DNA from: Planococcus rifietoensis
Lineage (GTDB): Bacteria; Bacillota; Bacilli; Bacillales_A; Planococcaceae
Direction: 5' to 3'
DNA length: 64,000 bases
NCBI RefSeq assembly: GCF_001465795.2
Contig: NZ_CP013659.2
Coordinates: 682,001-746,000, forward strand
Shown here: positions 1 through 64,000 of the stretch, in pieces
Layout of the letters: each line of letters starts with the position of its first letter
How positions within the stretch are numbered: position 1 is the stretch's first letter
Made by a program: the position numbers and the translations under genes
Notes under the pieces: generated by a model
Seen by the model: the letters and a program-made list of their open reading frames with translations, nothing else
What the model was told of the DNA's origin: nothing
The model's database searches: none

Positions 1-2
1 CG

Positions 3-962
3 CGCATCGAAGGCAGCAAAGCGTTCGCTAAGGAATTAATGAAGAAATACGATATTCCGACCGCAGCTTATGAAAGTTTTTCAGATACTGAGGCAGCTAT
101 CAACTACATCAAGCTGCAAGGCGCGCCGATCGTCATCAAGGCGGATGGGCTCGCAGCCGGAAAAGGCGTCGTCGTTGCAATAAGCGAACAAGAAGCAATC
201 GATGCCGTAAAGGACATGCTCGACGGCCAGAAATTCGGCGACTCGGGATCGACCGTCGTTATCGAGGAATTTTTGGATGGAGAAGAATTTTCCTTTATGT
301 CCTTCGTCCAAGATGGCAAGATCTATCCGATGGTCATCTCACAAGACCATAAGCGCGCGTTTGATGGCGATAAGGGGCCGAATACGGGCGGCATGGGTGC
401 TTACTCGCCGGTGCCGCAGATTTCGGAATCGGTTGTCGAAGAGACTTTCGCGAAAATTGTCCGCCCGACAATAGAGGCAATGAACAGCGAAGGCACACCG
501 TTCAATGGCATTTTATACGCTGGCATCATTTTGACAGCTGGAGGCCCGAAAGTAATCGAATTCAATGCGCGCTTCGGTGATCCGGAAACGCAAGTGGTCT
601 TGCCGCGCTTGAAAACCGACCTCGGCGCGTTTATTTCGACCATTCTGGACGGGGAAGAAATGGAGCTTGAATGGGATGCGCGCCCTGTGCTCGGTGTCGT
701 CATTGCAGCGGACGGCTATCCGGGAACTGTGGAAAAAGGAGCCGTGTTACCGGAACTGGATGAATTACCGGATGTAACCGTCACCCACGCCGGCACGAAA
801 CGCTCCGAAGGCCGCTTCACTGCTAACGGTGGCCGGGTGTTGCTTGTCGCAGGCAGTGGGGAGACCTTGCAAGACGCCCAAACAAACGTCTATCAAGCAC
901 TCGGTAAAGTGGAGTGGGATGGTTTCTTTTACCGCACAGATATCGGTTGGCGTGCAATCTAA
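3..962 (+). CDS. purD: Phosphoribosylamine-glycine ligase, 5' truncated by window edge
   Basis: This enzyme joins glycine to phosphoribosylamine using ATP, the second step of cytoplasmic purine synthesis. The frame is open from base 3, so about 100 N-terminal residues lie outside the window; the ATG at 39 is internal, because the preceding codons (RIEGSKAFAKEL) match the family. Visible ATP-grasp features are KADGLAAGKGV, GPNTGGMGAYSP and FNARFGDPETQV, the last carrying metal and ATP contacts. It is the last gene of the purine operon in Bacillales, and a hairpin with a T-rich tail follows 20 bases after the stop, in agreement. The identification is firm; only the N-terminus is missing. Confidence 0.96.
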   Translation, partial: RIEGSKAFAKELMKKYDIPTAAYESFSDTEAAINYIKLQGAPIVIKADGLAAGKGVVVAISEQEAIDAVKDMLDGQKFGDSGSTVVIEEFLDGEEFSFMSFVQDGKIYPMVISQDHKRAFDGDKGPNTGGMGAYSPVPQISESVVEETFAKIVRPTIEAMNSEGTPFNGILYAGIILTAGGPKVIEFNARFGDPETQVVLPRLKTDLGAFISTILDGEEMELEWDARPVLGVVIAADGYPGTVEKGAVLPELDELPDVTVTHAGTKRSEGRFTANGGRVLLVAGSGETLQDAQTNVYQALGKVEWDGFFYRTDIGWRAI

Positions 963-982
963 GTGAATAGTTGCTATAATAG

Positions 983-1020
983 AATGACACAATTTCGTCA
1001 CGAAGCTGTGTCATTTTATT
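983..1020 (+). terminator. Terminator after purD
   Basis: The arms aatgacaca (983-991) and tgtgtcatt (1007-1015) pair perfectly. A second small ttcg/cgaa pair lies inside the loop and a T-rich tail follows. It closes the purine operon. A TGcTATAAT extended -10 (972-980) lies immediately before it and could start transcription of the next gene inside the hairpin. Confidence 0.75.
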
Positions 1021-1150
1021 TATGCGGCAACGCGCCGCGGAGGATTTTCACAAGCCCACTTTTACCTCTATTACTAAACTCCAATTTCCACCCAGCATTA
1101 CCCCGGAAGTAACAAAACCAGCAGGGCATTCAAACTCGGAAGGAGCAAAA

Positions 1151-1744
1151 ATGATGAACTGGTATGAAAAACTGAATCAATATTTCCCAGTGGAGGAAAT
1201 GAAATCGAAAGAACATATGGATACGTTGCTGAAGGAAAAAGGCAGTGTCTACTACAAAGATGAGGGCCCGTATCACGTCTTGATGTACGCGGAATTCCCA
1301 AGCTTCTCATTTGTCGACTATTTATTCGTATCGAAAGAATCGCGCGGTATGGGCATCGGCAAGAAAACATTGCAAATGCTTAAGGATAAGAACAAGCCGA
1401 TCATTTTGGAAGTGGAACCGGTCGATTATGAAGACACGGATTCCGAAAAACGCTTGCGCTTTTATGCCCGCGAAGGCTTCGAGCATGCCTCGTCAATCGG
1501 CTATTGCCGCCGTTCACTCGCGACAGGTGAAGAAAACTCGATGGAGATTCTTTACTGGGCGCCGAACGGCGAAACCGAAGAAGAGATTTTCGAAGCGATG
1601 AAGAAAATGTATGAAGACATCCATACGTATAAAGACGAGCATTTCTACGGTGAGTCGTACGATCCAGTTTCTGATGTCTTGACGAGAAAAGAGCAAGACC
1701 AGCAGGATATCCTGAAGCCTTTCAGCGATCCGGTCAATAAATAA
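1151..1744 (+). CDS. GNAT family N-acetyltransferase
   Basis: This is a 197-residue protein with a GNAT fold. The acetyl-CoA binding signature is SKESRGMGIGKKTL at about residues 65-78, preceded by the beta strands typical of the fold, and a second conserved segment RLRFYAREGFE follows. The C-terminal 60 residues are acidic and outside the acetyltransferase core. The ATG at 1151 (followed by another ATG) is preceded by GGAAGGAGC, whereas the frame extends upstream to 1022 without a good ribosome binding site. It stands alone between two terminators. The substrate cannot be told from sequence. Confidence 0.85.
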   Translation: MMNWYEKLNQYFPVEEMKSKEHMDTLLKEKGSVYYKDEGPYHVLMYAEFPSFSFVDYLFVSKESRGMGIGKKTLQMLKDKNKPIILEVEPVDYEDTDSEKRLRFYAREGFEHASSIGYCRRSLATGEENSMEILYWAPNGETEEEIFEAMKKMYEDIHTYKDEHFYGESYDPVSDVLTRKEQDQQDILKPFSDPVNK

Positions 1745-1746
1745 AC

Positions 1747-1779
1747 AAAAATCCACGTCTTAAAGACGTGGATTTTTTA
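1747..1779 (+). terminator. Terminator after GNAT gene
   Basis: A perfect 10-bp stem atccacgtct/agacgtggat has a 3-base loop. It is flanked by AAAA on the left and a T run on the right, so it could work on both strands. Confidence 0.9.
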
Positions 1780-1890
1780 TGTCTAGCACGGCATAAGAGA
1801 GGAGCATTTTCACGTCATTCTCTGTAAAAAAATGCATAATTATGCTAGTATACGATGTATGGATATTGAAGAGAGAGCAGGTGCCTTCGG

Positions 1891-3630
1891 ATGGTAAACC
1901 CTTTATGGAGAAATACAGAAATACGGAAACAATTGAAGATTGTGTCGAAAGAATTGTCCCCGGATCTTGTGCTGACGAATGCCACATATCTGCACGGGAT
2001 ATTTAAAAAATGGATGACCGGAAATATATGGATCAATGGAGACCGCATCATTTATGCAGGGCAAGACATGCCGAAAATCGATGATTCGACAGAAGTTGTG
2101 GATGTCAGCGACAAGTGGATCGTGCCTGGCTATATCGAGCCGCATGTCCATCCGTATCAACTTTACAACCCGCAGCAATTCGCTGATTATGCTGCACAAG
2201 GCGGAACGACCGGGTTCATCTCAGACAACTTGCCATTATTTTTATCATTAGAAAACGAGAAAGCGTTTACATTGCTTGACCGCATGGCGGAGCTGCCATT
2301 TACGTTTTATTGGTGGACGCGATTCGATTCGCAGACCGAACTTGTCGGGGAAGATCAAAAATTCACCTCGAAAGCGGTCGGCGAGTGGCTGGAGCGCCCG
2401 GACGTCATCCTTGGCGGTGAATTGACGGGTTGGCCGAAGCTATTGGCTGGCGACGACCAGATGCTTTATTGGATTCAAAAAGCGAAAATCAGCTTGAAAA
2501 AAATTGAAGGGCATTTCCCGGGAGCTTCCGAGAAGACTTTGGCGCGCATGAAGCTGCTGGGCGCTGACGGGGACCATGAAGCGATGACTGTCGATGAAGT
2601 GGAAATGCGCCTATTGCACGGCTACGGCGTGACATTGCGCCATTCATCGATACGCCCGGATTTACCGCAACTATTGTCAGGGATTGTCGAGCGGGAATTA
2701 AATGTGTTCGATAAATTGATGATGACGACAGACGGCTCGACACCGGTGTTCCATAAAGACGGCGTGATGGATTTGTGCATCCAAATCGCGCTTGACGCCG
2801 GGGTTCCAGCGATCGATGCCTATATGATGGCTTCTTATAACGTGGCACGCTATTACAACTTGACGAGCTTGCACGGTTTGATCGCGACCGGGCGCTATGC
2901 GAACTTGAACATCCTCGATTCGATCGATAACCCTGTGCCGAGCGGCGTGATTTCCAAAGGGGGCTGGCTCAAGCGCGACGGCCAAAAAGTGCGTTCGCTC
3001 GACGATGTGGATTGGTCGGTGCTGCCGGAATTGAATCTCGATTTCGAATTGACCGATGATGATTTCCAGTTTTCAATGCCATTTGGCGTAGACATGGTCA
3101 ATGACGTCATCACCAAACCGTATTCCGTAAGTGTCGACACGAACGTCGAACGCTTGTCGAAAGAACATGGCGAAAGCTTCCTGATGCTGATCGACCGCAA
3201 CGGCAAATGGCGGGTCAATACATTGATCAAAGGATTCGCGACAGAAGTCGACGGATTTGCTTCATCTTACACAAACACAGGAGATATCGTGTTGATCGGC
3301 AAAAGCCGTCAGGATATGTGGCAAGCGTTTGAACGAGTGAAGCGCCTCAAGGGCGGCATCGTCTTGATTGAAGATGGCGAGATAGTTTGCGAATTGCCGC
3401 TTCCTATCGGGGGCATCATGTCTGATTTGCCGATGGAGCCGTTGATGGAGCAGGAAACTGCGTTGAAGAGCGCATTGAAAGAGCGCGGCTATGAACATGG
3501 CGACGCTGTCTATACTTTATTGTTCTTGATGGCGACACATTTGCCGTATGTCCGCATTACCCAAAAAGGGATTTATGACGTCATGAACAAAACGATTCTA
3601 TTTCCGGCATTCATGAGGGGCCAGGGATGA
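1891..3630 (+). CDS. yerA: Adenine deaminase-like amidohydrolase (YerA type)
   Basis: A 579-residue metal-dependent hydrolase of the adenine deaminase superfamily, expected to deaminate adenine or a related base in the cytoplasm. An N-terminal small beta domain (VLTNATYLHG) is followed by the barrel with the HVH metal motif at about residue 90, GGTTG, GHFPGAS near 210, GADGDHEAMT near 225 and TTDGSTP near 278. In classical adenine deaminases the last motif is TDD; here only the first Asp, the usual metal ligand, is kept. This is the YerA branch found next to purD in B. subtilis, whose activity I cannot confirm from sequence. It overlaps yerB by 4 bases (ATGA), so the two are co-translated. 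Confidence 0.88.
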   Translation: MVNPLWRNTEIRKQLKIVSKELSPDLVLTNATYLHGIFKKWMTGNIWINGDRIIYAGQDMPKIDDSTEVVDVSDKWIVPGYIEPHVHPYQLYNPQQFADYAAQGGTTGFISDNLPLFLSLENEKAFTLLDRMAELPFTFYWWTRFDSQTELVGEDQKFTSKAVGEWLERPDVILGGELTGWPKLLAGDDQMLYWIQKAKISLKKIEGHFPGASEKTLARMKLLGADGDHEAMTVDEVEMRLLHGYGVTLRHSSIRPDLPQLLSGIVERELNVFDKLMMTTDGSTPVFHKDGVMDLCIQIALDAGVPAIDAYMMASYNVARYYNLTSLHGLIATGRYANLNILDSIDNPVPSGVISKGGWLKRDGQKVRSLDDVDWSVLPELNLDFELTDDDFQFSMPFGVDMVNDVITKPYSVSVDTNVERLSKEHGESFLMLIDRNGKWRVNTLIKGFATEVDGFASSYTNTGDIVLIGKSRQDMWQAFERVKRLKGGIVLIEDGEIVCELPLPIGGIMSDLPMEPLMEQETALKSALKERGYEHGDAVYTLLFLMATHLPYVRITQKGIYDVMNKTILFPAFMRGQG

Positions 3631-4676
3631 AAAAATGGCTGATCTTGCTTGCTTTGCTGATCGTTGCAGCTGTCTTGGTTGTTTGGCTGGTCGGAAGAGA
3701 ACAAGCGGGAGAGCCGGAAATGCCCGCAACACCACAAGCGCCGGAGAAGCCTGAGGTGCCGGGGGAAGTGCTCACCACAGCCCCGTTCACGGGCATGCAG
3801 GGAAACGGACCGTATGACAGCCGGGCGGTGATGGCGGTCATCAATAATCATCCGGCCGCGCGTCCGCAAACGGGCCTGGTGGAAGCTGATATGGTATTCG
3901 AGTTAATTGCGGAATACAATATCACGCGGTTTTTGGCCTTGTATCAAAGCCAGTTTCCGGTGAACATCGGGCCCGTGCGCAGTGCGCGCGATTATTTTGT
4001 CGAACTGGCCGATGCATATGATGCGTTTTTTGTTGCCCATGGCTATAGCCCGGAAGCGAAACAATTGCTTGATTCGGGAGTGGTCGACCATATCAACGGC
4101 ATGCAGTATGACGGGACTTTGTTCAAGCGTTCATTGGACCGTGTGGCGCCGCACAATTCCTATATCACTTATGAAAACGTCGAACTTGCGATGGAGATGA
4201 CAGACGCTTCATCCAATTACAGCATGAAAGCACCTTATGCTTTCTCTGCACCGGGCAGTAATGATAAACTAGGGGAACAAGCTGCTTCTATAGAAGTAAC
4301 TTATGGCGGAGATCCGCTTTTTGCGAGCAACTATGCTTACGATGCGGAGTCGCAGCTTTACGCCCGGTCATCGGGAGGAACCGCGACTGCAGATAAGGAA
4401 ACTTCACAGCCGATTGAAATCGCCAATGTGCTGGTCATTGAAACAGCGCATGACACGATCGATGCCAAAGGCCGCCAGGAAATCGACTTGACTTCCGGTG
4501 GGCAGGCGTTATTGTTCCGTGAAGGAATAGTGCAGGAAATCACGTGGCGCGCAGAAAATGGCATGCTTGTGCCAGTCGACGAAAATGGGACAGCCGAATT
4601 GACGCAAGGAAAAACCTGGGTCCACATAATTCCAGACTCACCGGGAATTGGCCAGGCGGTTCAGTATAGCCCGTAG
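3627..4676 (+). CDS. yerB: YerB family DUF3048 membrane-anchored protein
   Basis: A 349-residue exported protein. Residues 4-23 form one hydrophobic segment, followed by a Pro/Glu-rich spacer (about 27-48) and the two-part DUF3048 region with VRSARDYFVELADAYDA near 115 and the late GKTWVHIIPD segment. No lipobox cysteine is present, so here the protein appears to be held by an uncleaved signal anchor rather than as a lipoprotein. The function of the family is unknown. The start overlaps the stop of the yerA-like gene as ATGA, the same neighbour order as in B. subtilis. Confidence 0.9.
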   Translation: MKKWLILLALLIVAAVLVVWLVGREQAGEPEMPATPQAPEKPEVPGEVLTTAPFTGMQGNGPYDSRAVMAVINNHPAARPQTGLVEADMVFELIAEYNITRFLALYQSQFPVNIGPVRSARDYFVELADAYDAFFVAHGYSPEAKQLLDSGVVDHINGMQYDGTLFKRSLDRVAPHNSYITYENVELAMEMTDASSNYSMKAPYAFSAPGSNDKLGEQAASIEVTYGGDPLFASNYAYDAESQLYARSSGGTATADKETSQPIEIANVLVIETAHDTIDAKGRQEIDLTSGGQALLFREGIVQEITWRAENGMLVPVDENGTAELTQGKTWVHIIPDSPGIGQAVQYSP

Positions 4677-4713
4677 AAGCGGGATCAATCGAAGAGCAAT
4701 GAAAGGACGTTGA

Positions 4714-5040
4714 ATGTGCATGCAAGTTGATAAGATTAGAGGACCGCAGACCGATCAATTGATCGAAGCGGTGCTGGCATTGGAAAACAAAGAACAAGCC
4801 TATCGATTTTTTGATGATTTGTGCACGATCAGTGAAATCCAATCGTTATCGCAGCGCTTTGAAGTGGCGCATATGCTGCGCTTGAAAAAGACTTACGAAA
4901 AAATCAAGAACGAAACGGGAGCAAGCACAGCGACCATTTCCCGCGTGCGCCGCTGCTTGAATTACGGCAATGACGCATACGAGGAAATGCTTGATGTGCT
5001 GTATCCGGACGAAAAACAAATCGAACTTCCAAAAGATTGA
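4714..5040 (+). CDS. yerC: YerC/YecD family TrpR-like DNA-binding protein
   Basis: A 108-residue helical protein of the TrpR-related YerC family. The helix-turn-helix is in the second half (GASTATISRVRRCLNYG), and the conserved segment YRFFDDLCTISEIQSLSQR precedes it. The role is probably transcriptional control, with unknown target and ligand. The ATG at 4714 has AGGA six bases upstream. An alternative ATG at 4720 gives MQVDKIRG, closer to homolog N-termini as I remember them, but is badly spaced from the ribosome binding site. A terminator begins at the stop codon. Confidence 0.9.
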   Translation: MCMQVDKIRGPQTDQLIEAVLALENKEQAYRFFDDLCTISEIQSLSQRFEVAHMLRLKKTYEKIKNETGASTATISRVRRCLNYGNDAYEEMLDVLYPDEKQIELPKD

Positions 5041-5067
5041 CCAGCGAACGGTGCTGGTCTTTTTTTA
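5039..5067 (+). terminator. Terminator after yerC
   Basis: The stem gaccagc/gctggtc (5039-5045 and 5053-5059) is followed by eight T. The left arm includes the last bases of the yerC stop codon. Confidence 0.9.
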
Positions 5068-5121
5068 TGCGCCAAATCCTTCATTTGTGGATGGATGGGA
5101 ACGGAGTGTTGGCTGATCTTT

Positions 5122-5130
5122 TGTTATAAT
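5122..5130 (+). promoter_or_regulatory. Extended -10 promoter for pcrB-pcrA-ligA
   Basis: TGtTATAAT at 5122-5130 is a perfect extended -10 element 39 bases before the pcrB start. No convincing -35 is visible, as is usual for this promoter type. Confidence 0.6.
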
Positions 5131-5168
5131 GGAAAGATGAAAACCAAAGTACAGTTAGGAGAATACCT

Positions 5169-5870
5169 GTGGACTTTCAAACATGGCGGCATGTCTTTAA
5201 ATTAGACCCTGCAAAACAGATTTCAGATGGACATTTGGAACGAATTTGCGAATCCGGGACTGATGCCATCTTGATTGGCGGAAGTGATGATGTCACACTC
5301 GACAATGTCTTAGAATTGATGACCCGCGTGCGCCGCTATTCGGTGCCGGTGGCGCTTGAAGTGTCGACGGTCGAATCGGTGACGCCGGGCTTCGATTATT
5401 ACTTCATCCCGACAGTGCTCAATAGCAGCGACCCGAAATGGATCAAAGGGCTTCACCACGAGGCGATCCGCGAATACGGAGAGATCATGGATTGGACAGA
5501 GATCGTGCCGGAAGGCTATTGCATTTTGAATCCGGAATGCAAAGCGGCAAGCTTGACCGGAGCAGATGCATCCTTGACCGAAGAGGATGTGCTCGGATAT
5601 GCGCGCATGGCGGAGCATTTTTTCCGGCTCCCCATCTTTTATCTGGAATACAGCGGCATGTACGGTGATCCGGAACTTGTCCGAAAAACCGCATCAGTGC
5701 TGTCTGATACACGGCTGTTTTACGGCGGCGGCATCGATTCGGCGGAGCGCGCCAAGGAAATGGCTAAGCTGAGCGATACGGTCGTTGTTGGCAATATCTT
5801 ATACGAAGATCTAAACAAAGCGCTTGCGACCGTCAAGGCAGTTGCGGAAACGGCTGAGCAATCGTTATAA
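5169..5870 (+). CDS. pcrB: Heptaprenylglyceryl phosphate synthase
   Basis: A TIM-barrel prenyltransferase that joins heptaprenyl diphosphate to glycerol-1-phosphate, giving archaeal-type ether lipid precursors in Bacillales. At 233 residues it has the family length. Characteristic segments are FKLDPAK near the start, [30 protein letters not shown] and the phosphate-binding end [10 protein letters not shown] and VVGNILYED. The start codon is GTG at 5169 with AGGAG eight bases upstream. It lies directly ahead of pcrA and ligA, the conserved pcrB-pcrA-ligA order. Confidence 0.95.
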
Positions 5871-5901
5871 TAATAGGAACAAATGTTCGAGGTGGTGCAC
5901 A

Positions 5902-8118
5902 ATGGAATTAATCACAAAAAACCTGCTGCGGGGGATGAACCCCGAGCAGGAAGAAGCAGTCAAAACAACAGAAGGCCCGCTATTGATAATGGCCGGTGCG
6001 GGATCCGGGAAAACACGCGTGCTGACACATCGCATCGCGTACTTGGTGCTGGAAAAACAAGTCTACCCGTCCAATATCCTAGCAATTACGTTCACCAATA
6101 AAGCGGCGCGCGAAATGCGCAACCGAATCGATGGGCTGCTCGGCCACGGAACAGGCGACCGCATGTGGGTATCGACATTCCACTCGATGTGCGTGCGCAT
6201 CCTGCGCCGCAATATCGACCGGCTCGGCTTTTCGAAAAGCTTCTCGATCTTGGATACGACTGACCAATTGACGGTCATCAAAAATGTCTTGAAGCAGCAA
6301 AATTTAGACCCCAAAAAATACGAACCGCGGACGATGCTGAATGCCATTTCATCGTCGAAAAACGAATGTATCGATGCGGAAACCTTTGCGGCAAACGCCA
6401 ATCAATTCAACCCGTATGAAAAAACGGTCGCGGAAGTGTTCACAGGCTACCAGAAGCGTCTCCAGAAAAACCAGTCGCTCGATTTCGACGATTTGATCAT
6501 GATGACATTGAGGCTCTTTGAAACGGTACCGGATGTGCTGGAATATTATCAGGATAAATTCCACTATATCCATGTCGATGAATACCAAGATACGAACAAC
6601 GCCCAGTACCAACTGGTGCAATTAATGGCGAAGAAATTCAAGAATATTTGTGTTGTCGGCGATTCCGATCAGTCGATTTACCGTTGGCGCGGTGCGGATA
6701 TCACCAATATTCTGTCATTCGAAAAGGATTATCCGGACGCCAAAGTAATCATGCTCGAACAGAATTACCGTTCGACCAAACGCATTTTGCAGGCAGCAAA
6801 TGACGTCATCCAGAAAAACACGAGCCGCTACCCGAAAGAATTGCGCACCGACAACGACGAAGGACCGGCGATCACGCTCCATAAAGCGGGTGATGAGCGC
6901 CAGGAAGCCCAGTACATCGTCCAGACCATCCAAAACCTCATGCAGGAAGAAGGATACAAAACCTCTGACTTCGCCATTCTTTACCGGACCAATGCCCAAT
7001 CGCGTATTTTAGAGGAAATGTTCGTCAAATCGAATATGAGCTATACAATCGTCGGCGGCACGAAGTTCTATGACCGCAAGGAAATCAAGGACTTGCTCGC
7101 GTATTTGCGCTTGATTGCCAATAACGAAGATGACCTGTCGCTCGCGCGCATCATCAATGAACCGAAGCGAGGGATCGGTGCGACGTCATTCGAGAAAATG
7201 GCGCGCTTTGCCATCGAGCAGGACCGCACCATCATGGATTCCTTGCAGGAAGCGGATTTCATGGGCTTGACGGCGAAAACCGCACAGACCGCGCTTGAAT
7301 TCCGTGCGATGATCGCCGGATTCACCGAAATGCAGGAATTTCTGTCGGTGACGGAATTGGTGGAAGAAGTGCTGAAGAAATCCGGTTACCGCCAGATGCT
7401 TCAAAACGACAAGACGATCGAAGGCGAAAGCCGCCTGGAGAACTTGGATGAATTTCTGACCGTGACGCAAGCGTTCGAAAAACAAAGCGATGACAAGTCA
7501 TTGGTAGCGTTCCTGACCGATTTGGCTTTGATTGCGGACATCGATTCACTGGACGAGGAAGAAGAACAAGGCGACGGCCCGATCATCCTCATGACGATGC
7601 ACGCTGCGAAAGGTTTGGAATTCCCGGTCGTGTTTATCGCTGGTTTGGAGGAAAATGTCTTCCCGCACTCGCGTTCGAACAACGACGAGGAAGAATTGGA
7701 AGAAGAACGCCGGCTTGCTTATGTTGGCATCACGCGTGCCGAGAAACGGCTGTATTTGACGCATGCCTCGTCACGGACGATTTTCGGCAAGAGCAATTTC
7801 AATCTGCCATCGCGCTTCATCTCTGAAATTTCGGAAGATCTCATCGAGCAGACGTTTGCCAATCACCGTGCAGGCGCAGCGACGAGTTATAAACAGGCAC
7901 CGAAACGTAAAGCGGTTATAAAGCCTTCCTACCAAGCATCCGGCGGCGATCGGCTGGGCTGGAAAACAGGCGACCGCGCGAAGCATAAAAAATGGGGCAC
8001 AGGCACTGTCGTTAATGTCAAAGGCGACGGCGAACAAACAGAACTCGATATCGCCTTCCCAAGCCCGACAGGCATCAAGCGGCTGCTCGCAAAATTTGCG
8101 CCGATCGAAAAAGAATGA
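5902..8118 (+). CDS. pcrA: ATP-dependent DNA helicase PcrA (UvrD/Rep superfamily 1)
   Basis: A 738-residue 3'-5' helicase acting in repair and in rolling-circle plasmid replication. Motifs in order: Q motif MNPEQEEAV, Walker [16 protein letters not shown], Walker B/motif [23 protein letters not shown], then in the second half [24 protein letters not shown]. The C-terminal tail holds the small Tudor-like segment [17 protein letters not shown] that binds RNA polymerase in PcrA. The start is the ATG at 5902 (MELITKNLL) with GAGGTGG upstream; the frame opens earlier inside the end of pcrB but without support. Followed by ligA after 15 bases. Confidence 0.97.
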
Positions 8119-10140
<2,022 letters not shown>

Positions 10141-10152
10141 GGAGATTAGCAT

Positions 10153-11283
10153 ATGAAACGCATTTGGTGGATCCCGATCAGCATCTTGCTGCTTTCGGGA
10201 TGTGTCCCTTCCGGAAATGACGAGGCGGAAGTGATCAACACAGAAGAAGAAGAGGCGGAAACGGCGATCATCCCGAGCATGCAGCTCGATGATCAATATT
10301 ACCGGACGCTGTTGCCGTATAAGCAAAGCGCCACCCGCGGAAAAATCGTCAGCCGGCTGAATTCTCGCTACGATATCAAGGAAGCGGAGCACGGATTATT
10401 GCGCCTATCGCAGCAGCAGTTCTCACCGGATGATTATTATTTCCAGGAAGGCCAAAAAATCACCGATGAAGAAGCTTCGCTGTGGCTCCAACGCGAAAGC
10501 AAAGATAATCCGCAAGGGCTAAACCCGGAGGATGGCCGCAGCCAAGCGGAGACCGACGGCGGCGAACGCCCGCAACCGGAATTGCTGGCGCATATCCTTG
10601 AGCAAAATTACCTCGTCAAAACCGAGGAAGACAAAATTCGTCTTGGCGGGGTTTCCATCGGACTTGCCATGAATACGGTTTATTATAGTTCGACGGACGA
10701 CATCCCCTACGAAGAATCGATTCCTCAAGATCAGATTGCTGAAGAAGGCAAACGGATGGCTGATGAAATCGTCAAGCGCTTAAGGGAGAAAGAAGGAATG
10801 GCGGATGTGCCGATCCTCGTCGCTTTATTCGCACAAAACAGCCGCAACGCGATGACACCCGGCACATACTTCTCTTACGGCGCTGCCCCGAAAGGCGAGA
10901 CCGAAGTGGCGAACTGGAATGATGTCGACGAAGAGTATGTCGTATTCCCGACTTCTGGGACGGACGAGCAATACCGGGATATCGATACGGCGTTCCGCAA
11001 CTTCAAGCAAGACGTCGAATTGTATTTCTCGAATTTCACGAGCGTCATCGGCAAAGGCTTCTATCAAAGCGGCCAATTGCAGGAGATGAAAATCGAAATC
11101 CCGATCCAGTTTTATGGCTCGGCTGAAGTGATCGGCTTTACGCAATACGTCACCGGCCTGATCTTGGATCATTTCCCAGACGACATCCAAATTGAAGTGA
11201 ACGTCACGTCGACCAACGGCGCGGAAGCACTCATTTTACGGAAAGCCGGGGAAACGGAACCGGTTGTCCATATTTACGAGTAA
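10153..11283 (+). CDS. camS: CamS family sex pheromone lipoprotein precursor
   Basis: A 376-residue lipoprotein: the signal peptide ends at the lipobox LLSGC (Cys 17), so it is exported and attached to the outer face of the membrane. An acidic low-complexity spacer follows, then the CamS domain (QLDDQYYRTLLPYK, ARFNRFD-like region, VPILVALFAQ, YGSAEVIGFTQYVTG). In enterococci and staphylococci the signal peptide of this family is the source of the cAM373-type plasmid pheromone; the body of the protein has no established function. The gene lies 12 bases after ligA with an AAGGAG site, as in other Bacillales. Confidence 0.92.
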   Translation: MKRIWWIPISILLLSGCVPSGNDEAEVINTEEEEAETAIIPSMQLDDQYYRTLLPYKQSATRGKIVSRLNSRYDIKEAEHGLLRLSQQQFSPDDYYFQEGQKITDEEASLWLQRESKDNPQGLNPEDGRSQAETDGGERPQPELLAHILEQNYLVKTEEDKIRLGGVSIGLAMNTVYYSSTDDIPYEESIPQDQIAEEGKRMADEIVKRLREKEGMADVPILVALFAQNSRNAMTPGTYFSYGAAPKGETEVANWNDVDEEYVVFPTSGTDEQYRDIDTAFRNFKQDVELYFSNFTSVIGKGFYQSGQLQEMKIEIPIQFYGSAEVIGFTQYVTGLILDHFPDDIQIEVNVTSTNGAEALILRKAGETEPVVHIYE

Positions 11284-11298
11284 GTCTGTAATTTAAAG

Positions 11299-11318
11299 GG
11301 GCAGCCAGCTGGCTGTCT
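11299..11318 (+). terminator. Weak hairpin between camS and gatC
   Basis: The arms gggcagcca/tggctgtct pair with two G-T wobbles and almost no loop. The T tract begins eight bases later, so termination is probably partial. Confidence 0.4.
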
Positions 11319-11339
11319 CTATTCATTTTTTTAGAAAAA

Positions 11340-11348
11340 TGGTATGAT
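11340..11348 (+). promoter_or_regulatory. Extended -10 promoter for gatCAB
   Basis: TGgTATGAT lies 36 bases ahead of the gatC start. I see no close -35 match. Confidence 0.5.
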
Positions 11349-11383
11349 AGACCGTATGTTTATTGAATCCGGAGGTGTAGAAA

Positions 11384-11674
11384 ATGGCGAAAATGACAAA
11401 AGAAGAAGTAATCGAAGTGGCCCACTTGGCGCGTTTGGCAATTACCGATGAGGAAGCTGTGCATTTTGCGGATCAATTGGAAGCGATCACCAATGCGATG
11501 GAATTGCTGAATGAATTGGATACGGAAAATGTAGAACCGACGACGCATGTATTGCCGCTGGTCAATGTGATGCGCGAAGACAAGTCGATCGAAGGCTTGC
11601 CGCGTGAATTGGTAATGAAAAACGTAAAAGAACATGAAGGCGGACAAGTGCGTGTGCCAACGATTCTGGACTGA
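11384..11674 (+). CDS. gatC: Asp-tRNA(Asn)/Glu-tRNA(Gln) amidotransferase subunit C
   Basis: The small stabilising subunit of the GatCAB complex, which converts misacylated Glu-tRNA(Gln) and Asp-tRNA(Asn) to the correct amide forms. At 96 residues it has the family length. The start region [13 protein letters not shown] and the segment [20 protein letters not shown] are diagnostic. It begins after GGAGGTG, and gatA follows 18 bases after the stop. It is the first gene of a three-gene operon with its own extended -10 promoter. Confidence 0.96.
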
Positions 11675-11692
11675 TTGTGAGGAGGGAAAAAG

Positions 11693-13162
11693 ATGAAGTT
11701 AGCTGATAAAACTGCAAGCGAATTGCAGGAATTACTACATAGCAAAGAATTGACGATTGCGGAGTTGACGGAAGCGACATTCAAGCGCATCAAGGAATTA
11801 GACCCGAAAGTTGATGCCTTTTTGGCTTTGAATGAAGAGCAGGCGACAAAGCAAGCAGCTGAAATGGATCAAACGGATACAGGGGAACGTGGCCCGCTTT
11901 ACGGCTTGCCGATCGGCGTAAAGGATAATATCGTCACGGAAGGACTCGAGACGACAGCATCGAGCTTGATCCTGAAAGGCTTCAACCCAATCTACAACGC
12001 AACGGTTGTGGATAAATTGCGCGAAGCCGGCATGGTCATCGTCGGTAAATTGAATATGGATGAATTCGCAATGGGTTCTTCCAATGAAAACTCTTACTAT
12101 AAAAACACGAAAAACCCGTGGAACTTAGAAACTGTTCCAGGCGGTTCGTCGGGCGGTTCAGCTGCGGCTGTAGCAGCAGGTGAAGTTCCGTTCACACTCG
12201 GTTCCGATACAGGCGGATCCATCCGTCAGCCAGCTGCTTTTTGTGGTGTTGTCGGCATGAAGCCGACATACGGCCGTGTATCCCGTTTTGGGTTGATCGC
12301 TTATGCGTCATCGTTCGACCAAATCGGCCCGATCACGCGCACGGTTAAAGACAACGCCCTTCTTTTGAATGCCATTTCCGGGCACGATGAAAAAGACTCG
12401 ACATCCGCAAATGTTGAAGTGCCTGACTTCACAGCAGCACTCACTGGCGACATCGAAGGCCTTCGCATCGGTGTGCCGAAAGAATATTTCGCAGAAGGCG
12501 TCAGCGAAGCATCGAAACAAGCTGTAAAAGATGCACTGAAAGTATTGGAAGAAAAAGGCGCAACATGGGAAGAGATTTCCTTGCCGCATTCCAAATACGC
12601 GCTTTCTACGTATTACATCTTGGCTTCATCTGAAGCATCTTCCAACTTGTCCCGTTTCGACGGCATCCGTTACGGCTACCGCACGGAAAAAGCCGGAAGC
12701 TTGCTTGAGTTCTACATGAACACACGCTCTGAAGGCTTCGGCGACGAAGTGAAGCGCCGCATCATGCTCGGAACGTACGCACTCAGCTCGGGCTATTACG
12801 ACGCTTACTACAAAAAAGCGCAAAAAGTGCGTACTTTGATCAAGCAGGATTTCGATAAAGCGTTCGAAAACTTCGATGTCATCGTCGGGCCGACAACGCC
12901 GACACCGGCATTCAAGATCGGCGAAATCATCGATGATCCTTTGACAATGTATGCGAACGATATCTTGACGATTCCTGTCAACTTGGCAGGCGTTCCAGCC
13001 ATTTCAGTCCCATGCGGCTTCGAAAACGGATTGCCGCTCGGATTGCAGATCATCGGCAATTATTTCGATGAAGAAACCGTCTACCGCGTCGCGGATGCTT
13101 TTGAGCAGGCGACCGAGTTCCATAAAGAAATACCGCAAACATGGGAGGGAGCAGCACAATGA
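11693..13162 (+). CDS. gatA: Glutaminyl-tRNA amidotransferase subunit A (amidase)
   Basis: The glutamine-hydrolysing subunit that supplies ammonia to GatB. The 489-residue amidase-signature protein shows the Ser-cisSer-Lys triad context: GVKDN (lysine near 79), [14 protein letters not shown] (cis-Ser) and [12 protein letters not shown] (nucleophile Ser). Length matches the family. It starts after GAGGAGGG and its stop overlaps the gatB start (ATGA), so translation of A and B is coupled. Confidence 0.97.
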
Positions 13163-14589
13163 ATTTCGAAACGATCATCGGGCTTGAAGTCCACGTCGAA
13201 CTGAAGACGGAATCCAAAATGTTCTCGCCTTCCCCAGCTCATTTCGGTGCTGAACCGAATACCAACACAAACGTGATCGACCTTGGCTACCCTGGAGTCT
13301 TGCCGGTCGTCAATAAAACGGCAGTCGATTGGGCGATGAAAGCGGCACTTGCGTTAAACTGTGAGATTACGCGCCACACCAAATTCGACCGTAAAAACTA
13401 TTTTTATCCGGATAACCCGAAAGCCTACCAGATTTCCCAGTTTGATCAGCCGATCGGTGAACATGGCTGGCTTGAAATCGAAGTGAACGGCGAGAAAAAA
13501 CGCATCGGCATCACGCGTCTCCATATGGAAGAAGACGCAGGAAAGCTGACGCATACCGGAAATGGCCATTCTCTTGTCGACTTTAACCGTCAAGGCACGC
13601 CATTGATCGAAATCGTCTCGGAACCGGATATCCGCACGCCGGAAGAAGCGTATGCGTATTTGGAAAAAATCAAATCGATTATCCAATACACAGGCGTTTC
13701 CGATGTGCGCATGGAAGAAGGCTCGCTTCGCTGCGACGCCAATATCTCCTTGCGCCCATACGGCCGCGATGAATTCGGCACGAAAACTGAGCTGAAGAAC
13801 TTGAACTCGTTCAACTTCGTTAAAAAAGGCTTGGAGCACGAACAGATCCGCCAAGAGCAAGTATTGCTTGCAGGCGGCATCATCGAGCAGGAAACACGCC
13901 GCTACGATGAATCAACTGGCAAAACTTTGCTGATGCGCATCAAAGAAGGCTCGGATGATTACCGTTACTTCCCGGAACCGGACCTGGTTGATATCGTCAT
14001 CGACGACGCATGGCTCGAGCGCGTGCGTGCAGAAATTCCGGAACTTCCGGATGCCCGTAAAGCCCGCTACGTATCAGAACTTGGCTTGTCGTCATATGAC
14101 GCGATGGTGTTGACTTTGCAGAAACCAATTTCCGATTTCTTCGAAGCGACCGTTAAAGCCGGCGCTGATGCGAAACTGGCATCAAACTGGCTCATGGGCG
14201 AAGTGTCCGCTTACCTCAATGCTCAGAATAAAGAGCTTGAGGAGACGGAACTGACGCCGGAAGGACTTGCCGGCATGATCAAATTGATCGGCGAAGGCAC
14301 GATTTCTTCGAAAATCGCCAAGAAAGTCTTCAAGGAATTGATCGAAAAAGGCGGCGACCCGAACAAGATCGTCAAAGCGCAAGGCTTGGTGCAGATCTCG
14401 GACGAAAACGTATTGCTTGAGTACGTCACCAATACTTTGGACGCCAACCCCCAATCGATCGAAGATTACAAGAACGGGAAAGACCGTGCAATCGGTTTCC
14501 TCGTCGGGCAAATCATGAAAGCGACAAAAGGGCAGGCTAACCCGTCGCTCTTGAACAAAATCCTCCTCGAGGAAATCGCGAAACGTTAA
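13159..14589 (+). CDS. gatB: Aspartyl/glutamyl-tRNA amidotransferase subunit B
   Basis: The kinase and transamidase subunit that phosphorylates the misacylated amino acid and transfers ammonia from GatA. At 476 residues it has a GatB/PET112 core ([47 protein letters not shown]) followed by the helical YqeY-like tail ([27 protein letters not shown]). The ATG at 13159 overlaps the gatA stop and is preceded by GGAGGGA; an in-frame ATG at 13141 lies inside gatA and lacks support. Confidence 0.97.
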
Positions 14590-14593
14590 TCAG

Positions 14594-14627
14594 AAAAAGG
14601 ATGGCTCACTCAGCCATCCTTTTTTTT
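14594..14627 (+). terminator. Terminator after gatB
   Basis: The perfect stem aaggatggct/agccatcctt with a 5-base loop is followed by a run of T. It ends the gatCAB operon. Confidence 0.95.
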
Positions 14628-15040
14628 GTGGTTTATTTTAGTGAATGCGATCCAAAAGTTAAATCTGGTAGTCGAAATGTTCTTTCCTTGAGATTCCGCT
14701 GCAAGGGGCACGCTTGAGGTCTGCAGGATGCAGGTCATGCAGCTGATGCGACAGGAAGTCGCGTTTTCAGCTGCCCGGGTACAGGGCGGGTGTTGAGCCA
14801 AGGTGGCTAATGTCACTGCGTTCGAACATCAGATAAAAAGCGTTGCTCCCACATCTGCTACGCAGATGCGTCGCAAATGAATGGACTCGGCTCCTCCTCG
14901 CCATCCATTCGCCCCTTTCCGCTCCATCTCTAGGTATAGAATAGAAATTCAAATGTTTTCTGCATTGAAATTATGTGAACAGTTTTGATTTGTTCGATAA
15001 ATGCGCGGAAAAGATGAATCATCCTTAATATTAATATTGA
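14628..15040. other. Gene-free stretch with short palindromes
   Basis: I find no credible gene. Several small palindromes are visible, for example catctgc/gcagatg with a 3-base loop near 14850-14870 and tgcgac/gtcgcg near 14748-14763. An open frame of 61 codons on the minus strand (14767-14952) has no ribosome binding site and no family resemblance. The GC content and structure suggest a decayed or repetitive intergenic element rather than simple spacer DNA. Confidence 0.5.
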
Positions 15041-15230
15041 GTCTAGCTAGGCGTCTTCACCAGCGGACGAATATAATAAAAAAAGACGCGTCCTCGCATG
15101 CAACATCCAATGAAATCCAAAAGCCGAACCACGCACACGGGCGAGCCGAAGCAATGAGACGAGCGTCTTTCTCGGCTCATTGCGAAAGGCCAGCCCAAAG
15201 CGGGAGGCGATTGCTTCATGATGAAATAAT
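15041..15230. repeat. Imperfect direct repeat, copy 1
   Basis: This copy shares the blocks ccagcggacgaa, acatccaatgaaatc, aaaagccgaacc and cgcacacgggcgag with the copy at 15260-15410. It also carries an extra insertion of about 45 bases after the last block, which includes the hairpin gcaatgag/ctcattgc (about 15151-15183). The matching resumes with gcccaaagcgggaggc. No gene lies in it. Confidence 0.7.
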
Positions 15231-15259
15231 CAATGGATATTTCATCTTACTATCAATTC

Positions 15260-15410
15260 CAGCCAAGCGACGATACCAGCGGACGAAGACAATCAAAAGT
15301 GACGCTTCTTGGCACATAACACCCAATGAAATCTAAAAGCCGAACCGCGCACACGGGCGAGTCCAAAGCGGGAGGCAGCTATCTCGTGATAAAATGTATA
15401 ATGAATTATC
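15260..15410. repeat. Imperfect direct repeat, copy 2
   Basis: This second diverged copy of the element at 15041-15230 is in the same orientation. It lacks the hairpin insertion and therefore may be nearer the original form. The region from here to the next gene (15411-15573) shows nothing recognisable apart from the downstream ribosome binding site. Confidence 0.7.
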
Positions 15411-15573
15411 CATCTCGCGCTCACGTCTAACTTACTGCTCCGCATTCTGCATTATAAAACAGAAACCGACTGCGAAATGTAGAGTTAATTGGAACAATTC
15501 ACAGCTTTTTGCTTAAAAGTTTGCCGCAAAGGGAAAAGAACAGGTAAACTGTTTTGTAAGGAGACGTGATAGA

Positions 15574-16134
15574 ATGATGACGGAACTGGAATATTTTGAG
15601 CATGCCATCTCACTGGAGAAATATATGGCGCAGATGGAATCCAATCAGGAAAAAACCTACACGATCTATGAGAAATTCGAGTTGCCGGACGATCCGGAAT
15701 TTATCGATATGCTGAAACAGCAGCAATTGAACATCTTGGCGATTACCGAAGATTGGTGTGGTGATGCGATGATGGTCAACCCGATTCTCCGGAAATTGGC
15801 GGAAGCGGCGGATCTCGAAGTCCGCTGTGTTTACCGCGACGACAATCCGGAACTCATGGACCGTTATTTAACGAATGGCGGCAAGTCGATCCCGAAATAC
15901 ATTTTTCTGTCCGAAAGCGGAGAAGTGAAAGGGTCGTGGGGGCCACGGTCACCAAAAGTCCAGCAGATGGTCGATGAAAAGAAAGCAAGACTGCCGGAAA
16001 AAGAAGATCCTCAATACGAGCTGCACTGGAAAACGGTAATCGGGGAGATTTCGGATCGTTTCACATCCGACCCGGAGCTTTGGCAAGAGACGTATGAAGA
16101 CATTCGCAAGAGCTTGCAAAAAAGCTTGGCTTAA
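15574..16134 (+). CDS. Thioredoxin family protein with WCGDA motif
   Basis: A 186-residue cytoplasmic protein of the thioredoxin-like superfamily, of the group with TEDWCGDAMMV (around residue 63) in place of the usual CxxC. Only one cysteine is present at the active site, so classical disulfide reduction is unlikely. The cis-proline region is represented by GKSIPKYIFL. ATG codons at 15574 and 15577 are both possible after TAAGGAGACG. The gene lies just upstream of dgkB and is separated from gatB by a repeat-rich gap. The biological role is not known. Confidence 0.85.
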   Translation: MMTELEYFEHAISLEKYMAQMESNQEKTYTIYEKFELPDDPEFIDMLKQQQLNILAITEDWCGDAMMVNPILRKLAEAADLEVRCVYRDDNPELMDRYLTNGGKSIPKYIFLSESGEVKGSWGPRSPKVQQMVDEKKARLPEKEDPQYELHWKTVIGEISDRFTSDPELWQETYEDIRKSLQKSLA

Positions 16135-16143
16135 CACTATACA

Positions 16144-16193
16144 GACAGCCGGCTGCAGAATGCCCGTCCGCGGGAACTTTCTGCAGCCCTGTC
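16144..16193. other. Long hairpin between thioredoxin-like gene and dgkB
   Basis: The arms gacag-cc-ggctgcagaa and ttctgcagcc-ctgtc form a 15-bp stem with a 2-base bulge. No T run follows, so it is not a canonical terminator. It may protect mRNA ends or attenuate transcription into dgkB. Confidence 0.5.
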
Positions 16194-16234
16194 ATGTCCT
16201 GTTTCTATAGAATGGTCCAGAAAGGCTGAATCCG

Positions 16235-17149
16235 ATGAAACGAGCACGCATAATTTATAACCCGACATCCGGCAGGGAACTGTTCCGCCGCCACCTCCCG
16301 GAAGTATTGGAAAAAATGGAAATTGCAGGATACGAAACGTCCTGCCATGCGACCACCTGTGAAGGGGACGCAGTAAAAGCGGCGGAATATGCGGTCGAGC
16401 GCAAATTTGATTTGGTGGTGGCAGTCGGTGGGGACGGGACACTCAATGAAGTCGTTTCCGGAATCGCCAAATACCCGGTACGCCCGAAAGTGGGCTTGAT
16501 TCCGATGGGCACGACCAATGATTTTGCACGGGCTGTGCGCATTCCACGCGATATTAACCGCGCTGTCGATATCATCATCAAAGGCGAGTCGATCCCTGTC
16601 GATATCGGGGTTATGAACGATGACCGCTATTTCGTCAATATTGCAGGAGGCGGGCGCTTGACGGAATTGACGTATGAAGTTCCGAGCAAGCTCAAGACGG
16701 TGCTTGGCCAATTGGCGTATTATTTGAAAGGCATCGAGATGATTCCCTCGATTCGCTCATCTCGTGTCCGCATTGAATACGATGGTCAAGTGTTCGACGA
16801 CAAAGCGATGATGTTTTTGATCGGCTTGACCAATTCCGTCGGCGGCTTTGAAAAACTGGCGCCGGATGCCAGCATCAACGACGGCAAATTCACCTTGCTC
16901 ATCCTGAAGGAATTGAACATGGCGGAATTTATCCGTGTGGCATCACTTGCGCTTCGCGGGGAGCATTTATCCGACCCGCATGTGTTGTATGTGAAAGCGA
17001 GCAAGATTTCCGTGACGTCCAATGAACGCGTCTTGCTGAACCTCGACGGCGAGTTCGGCGGTATTTTGCCGGCTACCTTCGAAAACCTGGAGCGTCATAT
17101 TGAAATGTTCGTGCCGCTGGAGTATATCAAAGAAAAAGACCGCAAATAA
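16235..17149 (+). CDS. dgkB: Diacylglycerol kinase, soluble type
   Basis: A 304-residue lipid kinase that returns diacylglycerol, released by lipoteichoic acid synthesis, to phosphatidic acid. The nucleotide-binding signature GGDGTLNEV is at about residues 68-76, followed by GLIPMGTTNDFARA and the C-terminal segment NLDGEFGG typical of the family. Length matches B. subtilis DgkB (YerQ), which lies in the same neighbourhood downstream of gatB. The start has AAAGG upstream. A terminator follows directly. Confidence 0.95.
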   Translation: MKRARIIYNPTSGRELFRRHLPEVLEKMEIAGYETSCHATTCEGDAVKAAEYAVERKFDLVVAVGGDGTLNEVVSGIAKYPVRPKVGLIPMGTTNDFARAVRIPRDINRAVDIIIKGESIPVDIGVMNDDRYFVNIAGGGRLTELTYEVPSKLKTVLGQLAYYLKGIEMIPSIRSSRVRIEYDGQVFDDKAMMFLIGLTNSVGGFEKLAPDASINDGKFTLLILKELNMAEFIRVASLALRGEHLSDPHVLYVKASKISVTSNERVLLNLDGEFGGILPATFENLERHIEMFVPLEYIKEKDRK

Positions 17150-17196
17150 AAAAGCGATCCGCTCAATCCGAATGGGGATGAGTGGATCGCTTTTTT
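17148..17196. terminator. Bidirectional terminator between dgkB and Nudix gene
   Basis: The arms aaaaaagcgatcc and ggatcgctttttt are flanked by A and T runs on opposite sides, so the hairpin serves both convergent genes. Confidence 0.93.
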
Positions 17197-17203
17197 GAAT
17201 AGA

Positions 17204-17638
17204 TCAGTATTCCAGCAATTCGATTGCTTCGTCCTGGTCCGCCGCAAGCTTCGGCAAGCCTTCAATCGGCTCCCAGCGATACTGAACGATAAGGCCATTG
17301 TCGCGCCCTTCGCTTTTGATGGTATGTTCGAACTCGTCGATTTTTTCGCCAGTGTATTCAAAATGGAAGATGTTGCGCTCGTACGCTTTGTCTTTATGCG
17401 CCGGGTAGTAATTGTATTTGTGGATTTTCCCGACGAATTCCAGCACATCGCGCGGCAAGCCGGTTTCTTCTTTCACTTCGCGGTATAGGGCATCGATCAA
17501 TAATTCGCCTTCCCCAATCGTTCCGCCTGGCACTTGTAAGCCGACTTCGGGTTCGCCTTTGTACTCAAATAAGAGCAATTCTCGGTTGTGTTCTTCGCCT
17601 CTGGTAATATAGGCAAATACCTTTCTGCTTGTTTCCAT
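17204..17638 (-). CDS. Nudix hydrolase
   Basis: A 144-residue pyrophosphohydrolase with a complete Nudix box: GTIGEGE followed by REVKEETGL, matching GX5EX7REUXEEXGU at about residues 39-61. The preceding VGLQVPGG supports the fold. The substrate is unknown. I chose the ATG at 17638 because AAAGGATG lies six bases before it; an in-frame ATG at 17647 is too close to that ribosome binding site. It is a single gene, convergent with dgkB. Confidence 0.9.
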   Translation of the reverse strand: METSRKVFAYITRGEEHNRELLLFEYKGEPEVGLQVPGGTIGEGELLIDALYREVKEETGLPRDVLEFVGKIHKYNYYPAHKDKAYERNIFHFEYTGEKIDEFEHTIKSEGRDNGLIVQYRWEPIEGLPKLAADQDEAIELLEY

Positions 17639-17837
17639 ATGAATCATCCTTTTCTTTTGTTCATTATAGAATACTAAAAATTCAGCAAAATTTCAATGGG
17701 GATGTTTTCATTTTGTCACAGCTTATTCAAACATCGGGCGGAATCGGATGCCTCACAGAAGTCTATGGGAGGGCCTTTAAGGTACAATAAAACATATAAC
17801 GGGCTGTGCTTTGGCCCATGTAAAGGGGACGAGAATT

Positions 17838-19181
17838 TTGGGATTTGAAGATGTGGCTTTACAAAGCCGGATACTGACCTTGATGACCCTATCATTCCAC
17901 ATCATCTACGCGACGATCGGTGTGGGGGTCCCACTCATGATCATGATTGCCCAATGGGTCGGGATCAGAAAAAATGACGAGCATTATATTCTCCTGGCAC
18001 GCCGCTGGGCGAGAGGGTTCGTCATCACGGTAGCGGTCGGTGTCGTGACCGGTACCGCAATCGGGCTGCAATTATCCTTGTTGTGGCCAAACTTTATGCA
18101 GATGGCAGGGAATGTCATTGCGCTTCCGCTGTTTATGGAAGTTTTCGCCTTTTTCTTTGAAGCGATTTTCCTCGGAATTTATTTATATACGTGGGACCGT
18201 TTTGAAGACCAGCGCAAACATTTCCTATTGCTGGTTCCGGTCGCACTCGGAGCAGCTGCTTCCTCTGTATTTATCACCATCGTCAATTCGTTTATGAATG
18301 CGCCGCAAGGTTTTGATGTGTTGAACGGCGAGTTGGTCAATGTGAGCCCATTGCTCGCGATGTTCAGCCCGGCCGTGCCGACGAAAGTCGCACACGTCCT
18401 GTCGACAGCGTTCATGACGAGCGCCTTCGTGTTGGCATCGATCGCTGCCTTCCGTTTGCTGCGCGGATCGAATCATATTTACCATAAGAAAGCATTGTTC
18501 CTGACCATGAAGCTCGCGCTAGTCTTTTCGGTTGCCACCGCTATCATCGGCGACTTTTCAGGGAAATACTTGGCCGAATACCAGCCAGAGAAACTGGCGG
18601 CTGCCGAATGGCATTTTGAAACGGGATCGGAAGCTGAACTGGTGTTGTTCGGTGTGTTGGACGGCGAAGAGCCGAAATACGCAATCCGCATTCCATACGC
18701 GCTCAGCATTTTGGCGCACGGTGTACCAAGCGGTGAAGTCATCGGCTTGAATGATTTCCGGGAAGATGAAATTCCGCCGCTGTGGATCCATTACCTCTTC
18801 GATACGATGGTCACCCTCGGCATGTGGCTCGCGTTCTTCTCCTTCGTTTACGTCGTCGGAGCGTGGCGCGGCTGGTCCATTGTCACAAGGAAATGGTTCC
18901 GCTGGCTGACTGTACTGAGCGGGCCACTCGCGATGCTCGCGATACAGGCCGGCTGGTGGTTCACGGAAGTCGGCAGGCAGCCGTGGATCTTGCGCGGCTA
19001 TATGAAGACCAGTGAAGGGGCAACGACAAGCGGGCAAGTCGATTTGATGATCGTCATGTTCGCCGGTCTCTATGTCATTCTCGGAATCGGCACAGTTGTC
19101 GTCTTGTCACGCATGTACAAACGCAACCCGGTCGAGAAGGAATTGGCACAGCGTGAATCCGTAAAAGGCGGTGAAGAATAA
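17838..19181 (+). CDS. cydA: Cytochrome bd-type quinol oxidase subunit I
   Basis: The haem-bearing subunit of a terminal oxidase that passes electrons from quinol to oxygen at the cytoplasmic membrane. The protein has about nine membrane segments. SFHIIY near residue 20 supplies the expected N-terminal haem ligand, and AAASSVFITIVNSFMNAPQGF and GQPWILRGYM-like GRQPWILRGYMKT are family segments. The quinol loop is short, like the B. subtilis YthA/bb' and Geobacillus type. The start is probably TTG at 17838, nine bases after AAAGGGG; an ATG at 17811 would add nine residues but has no ribosome binding site. It overlaps cydB by one base (TAATG). Confidence 0.88.
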   Translation: MGFEDVALQSRILTLMTLSFHIIYATIGVGVPLMIMIAQWVGIRKNDEHYILLARRWARGFVITVAVGVVTGTAIGLQLSLLWPNFMQMAGNVIALPLFMEVFAFFFEAIFLGIYLYTWDRFEDQRKHFLLLVPVALGAAASSVFITIVNSFMNAPQGFDVLNGELVNVSPLLAMFSPAVPTKVAHVLSTAFMTSAFVLASIAAFRLLRGSNHIYHKKALFLTMKLALVFSVATAIIGDFSGKYLAEYQPEKLAAAEWHFETGSEAELVLFGVLDGEEPKYAIRIPYALSILAHGVPSGEVIGLNDFREDEIPPLWIHYLFDTMVTLGMWLAFFSFVYVVGAWRGWSIVTRKWFRWLTVLSGPLAMLAIQAGWWFTEVGRQPWILRGYMKTSEGATTSGQVDLMIVMFAGLYVILGIGTVVVLSRMYKRNPVEKELAQRESVKGGEE

Positions 19182-20209
19182 TGACACTCGAAATTATCGG
19201 GATTTCCGTTCTTTGGCTGTTTTTATTCCTCTACGTCATCGTGGCGTCGATTGATTTCGGCGCTGGATTCTTTAACGCCTACAGTGCTTTTTCCGACAAG
19301 CAGCATATTTTGACAGGCATCATCCAGCGTTATCTGTCGCCGGTATGGGAAGTCACGAACGTCTTTTTCGTGTTCTTCTTCGTCGGCATCATCGGGTTTT
19401 TCCCGCAGACGGCGTTCTATTACGGCACGACGCTTCTTGTGCCGGCAAGCATTGCGCTTATCTTGCTGGCAGTGCGTGGTTCCTATTACGCGTTCGCCAC
19501 ATACGGTGCGAAGATCAACCACCGCGGTTATATCTATATGTACGGCTTATCCGGCCTAATGCTTCCGGCGGCACTGTCGCCGGTGCTGGCCATTTCAGAA
19601 GGCGGCTTTATGCGCCTGGAGGGCGGGCAGCCGTCGCTTGATTACTGGGCGCTGTTTACAAGCCCCTTGATGTGGAGCATCGTCGTCTTGAGCATTGCCG
19701 CAGTATTGTATATTTCTGCCGTGTTCTTGACTTGGTATGCGTGGAAAGCTGGAGACGAGAAAGCGACTCAGCTCGTCCGCAAATACGCATTGGTTTGGGC
19801 AGGCCCGACAATTGTCACGGCGACCGGCATCATTTTCGAGCTTCGCGGGCACAACCCGGAACATTATGCGAGCTTGCTCGATTTGTGGTGGATGTTCGCG
19901 CTGTCGTTCCTGTTGTTCCTCGGTACCGTGTTCTTGATCTGGAAGAAACGCAATTACGGCTTGGCGTTCATCTTGCTCGTCGGCCAATTCTTTACCGCGT
20001 TTTTTGCCTACGGGGCGTCTCATTACCCTTATCTGTTGTATCCGCACCTGACGATTTACGATAGCTTCACGAATGAATCGATGGCGATCGCCTTGATCAT
20101 CGCCTTTATCGCAGGGCTCGGGCTATTGCTGCCATCGCTTTATCTCTTATTCCGCCTGTTCCTATTCGACAAAGATTACGTCAAAGGGAAATCGGATTAT
20201 CATGCCTAA
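19181..20209 (+). CDS. cydB: Cytochrome bd-type quinol oxidase subunit II
   Basis: A 342-residue membrane protein with about eight helices. The opening FLYVIVASIDFGAGFF and later RYLSPVWEVTNVF are characteristic of subunit II, which supports the haem subunit. It starts one base inside the cydA stop (TAATG) and is followed 14 bases later by a cydS miniprotein gene. Together these form a compact three-gene oxidase operon. Confidence 0.92.
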   Translation: MTLEIIGISVLWLFLFLYVIVASIDFGAGFFNAYSAFSDKQHILTGIIQRYLSPVWEVTNVFFVFFFVGIIGFFPQTAFYYGTTLLVPASIALILLAVRGSYYAFATYGAKINHRGYIYMYGLSGLMLPAALSPVLAISEGGFMRLEGGQPSLDYWALFTSPLMWSIVVLSIAAVLYISAVFLTWYAWKAGDEKATQLVRKYALVWAGPTIVTATGIIFELRGHNPEHYASLLDLWWMFALSFLLFLGTVFLIWKKRNYGLAFILLVGQFFTAFFAYGASHYPYLLYPHLTIYDSFTNESMAIALIIAFIAGLGLLLPSLYLLFRLFLFDKDYVKGKSDYHA

Positions 20210-20223
20210 GGAGGCTGTGAAAG

Positions 20224-20334
20224 ATGAATGATTTCTTCATTTTCTATGCGCCGTTTCTGGTGATCATCCTGGCGATTGCCGTCGGGTTCTGGATATCACT
20301 GAAAGATGGCCCGGTAACGAAAGACAAAAAATAA
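20224..20334 (+). CDS. cydS: CydS-like 36-residue small oxidase subunit
   Basis: A single-pass miniprotein beginning MNDFFIFYAPFLVII and ending GFWISLKDGP plus a charged tail. It closely resembles, from memory, the 33-residue CydS subunit seen in the Geobacillus thermodenitrificans bd oxidase structure (shared features: short polar start, YAP, hydrophobic helix, FW, GLKD/SLKD). It sits immediately after cydB behind a perfect TAAGGAGG site at seven to eight bases and before the operon terminator. It is easily missed because of its length. Confidence 0.88.
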   Translation: MNDFFIFYAPFLVIILAIAVGFWISLKDGPVTKDKK

Positions 20335-20367
20335 AACTGTGGCGGGAATTTCCCGCCGCAGTTTTTT
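20333..20367 (+). terminator. Terminator after cydABS
   Basis: The stem aaaactg-ggcggga/tcccgcc-cagtttt has a 3-base loop and a T run. It overlaps the cydS stop codon. Confidence 0.93.
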
Positions 20368-20386
20368 ACTGCTTAAAAAGTAGATA

Positions 20387-20395
20387 TGTTACAAT
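20387..20395 (+). promoter_or_regulatory. Extended -10 promoter for rlmCD
   Basis: TGtTACAAT lies 28 bases upstream of the rlmCD ATG and just after the cydABS terminator. Confidence 0.5.
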
Positions 20396-20422
20396 AAGTC
20401 AATGTGAAATGGAGTGAACGTA

Positions 20423-21784
20423 ATGAAACCAGTAACGAAAAATGACCGCTTGTCCGTCTACGTCGAAGACTTGACGCATGATGGTGCCGGCGTTGCCAAA
20501 GTGGACGGCTATCCGCTGTTCATCAAAGATGCATTGCCCGGTGAGACCGTAACGGTGCATGTATTGAAAACATTGAAATCCTACGGGTTTGCGAAACTCA
20601 TCTCGATCGAAGAGAAATCCGCAGACCGCATCGATGCGCCGTGCCCGGTGTTTGAGATTTGCGGCGGCTGCCAATTGCAACACCTGTCCTACGAAGGGCA
20701 ATTGAAATACAAAGAGAAAGTCGTGCGCGATGCGATGGCGCGACTCGGCAAATTGCCGGACGTGCCGGTCCATCCGGTCAAAGGCATGGACAATCCGTGG
20801 CGCTACCGCAACAAATCGCAAATCCCGTTTGGCCTTGATGACGGCCGAGTGGTGGCTGGTTTTTACCAGCCGCGCTCGCACCGTATTGCGGATACCGATA
20901 TCTGCTTGATCCAGACGCCGGAAGCGGATATTTTGATGGCGTCGCTCAAGCGCAATTTGGTAGATATGGGCATCGAGCCGTATGAAGAGAAGACACACCG
21001 CGGCATGCTGCGCCACGTCGTCCTGCGCAAAGGGCGCGTAACGGGCGAATTGATGGTCGTGTTGGTGACGAAGAAGCAGAAATTCCCTCAAGCAGAGCGC
21101 GCCGTGGAAGCGATCCGTGCGGCTTTGCCGGACGTGACGTCGATCATGCAGAACGTTAACCCAGAAAAGACCAATGTCATTTTCGGGAATGAAACGATCA
21201 ATCTATGGGGCAAGGACATCATCGAAGACCGGATCGGCGATGTGCGCTTCGAGATCTCTGCGCGTTCGTTCTATCAGGTCAACCCGGAACAGACGGAAGT
21301 GCTGTACGGGCAGGCGCTAGATTACGCGGGGCTGACAGGAACGGAAACGGTGATCGATGCGTATTGCGGCATCGGCACGATTTCGCTATTCCTTGCACAG
21401 CGCGCGAAATTCGTCATGGGTGTCGAGATCGTCCCGCAGGCGATTGAAGATGCCAAACGCAATGCCGATTTGAATGGTTTTACGAATACCTTATTTGAAG
21501 CAGGACCCGCCGAAGAAGTCATTCCGCGCTGGTATAAAGATGGCAAAGAAGCCGATGTGCTTGTCGTCGACCCGCCGCGCAAAGGCTGCGATGAAGCACT
21601 CCTTCAAACGATGCTCGAACAACAGCCAGAGCGCATCGTTTACGTTTCCTGCAACCCGGCGACGCTGGCACGCGACCTGCGAATTTTGGAAGACGGCGGC
21701 TACCGGACGCAGGAAGTCCAGCCGGTCGATATGTTCCCGCAGACGACGCACGTTGAATGTGTCGCGTGGCTGACGAGAAGCTAA
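20423..21784 (+). CDS. rlmCD: 23S rRNA (uracil-5-)-methyltransferase RlmD/RlmCD
   Basis: An S-adenosylmethionine-dependent RNA methyltransferase of 453 residues that makes m5U in 23S rRNA. It has an N-terminal TRAM domain ([18 protein letters not shown]), an iron-sulfur cysteine cluster region ([14 protein letters not shown]), and the catalytic Rossmann domain with [26 protein letters not shown] and the nucleophile motif [10 protein letters not shown]. The ATG at 20423 has GGAG eight bases upstream; a GTG nine bases earlier is inside the ribosome binding site. It corresponds to B. subtilis YefA, which also follows dgkB. A paralog lies at 55335-56699. Confidence 0.95.
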
Positions 21785-21812
21785 TTCTTTATTAGTTAAT
21801 GGAATTAAATGT

Positions 21813-21862
21813 AAAACCCCACCCCTGATGACTGTTCTTTGAACAGCATTGGGGGTTTTTTT
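21813..21862 (+). terminator. Terminator after rlmCD
   Basis: The outer arms aaaacccc and gggggtttt enclose a second stem ctgttc/gaacag. Seven T follow. Confidence 0.85.
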
Positions 21863-21995
21863 ATGCAATAGGGGATCAAAATGAAAATTTGTACTTTAGC
21901 AGGAAGGAATATTCTGCGGGGCAGGGAAGTAATCAATCATCATTGATGGAGTGCGGCCATGGGATTGCGGATGTTTCAACGAAGGAGGGAACGGT

Positions 21996-22472
21996 ATGAA
22001 AATCGGTATTATCGTGCATTCCCAGACCGGGCATACCTTGCTTGTCGGGGAACGGCTTCGTGAAAAATTACAAAGTGATGGGCATGAAGTTCGTTTAATG
22101 AGGATGCAAAATCTAGAGAAAGAAGAAGCGAAAAACCCTACAGATGTACAATTGGATTCATTGCCGGAAACCAAAGGATATGATGCTTTGATTTTTGGCG
22201 CATGGGTACAGGGCTTTACGCTATGTCCTGGGTTTATAAAGTATGCGGAACAACTTCCGGATCTCGGCCAAGCGTCGGTATCTTGTTTTTTGACGCAGCA
22301 ATTCCGCTATAAATGGATGGGCGGCAATAGGGCCATGTCCAAAATGACGACATCGCTTGAAACAAAAGGGGCAGTGGTCAAATCGACCGCCATCATCAAT
22401 TGGTCCCATAAGAAAAGAGAACAGCAAATCGAGGAATTGGCGGAACGCTTCACTAGACAATACAAAGCGTAG
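21996..22472 (+). CDS. Flavodoxin family protein
   Basis: A 158-residue flavodoxin-like protein. The FMN phosphate loop is IVHSQTGHT at residues 5-13, followed by a loop YDALIFGAWVQGFTL that would contact the isoalloxazine ring. Length and layout fit a small NADPH-dependent FMN reductase or electron carrier. The ATG at 21996 follows GAAGGAGGG. It stands in a run of short single genes and has no obvious partner. Confidence 0.85.
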   Translation: MKIGIIVHSQTGHTLLVGERLREKLQSDGHEVRLMRMQNLEKEEAKNPTDVQLDSLPETKGYDALIFGAWVQGFTLCPGFIKYAEQLPDLGQASVSCFLTQQFRYKWMGGNRAMSKMTTSLETKGAVVKSTAIINWSHKKREQQIEELAERFTRQYKA

Positions 22473-22520
22473 GCACTGGTAAGAGAGCAGGGCAAGTAGC
22501 AAGAAAGGGAGTCGGAAATC

Positions 22521-22991
22521 ATGTCAGACATCCACTTTAAACGGCTGGCGGATGATGCACAGTCGCTGGAGCGGTTCAGGGAATTGAATGCTTTGTTTGC
22601 GGATGCATTTGAAGAGGACGAAACGTATCTTGGAAACCCACCGTCCGATGGCTATCTCCAATCTTTATTGGCAAAAGAGCATGTCCTCGTTTGTGTGGCA
22701 TTGTCCGGCGGCGAACTTGCAGGCGGGCTTGTCGCATACGTCTTGGATAAATTCGAGCAGCAGCGGAAAGAAGTATACATCTATGATTTGGCAGTGGCCA
22801 GCAAATACCGCAGAAGAAAAGTCGCGACCAGGCTGATCCGGTTTGTCCAGGCGGAAGCGCAAGAGTTGGGCGCATGGGTCGTTTTCGTGCAGGCGGATCC
22901 TGTGGACACGGCTGCTGTGAAACTATACAGTTCGCTCGGAACAAGAGAAGATGTATTTCATTTTGATTTCACCTTAGCGGAACGAAAATGA
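22521..22991 (+). CDS. AAC(3)-I family GNAT acetyltransferase
   Basis: A 156-residue acetyltransferase closely matching the aminoglycoside 3-N-acetyltransferase type I group. Tell-tale segments are ETYLGNPPSDGYL (residues 34-46), GGLVAYVLDKFEQ, EVYIYDLAVASKYRRRKVA (acetyl-CoA loop), WVVFVQADPVD and the end LGTREDVFHFDF. The ATG follows AAAGGGAG. It sits among ordinary chromosomal genes without mobile elements, so it is more likely an old chromosomal member of the family than a recently acquired resistance gene. Whether it acts on aminoglycosides cannot be told from sequence. Confidence 0.88.
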   Translation: MSDIHFKRLADDAQSLERFRELNALFADAFEEDETYLGNPPSDGYLQSLLAKEHVLVCVALSGGELAGGLVAYVLDKFEQQRKEVYIYDLAVASKYRRRKVATRLIRFVQAEAQELGAWVVFVQADPVDTAAVKLYSSLGTREDVFHFDFTLAERK

Positions 22992-23087
22992 CCATCACGT
23001 TCCGTATCGGGCGTTAGGTGTTGAGGCAGGACAATGGACATTGTATGTGGAAGTAGAGACCAAGAGTTTTCAGGAGGAGGATGAGCA

Positions 23088-23513
23088 ATGTACGAACAAA
23101 AAACGAAAGAACACGAAGGCAGCGTCATTGAGTTCATCGAGTCGGTCGAAAAGCCGTCAAAAAAAGAAGATGCCTACCGGCTGTTGGAGATTTTCGAACA
23201 AGCGACCGGCCATCCGGCGAAAATGTGGGGAGATAGCATCATCGGTTTCGGGTCTTACCATTATCGCTACGCGACAGGCCATGAAGGCGACGCGCCTCTA
23301 GCCGGGTTTTCCCCGCGCAAAGCGAAAATCAGCTTATACCTGACAGGCTGTGCAGAAAAAGAGCCAGATGCGCTTGAGCGCCTGGGGAAATGCACGTCGG
23401 GCAAATCCTGCATCTACATCAATAAACTCAGCGATATCGATTCGGAAGTGCTGAAAGAATTGATCCAAAATGCAGCAGCGTATTTGCAGGAGCGCTATCC
23501 TGACAAAGGCTAA
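23088..23513 (+). CDS. DUF1801 domain protein (YdhG-like)
   Basis: A 141-residue soluble protein. The core KMWGDSIIGFGSYHYRY followed by FSPRKAKISLYL and SGKSCIYINKLSDID is the DUF1801 signature, an alpha-beta fold sometimes linked to iron handling in B. subtilis YdhG but without a defined activity. A strong AGGAGG site precedes the ATG. No operon partner is evident. Confidence 0.88.
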   Translation: MYEQKTKEHEGSVIEFIESVEKPSKKEDAYRLLEIFEQATGHPAKMWGDSIIGFGSYHYRYATGHEGDAPLAGFSPRKAKISLYLTGCAEKEPDALERLGKCTSGKSCIYINKLSDIDSEVLKELIQNAAAYLQERYPDKG

Positions 23514-23639
23514 GCTGAAATTTGTCGAAACGAGGGCGGACCAAAAAATTATCGGCAGTTTTTCTTTTGGCAGGTTTTAGGCTGTGATCGTTTCGGGTAT
23601 AGAAATAGTGATACTATCTGCAAGGAGAGAAGAAGCACG

Positions 23640-23798
23640 ATGGAACACATACCCGAGTCAAAATTCGAAGACAAACGGTCGATGGTCATTGATGAGCTCG
23701 TTTCGAAGAATGTCTTCAAGATCAACGGCAGGCAGCTTTACGAACTGTCCTTATATGAACTGTTAAAGGAATATACCGATAAAAGCCTAAGCTCATGA
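23640..23798 (+). CDS. FbpA-like small protein (Fur-regulated basic protein family)
   Basis: A 52-residue protein with the FbpA family pattern: RSMVIDELVSKNVFK, NGRQLYELSLYELLKEY. In B. subtilis the FbpA/B/C proteins are Fur-controlled partners in the iron-sparing response. The gene is preceded by AAGGAGAG, though spaced about 12 bases from the ATG, and a GATAcTATC palindrome at 23610-23618 upstream resembles the core of a Fur box but falls short of the full consensus. The last codons form the left arm of a terminator. Too short for routine gene calling but well supported by the motif. Confidence 0.8.
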   Translation: MEHIPESKFEDKRSMVIDELVSKNVFKINGRQLYELSLYELLKEYTDKSLSS

Positions 23799-23812
23799 GC
23801 TCAGGCTTTTTT
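23781..23812 (+). terminator. Terminator overlapping the FbpA-like stop codon
   Basis: The arms aaaagcct-a-agctca and tgagct-c-aggctttt pair, and TT follows. The stop codon lies inside the stem. Confidence 0.85.
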
Positions 23813-23867
23813 AGATATCCATGGCCCTGGAAAAGGGTTTATTTTGCATCATGTGGGAGGAACAGTC

Positions 23868-25316
23868 ATGCATCATCAAAAACTGGAAGACTACCGCAAA
23901 AACAAGCTCGACGAAATGACGATTGCCCAGTTGCAAAAAGAAATGGAAACGGGCAAGCTGACGTCGGAAGAACTTGTGCTCATGTATAAAGAAAACATTT
24001 CACTGCGTGACAAGAATACAAGAGCCGTGCTTGAGATCAACCCCGACGCCTTGCTTATTGCCCAAGCGCTAGATTTCGAACGGAAGCATAGAGGGCCGCG
24101 CTCGAAACTGCACGGCATCCCTCTGCTCGTCAAAGACAATATGGACAGTGGCGATAAAATGCATACAAGTGCCGGTTCACTCGCCATGGCAGACCATTAC
24201 GCGCTGCGCGATGCGAAAGTGGTGGAAAAACTGCGTGCGGCGGGTGCGATCATCCTCGGAAAAACCAATATGACCGAGTGGGCGAATTTCATGAGTGATA
24301 AAATGACCAACGGCTATAGTTCGCGCGGCGGCCAAGTGAAAAACCCATACGGCACATTCGATGTCGGCGGGTCGAGTTCAGGATCGGCGGCCGGAGTGGC
24401 TTCGAATCTGGCTACGGCTGCGGTCGGGACGGAAACTTCCGGTTCGATCATCAATCCGGCAGCGCAGAACAGCCTCGTCGGCATTAAGCCGACGATCGGC
24501 CTCATCAGCCGCGCAGGGATCATTCCTTTATCGCATACGCAAGACACTGCCGGGCCGCTTGCGCGCACAGTGGAAGATGCGGTTACGGTGTTTGCGGCTT
24601 TGGTCGGGACGGACCCGGATGACGAAATCACGCTGTTTGCTGAGCAGTTCAAGGGCTATGATTGGCAGCAGCATTTAAAACAAGACGGGTTATCTGGGGC
24701 TGTATTCGGTGTGGACCGCCAATTGTTCACGGATATTACGGAACAGCAATCTGCTGCATTCGAACAGGCCGTGGAGCAGCTGCGGGCACGCGGAGCCACA
24801 ATCAAAGAAATCGATCTTGGCGCCGATCAGGAAGATCTCGGCTTTGCGGTGTTGCTCCACGAATTTAAATCAGACTTAAACGCCTATTTGGCGCGCTCGA
24901 ATCCTAACCATCGGATCCGTTCAATGAGTGACATCATTTCATATAATGAAGCGCATGCGGAGCGGATGTTGAAATTCGGCCAGAATTTATTGGAGCAAGC
25001 CAATGGCATGAGCGGAAACTTGACGGAGAGGGAATACGTCGAGGCGCTTGAACGCAACCGTTTCCTGGCGGCTGAACAGGGCATGAATAAGCGCCTTGGG
25101 CAAGCCGGAGCAGATGCGCTTGTTCTGCCGCAGGATTTTGGCTGCAATATCGGTGCCGCTGCCGGGTTCCCTTCAATCACCGTGCCAGCAGGCTTGACGG
25201 AATCAGGCGAACCGTTCGGCATCACGTTTGCCGGGCAGGCATTTGATGAACCGAAGCTGATTGAATATGCTTATGCGTTTGAGCAAGCAGCAGCGGGGCG
25301 GAGGCGTCCCTCATAA
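23868..25316 (+). CDS. Amidase signature family hydrolase
   Basis: A 482-residue amidase related to GatA but not part of the tRNA system. The catalytic elements are all present: LVKDNMD (lysine), VGGSSSGSAAGVA (cis-serine) and TETSGSIINPA (nucleophile). The N-terminal helix LDEMTIAQLQKEMETGKLTSEEL is typical of stand-alone amidases. The ATG at 23868 has GGGAGGA at the proper distance; the frame can be read from a TTG at 23844 but without support. Its substrate is unknown. It converges on a TetR gene. Confidence 0.9.
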   Translation: MHHQKLEDYRKNKLDEMTIAQLQKEMETGKLTSEELVLMYKENISLRDKNTRAVLEINPDALLIAQALDFERKHRGPRSKLHGIPLLVKDNMDSGDKMHTSAGSLAMADHYALRDAKVVEKLRAAGAIILGKTNMTEWANFMSDKMTNGYSSRGGQVKNPYGTFDVGGSSSGSAAGVASNLATAAVGTETSGSIINPAAQNSLVGIKPTIGLISRAGIIPLSHTQDTAGPLARTVEDAVTVFAALVGTDPDDEITLFAEQFKGYDWQQHLKQDGLSGAVFGVDRQLFTDITEQQSAAFEQAVEQLRARGATIKEIDLGADQEDLGFAVLLHEFKSDLNAYLARSNPNHRIRSMSDIISYNEAHAERMLKFGQNLLEQANGMSGNLTEREYVEALERNRFLAAEQGMNKRLGQAGADALVLPQDFGCNIGAAAGFPSITVPAGLTESGEPFGITFAGQAFDEPKLIEYAYAFEQAAAGRRRPS

Positions 25317-25360
25317 AAAAATCCCCTTCCTTGGAATTTCATCCGAGGAAGGGGATTTTT
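25315..25360. terminator. Bidirectional terminator between amidase and tetR genes
   Basis: The arms aatccccttcct and aggaaggggatt have A and T tracts on the two sides. Confidence 0.92.
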
Positions 25361-26199
25361 CATTTGATCTGGCGCCATACATGTTCCAAGAAAATCTGCA
25401 GTTCGGCATCGTCCGTGCTTTGGCCTAAAGTAGTCAGCACGCTATTGACGATCGCTTTACGCGGATTTGGAGCTATAAGTTCATCGGCAAGAAATGCGAT
25501 CATTTGCTGCAAGTCCGGATTTTTTTCAGCAGCGGCAAGCGCCTGCAATTGCTTTGAGCTGTCGGCTAAAGTTGGCGACTGACCGTTTTGCTCTAGCAGA
25601 TGCTCGGATAAAAATCGCTTGCCGTCTTTTAATTGAGCCTGTACTGCTTGTTTCATGCGATGAACGATATAGACGGTCAGTTCATCAAGCGGCAGCTGCT
25701 GGCCGGTGCCGAGCCGCCAAACATGCATCAATTGCTGGAGCGCTCCGTTGGCCATCGCGGCATTTTCCAGTGCATAAGGACGCGCCTCTTCACCGAACAT
25801 ATCCACAATGCGGCTGCTCAGCCACTTGAGCTCCGCAATGTACTGGCTTTTCCCGAAAGCTTTCAATTCCTCGTCTTGTGAATAGAAGATGCTTTCGTAA
25901 AGGGAGAATAGGTTCTTCTCATGATTCATGCGGATGCGAATCGCTAATTGTCTCGCAAACAGGTCGGTGTCGGATGGAGATTCCCCGAAAGCGGCGGCGA
26001 TGCGTTGTGCGCGGATATCTTCACTGATCGATTCCATCAAAGCGATCAGGCATTCCGATTTCGACGTGAAGTAATTATAAAAAGTTCCTTTGGAGATGCC
26101 GGCTTCATCCAGAATGTCCTGAATAGATGAAGCGTTATAGCCCTTCTGGATGAATAAGCGATGGGCGGCATGGACAATTTGCTGTTTTTTAGGATTCAT
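25360..26199 (-). CDS. TetR/AcrR family transcriptional regulator
   Basis: A 279-residue repressor, long for the family. The N-terminal helix-turn-helix is complete (QIVHAAHRLFIQKGYNASSIQDIL then AGISKGTFYNYFTSKSE by residue 50), followed by a helical ligand domain. It is divergently transcribed from the multidrug transporter at 26382, with 182 bases between starts, the usual layout of a local repressor and its efflux pump. AAAGGGG precedes the start. Confidence 0.9.
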   Translation of the reverse strand: MNPKKQQIVHAAHRLFIQKGYNASSIQDILDEAGISKGTFYNYFTSKSECLIALMESISEDIRAQRIAAAFGESPSDTDLFARQLAIRIRMNHEKNLFSLYESIFYSQDEELKAFGKSQYIAELKWLSSRIVDMFGEEARPYALENAAMANGALQQLMHVWRLGTGQQLPLDELTVYIVHRMKQAVQAQLKDGKRFLSEHLLEQNGQSPTLADSSKQLQALAAAEKNPDLQQMIAFLADELIAPNPRKAIVNSVLTTLGQSTDDAELQIFLEHVWRQIK

Positions 26200-26298
26200 A
26201 ATATCCCCTTTTTGGACTGATAGTATAAAAAAAGCATACCGTCAAAAGCTGATGAAATCAATGTTTCGAACTTATAGACTGTTCTCAAGACGTCTTTC

Positions 26299-26325
26299 TT
26301 GTAAAAAATATACCGCGAGTATAAA
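26299..26325 (+). promoter_or_regulatory. Candidate promoter and TetR operator for the MFS gene
   Basis: A perfect 15-bp palindrome TATACcgcgaGTATA (26309-26323) lies between TTGTAA (26299-26304) and overlaps TATAAA (26320-26325), 15 bases apart. A bound TetR dimer here would block the promoter. The assignment is inferred from symmetry and position only. Confidence 0.5.
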
Positions 26326-26381
26326 ATGTGTCAATAGAGTATAATCAGCCGAATTAAATCGGCGAGACGGAGGAAAGAAAG

Positions 26382-27848
26382 ATGAAAGAAACAACGAAAC
26401 CACCTTATGCAATCATCGCCATTTTGTTCACCGGAGCATTTGTGGCGATTTTCAACCAAACCCTTTTGAATATTGCACTCCCGGAAATCATGATCGACTT
26501 GAACGTAGACGCTGCGACAGCCCAATGGCTCGTCACAGGTTATATGCTCGTCAACGGTATCCTGATTCCGGCGAGCGCTTATTTGATCCAGCGTTATTCC
26601 AACCGGGCCATCTTTATTGTCGCGATGTCCTTGTTCTCACTCGGGACTTTGCTTGCCGCACTCGCCCCGACATTTGCTATCTTGTTGATCGGCCGTATGG
26701 TCCAGGCGTCAGGCGCTGCACTCATGATGCCTTTATTGATGAATGTCATGCTCGCCGCGTTTCCTGTCGAAAAAAGAGGGCAGGCGATGGGCGTCTTCGG
26801 GATGGTCATGGTCGTGGCGCCGGCGATCGGCCCGACGCTCTCAGGCTTTATCGTCCAAACCTACTCATGGAGAATCCTGTTCTTTATCGTATTGCCGGTC
26901 GCTTTGATTCCATTATTGCTCGGGATTTTCAAATTGAAAAACCTGACCTTTCAAAACCGTGAGCTGTCGCTTGATCCGTTGTCTCTCGTGCTATCGAGCC
27001 TTGGGTTCGGCGGCTTGCTTTACGGATTCAGTTCAGCTGGATCGCTCGGCTGGGAAAATCCGGCTGTTTATTTAACGATAGCGGTCGGCCTGTTGTCCTT
27101 AACAGCCTTTGCGTTCCGACAAATGAAGTTAAAAGAGCCGCTATTGGAACTGCGCGTCTATAAGCATCCGATGTTTGCATTGTCTTCGGTCATTTCAGTC
27201 ACTTTGTCGATGGCAATGTTTTCGGCCATGATCCTCATGCCGATCTATATCCAGACCATTAAAGGCATCTCCCCGATTCAATCCGGTTTGATGATGCTGC
27301 CGGGAGCGCTCGTCATGGGAGTTATGTCTCCAATTACAGGCCGCATTTTTGACCGATACGGAGCTAAAGTGCTGGCATTGCCTGGCCTGGCACTGGTTGT
27401 CATCACTACCTATTTGTTCAGTAATTTAACACTGGATACGGGTTACTATGAAATTATGGCCATCTATACATTGCGCATGTTCGGCATTTCGATGGTCATG
27501 ATGCCGGTCATGACGAACGGGCTCAACCAATTGCCGATGAAATTTTATCCGCACGGAACGGCCATCAACAATACTTTGCAACAGGTTTCCGGCGCAATTG
27601 GTTCAGCGTTTCTTGTCACTTTGATGAATACGCGCACCGAATCGACGGCACAAGAACTGGTTGCTTCGGGGACAAGCGCCCAGGAAGCGACCATTCCTGC
27701 CATGCTCGAAGGCATTAACTTCTCCTTTACGGTGTCGACTTACATCGCACTCGCTGCGTTTCTGTTGGCGTTATTCATTAAAAAGCCCGACCAGAGAGCG
27801 ACAGAAAGACAAAAAGAACGCGTTTATAAACAACGCTATGCAGAATGA
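26382..27848 (+). CDS. DHA2 family MFS multidrug transporter (LmrB/EmrB type)
   Basis: A 488-residue, 14-helix drug:proton antiporter of the plasma membrane. The opening FVAIFNQTLLNIALPEI is the family's TM1 signature, and WLVTGYMLVNGILIPASAYL and the motif C-like GMVMVVAPAIGPTLSGFI follow. The closest well-known relatives are LmrB and QacA-type exporters; the divergent TetR gene is its likely repressor. The start has GGAGGAAAG. A hairpin terminator follows. Confidence 0.92.
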   Translation: MKETTKPPYAIIAILFTGAFVAIFNQTLLNIALPEIMIDLNVDAATAQWLVTGYMLVNGILIPASAYLIQRYSNRAIFIVAMSLFSLGTLLAALAPTFAILLIGRMVQASGAALMMPLLMNVMLAAFPVEKRGQAMGVFGMVMVVAPAIGPTLSGFIVQTYSWRILFFIVLPVALIPLLLGIFKLKNLTFQNRELSLDPLSLVLSSLGFGGLLYGFSSAGSLGWENPAVYLTIAVGLLSLTAFAFRQMKLKEPLLELRVYKHPMFALSSVISVTLSMAMFSAMILMPIYIQTIKGISPIQSGLMMLPGALVMGVMSPITGRIFDRYGAKVLALPGLALVVITTYLFSNLTLDTGYYEIMAIYTLRMFGISMVMMPVMTNGLNQLPMKFYPHGTAINNTLQQVSGAIGSAFLVTLMNTRTESTAQELVASGTSAQEATIPAMLEGINFSFTVSTYIALAAFLLALFIKKPDQRATERQKERVYKQRYAE

Positions 27849-27852
27849 CAAG

Positions 27853-27885
27853 AGGCGGCTCCTTCTAAAAAAGGAACCGCCTTTT
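27853..27885 (+). terminator. Terminator after MFS gene
   Basis: The arms aggcgg-c-tcctt and aagga-a-ccgcct enclose an A-rich loop and are followed by TTTT. Confidence 0.8.
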
Positions 27886-27957
27886 CATTTGCCGAAAAAG
27901 GCGGCAAAGAGCCGGATATGGTACACTTAAGGCATCGAAAAGAAGGTGGAATGACAC

Positions 27958-29115
27958 ATGAATTTTATAAAAGAACTAAGTCCTGTCTGGCAGGATAAAT
28001 GGAAACAAACCGGCTTTACCGAAGCGATGCCGATCCAGGAACAGATGATTCCGGAAATGCTCTCAGGAAACGACATCGTAGCGGAATCTCCGACCGGTTC
28101 GGGGAAAACACTGGCTTACCTGTTGCCGATCTTGGAACGCGTCGATCCGAAAAAACCGAATACACAAGCGATGATCATCGCGCCTTCACAAGAGCTCGCG
28201 ATGCAAATCGTCAACGTCTTGCGTGAATGGACAACGGGGACGGATGTCACAGTCACGCCGTTGATCGGCGGCGCGAATATCCAGCGCCAATTGGACAAGT
28301 TGAAGAAAAAACCGACGATCGTCGTCGGCACCCCGGGACGCTTGAATGAATTGGTCAAGACCAAGAAACTCAAGATGCACGAGGTGCGCATCATGGTTCT
28401 TGATGAAGGCGACCAATTGATGGCCCGGGAACACCGCGGCATCATGAAGGACCTCATTGAAAGAACGCAGCAGGATCGCCAGCTTGTGTTGGTATCGGCG
28501 ACCATTACAGAGGAAATCGAATTGGTCGCAGAGCGCCTGATGAAGCAGCCGACAAGATTGCAAGTATCGGCTGAACAGTTGCCGAAACAAGGAAAAGTGA
28601 CGCATTCGTTCATTAAAGTCGATGAACGCGACAAGACCGACTTGCTTCGCAGCCTATCGCATATGACAGGCGTAAAAGCACTTGCATTCGTCAATAATCT
28701 CGACCAAGTGTTGATGAAGGAAAGTAAGTTGAAATTCCGCGACGCCAAAATCGCGACTTTGCATTCCGAAATGAAAAAAGAAGAACGCAAGAAAGCATTG
28801 GACGATTTCCGCAAAGGCGACACGGCGGTATTGATTGCAACCGAGGTGGCAGCGCGCGGGCTTGATATCGATCAATTGACGCATGTTATCCATGTCGATG
28901 CGCCGATGACAGTCGAGCAATATTTGCACCGTTCCGGCAGAACCGGTCGCGCAGGGGCTGATGGGGAAGTGTTGACGCTTCTGGCTTATGCCGATGAAAA
29001 GCATTATAAGAAGTTGACGAAAGAATTGCCGAATAAGCCGGTGCAGAAAATTATGCATGGCGGCGAATTGATGGAAGGCAATAGCAAAACCATGACAGCA
29101 AAGGGGAAAAAATGA
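27958..29115 (+). CDS. DEAD-box RNA helicase, short YfmL-like type with DEGD motif
   Basis: A 385-residue helicase with both RecA-like domains and almost no C-terminal extension, like B. subtilis YfmL. Motifs: Q motif MPIQEQ, Walker A SPTGSGKT, GG and TPGR, motif II LDEGDQL, motif III SAT, then ALIATEVAARGLDI and HRSGRTGR. Motif II reads DEGD instead of DEAD; the two acidic residues needed for metal and hydrolysis are kept. It probably acts in ribosome assembly or RNA turnover. Its stop overlaps the start of the aminopeptidase gene, making it the head of a three-gene operon. Confidence 0.9.
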   Translation: MNFIKELSPVWQDKWKQTGFTEAMPIQEQMIPEMLSGNDIVAESPTGSGKTLAYLLPILERVDPKKPNTQAMIIAPSQELAMQIVNVLREWTTGTDVTVTPLIGGANIQRQLDKLKKKPTIVVGTPGRLNELVKTKKLKMHEVRIMVLDEGDQLMAREHRGIMKDLIERTQQDRQLVLVSATITEEIELVAERLMKQPTRLQVSAEQLPKQGKVTHSFIKVDERDKTDLLRSLSHMTGVKALAFVNNLDQVLMKESKLKFRDAKIATLHSEMKKEERKKALDDFRKGDTAVLIATEVAARGLDIDQLTHVIHVDAPMTVEQYLHRSGRTGRAGADGEVLTLLAYADEKHYKKLTKELPNKPVQKIMHGGELMEGNSKTMTAKGKK

Positions 29116-30338
29116 TGAGCTTTCAGGACAAGTTAGCGCAATATGCGGAATTGACTGTCCGTGTCGGCGTCAACATCCAGCCGGGGCAGGAGCTATTGAT
29201 TGCGACGACGACGGATACCGTGGAATTCACGCGTTTGGTCGTTGAAAAAGCCTACGAAGCCGGGGCTAAGCAAGTCCATGTCGCGTTTTCGGACCCGTCA
29301 GTTATACGGACGCATTACGAATTGGCACCGGACGCCGCGTTTCATGAATTTCCGGATTGGGTCGTCAAACAGCGCGACGCTATCATCGACCATAAAGGCG
29401 CATTCTTGTGGATCGATGCGGAAGACCCGGATTTGCTTACAGGTATTCCGGCAAAACGCCTAAGCGATGCTCAAAAATCCGCTGGAAAGGCATTGGAACG
29501 CTATCGCCAGGCTGTCGGATCCGATAAGATCGCTTGGTCGATCGTTGCGATCCCCTCTGAAAAATGGGCGCAAAAAGTGTTCCCGGACGAACAGGATCGA
29601 ATGGCCGCTCTGTGGCAAGCGATTTTCCAGACCGTGCGCATCGGAGACGGTGACGCAGTCGCATTGTGGCAGGAGCATATCGCCAACTTGGAACGGCGGG
29701 CGGCCGCATTGAACGAACGGCGCTACCGGAAATTGCATTACCGTGCGCCAGGAACCGATTTGACGATCGGTTTGCCAGATGGCCATATTTGGATGAGCGG
29801 CGCTTCCCGCACGCCGGACCAAGTGCCGTTCATCGCCAATATGCCGACTGAAGAAGTATATACCGTGCCGGCCAAACTGGAAGTCGAAGGCACCGTGCGC
29901 AATACGAAGCCGCTCGTTTACCAAGGCAATATCATCGATGGCTTCACGTTGCGCTTCGAAAACGGCCGTATCACACAAGCGCGAGCGGAAATCGGCCAGG
30001 AACTATTGGATGAATTGCTTTTAGCCGACGAAGGCGCAGCATATCTTGGGGAAGTAGCACTTGTGCCGGTTGAATCGCCGATTTCGGCTTCCGGCATTTT
30101 GTTCTACAATACCCTATTCGATGAAAATGCATCGAATCATTTGGCAATCGGCGATTCCTACCCGACTTGCCTCGAAGGCGGAAAAGACTTGGAACGCGAT
30201 CAATTAAAGGATTACGGATTGAATACATCGATCGTCCATGAAGATTTCATGATCGGTTCGAGCGAGATGGACATCGACGGCATTACAGAAGACGGCAAGA
30301 CCGAAGCGATTTTCCGAAAAGGAAATTGGGCATTCTAA
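29112..30338 (+). CDS. ampS: M29 family aminopeptidase (AmpS type)
   Basis: A 408-residue metallo-aminopeptidase of the thermophilic aminopeptidase family, removing N-terminal amino acids from peptides in the cytoplasm. The metal ligands lie in NMPTEEVYTVP (Glu), LGEVALVP (Glu), NASNHLAIG (His), and HEDFMIG (His and Asp). ATGATG starts overlap the helicase stop. A paralog of the same length is encoded at 40670-41902 on the other strand; the two share the order and spacing of these motifs. Confidence 0.93.
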   Translation: MMSFQDKLAQYAELTVRVGVNIQPGQELLIATTTDTVEFTRLVVEKAYEAGAKQVHVAFSDPSVIRTHYELAPDAAFHEFPDWVVKQRDAIIDHKGAFLWIDAEDPDLLTGIPAKRLSDAQKSAGKALERYRQAVGSDKIAWSIVAIPSEKWAQKVFPDEQDRMAALWQAIFQTVRIGDGDAVALWQEHIANLERRAAALNERRYRKLHYRAPGTDLTIGLPDGHIWMSGASRTPDQVPFIANMPTEEVYTVPAKLEVEGTVRNTKPLVYQGNIIDGFTLRFENGRITQARAEIGQELLDELLLADEGAAYLGEVALVPVESPISASGILFYNTLFDENASNHLAIGDSYPTCLEGGKDLERDQLKDYGLNTSIVHEDFMIGSSEMDIDGITEDGKTEAIFRKGNWAF

Positions 30339-30350
30339 CGAGGTGAGCAT

Positions 30351-31286
30351 ATGAAAAAGACGATGATTGCAATGGCGGCGGGAATGATGCTAGTGGCAGC
30401 AGGGAACCCGGCGTCTGCGGAGCCGCAAATTCCTGCCGCTTATGTGGCGATCGGCGATTCACTGGCGGCAGGCCAGACGCCGAACCGGTCAATCGACAGC
30501 GGTTATACAGATTTGATTGCGCAGGAATTGACGCGCAACCAGCCGCTGGCGTTCTATTCAAAAGACTTGGCGTTTCCTGGATTCACCACAGGAGATGTCC
30601 TGGAAAGCATCGAGTCGGATGAAGCAAAAGAGCTGCTGGGCCAGGCGAACATCATCACGGTGTCTGCCGGAGCGAATGATTTGCTGCGCCTCGTGCAAGC
30701 GAATGCCGCTGAAGGGGCGTTGAGCTTTGAAGAGATCCAAGCGGATTACGCGCTGAATGCGGCGCGTGAAAACGTCGAAACAATTCTTTCTGAACTGGAG
30801 GAGCTTGCGCCGACAGCGGATATCTATATAATGGGCTATTATTTTGCATACCCGCATGCCCGTGACAGCCAAAAACAAGGCACGGCTGGGCAATTGGAAC
30901 AATTAAACGACATCCTCAAGCAGGAAGCAGAACAGGCGGGCGCGACATTTGTCGATGTAGCCGACCGTTTCGGTGAGGATGCCGTGGAACTCGTCCCGAA
31001 TTCCGGAGACGTCCATCCGAACGTAGATGGCTATCAGGAGATGGCGAATGCATTCTTCGAGCAATACGGCGAAGGGTTTAAAGTGGAAGATGCAGAACTT
31101 CCGGAACCGGCGCCTGTAACGTTCGAAGAAATCCAGCAAATGCAAGAACAGGAAGAGCCGTCAGGTGAAGCGGATGAAGAAGAAGCCGATTCGGAAGATG
31201 TTTCTAGTGACGATTCTGCCACCAAGCCTTCTGAAGGCAAGGATCTGGATTATTTAGCGATTCGCCAGGCATTGCCGCTCATTTAA
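30351..31286 (+). CDS. Secreted SGNH/GDSL lipase-esterase
   Basis: A 311-residue exported hydrolase. It has a signal peptide with a probable cleavage site after NPASA (residue 23), then block I AIGDSLAAG (nucleophile Ser), block III SAGANDL (oxyanion Asn) and the catalytic Asp-His pair in DVHPNVDGY. After the catalytic domain (to about residue 245) comes an acidic Glu/Ser-rich tail to about 295. It resembles the YpmR-type GDSL proteins of Bacillales. It lies 12 bases downstream of the peptidase gene with a GAGGTG site. Confidence 0.9.
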   Translation: MKKTMIAMAAGMMLVAAGNPASAEPQIPAAYVAIGDSLAAGQTPNRSIDSGYTDLIAQELTRNQPLAFYSKDLAFPGFTTGDVLESIESDEAKELLGQANIITVSAGANDLLRLVQANAAEGALSFEEIQADYALNAARENVETILSELEELAPTADIYIMGYYFAYPHARDSQKQGTAGQLEQLNDILKQEAEQAGATFVDVADRFGEDAVELVPNSGDVHPNVDGYQEMANAFFEQYGEGFKVEDAELPEPAPVTFEEIQQMQEQEEPSGEADEEEADSEDVSSDDSATKPSEGKDLDYLAIRQALPLI

Positions 31287-31302
31287 AAAACTTAAGCAAT
31301 AT

Positions 31303-31342
31303 AAAAAGGCCGGAGAAAATGATTCATTTTCTCCGGCCTTTT
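31303..31342. terminator. Terminator after GDSL gene, bidirectional
   Basis: An almost perfect 19-bp palindrome (aaaaggccgg ... ccggcctttt) with A and T runs. It also lies just after the stop of the small minus-strand gene at 31348. Confidence 0.94.
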
Positions 31343-31347
31343 ATTGT

Positions 31348-31497
31348 TCAGCGGCTTTTTCGTGAGTCGCTGCGGTTACGTGCATCATTTTCATTGTTTG
31401 CGTTGTTCTTCTTGCGGTTGTTCATCACTTTGCGGATGATTGGGTATGCAATCGGTCCGTATTTAATCGCAGATCTGACAAGTCTTCCAATAGCCAT
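31348..31497 (-). CDS. Small basic protein of unknown function, 49 residues
   Basis: This short gene starts MAIGRLVRSAIKYGPIAYPII and ends in a very polar tail rich in Asn, Arg and Lys. The first 25 residues could form a short amphipathic or membrane-associated helix. GGAG lies nine bases before the ATG and a shared terminator lies directly after the stop, which supports a real gene. I recall similar small proteins in Bacillales but know no function. Confidence 0.7.
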   Translation of the reverse strand: MAIGRLVRSAIKYGPIAYPIIRKVMNNRKKNNANNENDARNRSDSRKSR

Positions 31498-31561
31498 ATT
31501 TATCGCTCCATTCATTTTTTCGTATTGAGGTTTATTAGAGTTTTCCCGGTTTCAGCCTTTT

Positions 31562-32662
31562 TTAAACCTCTGTCGGGGCGATGGCGTGTGCGATCAGAAT
31601 ATCCTTATAGGAATGGACGCTTGAAATCGAGACGTATTCCGCATTGCCATGCCAGTCGTCTCCACTCGGCCCGAACTCGATGGCGCCTTGCCCGCCGATT
31701 TTCTCGGCGTAATAACGGGTATCGGCAGCACCGTGCTGGCCGAACAGCACCGGCTGTTCCGAAAGCGTCGATTCGACGGCCTTCATCAAGGTCTGGATAT
31801 ACGGATGGTCGTCCGTCGTCGTCAAGGCAGGGGTCGAGCCGCTCGCTTTGTATTCCATATCGACACCGAGCGTGTTGGCCAGCTGTTCCATTTGGCGGAC
31901 GATCTCATCCTTGTCCTGTCCCGGCATGAAGCGGATATCGTAGGACATCTTGCAGATTTCAGGCACGACATTATAACGATCGCCTGCATTGATGATCGGC
32001 AAGTTGACGGAAGGCTGCTCATAGTATTCCGTCGATTCTTTGCGGAACGGCAAATCGTTCATGCCGGCATGGAATTTCATCGCCGATTCGATGGCGTTAA
32101 TGCCTTCCCATGGGCGCGATCCGTGAGCCGGTTTGCCTTTGAATGTCAAATCCATTCTCAGGATGCCTTTCGATTGCAAGCCGATCTTCAAATGGGTCGG
32201 TTCACCGCAAATGACGAAGTCGCCGTAATGGCCTTGGTCGACGAGCCATTTCGAAGTATTGCGTCCGCCAATCTCTTCATCGGTGACAATGTGCAAATGC
32301 ACTTCACGCGGCAATGCAGAAGCGTCGAGTTCGACAAATGCCTGCATCATCGCAGCAACCCCGGCTTTCATGTCTGCCGACCCGCGGCCATATAGTTTAT
32401 CGCCTTCTTCGATTGGGGAAAATTGCTCTTTATGCCCGGGCACGACGTCGACATGGCCGTTCCAGATGATCTTTTCGGCGCCTTGCCCTTTAACTGCTGT
32501 CAGCATGAGGTAGCCGTCGTTATCGTGTACTTCGACTTCTTCGCCTTTCGCCTTTAGCCAGGCAGAGCAGAACATCAGCGCTTCGTTCGCTCCTTCTTTC
32601 GTATCGCTTTCGATTTTGATCAAATCCTTCAATAAATCAATCATTGATCCGGCAGTTTTCAA
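31562..32662 (-). CDS. M20 family metallopeptidase (ArgE/DapE/ACY1 type)
   Basis: A zinc hydrolase of about 366 residues that cleaves N-acyl amino acids or dipeptides. Metal and catalytic motifs: WNGHVDVVPG, LYGRGSADMKAG, TDEEIGG, CGEPTH and the late GQHGAADTR. The dimerisation lid lies around GKPAHGSRPWEG. TTG at 32662 is four bases after GGAGG and I take it as the start; ATG at 32644 (MIDLLKDL) also fits homologs but has no ribosome binding site. The gene faces the riboswitch region divergently. The substrate is uncertain. Confidence 0.88.
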   Translation of the reverse strand: MKTAGSMIDLLKDLIKIESDTKEGANEALMFCSAWLKAKGEEVEVHDNDGYLMLTAVKGQGAEKIIWNGHVDVVPGHKEQFSPIEEGDKLYGRGSADMKAGVAAMMQAFVELDASALPREVHLHIVTDEEIGGRNTSKWLVDQGHYGDFVICGEPTHLKIGLQSKGILRMDLTFKGKPAHGSRPWEGINAIESAMKFHAGMNDLPFRKESTEYYEQPSVNLPIINAGDRYNVVPEICKMSYDIRFMPGQDKDEIVRQMEQLANTLGVDMEYKASGSTPALTTTDDHPYIQTLMKAVESTLSEQPVLFGQHGAADTRYYAEKIGGQGAIEFGPSGDDWHGNAEYVSISSVHSYKDILIAHAIAPTEV

Positions 32663-32731
32663 ACTGCCTCCACCACCTTCCACAAAGTTTGCTAGTTTCT
32701 ATCTACCCTAATCCGTTTGGCTGAAACGGCC

Positions 32732-32760
32732 TTGCAAGCCAAGTATGCGTTGTGTACAAT
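32732..32760 (+). promoter_or_regulatory. SigA promoter of thiT
   Basis: TTGCAA (32732-32737) and TACAAT (32755-32760) are separated by exactly 17 bases. Transcription would start near 32767, about 20 bases before the aptamer. Confidence 0.75.
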
Positions 32761-32788
32761 ACACATAATAGCGGAATAATTGTATACA

Positions 32789-32871
32789 CCACAAGGGGAG
32801 CTTTGGCTGAGAGTGAACGAGTAAGTTCTTACCCTTCGAACCTGTAAGTTAACACTTGCGCAGGGATGTGG
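32789..32871 (+). promoter_or_regulatory. TPP riboswitch (THI element)
   Basis: The conserved THI-box sequences are present in order: GGGGAGC, CTGAGAG, ACCCTTCGAACCTG, and GCGCAGGGATGTGG. The closing helix P1 is ccaca/tgtgg. A strong terminator at 32890 follows, so thiamine pyrophosphate binding should stop transcription before thiT. Confidence 0.96.
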
Positions 32872-32889
32872 ATGGAAAACCGGCCCAAG

Positions 32890-32921
32890 CGGCGCCAGGA
32901 TCTGTCCTGGCGCCGTTTTTT
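32890..32921 (+). terminator. Riboswitch-controlled terminator upstream of thiT
   Basis: The 11-bp perfect stem cggcgccagga/tcctggcgccg has a 4-base loop and a T run. It is the expression platform of the TPP riboswitch. Confidence 0.93.
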
Positions 32922-32981
32922 ATATGGTTTTTTAAAAACGGCCCTTCTGGTGATGTGCAAATCCAAAAGGAGGCAGTTTGA

Positions 32982-33557
32982 ATGAGGAATAAACGTGTAT
33001 TGTTAATGGTCGAAATTGCGATTTTTGCAGCTCTCGGCTTTGTATTGGATTTTATCGCCTTTCGCATGCCGCAAGGGGGATCGGTCAGCCTGGTCATGAT
33101 CCCGATCGTGCTGATGGCATTCCGCAGGGGCATCGGAGCGGGTGTCATCACGGGCCTTTTAGTCGGCTTGCTGCAAATTGTCACGGGCTTTATCTCGGTA
33201 GCGCCGCTGTCGTTCGGCTTTGTGGTCATGCAAGTCATTTTGGATTATTTGCTGGCATATGGCGTCGTCGGTTTGGCCGGTATGATGCGCGGCCGTTACT
33301 TGGAAGCCGTGCGTGCGAGAAAGACCGGAAAAGTCATTGCCATGGTCGCACTTGGCGTATTGATTGGGTCATTTCTCCGTTATGTGATCCACGTCATTAC
33401 GGGGATCCTATTCTTCGGCATGTTTGCGGAAGGCAATGTCTTCGTCTATTCAGCAGTCTATAACGCTACTTATATGATTCCCGTTGCGATCGTCGCAGCG
33501 ATTGTTTGCTCTTTGTTGTTCATTACAGCGCCGCGTTTGACGCAGCCGGATTCATGA
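32982..33557 (+). CDS. thiT: Thiamine ECF transporter S component
   Basis: The membrane protein that captures thiamine for the shared energy-coupling-factor transporter. At 191 residues it has six predicted helices. The start VLLMVEIAIFAALGFVLDF, GGSVSLVMIPI and the C-terminal YNATYMIPVAI contain the conserved thiamine-site residues of the family. The preceding TPP riboswitch confirms the substrate. AAAGGAGG precedes the ATG. The energising EcfA/A'/T genes are not in this window. Confidence 0.96.
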   Translation: MRNKRVLLMVEIAIFAALGFVLDFIAFRMPQGGSVSLVMIPIVLMAFRRGIGAGVITGLLVGLLQIVTGFISVAPLSFGFVVMQVILDYLLAYGVVGLAGMMRGRYLEAVRARKTGKVIAMVALGVLIGSFLRYVIHVITGILFFGMFAEGNVFVYSAVYNATYMIPVAIVAAIVCSLLFITAPRLTQPDS

Positions 33558-33559
33558 TC

Positions 33560-33589
33560 AAAAAACCGCCTATCGCTAGGCGGTTTTTT
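33560..33589. terminator. Terminator after thiT
   Basis: The perfect stem aaaaaaccgccta/taggcggtttttt has a 4-base loop. Confidence 0.95.
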
Positions 33590-33676
33590 GATGGATAAAG
33601 AAAATAATGAATGCTGTTTATTGGTTATTTATGGGAAATCATCGGAAGGTAGGAGAGGCGAGAGCGGCTTATTCTA

Positions 33677-33685
33677 TGTTATAAT
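33677..33685 (+). promoter_or_regulatory. Extended -10 promoter of map
   Basis: TGtTATAAT lies 33 bases before the start of the methionine aminopeptidase gene. No -35 is evident. Confidence 0.6.
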
Positions 33686-33718
33686 GTCCAAATAGAATAG
33701 TTTGAAAGAAGGGTCAGT

Positions 33719-34471
33719 ATGATAGCGACTAATGAAAAAGATATTGAAGGTTTGAAAAAAGCCGGACAAATGGTGGCAGAAATCCGCGAAACGATGAAAG
33801 CAGCCGTGAAGCCGGGCATTACGACGAAAGAACTCGATGAACTGGGCGGCCGCCTGTTCAAAGAATGGGGCGGCGTTTCTGCCCCGAAATCGGAATATGA
33901 TTTCCCGGGCTATACATGCATCAGCGTTAACGAAGAAGTGGCGCACGGAATTCCTGGTAAGCGTGTCATCAACGATGGCGACATCGTCAATATTGATGTG
34001 TCTGGATCATACGGGGAGTATTTCGCGGATACGGGCATTTCATTCGTGGTCGGAGAAGGGCACGAAGCGAAAGAAAAACTTTGCCAAGCGGCAGAATCCG
34101 CATTCGAACGTGCCATGATGAAAGTGAAAGCCGGCGCCAAACTGAATCAGATCGGCAAGGCAGTCGAACGCGAAGCGAAAGACCAAGGCTTGTTCGTCAT
34201 CAAGAACCTGACAGGTCATGGCGTTGGAAAATCGCTTCACGAGGCGCCGCAATATATCCTTAATTATTACGATGCGTGGGAAACGACGATCTTGAAAGAA
34301 GGCATGGTGCTTGCAGTCGAACCGTTTATTTCCCAAAAGGCTGAGCATATCATCGAATCAGGGGACGGCTGGACCTTTATCACACCGGACCAATCGCTCG
34401 TCGCACAGATCGAACATACCGTACTCGTCACAAAAGGCGAACCGATTTTGTTGACGAAACTCGAAAAATAA
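33719..34471 (+). CDS. map: Type I methionine aminopeptidase
   Basis: A 250-residue enzyme that removes the initiator methionine from new proteins. The five metal ligands lie in NIDVSGSYGEYFADTG (two Asp), GHGVGKSLHE (His), AVEPF (Glu) and QIEHT (Glu). It is the YflG-like second map of Bacillales rather than the one in the ribosomal protein operon, judged by isolation from secY and adk. It has its own promoter and terminator. Confidence 0.94.
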   Translation: MIATNEKDIEGLKKAGQMVAEIRETMKAAVKPGITTKELDELGGRLFKEWGGVSAPKSEYDFPGYTCISVNEEVAHGIPGKRVINDGDIVNIDVSGSYGEYFADTGISFVVGEGHEAKEKLCQAAESAFERAMMKVKAGAKLNQIGKAVEREAKDQGLFVIKNLTGHGVGKSLHEAPQYILNYYDAWETTILKEGMVLAVEPFISQKAEHIIESGDGWTFITPDQSLVAQIEHTVLVTKGEPILLTKLEK

Positions 34472-34483
34472 AATCAACGAATA

Positions 34484-34519
34484 TAAAAAAACAACCATCA
34501 GCCGATGGTTGTTTTTTTA
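34484..34519. terminator. Bidirectional terminator between map and the TspO-like gene
   Basis: The arms aaaaacaaccatc and gatggttgttttt have A and T runs on both sides. The minus-strand stop at 34517 touches it. Confidence 0.92.
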
Positions 34520-35257
34520 TGGTGTCATACCTGTTTTTGCCGGCTTCTTCTTAATCAAAAGAATGCCGGTCAGTAAGACTCCGCTTAAGAATAAAGCTGC
34601 CGTGCTGACCAATAGTTCATCCATGCCGTGGCGTACGGCAATCGCGACGAACGCCCAGATAAAGACCAAAGTCAGCGGGATATCCGAATGGTGGAAACGT
34701 ATGTGAAGCGCCAATGCGGTCGCCACGGTCAGCATGATGACCGTCCATAATTGATCGCTCAGCCCCCAGCCGCTCCAGCTGTAGAAAGTCAGGACATAGC
34801 TAATATTAGCGATGGTCGCGACACTGATCCAGCCCAGATTGACAGAGACCGGCAAACGTTCTGTAAAGCCCCGTTCGCCGTTTCCGTATTCCAAGTACAA
34901 AGCGATCAGCGACAATAGATAGGCAATCATTGCAGCGATCGACCAAATAAAGAACTCATAATGCCAGCAAAGCAGCCAGGCGATATTGAAAACAGCGCTC
35001 AAGATGAAATACAATGACACTTTTGCTGAAGGGTGCACTCCTTTTTTCAAGCGCAGCCAAAAGCCGATGATCCAGATAGCCAATAAAATATATATAACGG
35101 ACCAGATGGAAAATGCATAACCGGCCGGCGTAAAGAGGACCGGCACACGGTCGGAGATTTCACCGGTAGTCTGACCGTTGATCGGCAAAATATTCGCCAA
35201 GGCATTCATGGTGACGACGGCGATAAATGCCAGCGTCATCAGCAGTACGCGAATCAT
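34517..35257 (-). CDS. Tryptophan-rich TspO/MBR-like membrane protein
   Basis: A 246-residue integral membrane protein with six to seven helices. The region LPINGQTTGEISDRVPVLFTP followed by AGYAFSIWSVIYILLA is the pattern of the long TspO/MBR-related proteins annotated as tryptophan-rich sensory proteins. It contains many Trp residues in the middle helices (IAWLLCWHYEFFIWS). Ligand and role are unknown; the family binds porphyrins or lipids in other bacteria. ATG at 35257 has GAGGAGGG upstream. Confidence 0.82.
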   Translation of the reverse strand: MIRVLLMTLAFIAVVTMNALANILPINGQTTGEISDRVPVLFTPAGYAFSIWSVIYILLAIWIIGFWLRLKKGVHPSAKVSLYFILSAVFNIAWLLCWHYEFFIWSIAAMIAYLLSLIALYLEYGNGERGFTERLPVSVNLGWISVATIANISYVLTFYSWSGWGLSDQLWTVIMLTVATALALHIRFHHSDIPLTLVFIWAFVAIAVRHGMDELLVSTAALFLSGVLLTGILLIKKKPAKTGMTP

Positions 35258-35443
35258 ATGAAATCCCTCCTCAAATATCAGTATAAACTCGCCAGCCCGC
35301 ACGACCAACAAGAAAGTGCAGGAAGTTTTTGAAAAATGGCGATATCGTGAAATGTACCAGGCAGTCGTCGTTCCCGTTCCTTGAAGGGAGATGTTATACT
35401 TATTAATGTATTTTGAAAATTCGTGACTGCAGGGGGAAAAAAG

Positions 35444-37243
35444 ATGACGAATACGTATCCGGAAGTCTGGGAGCTCGATAGTTTATTTTCAGGGGGAAGC
35501 GATTCAGCTGAGTTGAGAACGCATCTGGACGCGACAGGCAAAAAACTGGCCGATTTTGAACAAACTGCTGCTACATTTGACGTGCCAAACCGAAGAGCCG
35601 ACGCGCAGCTAGTAGCGGCGTTCTTGGAACAGACCAGTGATGTATCGGTGGACCTCCGCCAAGCCGGGGCGTTTATCGGCTGCTTGATGGCGCAAAACAC
35701 CGAAGACAAAAAAGCGGCATTGCTGCAAAGTGAACACGCATTGCTGCGGTCGCGTTTCCAAAGTGCTTTCTTGAAATTCAAGCAGGCCCTAATGGAGGCG
35801 GATCCGAATCTCTGGTCAGATCTGCTTTCGACTGAAGACTTGAAGGAATTTGCCTTCATTTTGGACGAATGGCGCAAAGAAGCGAAACGGCTATTATCTG
35901 AACAAGAGGAAGGGCTCATTACATCGCTCGGCATCGATGGCTATCACGCGTGGAGCGAATTATACGATTTGCTGATCGCTTCCGTATCGGTCCAAGTGGA
36001 AGTCGATGGGGAAGATAAGACCTTGTCTGTTGGGCAGGCAAATAATTTGAGCTCCCACCGAGATGCAAGCGTACGGAAGGAAGCTTACGACAAGCTGGAA
36101 GCGGCATGGGGCGAAAAAGAAGAGCTATTTGCCAAAACCTTGAACTCACTCGCAGGGTTCCGGCTGCAAATGTATAAAAAGCGCGGCGTCGACAATGTGC
36201 TAGAAGAGCCGTTGCAGATGAACCGCATGAAACAGGAAACCTTGGACGTCATGTGGCAAGCCATCAGCGAACATAAACAGCCATTTGCGGATTACTTGGC
36301 GCGCAAGGCGCAACTGCTCGGTAAAGAAAAGCTCGCCTGGTACGATGTCGACGCGCCGGTCGTGGAAAACTCCCAGTCGTTCGACTACGAACAAGGGTCG
36401 GAGTTCATCATCCGCCATTTCGGGAAATTCGGCCCGGAATTGGAGAAATTCTCCCGCCACGCGCTGGAAAACGGCTGGGTGGAAGCGGAAGACCGCGCGC
36501 ATAAGATGCCGGGGGGCTTTTGCACATCGCTTCCGAAAAGCGGCGAATCGCGCATCTTCATGACCTACAGCGGATCGATGTCCAATGTCGCGACATTAGC
36601 CCATGAATTGGGGCATGCCTTCCATACGCATGCGCTGCAACCGATGCATGACTTGAACCGCAGCTATGCGATGAACGTCGCCGAAACGGCGTCGACTTTC
36701 GCGGAAATGATCGTAGCCGACGCAGCGGTCAAGAATGCTGTGACCAAAGAAGAGAAAATCTCGTTGCTGGAAGACAAGATCCAGCGCAGCGTGGCGTTTT
36801 TCATGAACATCCATGCCCGCTTCCTGTTCGAGACTAGATTCTATGAAGAACGCAAGAATGGCGTAGTTCCGGCAAGCCGCTTGAACGAATTGATGGAACA
36901 GGCCCAAAAGGAAGCGTTTGCCGGCAGTTTATCGGAAGGGCATCCACATTTCTGGGCATCGAAATTGCATTTCTATATCACCGATGTGCCGTTCTATAAT
37001 TTCCCGTATACATTCGGTTACTTGTTCTCGCTCAGCGTGTACGCGAAAGCGCTCGAAGAGGGACAAGGGTTCGAAGAGAAATATATGGCCTTGCTCCGTG
37101 ACACAGCGGTCATGAGTACAGAACAATTGGCGATAAAGCATCTCGGAGAAGATATCACCGAAAAAGGGTTCTGGGAAAAAGGCATTGCCTTATGTACAAA
37201 AGATGTTGAGGAATTCATCAAATTGACTGCAGAAGAGGGATAA
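35444..37243 (+). CDS. pepF: M3 family oligoendopeptidase (PepF type)
   Basis: A 599-residue zinc peptidase that degrades cytoplasmic oligopeptides. The zinc motif HELGHAFHTH near residue 387 and the third ligand in NVAETASTFAEM fit clan MA thimet-type peptidases, and FVLDEWRKEAKRLLS-like N-terminal helices form the channel lid. The C-terminal HFYITDVPFYNFPYTFGYLFS is typical of PepF. I chose ATG 35444 after AGGGGGA; a GTG at 35423 opens the frame earlier. A GNAT gene starts one base after its stop, so the two are coupled. Confidence 0.93.
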   Translation: MTNTYPEVWELDSLFSGGSDSAELRTHLDATGKKLADFEQTAATFDVPNRRADAQLVAAFLEQTSDVSVDLRQAGAFIGCLMAQNTEDKKAALLQSEHALLRSRFQSAFLKFKQALMEADPNLWSDLLSTEDLKEFAFILDEWRKEAKRLLSEQEEGLITSLGIDGYHAWSELYDLLIASVSVQVEVDGEDKTLSVGQANNLSSHRDASVRKEAYDKLEAAWGEKEELFAKTLNSLAGFRLQMYKKRGVDNVLEEPLQMNRMKQETLDVMWQAISEHKQPFADYLARKAQLLGKEKLAWYDVDAPVVENSQSFDYEQGSEFIIRHFGKFGPELEKFSRHALENGWVEAEDRAHKMPGGFCTSLPKSGESRIFMTYSGSMSNVATLAHELGHAFHTHALQPMHDLNRSYAMNVAETASTFAEMIVADAAVKNAVTKEEKISLLEDKIQRSVAFFMNIHARFLFETRFYEERKNGVVPASRLNELMEQAQKEAFAGSLSEGHPHFWASKLHFYITDVPFYNFPYTFGYLFSLSVYAKALEEGQGFEEKYMALLRDTAVMSTEQLAIKHLGEDITEKGFWEKGIALCTKDVEEFIKLTAEEG

Positions 37244-37244
37244 G

Positions 37245-37793
37245 ATGAATCTGCTTTTTGAAGGCAAAACCTGTTATCTGCGCACACTCACCGTAGAAGA
37301 TGCTGAAGACATGGTGCGGATCCTGGTGAAAAACCGCGATTATTGGGCGATTTATGAGCCGAGGCATCGCGATAGTTATTTCACGATCGCCGTACAGCGC
37401 GAGAAAATCCGTGAATCGATCTACCAAGCGAGAGAAAACCGGGAATACAGTTTTGGGATTTTCTCACACGACACCAATCAGCTGATTGGTCATATTTCCA
37501 TATACAGCATCAAGCGCTTGCCGTTCCTAAGCGCCTTGGTCGGCTACTCGATGGACGAAGAGTTTATCGGCCGCGGCATTGCGAGTGAAGCGGTCCGCTT
37601 GATCACGGCTTTCGGATTTGAGCAATTGCGCCTCCACCGTGTGGAAGCGTATGTCGCCCCGGATAACATCGGCTCGTTGCGCGTGCTCGAAAAAGCGGGA
37701 TTTGAAAAAGAAGGCTTGCTCAAGCAATTCCTGTTCATCAATGGGGAATGGAAAGACCATTATTATTACGCATTGCTCGAACAGGATTTTTGA
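37245..37793 (+). CDS. GNAT acetyltransferase, RimJ/RimL-like
   Basis: A 182-residue acetyltransferase similar to the ribosomal protein N-terminal acetyltransferases. The acetyl-CoA loop is MDEEFIGRGIASEAVR and the C-terminal segment LRVLEKAGFEKEGLLKQ is a strong RimJ-type marker. It follows pepF with one base between and a weak GAGGGA site, so it depends on pepF translation. The target may be a protein N-terminus or an amino group on a small molecule. Confidence 0.88.
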   Translation: MNLLFEGKTCYLRTLTVEDAEDMVRILVKNRDYWAIYEPRHRDSYFTIAVQREKIRESIYQARENREYSFGIFSHDTNQLIGHISIYSIKRLPFLSALVGYSMDEEFIGRGIASEAVRLITAFGFEQLRLHRVEAYVAPDNIGSLRVLEKAGFEKEGLLKQFLFINGEWKDHYYYALLEQDF

Positions 37794-37872
37794 AAGGGCA
37801 AGGCCGCTTATCTGAGATGGTGGAAGGATATGCGGAGATGGTTTGAAAGATAAAGAAGGGAGAGGGTGCTAT

Positions 37873-38355
37873 ATGGATCCCGAGAAATTATTTGCCTATC
37901 ACCAATGGGCCACTCAAAAGGTTCTGCAATTGGTGGAAGACTCAGGCGAAGAGTATTACACGAGAGCGGGTCAGAATTCATTTCCATCGATCCGGGAAAC
38001 GGTTGCCCATGTCATTGGCGTCGAAAAGATGTGGTTCAAACGGATGAATGGGGTCAAGAGCCCGGAATTTGAACATTTCGATGTCGACACGGTCGAGAAA
38101 GCGAAAAATGCCTTGCTCTTGCTTCATGCGGAGATGGAATTGTATTTCGCCTCACTATCAGAAGAAAGCTGGCAAGAAGAGCTGAATTACCGCAACATGA
38201 AAGGCGACGAGTTTCGCCACAGCCGCGAAGAAATGCTTTTCACTGTCGTCAACCACGCGAGCTACCACCGCGGGCAGATCACTTCTTTATTGCGCCAATT
38301 CGGCAAAGCCGGAATCCCGCTCGATTATATTTATTTCCAAAAAGAAAACCGCTGA
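37873..38355 (+). CDS. DinB family protein
   Basis: A 160-residue four-helix-bundle protein of the DinB/YfiT superfamily. The three metal-binding histidines are in VAHVIGVE and NHASYHRGQ. Members include thiol-dependent enzymes such as those using bacillithiol, and many of unknown activity. ATG at 37873 follows GGGAGAGGG; a TTG at 37843 opens the frame but has no ribosome binding site. The C-terminal codons GAA AAC CGC TGA form the left arm of the terminator hairpin. Confidence 0.88.
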   Translation: MDPEKLFAYHQWATQKVLQLVEDSGEEYYTRAGQNSFPSIRETVAHVIGVEKMWFKRMNGVKSPEFEHFDVDTVEKAKNALLLLHAEMELYFASLSEESWQEELNYRNMKGDEFRHSREEMLFTVVNHASYHRGQITSLLRQFGKAGIPLDYIYFQKENR

Positions 38356-38373
38356 GATTTCTCAGCGGTTTTC
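38345..38373 (+). terminator. Terminator hairpin overlapping the dinB stop (copy 1 of 2)
   Basis: aaaaccgctgaga/tctcagcggtttt is a perfect 13-bp stem; the TGA stop is inside the left arm. The same 29 bases recur at 38689-38717. Confidence 0.93.
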
Positions 38374-38688
38374 TTTGAATATTGAAGAACTCTATTAATC
38401 CGTTATGAATTAAAAGTAGAAACAGGTTTTCAACATTCAAAATCAATGACCTATTTAAGTATTTGGAGAAGCGTTCGCTCGTAACCCCTTCTGCTCAATA
38501 ATGCTGCGCATTACTTTCGCAAAGATAATGTCTCCCGTAGGTCGACCTTATCTTTCCAGTGGATCAGCGAGACGACCGAGACCCCGCAAGACGCGCAGCG
38601 GCTGAGGAGGCTTGGGCGCGAGCCCACGGAAAGCGAGCGATAAGCTTCGGAAAATACGACTTCTGACCTTTTTTCGACAAGCCGAAAA
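38374..38688. repeat. Intergenic repeat-like element between dinB and carbonic anhydrase gene
   Basis: A 315-bp gene-free insert flanked by identical 29-bp hairpins. It contains a stem aaagataa/ttatcttt (about 38520-38557) and a GC-rich stretch reading gaccccgcaagacgcgcag then ctgaggaggcttgggcgcgagccc (split here at about 38598), which resembles from memory an intergenic repeat common in Bacillaceae and Planococcaceae genomes. No ORF or transposase is present. It might be a MITE-like or other non-coding repeat. Confidence 0.55.
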
Positions 38689-38717
38689 AAAACCGCTGAG
38701 ATTTCTCAGCGGTTTTC
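38689..38717 (-). terminator. Terminator hairpin overlapping the carbonic anhydrase stop (copy 2 of 2)
   Basis: The sequence is identical to 38345-38373 over 29 bases. On the minus strand the TGA stop of the carbonic anhydrase gene lies in its right arm, and eight T follow on that strand. Confidence 0.93.
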
Positions 38718-39278
38718 GTCTTTATTGCCATCGATGACGACATCGAGTTTTCCGGTTTTCGGGTCGATGACAAGGCCGTGGACGGGAACGGTTTTATCCA
38801 TCAATGGGTGATGGCGGACCATGTCGACGCTGTGGCGCACGCTATCCGTTACGTTGTCGAAGCCTTGCAGCCACTCGTCGAGGTTGACACCTGAGAATTT
38901 CATCTGTTCGATCGTACTCTCTTCAACGCCGCGGGCTTTCATCTTTTCGATGATGCCTTCCGGTTTCACTTTGGCCATCCCGCAGTCGTGGTGCCCGATA
39001 ATATAGATCTCGTCGGCATTCAATTCGTATACTGCCACGAACAAGCTGCGCATGATGCCGCCAAACGGATGGTTGATGACAGCGCCGGCACTTTTGACGA
39101 TTTTCACGTCACCGTTCTTGAAGTTCATCGCTTTTGGCAATAGTTCAAGCAGGCGGGTATCCATGCAAGTCAAGATGACGATCCGCTTATCCGGGAGATT
39201 GGTGGTGATGAATTCCTCATAATGTTTTTCTTCTACAAATTTTTCGTTGTAATCCAAAATCTCATTCAATAAAGACAT
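38706..39278 (-). CDS. Beta-class carbonic anhydrase
   Basis: A 190-residue zinc enzyme that interconverts CO2 and bicarbonate. The zinc ligands are Cys and Asp-Arg dyad in TCMDTRL (near residue 38) and HHDCGM (His and Cys near 96-99); KSAGAVINHPFGG is the conserved active-site strand. The form resembles B. subtilis YtiB. AAGGAGG precedes the ATG. The coding end is embedded in a terminator hairpin identical to that of the convergent dinB gene. It lies 30 bases downstream of mreBH, with which it may be co-transcribed. Confidence 0.93.
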   Translation of the reverse strand: MSLLNEILDYNEKFVEEKHYEEFITTNLPDKRIVILTCMDTRLLELLPKAMNFKNGDVKIVKSAGAVINHPFGGIMRSLFVAVYELNADEIYIIGHHDCGMAKVKPEGIIEKMKARGVEESTIEQMKFSGVNLDEWLQGFDNVTDSVRHSVDMVRHHPLMDKTVPVHGLVIDPKTGKLDVVIDGNKDENR

Positions 39279-39308
39279 CGTTTTTCCTCCTTGATGGTGG
39301 TTTGGGAT

Positions 39309-40316
39309 TTAACGCGACATTTTCTCGAGCTGGTCGATCATGCCGAGCGAGCGGCCAGTGCCGATCGCAACGGATTCCAACGGATCCGGCGCAATATGGA
39401 CCGGTACGGAAATTTCTTGCGCCAGCCATTCCTGCAAGCCTTTCAACAAGGCACCGCCGCCAGAAATGACGACACCCTGGTCGACCATATCGCCTGACAA
39501 TTCAGCGGGGCAATTTTCCAGTGTGGCACGGATACATTCCAAGATGGCTGACAAGGATTCACTGAGTGCTTTTTGCATTTCGTCAGAACTCAATTCAATC
39601 GTTTTCGGTAATCCGCTCAATACGTCACGGCCGCGGATATTCATCTTTTTCGGTTCGTGAGGGATTGGTGCATAGCCAATTTCTTTTTTGATTGTCTCAG
39701 CCGTTTTCTCGCCGATCAATAAATTATAATGCTTGCGGACGTATTGGATGATGTCTTCATCCATCCGGTCGCCTGCGATCTTGATCGTATTGGAAGACAC
39801 CACGCCGCCAAATGAAATGATGGCGACTTCTGTCGTGCCTCCTCCAATATCGACGATGACCGAAGCGACAGGTTCCGTAATCGGCAAGTCAGCGCCGATT
39901 GCTGCGGCAACTGTTTCTTCGATCAGGTGCACGGATTTTGCGCCACTTTGTTTGACGGCATCATGGATGGCCCGGCGTTCAACAGCCGTTGCGCCGGACG
40001 GGGTACATACCATGACTTTCGGCTTTCTGAGAGAGCCGCCGAGTTGTTTAGCCGCTTTTTGCATGACCAGCTTCAAGAGCTCGCGGGTCACGTCAAAGTC
40101 GGCGATGACGCCTTCTTTCATCGGGCGCACGATACGGATGGAATCGGGCGCTTTGCCGAGCATCGCTTTCGCTTCGGTTCCGATGGCAATGACAGCGCCA
40201 CTGCGGGCATCCAGGGCGACAATCGATGGTTCATTCAAGATGACGCCTTTTGATTTTGTATAGACGAGAATATTGGCGGTACCGAGATCGATCCCGATAT
40301 CCGTTGCAGAAAACAT
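39309..40316 (-). CDS. mreBH: MreB-like actin homolog MreBH
   Basis: A 335-residue bacterial actin that positions cell wall synthesis and autolysins in rods. The phosphate 1 motif [16 protein letters not shown], connect/phosphate 2 [12 protein letters not shown], and the adenosine motif [11 protein letters not shown] are intact. The start [12 protein letters not shown] and the segment [10 protein letters not shown] are closer to MreBH than to MreB or Mbl of B. subtilis. ATG at 40316 is preceded by AGGAGG. Not linked to mreCD, as expected for this paralog. Its presence in a family with many cocci is a mild point of interest. Confidence 0.9.
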
Positions 40317-40402
40317 GGATGAATTCCTCCTAATCGGTATAAACACTGCTTATTCAAATTTTATCACTTTTCTGTGAGATGTGATAGAGGGAGGAGAAAC
40401 AG

Positions 40403-40442
40403 AAAAAAGCCCTGCCCCGCATATGCGAGGCAGAGCTTTTTT
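40403..40442 (-). terminator. Terminator of the small membrane protein gene
   Basis: The arms aaaaaagc, tgcc, gcat pair with atgc, ggca, gcttttt with small internal mismatches. On the minus strand a T run follows, between the 46-residue gene and mreBH. Confidence 0.85.
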
Positions 40443-40444
40443 AC

Positions 40445-40585
40445 TTAATGACGCTCTTTCGGAAGCGGATCGATATGCTCTGCATCATGGCTATGAAGCT
40501 CTTTGCCAAGGAAATGAAGCAGTGTGAAGAAGAACATGAAGATCACAGCCATAAATCCGAGGACAGCAGTAATACCGTATAGCAT
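40445..40585 (-). CDS. Small membrane protein with His-rich tail, 46 residues
   Basis: The protein starts MLYGITAVLGFMAVIFMFFF, a single membrane helix, then continues as a polar tail with five histidines (LHSHDAEHID, ending ERH). AGAGGGG is eight bases before the ATG and a terminator follows the stop, so it is a stand-alone transcript. It resembles small accessory subunits of respiratory or transport complexes in size, but I do not recognise the family. Confidence 0.75.
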   Translation of the reverse strand: MLYGITAVLGFMAVIFMFFFTLLHFLGKELHSHDAEHIDPLPKERH

Positions 40586-40669
40586 AGTGATAACCCCTCT
40601 CTAAACTGTAATAATCCTATTCAGTATACATGAAAACGGATGGAAAATTAAGTGTCGAATTATCGACCT

Positions 40670-41902
40670 TTAAAATGCCCAGTTGCCGCCTCGGAAGATC
40701 GGTTCGCGCGTGCCGTCTTCCAAAATGCCGTCGATGTCCATATCTGCAGACCCGACCATGAAATCGACATGGGTGATGCTTTGGTTCAAGCCGTGTTCTT
40801 TCAATTCATCCGCTGACATCGTCTTGCCGCCTTCTAGGCAGAACGCATAGGCGCTGCCGATCGCGAAGTGGTTGGACGCATTTTCATCGAATAAAGTATT
40901 GAAGAACAAGATGCCGGAATCCGAAATTGGCGATTGGTGAGGCACTAATGCCACTTCGCCGAGGCGGTGGGAGCCTTCGTCCGTGGCGACCAATTCCTTG
41001 AGCACTTCTTCGCCTTGTTCGGCTGTGACATCGGTGATGCGCCCGCCTTCGAACGTGATTTTAAAGCCGTCGATGATATTGCCGCCGTAGCTGAGTGGCT
41101 TGGTGCTGGAGACGAAGCCGTTGACATCGTCTTTATGAGGCACTGTAAACACTTCTTCTGTCGGCATATTGGCCATGAAAGTATGTCCTTTTTCATTGAC
41201 TGAACCAGCGCCTGCCCATAGATGGCCTTTTGGTAGCGCGACTTCGAGGTCGGTGCCAGGTGCCTGGTAATGAAGCTTGGCGTATTTCTTGTCATTCAAA
41301 TAATCGGCTTTGGTGTGGAGCGTGCGGTCATGCTCGAGCCAAGCTTCAATCGGGTCTTTCGTATCTGCACGGACAGCCTTGAAAATCGCTTCCCAGAGCG
41401 CTTCTACTTGCTCGTTTTCCGGGAGGTCCGGGAACACTTTGTTCGCCCATTGTGCAGACGGTGCTGCTAGGACGCACCAGCTGATTTTATCGGATTGGAC
41501 GTATTGGCGGTATTTATTTAGCGCTTGGCCGGTCGCTTTCTGGGATGCAGAAATGCGTTTGGAATCGATGCCTTTCAGCAGGTCCGGGCTTTGCGAAACG
41601 ACGCTGATGAACGCAGCACCTTGTTCGGCCAATTGCTCGCGCTCCTGGACTTTCCATTCCGGGAATTCGGCAAAAGAATCTTCCGGTGCTTTTTCGAAGC
41701 GCGTGCGGGAAATCACATCGTCGCTCCAATCCACGAATACTTGTCTCGCACCTTCTTCATAAGCTTTCTTGACAATCAAGCGGACAAACGGTGCTGCATC
41801 TATGGAAGCTGCAATATACAATTTTTGGTCAGGCTGGATATTGACGCCTACCTTTACCGCCAATTCAGCATAGCGGGATAACTTTTCATCAAATGTAGTC
41901 AT
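40670..41902 (-). CDS. ampS: M29 family aminopeptidase, second paralog
   Basis: A 410-residue metallo-aminopeptidase with the same motifs as the protein at 29112-30338: NMPTEEVFTVP, LGEVALVPHQ, NASNHFAIG and the final HVDFMVGS. The start could be ATG 41902 (MTTFDEKLS) or TTG 41908, which is better spaced from GAGGAG. It stands alone and is divergent from psuK. Confidence 0.92.
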   Translation of the reverse strand: MTTFDEKLSRYAELAVKVGVNIQPDQKLYIAASIDAAPFVRLIVKKAYEEGARQVFVDWSDDVISRTRFEKAPEDSFAEFPEWKVQEREQLAEQGAAFISVVSQSPDLLKGIDSKRISASQKATGQALNKYRQYVQSDKISWCVLAAPSAQWANKVFPDLPENEQVEALWEAIFKAVRADTKDPIEAWLEHDRTLHTKADYLNDKKYAKLHYQAPGTDLEVALPKGHLWAGAGSVNEKGHTFMANMPTEEVFTVPHKDDVNGFVSSTKPLSYGGNIIDGFKITFEGGRITDVTAEQGEEVLKELVATDEGSHRLGEVALVPHQSPISDSGILFFNTLFDENASNHFAIGSAYAFCLEGGKTMSADELKEHGLNQSITHVDFMVGSADMDIDGILEDGTREPIFRGGNWAF

Positions 41903-41987
41903 TTCCAAAAACACTCCTCTCATCCTTTCTATAGTAGCAATATTCAAACACGTAGCGCAATAGTGGGGCACATGAAAGAAAAACGAT

Positions 41988-42022
41988 TTGCATTATTTAT
42001 TATAAAAGTTTAAAATATAAAC
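41988..42022 (+). promoter_or_regulatory. psuKG promoter with overlapping palindrome
   Basis: TTGCAT (41988-41993) and TAAAAT (42011-42016) are 17 bases apart. A 15-bp palindrome GTTTAaaataTAAAC (42008-42022) covers the -10, and a related aaaagtttgaaa follows. Since the first gene product carries a helix-turn-helix, it may repress itself here. Confidence 0.55.
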
Positions 42023-42046
42023 AAAAGTTTGAAAGGGAGGGAGCCA

Positions 42047-43141
42047 ATGAATCGCAACGAACAGAAAATCCTGGAGCTAATCGAGCATGATCCGTATTTG
42101 TCCCAACAGGAAATGGCAGATGCGCTCGGGATTTCACGGCCATCTTTAGCCAATCTGATCTCCGGGCTCATCAAGCAAGGCCGGATTCTCGGCCGTGCAT
42201 ATGTGCTGCCCGAAGAAAATGCGATCTTGTGTATCGGCGGGGCGAATGTGGACCGGAAATTCCATTTGAAAGCACCGTCTGTCCACGGCACCTCGAATCC
42301 GGCAACGGTGACGAGGAGCGTCGGGGGCGTCGCGCGTAATATCGCTGAAAACCTGGGCCGTCTTGGCCACGAAGTCCAATTGGTATCGGTTGCCGGAGAC
42401 GATCCGGAATGGCGTTTCATCGAAGAAGTGTCTTCGCCTTATATGGACACTGCCATGACCAAGACGCTTTCACAAGGCGCAACCGGCAGCTATACCGCTG
42501 TGTTGGAACCTGACGGCGAAATGACTTTGGCACTGGCGGACATGGACATCTACACGGAAATGACACCTAGCTACCTGGAGCATCACCGCAGCAAGTTAAT
42601 GCGTGCGAAACTATTGGCAGTCGACTTGAACTGCCCGAAAGAAACCGTTATGTACCTACAGGCTCTCGCATCGTCTTCGAATGTGCCGCTGGCTGTCATT
42701 CCCGTATCAGCCCCTAAAATGGATCGGTTAGGAGAAGACTTGAGCGGGATCAGCTTTCTGATCTTGAACCGCGACGAAGCAGCTCTCAGGCTCGGCATTT
42801 CCATCCAGGATCAAGCGGATTGGAAGCGCTCGGTTGAAATGCTTCTTGAGCAAGGCGCAAAAACGGCCGTCGTAACTGGCGGAAAAGACGGGGCCATGGC
42901 GGGCGACGAAAATGGCGTGATGCATTTCCCGGCAATCGAAACGCAGCAAGTGGAAGACGTCACGGGAGCTGGAGATGCCTTCTCTGGCGGCCTACTTCAC
43001 GCCCACCTATCCGGCTATGGTTTTCATCAAGCGGTACAGATGGGCATGCTCAATGCATCCAAGACACTCGCAAGCAGCCAGACAGTGCGCCCTGAATTAA
43101 CGGAAACAGTGTTAACTAAAGAACTGGAGGAATTGAAATGA
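42047..43141 (+). CDS. psuK: Pseudouridine kinase with N-terminal helix-turn-helix (PfkB family)
   Basis: A 364-residue fusion: residues 1-55 form a winged helix ([33 protein letters not shown]), and the rest is a PfkB carbohydrate kinase with [22 protein letters not shown] and the catalytic [11 protein letters not shown] near residue 310. It phosphorylates pseudouridine from RNA turnover, feeding the glycosidase encoded next. The HTH suggests self-regulation. ATG at 42047 follows GGGAGGG. Its stop overlaps psuG (ATGA). Confidence 0.93.
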
Positions 43142-44049
43142 CAAACATGATCAGCTATTCAACAGAAGTACAGGAAGCCATCGAACAGAAAAAACCACTC
43201 GTCGCTTTGGAGTCGACAATCATCTCTCACGGCATGCCGTATCCACAAAACGTGGAAACGGCGCGTGAAGTCGAGCAGATCGTCCGCGACAACGGAGCCG
43301 TTCCGGCAACGATCGCATTGATGGACGGGCAAATCAAAATCGGCTTGTCGGATGAAGAACTTGAACTTCTGGGCAATTCACCGGACGTTGCGAAAGTATC
43401 CCGACGCGACATCGGCCAATTGCTTGCCACGAAAAAAATCGGCGCAACGACGGTTGCCGCGACGATGATCTGTGCAGAACTCGCCGGCATCCGCGTCTTC
43501 GCGACCGGCGGCATCGGCGGAGTTCACCGCGGGGCAGAAGCGACGATGGATATTTCGGCTGATTTGGAAGAGTTGTCGAATACAGGGGTTGCGGTCGTCT
43601 GTGCAGGCGCGAAGTCGATTCTCGATATCGGGCTGACACTTGAATACCTCGAGACCAAAGGCGTGCCGGTCATCGGCTACCAGACAGACGAGATGCCGGC
43701 GTTCTACACACGCCACAGCGGCTTCCCGCTAAGCTACGGTTCGCAAACGACTGAAGAGCTTGCGGCTATCCTAAAAGCGCAATGGTCGCTCGGCTTGAAA
43801 GGCGGGGCGGTCATTGCCAACCCGATCCCACAAGAACATGCACTCGATAAAGACTTCATCGATGGCATCATCGAACAGGCGATGGCGGAAGCGAAAGCAA
43901 ACGGCATCAACGGCAAAGACGTCACGCCGTTTCTTCTCGGCAAAGTGAAAGAGTTGACGGAAGGCAAGAGCTTGGTCGCCAATATCGAACTCGTCAAGCA
44001 CAATGCCAAAGTCGGTGCGGAACTGGCCGCTTCATACGGAGCACTTTAA
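43138..44049 (+). CDS. psuG: Pseudouridine-5'-phosphate glycosidase
   Basis: A 303-residue enzyme that splits pseudouridine 5'-phosphate to uracil and ribose 5-phosphate, the second step after PsuK. Typical segments: [46 protein letters not shown] and [10 protein letters not shown]. Full length. It is translationally coupled to psuK and followed by a terminator. Confidence 0.96.
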
Positions 44050-44062
44050 GAACAAATTGTGA

Positions 44063-44091
44063 AAAAAAGACCCTTCGAGGGTCTTTTTTTA
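44063..44091 (+). terminator. Terminator after psuG
   Basis: The perfect stem aaaaaagaccct/agggtctttttt has a TCG loop. Confidence 0.95.
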
Positions 44092-44159
44092 GTGTTTGCC
44101 GGCAGTTCTGTTTTCACGGGCTCGTTTTCAGGGTAAGGAAAGTCAAGGAGTTGAAGCTC

Positions 44160-45467
44160 ATGAAAACGGATGTGTTCATCGGCGGAGGGGGAATAGGCGG
44201 GCTGACGCTCGCATTGAAACTGGCGAGGCGCGGCTTTGATGTCGTTCTGGCCGAGCGCATGGCCGTCCGCTCGCCGACCTACAAGGGAGAGTTGCTGCAG
44301 CCGAAGAGCATGCAAGTATTCGATGGCCTTAATGTATACGATGCGATTTGCGATCGGTCCAATGAAATCAAAGTGCTCGATATGCTGGAACTGTCCAGCA
44401 CCTTGAAAGTGAAAGATCAATCGTTCATGGATTACAGTGTGTTGCCCGGAAAATACAACGCCGCTTATATGATCCATCACGAAGAGCTAAAGACCATCAT
44501 TCGGAAAGCGGCTTGCGAATACGACAACTTCCGTTACTTGAAAGGCACTGCTTGCAAAGGATATACCGAAAACACCGCCATTCTTCAAAAAGGAACCGAA
44601 AAGTTCGAAGTGGAAGCCAAGTTTTTCTTCGGGGCGGAAGGCCGGTCATCGGTGACCAGAAAAGCGATGGACATCGAAGTGAAGCAGACGACGTACAACC
44701 ATCATTTCCTGACGGTGACGTTTCCTCGGGCTGAGAACTTCACGGACGGCAAGATCATCTCGACTTACAACCGCTTTCTCGGTTTATTTCCGCTTCCAGA
44801 TGACCAAGTGCGCAGCGTCTATTTGATTCCGCCAGGGGATTACAAAACCTTGAAAGAAAAGCCGATCAGCCATTTCCATAAACTTTATACCGATTTGGCA
44901 CCGGCCGTGGACGGCTATGTCCAGCGCTTGACCGACTGGAAGAAAATCCAGTTGATGATCCCGGTTATGTATCATGCTGAATCCTATGTAAAGGGCAATA
45001 AAGCAATCATCGGGGATGCGGCACATGCTGTCCATCCGATGGCGGGAGAAGGCATGAACATGGCCATACAGGACGCTGACGTTTTGGGTGAGCTTGCGGC
45101 TGACATTTTATCCGATGGAAAAATCGACCCGGAAAATCTTAAGTGGTACGAAAAAGTGCGCTACCGCCGGGCGGACCATGTCATCCAGCTAAGCCATCTG
45201 GCGGCGCTCGCCTATTCATTCCCGTATCGTCCAGTCAGCTATTTGCGCCAACGCACTTTCGAGCGCATGGAAGAAGATCCGATTCTTCATTTCAAGCAAA
45301 TGTTGAATGTCTCGGGGCTTGGCTTATGGAAAGAGAATGTCCGGGACCGCTTTATCCAAGGCGGGTTCATGCCGGTCCGCGCGAAGGAACTGACAGAAGA
45401 CACGAAAGAACTGAAATACTACAAACCGGAAGATGACTACCCGTGGAAAGTGGAGGGACTTATATGA
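44160..45467 (+). CDS. FAD-dependent monooxygenase (UbiH/aromatic hydroxylase type)
   Basis: A 435-residue flavoprotein. The dinucleotide-binding GGGGIGGLTLALKLARRG is at the N-terminus and the second FAD motif GDAAHAVHPMAGEGMNMAIQD is near residue 285, the arrangement of class A flavin hydroxylases. The substrate is likely an aromatic or quinone-like compound. ATG 44160 lies nine bases after AAGGAG. Its stop overlaps the start of a methyltransferase gene (ATGA), so hydroxylation followed by methylation of one small molecule is plausible. No other biosynthetic gene is nearby. Confidence 0.87.
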   Translation: MKTDVFIGGGGIGGLTLALKLARRGFDVVLAERMAVRSPTYKGELLQPKSMQVFDGLNVYDAICDRSNEIKVLDMLELSSTLKVKDQSFMDYSVLPGKYNAAYMIHHEELKTIIRKAACEYDNFRYLKGTACKGYTENTAILQKGTEKFEVEAKFFFGAEGRSSVTRKAMDIEVKQTTYNHHFLTVTFPRAENFTDGKIISTYNRFLGLFPLPDDQVRSVYLIPPGDYKTLKEKPISHFHKLYTDLAPAVDGYVQRLTDWKKIQLMIPVMYHAESYVKGNKAIIGDAAHAVHPMAGEGMNMAIQDADVLGELAADILSDGKIDPENLKWYEKVRYRRADHVIQLSHLAALAYSFPYRPVSYLRQRTFERMEEDPILHFKQMLNVSGLGLWKENVRDRFIQGGFMPVRAKELTEDTKELKYYKPEDDYPWKVEGLI

Positions 45468-46462
45468 TCGATATAATGAAGATGGTAAAAGCAAGAACGT
45501 ATATGAAACGAAATGAGCCCTTCCTGTACAGCTGGCATGCTTATGTTGGCTACGAATTGGATCTGTTCAAGGCATTTGAACGCCCGATGACCCAGTTTGA
45601 TGTGGCGGATGCTTTGGAACTCGATGAGCAGTTGCTTGCGCAATGGGTAGCGATCGGCGTCTCGATCGGCTATTTAAAAGAAACCGGGCGCAACCGCTAC
45701 CAAATAAAGAACCGCTGGAAATTGCCGAAATCCAAAGGCAATAATTCATCGGGTGTATTGCTGAAGGAAATGATGGAACTGCACATTCCGACGCTTTTGG
45801 AGTACCCGAAAATGATGCGCAACCAAAGCCGTCTTCACTTTGATGAAGATGAGCACGCATCGACTGTCGCAGAAACGAGCCGTCTGCTTGAAGTATTGGC
45901 TTATCCGAAAATGGCCAAGAGATTGAAGGAAAAAGACTGCCGCCGTGTGCTTGATATCGGCTGCGGAGAAGGCGGCTACATAAAGAAATTGGGCCAGCGA
46001 TTCCCAACGACGCAATTCACGGGAATCGAAATCAGCGAAGAAGTTGTCGAGAAGGCGAAAGAACTGACAGCAAACCAAAACAACGTCTCCATCGAGCAGG
46101 CGGATTTGTGGAATTACAAACCCGAATCCCCACAAGATATGGTGATGCTCAATAACGTGCTGCATTACATCCCGCTCGAGAAGCGCCAGGCCTTGTTCAA
46201 GGAAATCAGCAGCTGGATTGCACCGGGAGGCATTTTCTCGGTCGTCACCCCAATCGCCGGCGGCCCGGACAGCCCGCCTTTCGCCAATGTCTTCAATAGC
46301 TTCTTCTCATCATTCGACAATCTCTACAGGCTGCCGAAAAGGGAAGAAGTCATCGAATGGGGCGAAGAATCAGACCTCGAAATCCTCAGCCTCCGCACCG
46401 TCATCAAAGAAGGCGGCTGGTACATCGTGCAATATGAAAAGAAAAGCGAGAGCGCCCGTTAA
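45464..46462 (+). CDS. SAM-dependent methyltransferase with N-terminal winged-helix domain
   Basis: A 332-residue protein. Residues 1-100 look like the dimerisation winged helix of small-molecule O-methyltransferases (FDVADALELDEQLLAQWVA, YLKETGRNRYQI). The SAM motif I is VLDIGCGEGGYIKKLG near residue 165, with motif post-I GIEISEEVVEKA. It probably methylates the product of the overlapping FAD monooxygenase. The last seven codons and the stop lie in the first unit of the downstream repeat array, so the native C-terminus appears to have been replaced by repeat sequence (KKSESAR). Confidence 0.87.
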   Translation: MIDIMKMVKARTYMKRNEPFLYSWHAYVGYELDLFKAFERPMTQFDVADALELDEQLLAQWVAIGVSIGYLKETGRNRYQIKNRWKLPKSKGNNSSGVLLKEMMELHIPTLLEYPKMMRNQSRLHFDEDEHASTVAETSRLLEVLAYPKMAKRLKEKDCRRVLDIGCGEGGYIKKLGQRFPTTQFTGIEISEEVVEKAKELTANQNNVSIEQADLWNYKPESPQDMVMLNNVLHYIPLEKRQALFKEISSWIAPGGIFSVVTPIAGGPDSPPFANVFNSFFSSFDNLYRLPKREEVIEWGEESDLEILSLRTVIKEGGWYIVQYEKKSESAR

Positions 46463-46560
46463 GCTTCGACAGGCATAAGGCGAGTTTCCGAAGCGGCGCT
46501 CTTTGCCGCACAGGAAAATTGACTTATGACCCAAGAAGCTGGGCGATCGAGCTGGACAAA
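46441..46560. repeat. Palindromic tandem repeat, unit 1 (120 bp)
   Basis: It starts gaaaagc. Nested pairs: gagcgccc/gggcgatc, agcttc/gaagct, cataag/cttatg, tttcc/ggaaa, and apical gcggc/gccgc. It overlaps the end of the methyltransferase gene. Confidence 0.9.
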
Positions 46561-46683
46561 GAAAAGCTGAGACAGCCATGTAGACCCGACAAGCACAAGA
46601 CGGTTTGCTGAAGCGGCGTTACTTGCCGCGTAAGCAAAATGGCTTGTGACCTCGAGGGTCTGGCTGTCGAAGCTAGCCAAAAA
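46561..46683. repeat. Palindromic tandem repeat, unit 2 (123 bp)
   Basis: The same plan as unit 1 with covarying pairs: gacagcc/ggctgtc, agaccc/gggtct, cacaag/cttgtg, tttgct/agcaaa, gcggc/gccgc. Confidence 0.9.
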
Positions 46684-46806
46684 GAAAAGCTGAAGTGGCC
46701 GTTCTGGCTCGACAGGCGTAAGCCGAGTCCCCGAAGCGGCGTATTTCAGCCGCACAGGGGAATTGGCTTACGGCCCGAGAGTCAGGCCACTGAAGCTAGA
46801 CAATAA
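46684..46806. repeat. Palindromic tandem repeat, unit 3 (123 bp)
   Basis: Pairs: agtggcc/ggccact, ctgg-ctcg/cgag-tcag (with a bulge), cgtaagcc/ggcttacg, tcccc/gggga, gcggc/gccgc. Confidence 0.9.
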
Positions 46807-46926
46807 GAAAAGCTGAAGCAGCCGTTTAGATTCGACAGGCATAAGACGGATGGCCGAAGCGGCGCTTTTTGCCGCACAGGACAGTTGGCTTATGACCCGA
46901 GAATCTGGTTGCTGAAGCTAGACAAA
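46807..46926. repeat. Palindromic tandem repeat, unit 4 (120 bp)
   Basis: Pairs: agcagcc/ggttgct (one G-T), agattc/gaatct, cataag/cttatg, gcggc/gccgc. The stem next to the apical hairpin has one mismatch. Confidence 0.88.
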
Positions 46927-47044
46927 GAAAAGCGAAAGCGCCCGTTTTTAGGAAGCTAACCTAAGGACGCGACGTCCTGTCGCAACGGTTAGCTGACCCA
47001 CATCCTGTGGCTCCTCGACAGGTGTAAGGCGAGTTTCCGAAGCG
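46927..47044. repeat. Broken fifth repeat unit with an inserted hairpin
   Basis: The unit begins like unit 1 (gaaaagcgaaagcgcccgtt). It is interrupted at 46947-47013 by a different hairpin (gctaacc/ggttagc, with ggacg/cgtcc inside), resumes with ctcgacagg through gtttccgaagcg and then ends abruptly next to the yfkK terminator. The right half is missing. Confidence 0.8.
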
Positions 47045-47050
47045 AATCAC

Positions 47051-47086
47051 AAAAAAAGCCCTGAAGCGTTTAGCTTCAGGGCTTTT
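47051..47086. terminator. Terminator of yfkK, bidirectional
   Basis: The stem agccctgaagc/gcttcagggct has A and T runs on both sides. It serves the minus-strand yfkK gene. Confidence 0.93.
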
Positions 47087-47087
47087 C

Positions 47088-47309
47088 TTATTTGCGCAAT
47101 GAACCGAGTTCAGAGGCAATGGCCTGCATTTCGTTCGGGCTGAAATTATCGCGATTTTTAACCATCTCGTAAATTTCACGCAAGTCTTCGTACTCGGACG
47201 TGTTGAAATGCTCTGCTTTCATTGCATCCACATTGACCATGCGCAGTTTCGTTTTTATTTCTTCAATCATAAAATCGACGTTCTCAGGTGATTGTTTGGA
47301 TAAATCCAT
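47088..47309 (-). CDS. yfkK: UPF0435/DUF1128 small protein YfkK
   Basis: A 73-residue soluble helical protein. [35 protein letters not shown] and the end [17 protein letters not shown] match the conserved B. subtilis YfkK family. The function is unknown. AGGA lies eight bases before the ATG. It is convergent with the repeat array. Confidence 0.93.
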
Positions 47310-47367
47310 GAGCCATTCCTGCCTTTCGGGTGGGTATGCTTTATCATTTCATTATTCAAATGGAATG

Positions 47368-48729
47368 TCAATTGCCAGAACGCGCCTGTTCTTTCTCTTC
47401 TTTGATCTTCGCCGTGATTTTCTTCGTCTCGTAAACGATGACGCCAGAAAGTCCGAGAAGGCCGATCAAGTTCGGGAAAGCCATCAAGCCGTTCATGACG
47501 TCCGAGAATGTCCAGACGACATCAAGCGAGACTGTCGCGCCCACAAAGACCATCGCGACGAAAGCGATACGGTAGACAATCAACAAGCTTGGATTCTTGA
47601 ACAGGTACTGGAAACATTTCTCGCCGTAGTACGACCAGCCGATGATTGTCGAAGAAGCGAAGAAGATCAAGCCGATCGCCACGATAATCGGGCCGGCACC
47701 GCCAAGGAACTGTTCGAATGCAGCCGTAGTCAGCGCAGCGCCTTCAAGGCTGTCATCCAGATACAGGCCGGACATGACGATAGTGATACCTGTGATTGAA
47801 CAGATGATCAAAGTATCGAACAACACTTGCGTCATCGATACCAAAGCCTGGCGTCCAGGCATGTCGGTTTTTGCTGCAGCTGCAGCAATCGGAGCAGATC
47901 CAAGGCCCGCTTCATTGGAGAAGACGCCTCGTGCGACACCGTAGCGGATTGCAGCACCGATGGCACCGCCGACTGCCGCTTCGCCTGTGAAGGCGGCGCT
48001 GAAAATCGTGCCGATCGCTGCAGGAATAAGATCCATATTGAGAATCATGATGATGATTCCCGCAATGATATAGAATAAGGCCATGAATGGAACAAAGAAT
48101 GCTGTAACTTTACCGATTGTCTTGATTCCGCCGATGATGACGATAGCAGCGAAGACGGTCAGGATGATGCCCGTGATCCATGTCGGCACAGAGAACGTAT
48201 CGCGCACGACGGATGCAACGGAGTTGGACTGCGTGCCGTTACCGATACCGAATGCTGCGATGGCGCCGAAAATGGCAAATAGCACGGCCAACCATTTTTG
48301 TTTCAAACCGTGTTCAAGGTAATACATTGGCCCGCCGGCCATTTGTCCTCGAGCATCCACGATGCGGTATTTGACGGCGAGTACGGCTTCACCGTATTTT
48401 GTCGCCATCCCGAAGAATGCTGAAAACCACATCCAGAAGACGGCTCCCGGGCCGCCCAAAATAACGGCAGTGGCGACGCCGACAATGTTCCCTGTTCCGA
48501 CTGTCGCGGCCATTGCCGTCGACAAGGCCTGGAAATGGGAGATATCGCCTTGTGATTCAGTATCGGGATTTTTGCTGAATGTTAGCTTTAATGCGTACGG
48601 CAAAAGGCGCAATTGCAAGAGCCCCAGACGTATAGTCAGGAAAATCCCTGTCCCCACCAGGAGAATCAAAAGCGGCGGTCCCCATACATAACCGCTGACA
48701 GTGCCTAGAAATTCTGTTAATGCCTCCAT
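47368..48729 (-). CDS. Alanine/glycine:cation symporter (AGCS family)
   Basis: A 453-residue sodium-coupled amino acid importer with about eleven membrane helices. Signature stretches: TAMAATVGTGNIVGVATA, GGPGAVFWMWFSAFFGMATKY, GQMAGGPMYYLEHG and FSNEAGLGSAPIAAAAA. It is similar to B. subtilis AlsT-type carriers. GGGGGAG precedes the ATG. The gene is monocistronic, reading away from the divergent ytxH gene. Confidence 0.93.
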   Translation of the reverse strand: MEALTEFLGTVSGYVWGPPLLILLVGTGIFLTIRLGLLQLRLLPYALKLTFSKNPDTESQGDISHFQALSTAMAATVGTGNIVGVATAVILGGPGAVFWMWFSAFFGMATKYGEAVLAVKYRIVDARGQMAGGPMYYLEHGLKQKWLAVLFAIFGAIAAFGIGNGTQSNSVASVVRDTFSVPTWITGIILTVFAAIVIIGGIKTIGKVTAFFVPFMALFYIIAGIIIMILNMDLIPAAIGTIFSAAFTGEAAVGGAIGAAIRYGVARGVFSNEAGLGSAPIAAAAAKTDMPGRQALVSMTQVLFDTLIICSITGITIVMSGLYLDDSLEGAALTTAAFEQFLGGAGPIIVAIGLIFFASSTIIGWSYYGEKCFQYLFKNPSLLIVYRIAFVAMVFVGATVSLDVVWTFSDVMNGLMAFPNLIGLLGLSGVIVYETKKITAKIKEEKEQARSGN

Positions 48730-48843
48730 CTTTTCTCCCCCTTTTCAGTTCTCTTTTCTTTAGGAAAAATTCCTCCTGTAGAGTTAATATTCCGAAAGTT
48801 TTATGGCATAGTCAAGTTATTTTTAAAAAATAATTTGTGAAGT

Positions 48844-48869
48844 GTTTAGATTATGGAGGAACAGGGAAA
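48844..48869 (+). promoter_or_regulatory. Possible sigma-B promoter for the ytxH gene
   Basis: GTTTAG and GGGAAA are 14 bases apart, close to the general stress consensus GTTT(AA) N12-15 GGGTAT. It lies about 50 bases before the start of a YtxH family gene, a family often under stress control. Confidence 0.4.
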
Positions 48870-48917
48870 AATTCGAAGTATGATAGAAACTATATTTTAT
48901 ACTAGGAGGAATTTGGA

Positions 48918-49382
48918 ATGAGCCAAAACAAATTGATGACAGGATTATTAATAGGGGCGGCAGTCGGCGTGCTTGTATCGCTGCTTGACCGGAATACCCG
49001 TGAGGATGTTATGAACAAATCGAAAAAAGCGAGCGAAAACGCAAAATACTATGCAAACAATAAAGATGAATTGAAATCAGCATTCAAAGAACAGGCAGAG
49101 CGTGCGCAAAATCTATATGCCCGCATTTCAGAAGATGCTGCATATGTCGGCGGCAAAGTAGAGCAAGTGAAAAAGCTTGTCCCTGAAGTGAAAGAAGTGG
49201 CAATGGAAGCAAAAGGCGCCGTACTGGAAACAAAAGATGCGGTTGTCGAATCCAAAGATGATGTTGTATCAGCGGTCAAAGAAGATAACCCGTCACCGAG
49301 TTCTTCACTGACGGACGATTCTTCTTCTACAAACGGCCCTTCATCAAACACCACCAACTCTCAGAACCAGAACCGCAACTAA
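48918..49382 (+). CDS. YtxH domain protein
   Basis: A 154-residue protein with a glycine-rich N-terminal membrane segment (GLLIGAAVGVLVSLLD) typical of the YtxH domain, a long amphipathic helix with repeated E-V-K heptads (about 40-115) and a low-complexity Ser/Asn tail. Related Bacillus proteins are general stress proteins, but the mechanism is unknown. A strong AGGAGG site precedes it. YihY follows 11 bases after the stop, so the pair is probably one operon. Confidence 0.88.
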   Translation: MSQNKLMTGLLIGAAVGVLVSLLDRNTREDVMNKSKKASENAKYYANNKDELKSAFKEQAERAQNLYARISEDAAYVGGKVEQVKKLVPEVKEVAMEAKGAVLETKDAVVESKDDVVSAVKEDNPSPSSSLTDDSSSTNGPSSNTTNSQNQNRN

Positions 49383-49393
49383 AGGCCAGGTTC

Positions 49394-50308
49394 ATGGCAA
49401 CACATAAAAAAGGCGGCCAGTCCCAAGTACGGAAACCAAGATACGACGTGCTGACTGGCCGTGGATTTATAAAAGAATTAGGAATACGGATCAAAGACGT
49501 CGATGTGCAGGGACTCGGAGCGCAATTGGCGTTTTTTTTCCTATTATCGATTTTCCCTTTGCTAATTTTTCTTGTCACTTTGCTTCCATATTTGAATCTG
49601 CCGAGGGAAGAAGTCTTCCTGTTTATGGAAGATGTCATTCCATCGGAAGTATATGTGTTGATTGAGCAAACCTTGAACGAAATTTTGACGGATCAAAATA
49701 GTGGCTTGTTATCATTCGGTGTGCTTGCGACGATCTGGTCAGCGAGCCTGGGCATGGATGCATTGATCAAATCCTTGAATGCTACCTATGGAGTCAAAGA
49801 AAGCAGGCCGTTGTTAGTAGCGAGGGGCATGTCGATTTTAATGACCATTCTGTTGATCATTATGCTGGTGGTAGCGCTGGCACTGCCGATATTCGGCCGC
49901 CAGATCGGCTTATTCTTCTTTGCATTCCTCGGCCTGGAAGAAGGATTCCTTGAATTATGGGGCATGATCCGTTTCACCATTCCAGCCTTGATTACATTCA
50001 TTGTATGCGCAGTGATCTATTGGCTTGCGCCGAATGTCCGGATCAGTTTCTGGACGGTGCTGCCCGGAGCGGCTTTCGCATCGCTCGGCTGGCTATTGCT
50101 GTCATTTTTGTTCTCCATCTACATCAATAATTTTGGCAACTTCTCAGCCACGTACGGAAGCATCGGCGGGATTATCCTGCTATTGCTATGGCTTTACCTT
50201 TCAGCGATGCTCTTGATCATCGGCGGGCAAATCAATGCCGTCATGCAAGGAAGGCGGCACTCCAGAAAACGGCTGCATAAAAAAAAGACGGCTCTTCCCG
50301 GTAAATGA
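49394..50308 (+). CDS. YihY/BrkB family membrane protein
   Basis: A 304-residue integral membrane protein with six predicted helices. LAFFFLLSIFPLLIFLVTLL, WSASLGMDALIKSLNATYG and the late FSATYGSIGGIILLLLWLYLS (read as two overlapping motifs) are hallmarks of the family, once misnamed RNase BN. The real function is unresolved. The tail is strongly basic (RRHSRKRLHKKK). Confidence 0.9.
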   Translation: MATHKKGGQSQVRKPRYDVLTGRGFIKELGIRIKDVDVQGLGAQLAFFFLLSIFPLLIFLVTLLPYLNLPREEVFLFMEDVIPSEVYVLIEQTLNEILTDQNSGLLSFGVLATIWSASLGMDALIKSLNATYGVKESRPLLVARGMSILMTILLIIMLVVALALPIFGRQIGLFFFAFLGLEEGFLELWGMIRFTIPALITFIVCAVIYWLAPNVRISFWTVLPGAAFASLGWLLLSFLFSIYINNFGNFSATYGSIGGIILLLLWLYLSAMLLIIGGQINAVMQGRRHSRKRLHKKKTALPGK

Positions 50309-50326
50309 GGGAGAGGCGTCTTTTTT
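50279..50326. terminator. Bidirectional terminator between yihY and the P1B ATPase gene
   Basis: The outer stem aaaaaagacg/cgtctttttt has an inner ctcttccc/gggagag stem with one mismatch. Confidence 0.9.
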
Positions 50327-50334
50327 GTGTGATT

Positions 50335-52209
50335 TCAGACATTGCGATTGAGCATGCGCAATCCATTCAAGATGACCAAGATGGTGCTGCCTTCATGCCC
50401 GATGACACCGAGCGGCAACGAAATCGCCTGGAAGAAATTCGATAGGATAAGCAACAAGATGACTGCCACAGAGAAAAAGATATTCTGCTTGATGATGCGC
50501 TGCATTTTTCTTGCCAGACGGATCGAATAGGATATACGGGATAAATCATTTTTCATCAAAATGACGTCCGCAGTTTCTAGGGCGATGTCAGTTCCTTCAC
50601 CCATGGCGATGCCGGTTGTCGCTGTCGCTAGAGCTGGAGCGTCGTTAATGCCATCTCCAGTCATCGCCACATATTTGTACTGAGCCAATAATTTTTTCAA
50701 GTGCTGCACTTTATCGCCAGGCAGGCATTCGCCGATGTACTCATCGACACCGGTTTCTTCTGCAATGGCTTTTGCGGTTTTCCGGTTATCACCGGTCAGC
50801 ATGATGCAATAAATGCCGCGGTCCTGAAGTTCCGCGATGGTGGATTTGGTAATGTCGCGGACCGTATCTTTGAGCGCCATGGCAGCGAGAATCCCATGCC
50901 CGTCCCTGACAAAAGTGACGGTCTTTCCTTGATTCGCCAGGCTTTCTAGAATGCCCCTTTGAAACGCGTAAGCTTCATGCTCACCAACAAAGCCGGGTTT
51001 ACCGATCAGGATTTCATCGCCATTCAATTGCGTTTTCAACCCGTTCCCGGGCACGTCCACAACTTGCAGATTGCGCAGCGGCTCGAACCCTTGCTGAATG
51101 ACAAAATCGGTCATCGCTTTTGCAAGCGGATGGTTGGATTGGGATTCAATTCCTGCGACCAGCGCCATCACTTGTTCGCGATCTGCGTCTTGGCGAATGA
51201 TGAAATCTGTCACTTCGGGTTTGCCGCGTGTCAATGTGCCGGTTTTATCGAATGCGATGGCTTTAATGACGCTTAAATTCTCCAGATGCGCACCGCCTTT
51301 AAAGATGACACCGCTCTTGGCACCGTTGGAAATGGCAGCAAGCGTGGCGGGCATAATAGAAGCGACCAGTGCACAAGGCGATGCGACCACAAGCAGCACC
51401 ATGGCCCGGTAGAATGTTTCATTCCAGCTCCAGCCTGCTAAAAAATGCGGCAGGAAAAGCATGAGCACGAATACGATCAGGACAATTTTGACATAACGGC
51501 CTTCGAAGCGTTCGATAAATTGTTGGGAAGGAGACTTCTCGCTTTCAGCGGATTGCACGAGCTCGATGATTTTTTGGAACATCGTTTCAGAACTCGGTTT
51601 GGTCATGACCATCGTGACCGAGCCCGACAGATTGACGGTGCCCGCAAATAAATTATCGTGTTGGTATTTGGACACCGGAATCGCTTCACCGCTGATGGCA
51701 GATTCGTCGACGGCGGTTTGTCCTGAATGGATTTCACCGTCGACAGGAATGCGTTCGCCGGGCTTTACGGCGATGAGGTCTCCTGTGTTCAATTCACCGA
51801 CCGGAACGCGCACTGTCTCGCCGGATTCTTTCAATAGCCACGCTTCATCCGGCTGCATCTCCATGAGGGCTGAGAGTTCTTTACGGCTTTTGTTCATCGT
51901 ATAAGTTTCAAGTGCGCCGCTTAATGCAAAGATGAAGATCAGGATGGCGCCTTCCGTCCAATAACCGATGATGGATGCGCCGACAGCTGCCAGAATCATC
52001 AGGAATTCGACATTCAATTCTTTGTCTTCGATGGTTTTCTTGATGCCGTATTTCGCCTTGGCGTAACCGCCGATTACAAAAGCCAGCAAATAGATGGCGA
52101 CGGAAGGAAGAGCGATATCCTGTAATTCCAGGATATAGGCGATGATGATCAGGACGCCTGATAACACCGCGGCGATCAATTCGATATGAGGCCGAACTTT
52201 ATTCCACAT
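50335..52209 (-). CDS. pfeT: P1B-type heavy metal ATPase without N-terminal metal domain (PfeT/ZosA-like)
   Basis: A 624-residue cation pump of the cytoplasmic membrane. Motifs: SGEAIPV (actuator), ASPCALVASI in the transport helix, phosphorylation site DKTGTLTRG, SNHPLAKA, and MTGDGINDAPAL. There is no heavy-metal-associated domain at the N-terminus, and the metal site is SPC rather than CPC, the P1B-4 pattern of B. subtilis PfeT (formerly ZosA), an Fe(II) exporter. Iron or another divalent metal is therefore the best guess. ATG 52209 follows GGAGG; no PerR box is obvious upstream. Confidence 0.87.
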   Translation of the reverse strand: MWNKVRPHIELIAAVLSGVLIIIAYILELQDIALPSVAIYLLAFVIGGYAKAKYGIKKTIEDKELNVEFLMILAAVGASIIGYWTEGAILIFIFALSGALETYTMNKSRKELSALMEMQPDEAWLLKESGETVRVPVGELNTGDLIAVKPGERIPVDGEIHSGQTAVDESAISGEAIPVSKYQHDNLFAGTVNLSGSVTMVMTKPSSETMFQKIIELVQSAESEKSPSQQFIERFEGRYVKIVLIVFVLMLFLPHFLAGWSWNETFYRAMVLLVVASPCALVASIMPATLAAISNGAKSGVIFKGGAHLENLSVIKAIAFDKTGTLTRGKPEVTDFIIRQDADREQVMALVAGIESQSNHPLAKAMTDFVIQQGFEPLRNLQVVDVPGNGLKTQLNGDEILIGKPGFVGEHEAYAFQRGILESLANQGKTVTFVRDGHGILAAMALKDTVRDITKSTIAELQDRGIYCIMLTGDNRKTAKAIAEETGVDEYIGECLPGDKVQHLKKLLAQYKYVAMTGDGINDAPALATATTGIAMGEGTDIALETADVILMKNDLSRISYSIRLARKMQRIIKQNIFFSVAVILLLILSNFFQAISLPLGVIGHEGSTILVILNGLRMLNRNV

Positions 52210-52333
52210 AGCCACTCCTCCATCAAATAGTCAGATATCGGTAATTACTGTCAGTTTACCATAAGGCTCTCCGGATAGAAGCGGGATTTTGCTTAATAGA
52301 TGTCATTTTGGCTAATCCTTTTGCGAATGACAT

Positions 52334-52371
52334 AAAAAGCCCTAAAGCTTTCATTGAAAGCTTCAGGGCTT
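52334..52371 (-). terminator. Terminator of the SE1561 gene
   Basis: The arms agccct-a-aagctttc and gaaagctt-c-agggct pair; on the minus strand a T run follows. Confidence 0.88.
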
Positions 52372-52376
52372 GGGGA

Positions 52377-52574
52377 TTATTCGTTTTCAGTAGATGGCCG
52401 GTTTTTGAATTGCTGCATTTTGTTGTCCAAATCGTCGACCATGGCAATCAGCCGGTCAATATCTTCAAGCTCCGTGCTTTCCGGTTCGATGGCATCTAAC
52501 ACATCGAGGAACATGCTGAGCCTTTGTTTCATATAAGTTACTTGCTGTTCCTTATCAGTAATGGATTTTCCCAT
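52377..52574 (-). CDS. SE1561 family small protein
   Basis: A 65-residue acidic helical protein: MGKSITDKEQQVTYMKQRL, FLDVLDAIEPEST, DIDRLIAMVDDLDNK. It matches the uncharacterised SE1561 family of Staphylococcus, Planococcus and relatives. ATG 52574 is nine bases after GAGGTG. It has its own terminator. The function is unknown. Confidence 0.85.
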   Translation of the reverse strand: MGKSITDKEQQVTYMKQRLSMFLDVLDAIEPESTELEDIDRLIAMVDDLDNKMQQFKNRPSTENE

Positions 52575-52674
52575 TGATTCCACCTCATTTCCATTGTATA
52601 TAGTAGCTGATAACTAAAGGAATATCAATAGTACACAAAAAATGCGGGAATAACAAAAAAATATTAATTGAATA

Positions 52675-52703
52675 TTTACACTATTCGATTAATGTGATAT
52701 AGT
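52675..52703 (+). promoter_or_regulatory. Strong SigA promoter of an orphan transcript
   Basis: TTTACA (52675-52680) and TATAGT (52698-52703) have a 17-base spacer and a TGa extension before the -10. Transcription should start near 52710 and read rightward into a gene-free region. Confidence 0.7.
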
Positions 52704-52709
52704 AGCATC

Positions 52710-52892
52710 AATCCTTTACGAGGGGAGGACAAGACGGATCACCGAACCATAAAGAACGCGATCGGAAAGAGGAGGCGATTCGAGCATTTAGGTGGCTTCA
52801 CCGACAGTGCGATTATGGAAACGAACTGTAAACATAAAACATAAAGGCTCAGCCCGCAATCTGCCATGCAGAAACGGACTGAGCCTTTTATG
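52710..52892 (+). ncRNA. Candidate small non-coding RNA, about 180 nt
   Basis: The region holds a promoter at its start and an intrinsic terminator at its end but no convincing gene. It contains purine-rich AGGAGG-like stretches (aggggaggac, agaggaggcg) not followed by an ATG at proper spacing, and a small hairpin ggtg-gctt-cacc near 52791-52802. The only reading frame is a GTG-initiated 36 codons from 52792 that runs into the terminator. It does not match any riboswitch class I can recall. Confidence 0.55.
52840..52892. terminator. Terminator shared by the candidate RNA and the OsmC gene
   Basis: The outer stem aaaggctcag/ctgagccttt, with an inner hairpin ctgc-cat-gcag, has A/T-rich flanks on both sides. 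Confidence 0.85.
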
Positions 52893-52895
52893 TGT

Positions 52896-53276
52896 TTAAA
52901 TCAATTCGTATGTCTCCACAATATCAATGGTCTCTTCAACAGAACGGACCATCGAGCAGTTTTTACGCGTCAGTTCCATCACGCGGGGCATTTTCGATTC
53001 ATTGATATCGCCTTTGATGCGGAAATGCAGATGGACTTTTGAAACGCGGTCCGCTTCTTCGGCGACGCGGACGATTTCCTTCACTTCCACTTCGATGTCT
53101 TCTGCCGGCATCCGTTGCTTGTCCAGTACTTTGCGGATGATGCCTGCGCTGCAGATGGCCAGTGAAGAGACCAGCAACTGATAAGGGCGGAACCCGTATT
53201 CTTCATTGGTTGAGACGTGGAGCTCACCAAAAGGCAAATGCCCGGTAAATCCGTGTTCATTCATGGAAAATTTCAT
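52896..53276 (-). CDS. OsmC family protein
   Basis: A 126-residue OsmC/Ohr-fold protein (RPYQLLVSSLAICSAGIIRKVLD, split across its central helix, and VEVKEIVRVAEEADRVSKVHLHF). One cysteine lies in the central helix (AICSAG) and a second in KNCSMVRSV, the two positions used for peroxide reduction in the superfamily. It may detoxify organic hydroperoxides. AAGGAGGAG precedes ATG 53276; the frame extends upstream without support. Confidence 0.88.
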   Translation of the reverse strand: MKFSMNEHGFTGHLPFGELHVSTNEEYGFRPYQLLVSSLAICSAGIIRKVLDKQRMPAEDIEVEVKEIVRVAEEADRVSKVHLHFRIKGDINESKMPRVMELTRKNCSMVRSVEETIDIVETYELI

Positions 53277-53355
53277 CTTGTATCTCCTCCTTATGTTAAA
53301 ATTGTAGCGGAAACTTCCAAAAATAGAAAAGAACGTGCTCGTTCGGGGAGGCATT

Positions 53356-54528
53356 ATGAAATATTATTTATCAAGCGCCCGCGCCCGCTTTTGGATTTTG
53401 GTTGCTATTGTGTCGATATCAGGGTTTTCGCAAGGCATGCTATTGCCGCTCATTGCCGTCATTTTCGAACAGGACGGCGTGTCATCTGCGCTAAACGGAC
53501 TCAGTGCAACAGGCTTATACATAGGTATTATCGCTGTCGCTCCGTTCATGGAGCCACAGCTGAGAAAGTTCGGGTTTAAACCGCTGATTCTCGTGGGCGG
53601 CGCAATGGTCATCCTTGCACTGCTTGCGTTTCCATTATGGAAAAGCGTCTTGTTTTGGTTTATCTTGCGCATTTTGATCGGCGTAGGGGACCAGGCGCTG
53701 CATTTTTCGACGCAGACCTGGATCACCAGCACTTCGCCTCACCATAAGCTGGGCCGCAATATCGCGATCTATGGCATGTCATTTAGTGTCGGTTTTGGTG
53801 CAGGTCCGCTGTTCGTGCCGCTCGTCGAAGTGTTCGAAGCATTGCCGTTCATCATTTCCGGGGTTCTCTGCTTGATTGCCTGGTCGTTGGTATTTTTCCT
53901 GCGCAACGATTTTCCGGAGCATTCCGCCAGTTCAATGGGGGCCAAAGGAACCTTGCAGCGCTTTCAAACGGCTCTTGTCATCGGCTGGGTCGCTTTTTTG
54001 CCCCCGCTCGGCTATGGTTTTTTGGAAGCATCACTGAGCGCGATCTATCCGGTCTATGCTTTGCGCCAATCATTCGATATCAGTATGGTCTCCTATATTC
54101 TCGCTGCCTTTTCCATCGGAGCGATTGCGACGCAATTGCCGCTCGGTGAACTCAGTGACCGCATCGGACGGAAAAAGGTATTGATGATTGCGCTAAGCGG
54201 CGGGGGGATGGCGTTTTTGGTGGCGACGTTCTTTGAATCAAATGCCTGGCTCACGCTCGTTTTGTTTGTGGTGGCTGGCATGTTTGTCGGATCGACTTTT
54301 TCGCTCGGCATTTCTTATATGACTGACTTGATGCCGAAAGAATTACTGCCGACGGGAAATTTATTATGCGGTGTGGCATTCAGCGTCGGCAGTTTGCTCG
54401 GCCCAGCGGCAGGGGGCTTGTTCCTTGAAGTCACAGAGCAGCTGAGTTTCCTATTGCTGATCACCGGGATCTTATTGACCTTGTTCACCATCATCGCTTT
54501 TAAAGGGCCGCGCAAACAGACGGCCTAA
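53356..54528 (+). CDS. MFS transporter, 12 helices
   Basis: A 390-residue major facilitator protein. ISGFSQGMLLPLIAVIFEQ in helix 1, motif A-like ELSDRIGRKKVL in the central loop near residue 275, and motif AFSIGAIATQLPLGE support an exporter of the YfkF-like group. It is divergent from the OsmC gene with 79 bases between starts. The substrate is unknown. GGGGAGG precedes the ATG. Confidence 0.88.
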   Translation: MKYYLSSARARFWILVAIVSISGFSQGMLLPLIAVIFEQDGVSSALNGLSATGLYIGIIAVAPFMEPQLRKFGFKPLILVGGAMVILALLAFPLWKSVLFWFILRILIGVGDQALHFSTQTWITSTSPHHKLGRNIAIYGMSFSVGFGAGPLFVPLVEVFEALPFIISGVLCLIAWSLVFFLRNDFPEHSASSMGAKGTLQRFQTALVIGWVAFLPPLGYGFLEASLSAIYPVYALRQSFDISMVSYILAAFSIGAIATQLPLGELSDRIGRKKVLMIALSGGGMAFLVATFFESNAWLTLVLFVVAGMFVGSTFSLGISYMTDLMPKELLPTGNLLCGVAFSVGSLLGPAAGGLFLEVTEQLSFLLLITGILLTLFTIIAFKGPRKQTA

Positions 54529-54553
54529 CTTCTGAAATTAATTTGGTGTTGTT

Positions 54554-54587
54554 AAAGTTTAGGGGCAGACGCTTCCTAAACTTTTTT
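54554..54587 (+). terminator. Terminator after MFS gene
   Basis: The perfect stem aaagtttagg/cctaaacttt has an 11-base loop and a T run. Confidence 0.92.
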
Positions 54588-54596
54588 AGTTCCATG

Positions 54597-54641
54597 AAAA
54601 AAAGCCACAGGCCCCGTATTCAACGGTTTGGCCTGTGGCTT
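54597..54641 (-). terminator. Terminator of the flavodoxin gene
   Basis: The perfect stem aagccacaggcc/ggcctgtggctt; on the minus strand seven T follow. It lies three bases past the stop. Confidence 0.92.
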
Positions 54642-54644
54642 GAA

Positions 54645-55196
54645 TTATGTCAGCGTTTTGGGATCTTGATCTGCGTGCATTGCCATTTCAATGAAGAACC
54701 TGATTTCTTGATCGAATTGGCTGAAATGCTCACGCTTGAGCCGGAACTTATTGGTGTACTTAATTTTATTGCGCTGTTCTTCAGGGAGCAGGTTGTTGAT
54801 CCACAACTCGGCTAATGCGGATGGTTCGTGGGAGGTGAGCGCAAGCAGTTCTGCGCCGATCTTTTCCCGCTGTCCAGGCCCGCCGCTGCAAATGGTGATA
54901 AACGAGTAATCGATTAAACCATCTTTTGACTTTTTAATAAAGGTCCGCATCGGCGCTGCAATTTTTCCAGCCCAAATCGGAGCCAGCAAAATCACCGGGC
55001 TGTATTCTCTCAGGTCAAAATCCAGTGGTGCCAAACGGGAGTCGCGCTTGATAAGGAAATCCATCAAGATCGATATATCTTTCCGTTTCTTTTGTTCTTT
55101 GATTTCGCGCAATTCGCACCCGATCCGGCTTTGCAGTTCTATCGCTAGCTTTTGATTGTTCTCGGAATGGGAGTAATAGACGATCAACGGCTTCAT
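54645..55196 (-). CDS. Flavodoxin-like protein
   Basis: A 183-residue protein beginning LIVYYSHSENNQKLA, an FMN-binding loop of the flavodoxin type, with the second loop LLAPIWAGKIAAPMRTF. The tail of about 50 residues is charged and helical. It probably serves as a quinone or nitro reductase or an electron carrier. AGGAGGGA precedes the ATG. It lies downstream of the rlmD paralog on the same strand, 139 bases away. Confidence 0.85.
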   Translation of the reverse strand: MKPLIVYYSHSENNQKLAIELQSRIGCELREIKEQKKRKDISILMDFLIKRDSRLAPLDFDLREYSPVILLAPIWAGKIAAPMRTFIKKSKDGLIDYSFITICSGGPGQREKIGAELLALTSHEPSALAELWINNLLPEEQRNKIKYTNKFRLKREHFSQFDQEIRFFIEMAMHADQDPKTLT

Positions 55197-55334
55197 GACG
55201 ATCCCTCCTGATTAGCTGGTTTCACCTGGGCTTTGGCAATAAGTGCCTTCAAAACCTGATGGACTGCTAAAAAATCAAATACATTGGCTGGAGTCGAGAG
55301 TATGCGAAGCGCGAATCAAAGAGCGGGAAACCTT

Positions 55335-56699
55335 CTATTTCAAGGTCAACAAGCACACCGCTTCCACTTGCGAAGTCTGCGGGAACATATCGATCGGCTG
55401 GATGTATTCGACGCGGTAAATCTTCGTCAATTGCTGCAAGTCTTTCGCAAGCGTGGACGGGTTGCAGGACGTATAGACAAAACGTTTCGGTTTTACTTTC
55501 AAGATGGTTTTCAAAAGCGAATCCGCAAGCCCGGTGCGCGGCGGGTCGACTGTCAACACATCCGGTACATACCCTTCCTTGCGCCAAGTATCGAGCCATT
55601 TTTCTGCTGTGCCCGTCACATAAGTGGCTTGGTGGCCTTGTTTTTTTGCGTTGGCTTTTGCATCGGCAACGCTTTCCGGGATGGTGTCCATGCCACGGAT
55701 TTCACGGGCGGAATCCGCCAGCCACAGGCCGATTGTGCCGACGCCGCAGTACGCATCGACGACGGATTCCTTGCCGGTCAGTTTCGCCGCGCGCTTGATT
55801 TCATCGTAGAGCTTCACGGTCTGTTCCGGATTCAATTGGAAAAACGCACGGGCAGACAAGTCGAACGATAATTCGCCGAGTTCTTCGTGAATGGTCGGTT
55901 TCCCGAACAGCGTACGTGTCGTTTCGCCGAATACGAGTGAAGTTTTTTCGGTATTGACATTTTGGACGATGGACACCAAGTTCGGGTCGATTGCGCTCAA
56001 TCGTTCGACGAGCACTTTTTCTTTCGGGATGTCTTTGCGCGTCGTGATGAGCACAAGCTGGATTTCGCCGGTTTTGACGGCTGTACGGACAGCGATCGTC
56101 CGGACCAGTCCTTTCATCGATTTGCCGTCGTAGATGGATAGGTTCAATTCTTCGATGATGCGCTTCGCGGCATTAGTGATTTTCACCGTATCCGGATGCT
56201 GGACGAGGCATTGTTCGATATCGAGCAGCTGTTGGGAGCCTTCCGCGAACAAGCCGGCCATTACTTTGCCGTCTTTCTTGCGTGTTTGGAACTGGCTCTT
56301 ATTGCGGTAATGCCAAGGGTCGTCCATGCCGATCGTCTTGCGTACTTGGATGTCCGTCCCGCGCAAATAACGGTCGAGTGATTGCAATACCAGATCGCGT
56401 TTTTCAACGAGCTGCTGGCTATAGGATAAATGCTGCAATTGGCAGCCGCCGCATGTTTCAAAAATTGGGCACGGCGGCGTCTGGCGGTGGGGGGAAGCTT
56501 TACGGATTTTCAATATCCGGGCTTGTGCGAAATTATGTTTCACAATGGTCACTTGTGCTGTTACTTCTTCACCTGGCAGTGCGCCCGGAACGAAGACGAC
56601 ATTGCGCTTGAAAAAGCCGACCCCTTCTCCGTTAATGCCGAGCTTTTTAATGGTTAAGGGGAATTTCTGCCCCATTTCAATGATTGGTTTTTCAGTCAT
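55335..56699 (-). CDS. rlmD: 23S rRNA (uracil-5-)-methyltransferase paralog (YfjO-like)
   Basis: A 454-residue TrmA/RumA-type RNA methyltransferase. A TRAM domain ([20 protein letters not shown]), [42 protein letters not shown] and the nucleophile motif [10 protein letters not shown] are all present, so it should be active. It resembles B. subtilis YfjO. ATG 56699 has AGGA ten bases upstream; an in-frame GTG at 56708 is too close to it. Together with rlmCD at 20423 the window carries two full paralogs. Confidence 0.92.
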
Positions 56700-56740
56700 G
56701 CAGGTCACGTCCTTCAGTTGGTCATCCCTTCATTATACGC

Positions 56741-57640
56741 TTATTTGTATATGTCAGCCAGTGCTTCCGGCAAATTCGGGAACTCGAACTTAAATCCATG
56801 GTCGAGAAGGACGGTTGGCAGTGCCCGCTGTCCTTCGAGCACCAGCCTGCTTTTATCGCCGAGCGCCGCTTTCAACGCAAACGAAGGGGCAGGGATCCAA
56901 TGCGGCCGGCCGAGCGCTCGCCCGATTTCCTTGCCGAACGCCTTCATGCGCTGCGGGTTCGGAGCTGTCACATTGAATGGGCCTGTAAGTTCTTTTTGTT
57001 CGATTGCGAAAAGAACCGCGCGCGCTGCATCGCGGACGTGGATCCACGACAGCCATTGTCTGCCGCTGCCGACTGTGCCCCCGGCGAACAATTTATACGG
57101 AAGCGCCATTAATGGTAGGGCGCCTTCTTCTTTTCCAAGCAGGATGCCGAAGCGCGCATAAGCGGCGCGGACGCCATCAAGTTGCGCCTGTTCGGCTAAG
57201 CTTTCCCAAGCGAGCACCGTTTCGGCAAGAAAATCATTGCCATATTCGCGGTCAGCTTCGGTATAGGTTTTGTATTCAGAAGCCGGATAGATTCCGATCG
57301 CGCTTGCATTGATGAGCACTTCCGGTTTTTTTTCAAGCGCTGAAATGATGCGCAGCACTTCTTTTGTCGCCGATACGCGGCTTTCATAAATTTTCTTTTT
57401 TTGTTTATCTGTCCACAAGCCATCGTTGATCGACGTACCGGCTAAGTTGACCAGCGCATCGATGCCTTCCAGCTGAGCTTCTGGGCGTGCCCCGTTAGAC
57501 AGCCAGCGGACATACGTGATGCCTCGCTCTTTCGGTTTATCGGAACGTGTTAAAATAAACACTTCATGTCCTTTTTCCACCAGTAATTCCGTCAAGACAG
57601 AACCGAGAAACCCAGTGCCGCCAGTTATCGCTATTTTCAT
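56741..57640 (-). CDS. yfhF: TIGR01777 family epimerase (YfhF, SDR superfamily)
   Basis: A 299-residue extended short-chain dehydrogenase fold protein. The NAD(P) motif TGGTGFLGSVL lies at the N-terminus, followed by DALVNLAGTSI, the C-terminal half WIHVRDAARA and the DUF1731-like end. It is related to cell-division epimerases of plants and the SulA-like proteins of cyanobacteria, but with no proven substrate. ATG 57640 is eight bases after GGAGG; an ATG two codons earlier is too close. It is divergent from recX, as in Bacillus. Confidence 0.9.
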   Translation of the reverse strand: MKIAITGGTGFLGSVLTELLVEKGHEVFILTRSDKPKERGITYVRWLSNGARPEAQLEGIDALVNLAGTSINDGLWTDKQKKKIYESRVSATKEVLRIISALEKKPEVLINASAIGIYPASEYKTYTEADREYGNDFLAETVLAWESLAEQAQLDGVRAAYARFGILLGKEEGALPLMALPYKLFAGGTVGSGRQWLSWIHVRDAARAVLFAIEQKELTGPFNVTAPNPQRMKAFGKEIGRALGRPHWIPAPSFALKAALGDKSRLVLEGQRALPTVLLDHGFKFEFPNLPEALADIYK

Positions 57641-57739
57641 TTCCATCGCCTCCATTTCTATCCCATACCCAATTCGAGCGAAGCATATGCCAAGAGGGCG
57701 TGCAAAGTGTATAATGGTAGGAGAAGCGAGGGGAAATTG

Positions 57740-58546
57740 ATGCCGATCATTACGAAAATAACCCGCGGAAAAAACAATCCGGAACGCTATAATATTTATT
57801 TGGAAGAAAAATTTGCGTTCAGTGTCGACGAAACTTTGATCATCCGCTACCAATTGACCAAAGGCAAAGAACTCGACCAGTGGACGATCGAAGAAATGAA
57901 CTTTGAGGATGAAGTCCGCAAAGCATTCAATAAAGCGTTGCATTACCTTGGCTTCCGCATGCGCAGCGAGGGCGAAGTCCGCAAGAAGTTGAAGGAGAAG
58001 GAATTCGGCGAAGCCGTCATCGATGAAGCGGTCAAGAAGCTCTACGAACTCAGCTTCCTCGATGATCAGCAGTTTTCGGAAGCCTTGCTCCGAACACAAA
58101 TTAAATCCGGCAAAAAAGGGCCGCGCGCAATCCAGCAGGATATGCAAAAGAGAGGAATTGATAAGGCTATGCAAAAAGATGTCTTAACCAATTACAGTGA
58201 AGAAGAGCAGCTCGAAGTCGCCACCGGCCTTGCGGAAAAAATTGCAGCGAAAGAACAGTCGAAAACCCCGAGCCAGGTCAAACAGAAAATCAATGATTCA
58301 TTGATGAGAAAAGGCTATCCTTACGCGATCATCAAGCAAGCGATCGAAACCTTGGATCTTGAACGCGACGGAGACCAATGGCTCGACAGCGTCCGCCAAC
58401 AAGGGGATAAATTATGGCGCAAGCACGAAAGCAAATTGTCGGGGAACGACCTGAGCCGGAAAGTGAAGCAAGGCCTGTATCAAAAAGGCTTCCCGGGCGA
58501 TGTGATCAGCCAGTACATCGAAGAAAAGGAGCTTGAAGATGAGTGA
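57740..58546 (+). CDS. recX: Recombination regulator RecX
   Basis: A 268-residue helical protein that binds RecA filaments and limits their activity. It consists of three-helix RecX repeats (ALHYLGFRMRSEGEVRKKL; FLDDQQFSEALLRTQ, KKGPRAIQQDM; KVKQGLYQKGFPGDVISQYI) after a short beta N-terminus PIITKITRG. The length is that of Bacillales RecX. ATG 57740 follows GAGGGGA, and a TATAAT (57710-57715) lies upstream. It overlaps yfhH by 8 bases. Confidence 0.94.
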   Translation: MPIITKITRGKNNPERYNIYLEEKFAFSVDETLIIRYQLTKGKELDQWTIEEMNFEDEVRKAFNKALHYLGFRMRSEGEVRKKLKEKEFGEAVIDEAVKKLYELSFLDDQQFSEALLRTQIKSGKKGPRAIQQDMQKRGIDKAMQKDVLTNYSEEEQLEVATGLAEKIAAKEQSKTPSQVKQKINDSLMRKGYPYAIIKQAIETLDLERDGDQWLDSVRQQGDKLWRKHESKLSGNDLSRKVKQGLYQKGFPGDVISQYIEEKELEDE

Positions 58547-58871
58547 ACATAAACCATATTCACAAATGGACGAAACGGAACTGCGCAATGAAATCGCCCG
58601 TCTGAAAGAAAAAGCGCGCAAGGCGGAACAGCTCGGCATCGTCAATGAATTCGCGGTGCTCGAGCGCAAAGCCATCATGGCGGCATCGTTCCTGCTGGAT
58701 CCAAAAGACTTTAAGCCAGGAGAAGTCTACCGTGTGGAAGGCGACCCGAATGTCTATTTCCAAATTGATTACTTAAAAGGCAATTTTGCCTGGGGTTACC
58801 GCATGGGCGGCGACAAGTATACGGAAGCGCTGCCGATTTCCATGCTCCGCCCATTAAAGGAAGGGAAGTGA
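58539..58871 (+). CDS. yfhH: YfhH family protein (DUF1811)
   Basis: A 110-residue protein. The helical N-terminus LRNEIARLKEKARKAEQLGI and the beta segment PGEVYRVEGDPNVYFQID match YfhH, a small conserved Bacillales protein of unknown role with an SH3-like C-terminal barrel. It starts inside the end of recX, with AAGGAG seven bases before the ATG, and is followed after four bases by yfhJ. Confidence 0.92.
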   Translation: MSEHKPYSQMDETELRNEIARLKEKARKAEQLGIVNEFAVLERKAIMAASFLLDPKDFKPGEVYRVEGDPNVYFQIDYLKGNFAWGYRMGGDKYTEALPISMLRPLKEGK

Positions 58872-58875
58872 ATCG

Positions 58876-59130
58876 ATGAAAGAAGTCATTGAGCAGTTAA
58901 TCATCGAATTGAGAGAAAAAAATCCGCAGCTGTCTGAAGACAAAGCCCGGACGTGGATTGAACTTTTGGTATCCGATTTTGAATCTTCATACGCGAAAGC
59001 AGGATATGATTATCAAGGAACGGCAGTCGTCGAGAAAGTCGTGCGCCAGTGGATCGAAAGTTATGGCGATAAAATTCACGAATTTGCGGGGAACAACCCG
59101 AAATACGCACACCTTTTGCATGATTCTTAA
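58876..59130 (+). CDS. yfhJ: YfhJ family protein (WVELL domain)
   Basis: An 84-residue protein with the WVELL motif in the form RTWIELLVSDFESSYAKAG and the end VRQWIESYGDKIHEF. It is known only from Bacillales and of unknown role. In B. subtilis it is followed by the spore gene sspK; here a terminator follows directly. Confidence 0.92.
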   Translation: MKEVIEQLIIELREKNPQLSEDKARTWIELLVSDFESSYAKAGYDYQGTAVVEKVVRQWIESYGDKIHEFAGNNPKYAHLLHDS

Positions 59131-59135
59131 ACGAT

Positions 59136-59172
59136 AAAAAACGGCCAGGGATAAGTACCCCGGCCGTTTTTC
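59136..59172. terminator. Bidirectional terminator between yfhJ and yfhP
   Basis: The arms aaaaacggcc-a-ggg and ccc-c-ggccgttttt have A and T runs on both sides. Confidence 0.92.
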
Positions 59173-59175
59173 TGT

Positions 59176-60156
59176 TCAGTTATGGCTGAAATCGAGCTTT
59201 TTCCTCAATTTGTCTTCGCTGAAAATCCATCCTGTATAGGAGTTCAGGATGTTATGGTCCTCGTCCAGATGGGCAACCGCGACAAACGGATAATAATCGT
59301 TGCTGCGGTAGCGCAAATCGATCAAGCGGACTTCGTAGATTTCTCCGTATTGATTGATCTCCCAGCGATAAAGTGGGGAAAACGAGACGAAGGCATCCAG
59401 GTTCTTGTCTTTCATTGCCGTCTGGATCAAGTCGTTTTCAGGCATCGGCTTTTTCAGGAATTTATCATAGATATTGATCGAGCGGCCATATGCCTGGCCG
59501 ACATAATGGTGCCGGTCGGTGTCAGCGGCGATGCGCCACTGAAAATAGCGCATCGTCGGCGCGACAAACACATCGTTCGTGCCCGGGATCGTATTGCGGA
59601 TCGCCTGCTTGATCGCTGACTGCAGCGCAAAGCGCGAGACGTAATAGAAGAACAAGATGGCATACAAAATGCTCATCGTCCAAACCGGATCGGCTCCGAA
59701 CGCCCAGATCATGAGGGCCACGACGTGTGCGCCGAAAATAATCGGGTCAAAAGTATTGATGACGCCGAGCGCCACCCAATGATTGGAAAATGGCCGGAGT
59801 GCCTGTGTACCGTATGAATTGAATATGTCCACAAATACATGCAGGAACACAGCCAGGAAAGTCCATAGCCATAAATGAAGCAAATTGGCTTCCGGGAAAA
59901 TAAGGTAGATGGCGCCGGAGAGCAAAATAGGCCATGACAGCACGGCCGGCACTGAATGTGTTATGCCACGGTGATGGCGTATATACACCGCGTTGTCGCG
60001 CAGTTTTAAAACAGTATCGATATCGGGGATTTGTGAGCCGATAATGGTGCCGGTCATGACGGCAGTCCAAGTGGCCGGATGGGTAGCGACAACGGGATCG
60101 GCCATTGCCAACCCGCCGAGCGCAATGCCCATGACGATATGAGTTCCTGTATCCAT
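59176..60156 (-). CDS. yfhP: Membrane-bound metal-dependent hydrolase YfhP
   Basis: A 326-residue protein of the YdjM/DUF457 family with about four to five membrane helices. The metal motifs are GTHIVMGIALGG at the start, IPDIDTV and RHHRGITHS near residue 60, and HVFVDIFNSYGTQ near 107. In B. subtilis YfhP lies divergent to the mutY homolog and has been described as a regulator of that region; the enzymatic substrate is unknown. AAGGGGG precedes the ATG. Confidence 0.92.
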   Translation of the reverse strand: MDTGTHIVMGIALGGLAMADPVVATHPATWTAVMTGTIIGSQIPDIDTVLKLRDNAVYIRHHRGITHSVPAVLSWPILLSGAIYLIFPEANLLHLWLWTFLAVFLHVFVDIFNSYGTQALRPFSNHWVALGVINTFDPIIFGAHVVALMIWAFGADPVWTMSILYAILFFYYVSRFALQSAIKQAIRNTIPGTNDVFVAPTMRYFQWRIAADTDRHHYVGQAYGRSINIYDKFLKKPMPENDLIQTAMKDKNLDAFVSFSPLYRWEINQYGEIYEVRLIDLRYRSNDYYPFVAVAHLDEDHNILNSYTGWIFSEDKLRKKLDFSHN

Positions 60157-60293
60157 CGACGCATCCCCCTTCTTTGCGAGCGTTTATAATATCTTGTGTG
60201 CTCGCCATTTGATAAAATAAGCATATTCCCTAAATATACATACCCGCTTCAGGGCCGGAATAATCAGCACGAACGGAGGCAGAAAACATAAAT

Positions 60294-62101
<1,808 letters not shown>

Positions 62102-62204
62102 TTCTCGCAACTTTCGGCTTATTGCTGTATGTTTTCAGAATTGATTGATATAATGAACGGGAGATAACATATAGTGATAGTTAGACGAAAAGGTGGGATG
62201 GTGC

Positions 62205-62750
62205 ATGGCGGTTCCTGCGGAGGGTGAAACAATCCAGATCCACAGTTACAAGCACAACGGACGCATCCACCGTGTCTGGCAGGAAACAACTGTACTGAAA
62301 GGGACGAACAATATTGTGATCGGCGCGAACGAACGCACGCTGGTGAGGGAATCGGACGGCAGGACATGGTTGACGCGAGAACCGTCGATCTGTTATTTCC
62401 ATGCCGAACATTGGTTCAACATCATCTGTATGCTGCGTGACGACGGCGTTTATTATTATTGCAATATCAGCTCCCCGTTCGTCTACAATAATGGATCGTT
62501 GAAATACATCGATTATGACTTGGATGTAAAAGTGTTTCCGGATATGTCTTACACGCTGTTGGATGAAGACGAATTTGAAGACCATAAGCGGCAAATGGGC
62601 TACCCAGAAGTCATCGATCAAATACTCTACCGAAATGTGGACAAGCTGATCAGCTGGATCAAGCAAAGAAGAGGCCCTTTTGCCCAGGACTTTATCGAAG
62701 TATGGACGAGCCGGTATGAATTTCATAAGCATAACCGGATTCATGATTAA
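62205..62750 (+). CDS. ygaC: YgaC family DUF402 nucleoside di/triphosphate phosphatase-like protein
   Basis: A 181-residue protein of the DUF402/UPF0374 family. [36 protein letters not shown] and [15 protein letters not shown] match B. subtilis YgaC closely; staphylococcal relatives hydrolyse nucleoside tri- and diphosphates. I chose ATG 62205 (MAVPAEGE), eight bases after AGGTGG; an ATG at 62193 is too near the ribosome binding site. Confidence 0.93.
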
Positions 62751-62755
62751 CATGG

Positions 62756-62784
62756 AAAACCTGTTGCCTGCCAACAGGTTTTTC
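62756..62784 (+). terminator. Terminator after ygaC
   Basis: The stem aaaacctgttg/caacaggtttt has a 5-base loop and T run. Confidence 0.9.
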
Positions 62785-62810
62785 GTTTTGAACAGAATGG
62801 AGTGAACAGT

Positions 62811-64000
62811 TTGAGCAGTATGAAACGCTATATGAAATTCGTCAAGCCCTATTATTGGCAGATTGCCTTGACGATCTTCATCGGGATATTCAAGTTTGCG
62901 ATCCCTCTTTTTATCCCTCTTTTAATCAAAATCGTCATTGATGATATCATCGGCGCAGAGGCATTGTCGGATGCGGAAAAACTCAGCCAGCTTTATCTAT
63001 GGCTCGGGGGCACGGCGATCGTGTTCTTCCTGCTGCGCCCGCCGATCGAATATTTCCGGCAATATTACGCACAATATGTCAGCAATAAAATTCTCTACGA
63101 TATCCGCAGCTATCTTTACAGCCACCTGCAGCGCCTGAGCTTGCGCTATTATGCAAACACACGTGCCGGGGAAATCATTTCACGGGTCATCAATGATGTT
63201 GAGCAAACGAAGAACTTCGTCATGATCGGCTTGATGAATGTCTGGCTTGATGTCGCGACGATTCTCATCGCCATCATCATCATGCTTACCATGGACGTTT
63301 CCTTAACGATTGTTGCGCTATTGGCGTTTCCGTTTTATGCATTCAGCGTCAAGTATTTCTTCGGCCGCTTGCGTGATTTGACGCGCGAACGTTCCCAGGC
63401 ACTCGCCAACGTCCAAAGTTATTTGCACGAACGCGTCCAGGGCATGAGCATCATCAAAAGCTTTGCGCTCGAAAAGCACGAAGAAAAGATTTTCAATAAC
63501 ACGAACGATCAATTCCTGGAAAAAGCGATCGACCATACGAAATGGAATGCCAAGGCATTCGCGGTCGTCAACACCATCACCGACGTGGCGCCGCTACTGG
63601 TCATCGGCTACGCCGGTTACCAGGTCATCCAGGGGAATTTGACGCTCGGGACGATGGTGGCGTTCATCGCCTATATCGAACGCTTGTATAATCCACTGCG
63701 CCGCCTCGTCAACTCATCAACGACACTCGTCCAGTCGCTCGCTTCGATGGACCGCGTCTTCGAGATGGTCGATGAAGAATACGACGTAACAGATAAACAA
63801 GGTGCGCGCGAACTTGGGCGCGTCGATGGCAAACTTGAATTCCATAACGTCTCGTTCCATTATAATGACGGGGGAAGCGAAGTGCTGTCGAACCTCAACT
63901 TCACGGTCCGCCCAGGAGAAACAGTGGCATTTGTCGGCATGAGCGGCGGCGGCAAATCGACGATCGTCTCGCTCATCCCGAGATTCTATGATGCCACGGA
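62811..64000 (+). CDS. ygaD: ABC exporter, fused permease and ATPase (YgaD-like), cut at window end
   Basis: The frame stays open to the edge (about 397 codons). The N-terminal half is a six-helix ABC type 1 membrane domain: RYMKFVKPYYWQIALTI start, RYYANTRAGEIISRVINDVEQ, and LASMDRVFEMVDEE at its end. The nucleotide-binding domain begins LEFHNVSFHYNDG and reaches Walker A GMSGGGKST before the edge. It is a homodimeric lipid or drug exporter type; the substrate is unknown. TTG 62811 is eight bases after GGAG; an in-frame ATG lies at 62820. Confidence 0.9.
   Translation, partial: MSSMKRYMKFVKPYYWQIALTIFIGIFKFAIPLFIPLLIKIVIDDIIGAEALSDAEKLSQLYLWLGGTAIVFFLLRPPIEYFRQYYAQYVSNKILYDIRSYLYSHLQRLSLRYYANTRAGEIISRVINDVEQTKNFVMIGLMNVWLDVATILIAIIIMLTMDVSLTIVALLAFPFYAFSVKYFFGRLRDLTRERSQALANVQSYLHERVQGMSIIKSFALEKHEEKIFNNTNDQFLEKAIDHTKWNAKAFAVVNTITDVAPLLVIGYAGYQVIQGNLTLGTMVAFIAYIERLYNPLRRLVNSSTTLVQSLASMDRVFEMVDEEYDVTDKQGARELGRVDGKLEFHNVSFHYNDGGSEVLSNLNFTVRPGETVAFVGMSGGGKSTIVSLIPRFYDAT

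Follow-up and report, generated by a model that had tools for sequence, protein, structure and literature searches.

Organization of the array

The window, the whole stretch of 64,000 nucleotides (nt) that was analyzed, carries an open reading frame (ORF) for a putative methyltransferase that runs directly into an array of hairpin-forming units (Table 1). All 14 named loci that have this ORF come from Planococcus or Planomicrobium; Planococcus sp. A6 and P. citreus DSM 20549 are the nearest among them (98% identity each). The array consists of head-to-tail units at 46439-46924, followed by an incomplete fifth that extends to about 47044. TRF gave the array a period of 123 with 4.1 copies and 70% matches.

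An earlier note, made from the sequence alone, had described four units of 120, 123, 123, and 120 bp, each folding into one long nested hairpin, and both statements were confirmed. The predicted fold energies of units 1 to 4 are -51.1, -57.5, -68.5, and -47.7 kcal/mol, with z scores of -5.0, -7.4, -8.5, and -4.7; for none of the units was any of 200 shuffled sequences as good. In all four the + strand folds better than the - strand. The fold of the fifth stretch (46928-47046) is unremarkable, with a z score of -1.7 and 7 of 200 shuffles equally good. The paired, compensatory differences that had been quoted are present in the sequence, and even within this small set of four window units, two-sided change has left the pairing intact at 14 of the 39 pairs predicted.

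The array is not a simple local duplication because the nearest relative of each unit among 18 units of the same genome sits at a different locus (Table 1), and on this point the earlier note was right. Parts of the array recur in the same order elsewhere in the genome. The A-B order is found again at 3230686-3230929, and the B-C order followed by the Rfam family Bacillaceae-1 is found again at 2423508-2423833, which suggests block copying between loci.

Table 1. Features in and around the array (positions in the window; relatives given by position in the window's own genome)
Feature	Position	Strand	Remarks
Upstream ORF, putative methyltransferase	45443..46462	+	339 aa; last residues and stop codon supplied by unit 1
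Unit 1 (subtype A)	46439..46558	+	120-bp hairpin; nearest own-genome relative at 3230686, 84.4%
Unit 2 (subtype B)	46559..46681	+	123-bp hairpin; nearest own-genome relative at 2423508, 87.2%
Unit 3 (subtype C)	46682..46804	+	123-bp hairpin; nearest own-genome relative at 2423631, 84.6%
Unit 4 (subtype D)	46805..46924	+	120-bp hairpin; nearest own-genome relative at 2417766, 87.9%
Start of incomplete fifth unit, outer left arm	46925..46944	+	repeat family D6
Bacillaceae-1 (Rfam RF01690) in left arm of fifth unit	46945..47011	+	71.8 bits versus gathering score of 35
Rest of fifth unit, middle-stem strand to apex	47012..47044	+	right half missing; repeat D4, 47015-47044, 93% to unit 1
Terminator-like hairpin 3' of array	47054..47086	+	inverted repeat; 14 pairs, T-rich tail

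Dispersal of the repeat family

With unit 4 as the query, BLAST gave 22 matches, spread over 12 places of the 3.5-Mb single-contig genome. A covariance model was built from the 18 own-genome units (model R1) and searched against genomes of the genus, family, and class. R1 had matches in all 24 Planococcus genomes tested, the window's own included, with 8 to at least 89 matches per genome; it had none in the 16 genomes of other class members in the same sample. In the family 143 of 200 genomes (16 of 19 genera) had matches, and in the class 40 of 299 (21 of 118 genera), which supports the earlier statement that related units occur elsewhere in the Bacillales. For these two samples stricter filters were used and at most 17 (family) or 12 (class) candidates were scored per genome, so that the copy numbers are lower bounds. 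Model-based counts can also miss copies, since window unit 2, although in the training set, was not listed on the + strand by cmsearch and its place shows only a weak minus-strand match.

Members of the family are imperfect palindromes of about 121 bp in which the ends (AAGAAAAGC...CTAGACA) and certain unpaired bases are conserved, and they are located in intergenic DNA. A related subtype at two loci (L007, positions 1380-1500, and L237) has the outer ends of the units and a different inner part (CGACAAGCGCTGGAGG...ACCTCGAGGGGC), so the family is larger than what R1 covers. No unit match was found in searches of plasmids and of phages, collections in which records near the window's genome may be absent. 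The four complete units gave no gathering-level Rfam match; at a permissive threshold, the interval 46300-47200 gave seven matches besides Bacillaceae-1, all below their own gathering scores. Elsewhere in the window there is a TPP riboswitch at 32784-32883 on the + strand (60.1 bits).

Gene context and termination

We classified 53 clusters of units by their flanking ORFs, leaving out one at a contig edge (L085). Both neighbors ran in the direction of the units in 26 clusters and both were opposed in 18; eight clusters lay behind a codirectional ORF and faced an opposed one, and one was in a divergent context. Orthologous sites are included in these numbers, which are thus not independent, and a few classes may be wrong, as the script ignored ORFs under 70 aa and called genes by length alone. 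The strong co-orientation with transcription that the first dozen sites had led us to expect did not hold in this classification, as 18 of the 53 clusters are antisense to both neighbors. Starts at gene ends were frequent: 24 of the 34 clusters that follow a codirectional ORF start between -25 and +5 nt from its stop codon, versus none of the 18 antisense clusters on either side.

A consensus scan for terminators, which found 6 sites versus 3.3 expected, gave no + strand terminator-like site between the ORF and the array, as the earlier note had supposed. The scan gave none within the array either; a T-run after the stem is absent from the transcribed strand. On the - strand there are four terminator-like sites. 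The note's suggestion that the array is a multi-hairpin intrinsic terminator of the upstream gene is, on this evidence, very improbable. Long GC-rich stems do stand right after the stop codon, and tails of the TTTTCTT type come after the outer stem on the - strand, but the + strand site at 47054-47086 lies past the array, and sense units also occur between atpG and atpD, where termination would be costly. The suggestion of a set of small RNAs is also unsupported, as there is no + strand promoter-like site directly before the array, although such a negative is weak evidence.

The fifth unit and Bacillaceae-1

The fifth unit had been called broken. It is incomplete, its right half being missing, but it is not merely broken, because its left arm holds a Bacillaceae-1 module. 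The window's own genome has 21 Bacillaceae-1 matches, of which the five best scoring lie in units of the array's family. By our reading the other 16, including one in the window at 14720-14785, lie in another composite repeat. In all 12 unit-borne copies examined, the module comes after the outer left arm; in nine of these a CGACAGG-type middle-stem strand is next to it, and in the remaining ones (L024, L027, and L099) that strand is altered or lost.

The composite hairpin repeat just mentioned is of the gacggagtggaaggggg... type. It holds Bacillaceae-1 at the window site (- strand, 36.3 bits) and at L028 to L043, and it has many copies in the own genome. One copy is an apparent 183-bp insertion near G000:C1:2413420 that is present in G000 and not in G011, G020, G023, or G009. 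A third kind of host repeat, with Bacillaceae-1 in CCCCCACTGATTG / CCCGTTAATGCGGG-type hairpins, is found at L222, L233, L239, and L247.

Across the bacterial family, RF01690 was found in 89 of 121 genomes (87 above the cutoff), on both strands, with up to at least 38 matches per genome. Among 30 loci, at least four different palindromes serve as its host, again by reading. The stems of 34 distinct copies, mostly the best scoring of their genomes, comprise 578 cells, of which 562 are Watson-Crick pairs, 2 are G.T, 5 are A.C, and 9 are other combinations; many positions have several Watson-Crick types. With Watson-Crick pairs as varied as these, the near absence of G.U is easier to reconcile with a palindrome in DNA than with an RNA. 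The module of the fifth unit is thus most likely another mobile palindrome, one that came to lie within a unit.

Bacillaceae-1 was listed as a structured RNA by Weinberg et al. (PMC2864571). Gardner and Eldai proposed that its reverse strand binds CsrA, the strand being uncertain (PMC4333381). BSGatlas has eight Bacillaceae-1 structures in B. subtilis (PMC8208703), and a 2022 review counts the family among abundant sRNAs (PMC9029176). The passages of these four papers that deal with Bacillaceae-1 do not label it a mobile repeat.

Gain, loss, and rearrangement of units

The orthologous array locus was read in 30 of the 46 genus genomes with the upstream ORF. At 27 of the 30 loci a unit starts at the identical point, directly at the end of the ORF. 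By the model, 25 loci have one to four codirectional units, and two (G023 and G224) have only a partial unit. No unit starts at the ORF end in G003, G005, or G123; G005 has one unit further down, on the opposite strand. In G232 we read a hybrid that joins the left half of unit A to the right half of unit D.

Species differ by whole units in other places as well. Comparing an 80-kb region with four relatives listed 33 length differences of at least 40 bp; seven of these are 122 to 124 bp and one is 243 bp, and the remainder are due to other sequences. In the gap between atpG and atpD (30 loci in 29 of 46 genomes, one unreadable; atpG was recognized from its translation), the number of units or shortened hairpins ranges from none to two. 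In G019 (L176) one complete unit is nested within another in this gap, a case that could help to define the exact ends of the element once set beside a sister species that lacks the nested copy.

Two or more units are present in 22 of the 53 clusters, and in 42 of the 53 a new unit start occurs within 18 nt after the cluster, compared with 5.6% at random places. Direct repeats of this kind, at the borders of units, would be substrate enough for units to be gained and lost step by step. Most of the sites that we compared are common to the relatives; no clean empty site was seen among close relatives in the 80-kb region or the atpG-atpD gap, and fresh jumps were not caught.

Search for a mobilizing partner and a target site

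Two transposase families were considered as partners. Of the 46 genus genomes, 29 have PF01797 and 6 have PF13358, but units are near only 1 of 37 such loci, and no sharing of ends with an autonomous element of these two families was seen. The sole exception was a PF01797 locus with two units (L183); the other PF01797 loci had none. Two genomes, G017 and G008, have many units without PF01797. Neither family could be linked to the units. The 53 flanks revealed no consistent fixed target site or target duplication, and a TA target was likewise unsupported.

One PF01797 protein, of 201 aa (L187, 1471-2076), has palindromes of the GTCCCTGTGC type downstream at 2089-2335, a separate REP-like set. 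We take this protein and that of the own-genome PF01797 gene to be RAYT-like. The own-genome gene is flanked by other palindromes, not by units, and in this the units differ from REP/BIME repeats with their RAYT. Near G000:C1 about 2400436-2400553 there is a 127-bp insertion with hairpins in G000 and G011 that is absent from G020 and G009; its hairpins presumably resemble IS200/IS605-type ends. The units also seem to us to resemble an integron attC site, a likeness that we considered for mechanism only.

Covariation and strand asymmetry

In an alignment of 87 matches (A3; 86 distinct), 97.1% of 3,261 stem cells are paired, and 32 of 38 pairs have undergone two-sided change. None of 500 shuffles reached any of five measures, and shifting the partner by one to three columns lowered pairing to 26 to 46%. 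Internal loops and bulges are conserved as invariant unpaired columns. Because the unit sets consist of high-scoring model matches, well-paired copies are favored in them. Some process has kept the hairpin while its sequence changed. To that extent the earlier claim of selection on structure is supported. Covariation does not amount to proof of an RNA function, as will be seen from the antisense units.

On the + strand G.T outnumbered A.C, with ratios of 71:15 in A3 and 73:22 in A4, a less selected set (two conserved-G.U columns excluded). The excess was present in both GC-major and AT-major columns. When each 80% identity cluster was represented by a single unit (36 units; a separate 25% cut retained 36 of the 38 columns), the ratio was 41:9. 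In numbers of pair types, the excess of G.T over A.C was 26:11 (P = 0.02) for A3 but no more than 29:17 (P = 0.10) for A4. Between nearest-neighbor units (81 pairs), we counted 103 Watson-Crick/G.T, 28 Watson-Crick/A.C, 60 Watson-Crick/other mismatch, and 55 two-sided differences; this count used only units with standard pairs at 30 or more of the 38 positions (157 of 162), and the two conserved-G.U columns were kept.

Splitting the counts by gene context, with those two columns again dropped, gave 48:12 for units behind a codirectional ORF and 25:2 for antisense units (Fisher P = 0.21). Selection in mRNA only is unsupported after this split: the asymmetry is present in antisense units as well, and the constraint is thus independent of the neighbors' mRNA. 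This weakens an RNA-only reading and leaves room for a cause in single-stranded DNA or for descent from master copies that had the property.

These results bear on two alternatives. The units could be primarily RNA elements, hairpin arrays in 3' untranslated regions (UTRs) or intercistronic gaps that are selected for mRNA stabilization or RNase processing and whose spread is secondary. The two-sided changes, the G.T excess on the + strand (also among cluster representatives), the better + strand folds of the window units, and the starts close to stop codons all count in favor of this. We consider this account unlikely nonetheless, as a third of the clusters (18/53) are antisense to both neighbors and keep the asymmetry, hybrid and collapsed units exist, and the asymmetry in pair types is slight in the less selected set. 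Still less probable is a purely mutational palindrome, in which template switching or conversion between the arms keeps the two similar and the structure is not under selection. Conversion of this kind could produce the 55 two-sided Watson-Crick differences between nearest neighbors and the nearly G.U-free stems of Bacillaceae-1 (2 of 578 cells), but the internal loops and bulges are conserved rather than corrected, and an excess of G.T in GC-major and AT-major columns alike is unlike the outcome of symmetric correction.

Interpretation

The array is probably, with a probability of roughly 0.7, one of the sites of a family of short non-autonomous repeats in Bacilli that seems to be undescribed and is ERIC/bcr-like (MITE-like), the nearest families having been compared by description. 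The earlier note had set its structural reading against a missing covariation or a known transposon repeat. Covariation is strong and no named transposon was matched, yet the array behaves as a mobile repeat family.

We suppose that an enzyme mobilizes the units, which are non-autonomous, and that the hairpin is maintained as a single strand of + polarity. Copies once present would multiply, shrink, and form hybrids, probably via the direct repeats at unit borders. The units are kept as hairpins and are probably in part co-transcribed; a unit transcribed with its neighbor would place a 38-pair interrupted hairpin in the mRNA and might thereby change the decay of the neighboring message. We lean toward a mild effect on decay or processing. 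A role as a 3' UTR stabilizer, which the earlier note had raised, or as a processing site is possible, but the pairing supports an RNA function only partly.

More tentatively, one can imagine a nested system of hairpin DNA modules in Bacilli that are recognized as single strands. The 121-bp units would recombine or transpose in single-stranded form, folded and always of one polarity, and Bacillaceae-1 would be no RNA gene but a second such module, a mobile hairpin that inserts into these palindromes. On such a reading one would expect G.T to be tolerated and A.C avoided whatever the neighboring transcription, extrahelical bases to be conserved, and blocks to run head to tail in a conserved order. 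We hold this reading to be doubtful.

The family is a widespread structured repeat of Bacilli, apparently unnamed in the open-licence literature searched, that occurs where genes end and between the genes of operons, for instance in the atpG-atpD gap. It also allows a catalogued sRNA family, Bacillaceae-1, whose reverse strand is the one proposed to bind CsrA (PMC4333381), to be interpreted anew. A simple test on sequence alone, the contrast of G.U with A.C counts in sense versus antisense copies, can help to separate selection in mRNA from a DNA-level cause of covariation.

Comparison with known repeat families

We found no description of the repeat for Planococcus or Bacillales in the portions of the open-licence literature that our searches returned. 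Two traits of MITE-like elements of the ERIC/RUP/Correia type are seen in the units: many dispersed noncoding copies of about 100 to 200 bp, and, on predicted folding, a transcript that forms a long stem-loop.

Among the most similar systems are the ERIC (IRU) repeats of enterobacteria (127 bp), which, as described in passages of PMC2229807 and PMC10969869, are similar in size, form a long imperfect hairpin, lie between genes, and vary in copy number between species. In Yersinia, according to the same passages, ERIC elements lie behind genes, are co-transcribed, and lower the stability of the upstream mRNA in an orientation-dependent manner. ERIC is listed with a target duplication and TA ends, neither of which could be shown consistently in the 53 flanks of the units, and the likeness is one of description, with no sequence relation shown.

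The bcr1-bcr3 repeats of the Bacillus cereus group share with the units a host among the Bacilli, MITE-like character, and a place in UTRs and operon gaps, and bcr3 shares their proximity to housekeeping genes (PMC3446304, in its relevant passages); as the comparison is by description only, the units and a bcr family could be identical. B. cereus transcripts with bcr3 are reported there to have longer half-lives (3.6 versus 2.5; 39 genes), an effect that the authors could not separate from gene function. Bhal-1 and other stem-loop families (PMC2267715) are also dispersed stem-loop repeats, one of them in Bacillus halodurans, but Bhal-1, again compared by description from part of that paper, is 74 bp long versus about 121 bp for the units. 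REP/BIME repeats with RAYT (PMC3733652, as excerpted) are dispersed palindromes in mosaic and nested arrangements, as the units are, although the units are about three to six times longer than REPs of 20 to 40 bp. Bacillaceae-1 itself lies within the fifth unit but is a module in its own right; none of the four complete units matches it at the gathering level.

Unlike ERIC as presented in the passages cited above, the units form tandem blocks of different subtypes in a conserved order and carry a nested Rfam module. The uncommon features of the new family are these ordered blocks, the nesting of a catalogued "sRNA," and a strand asymmetry that is independent of gene context.
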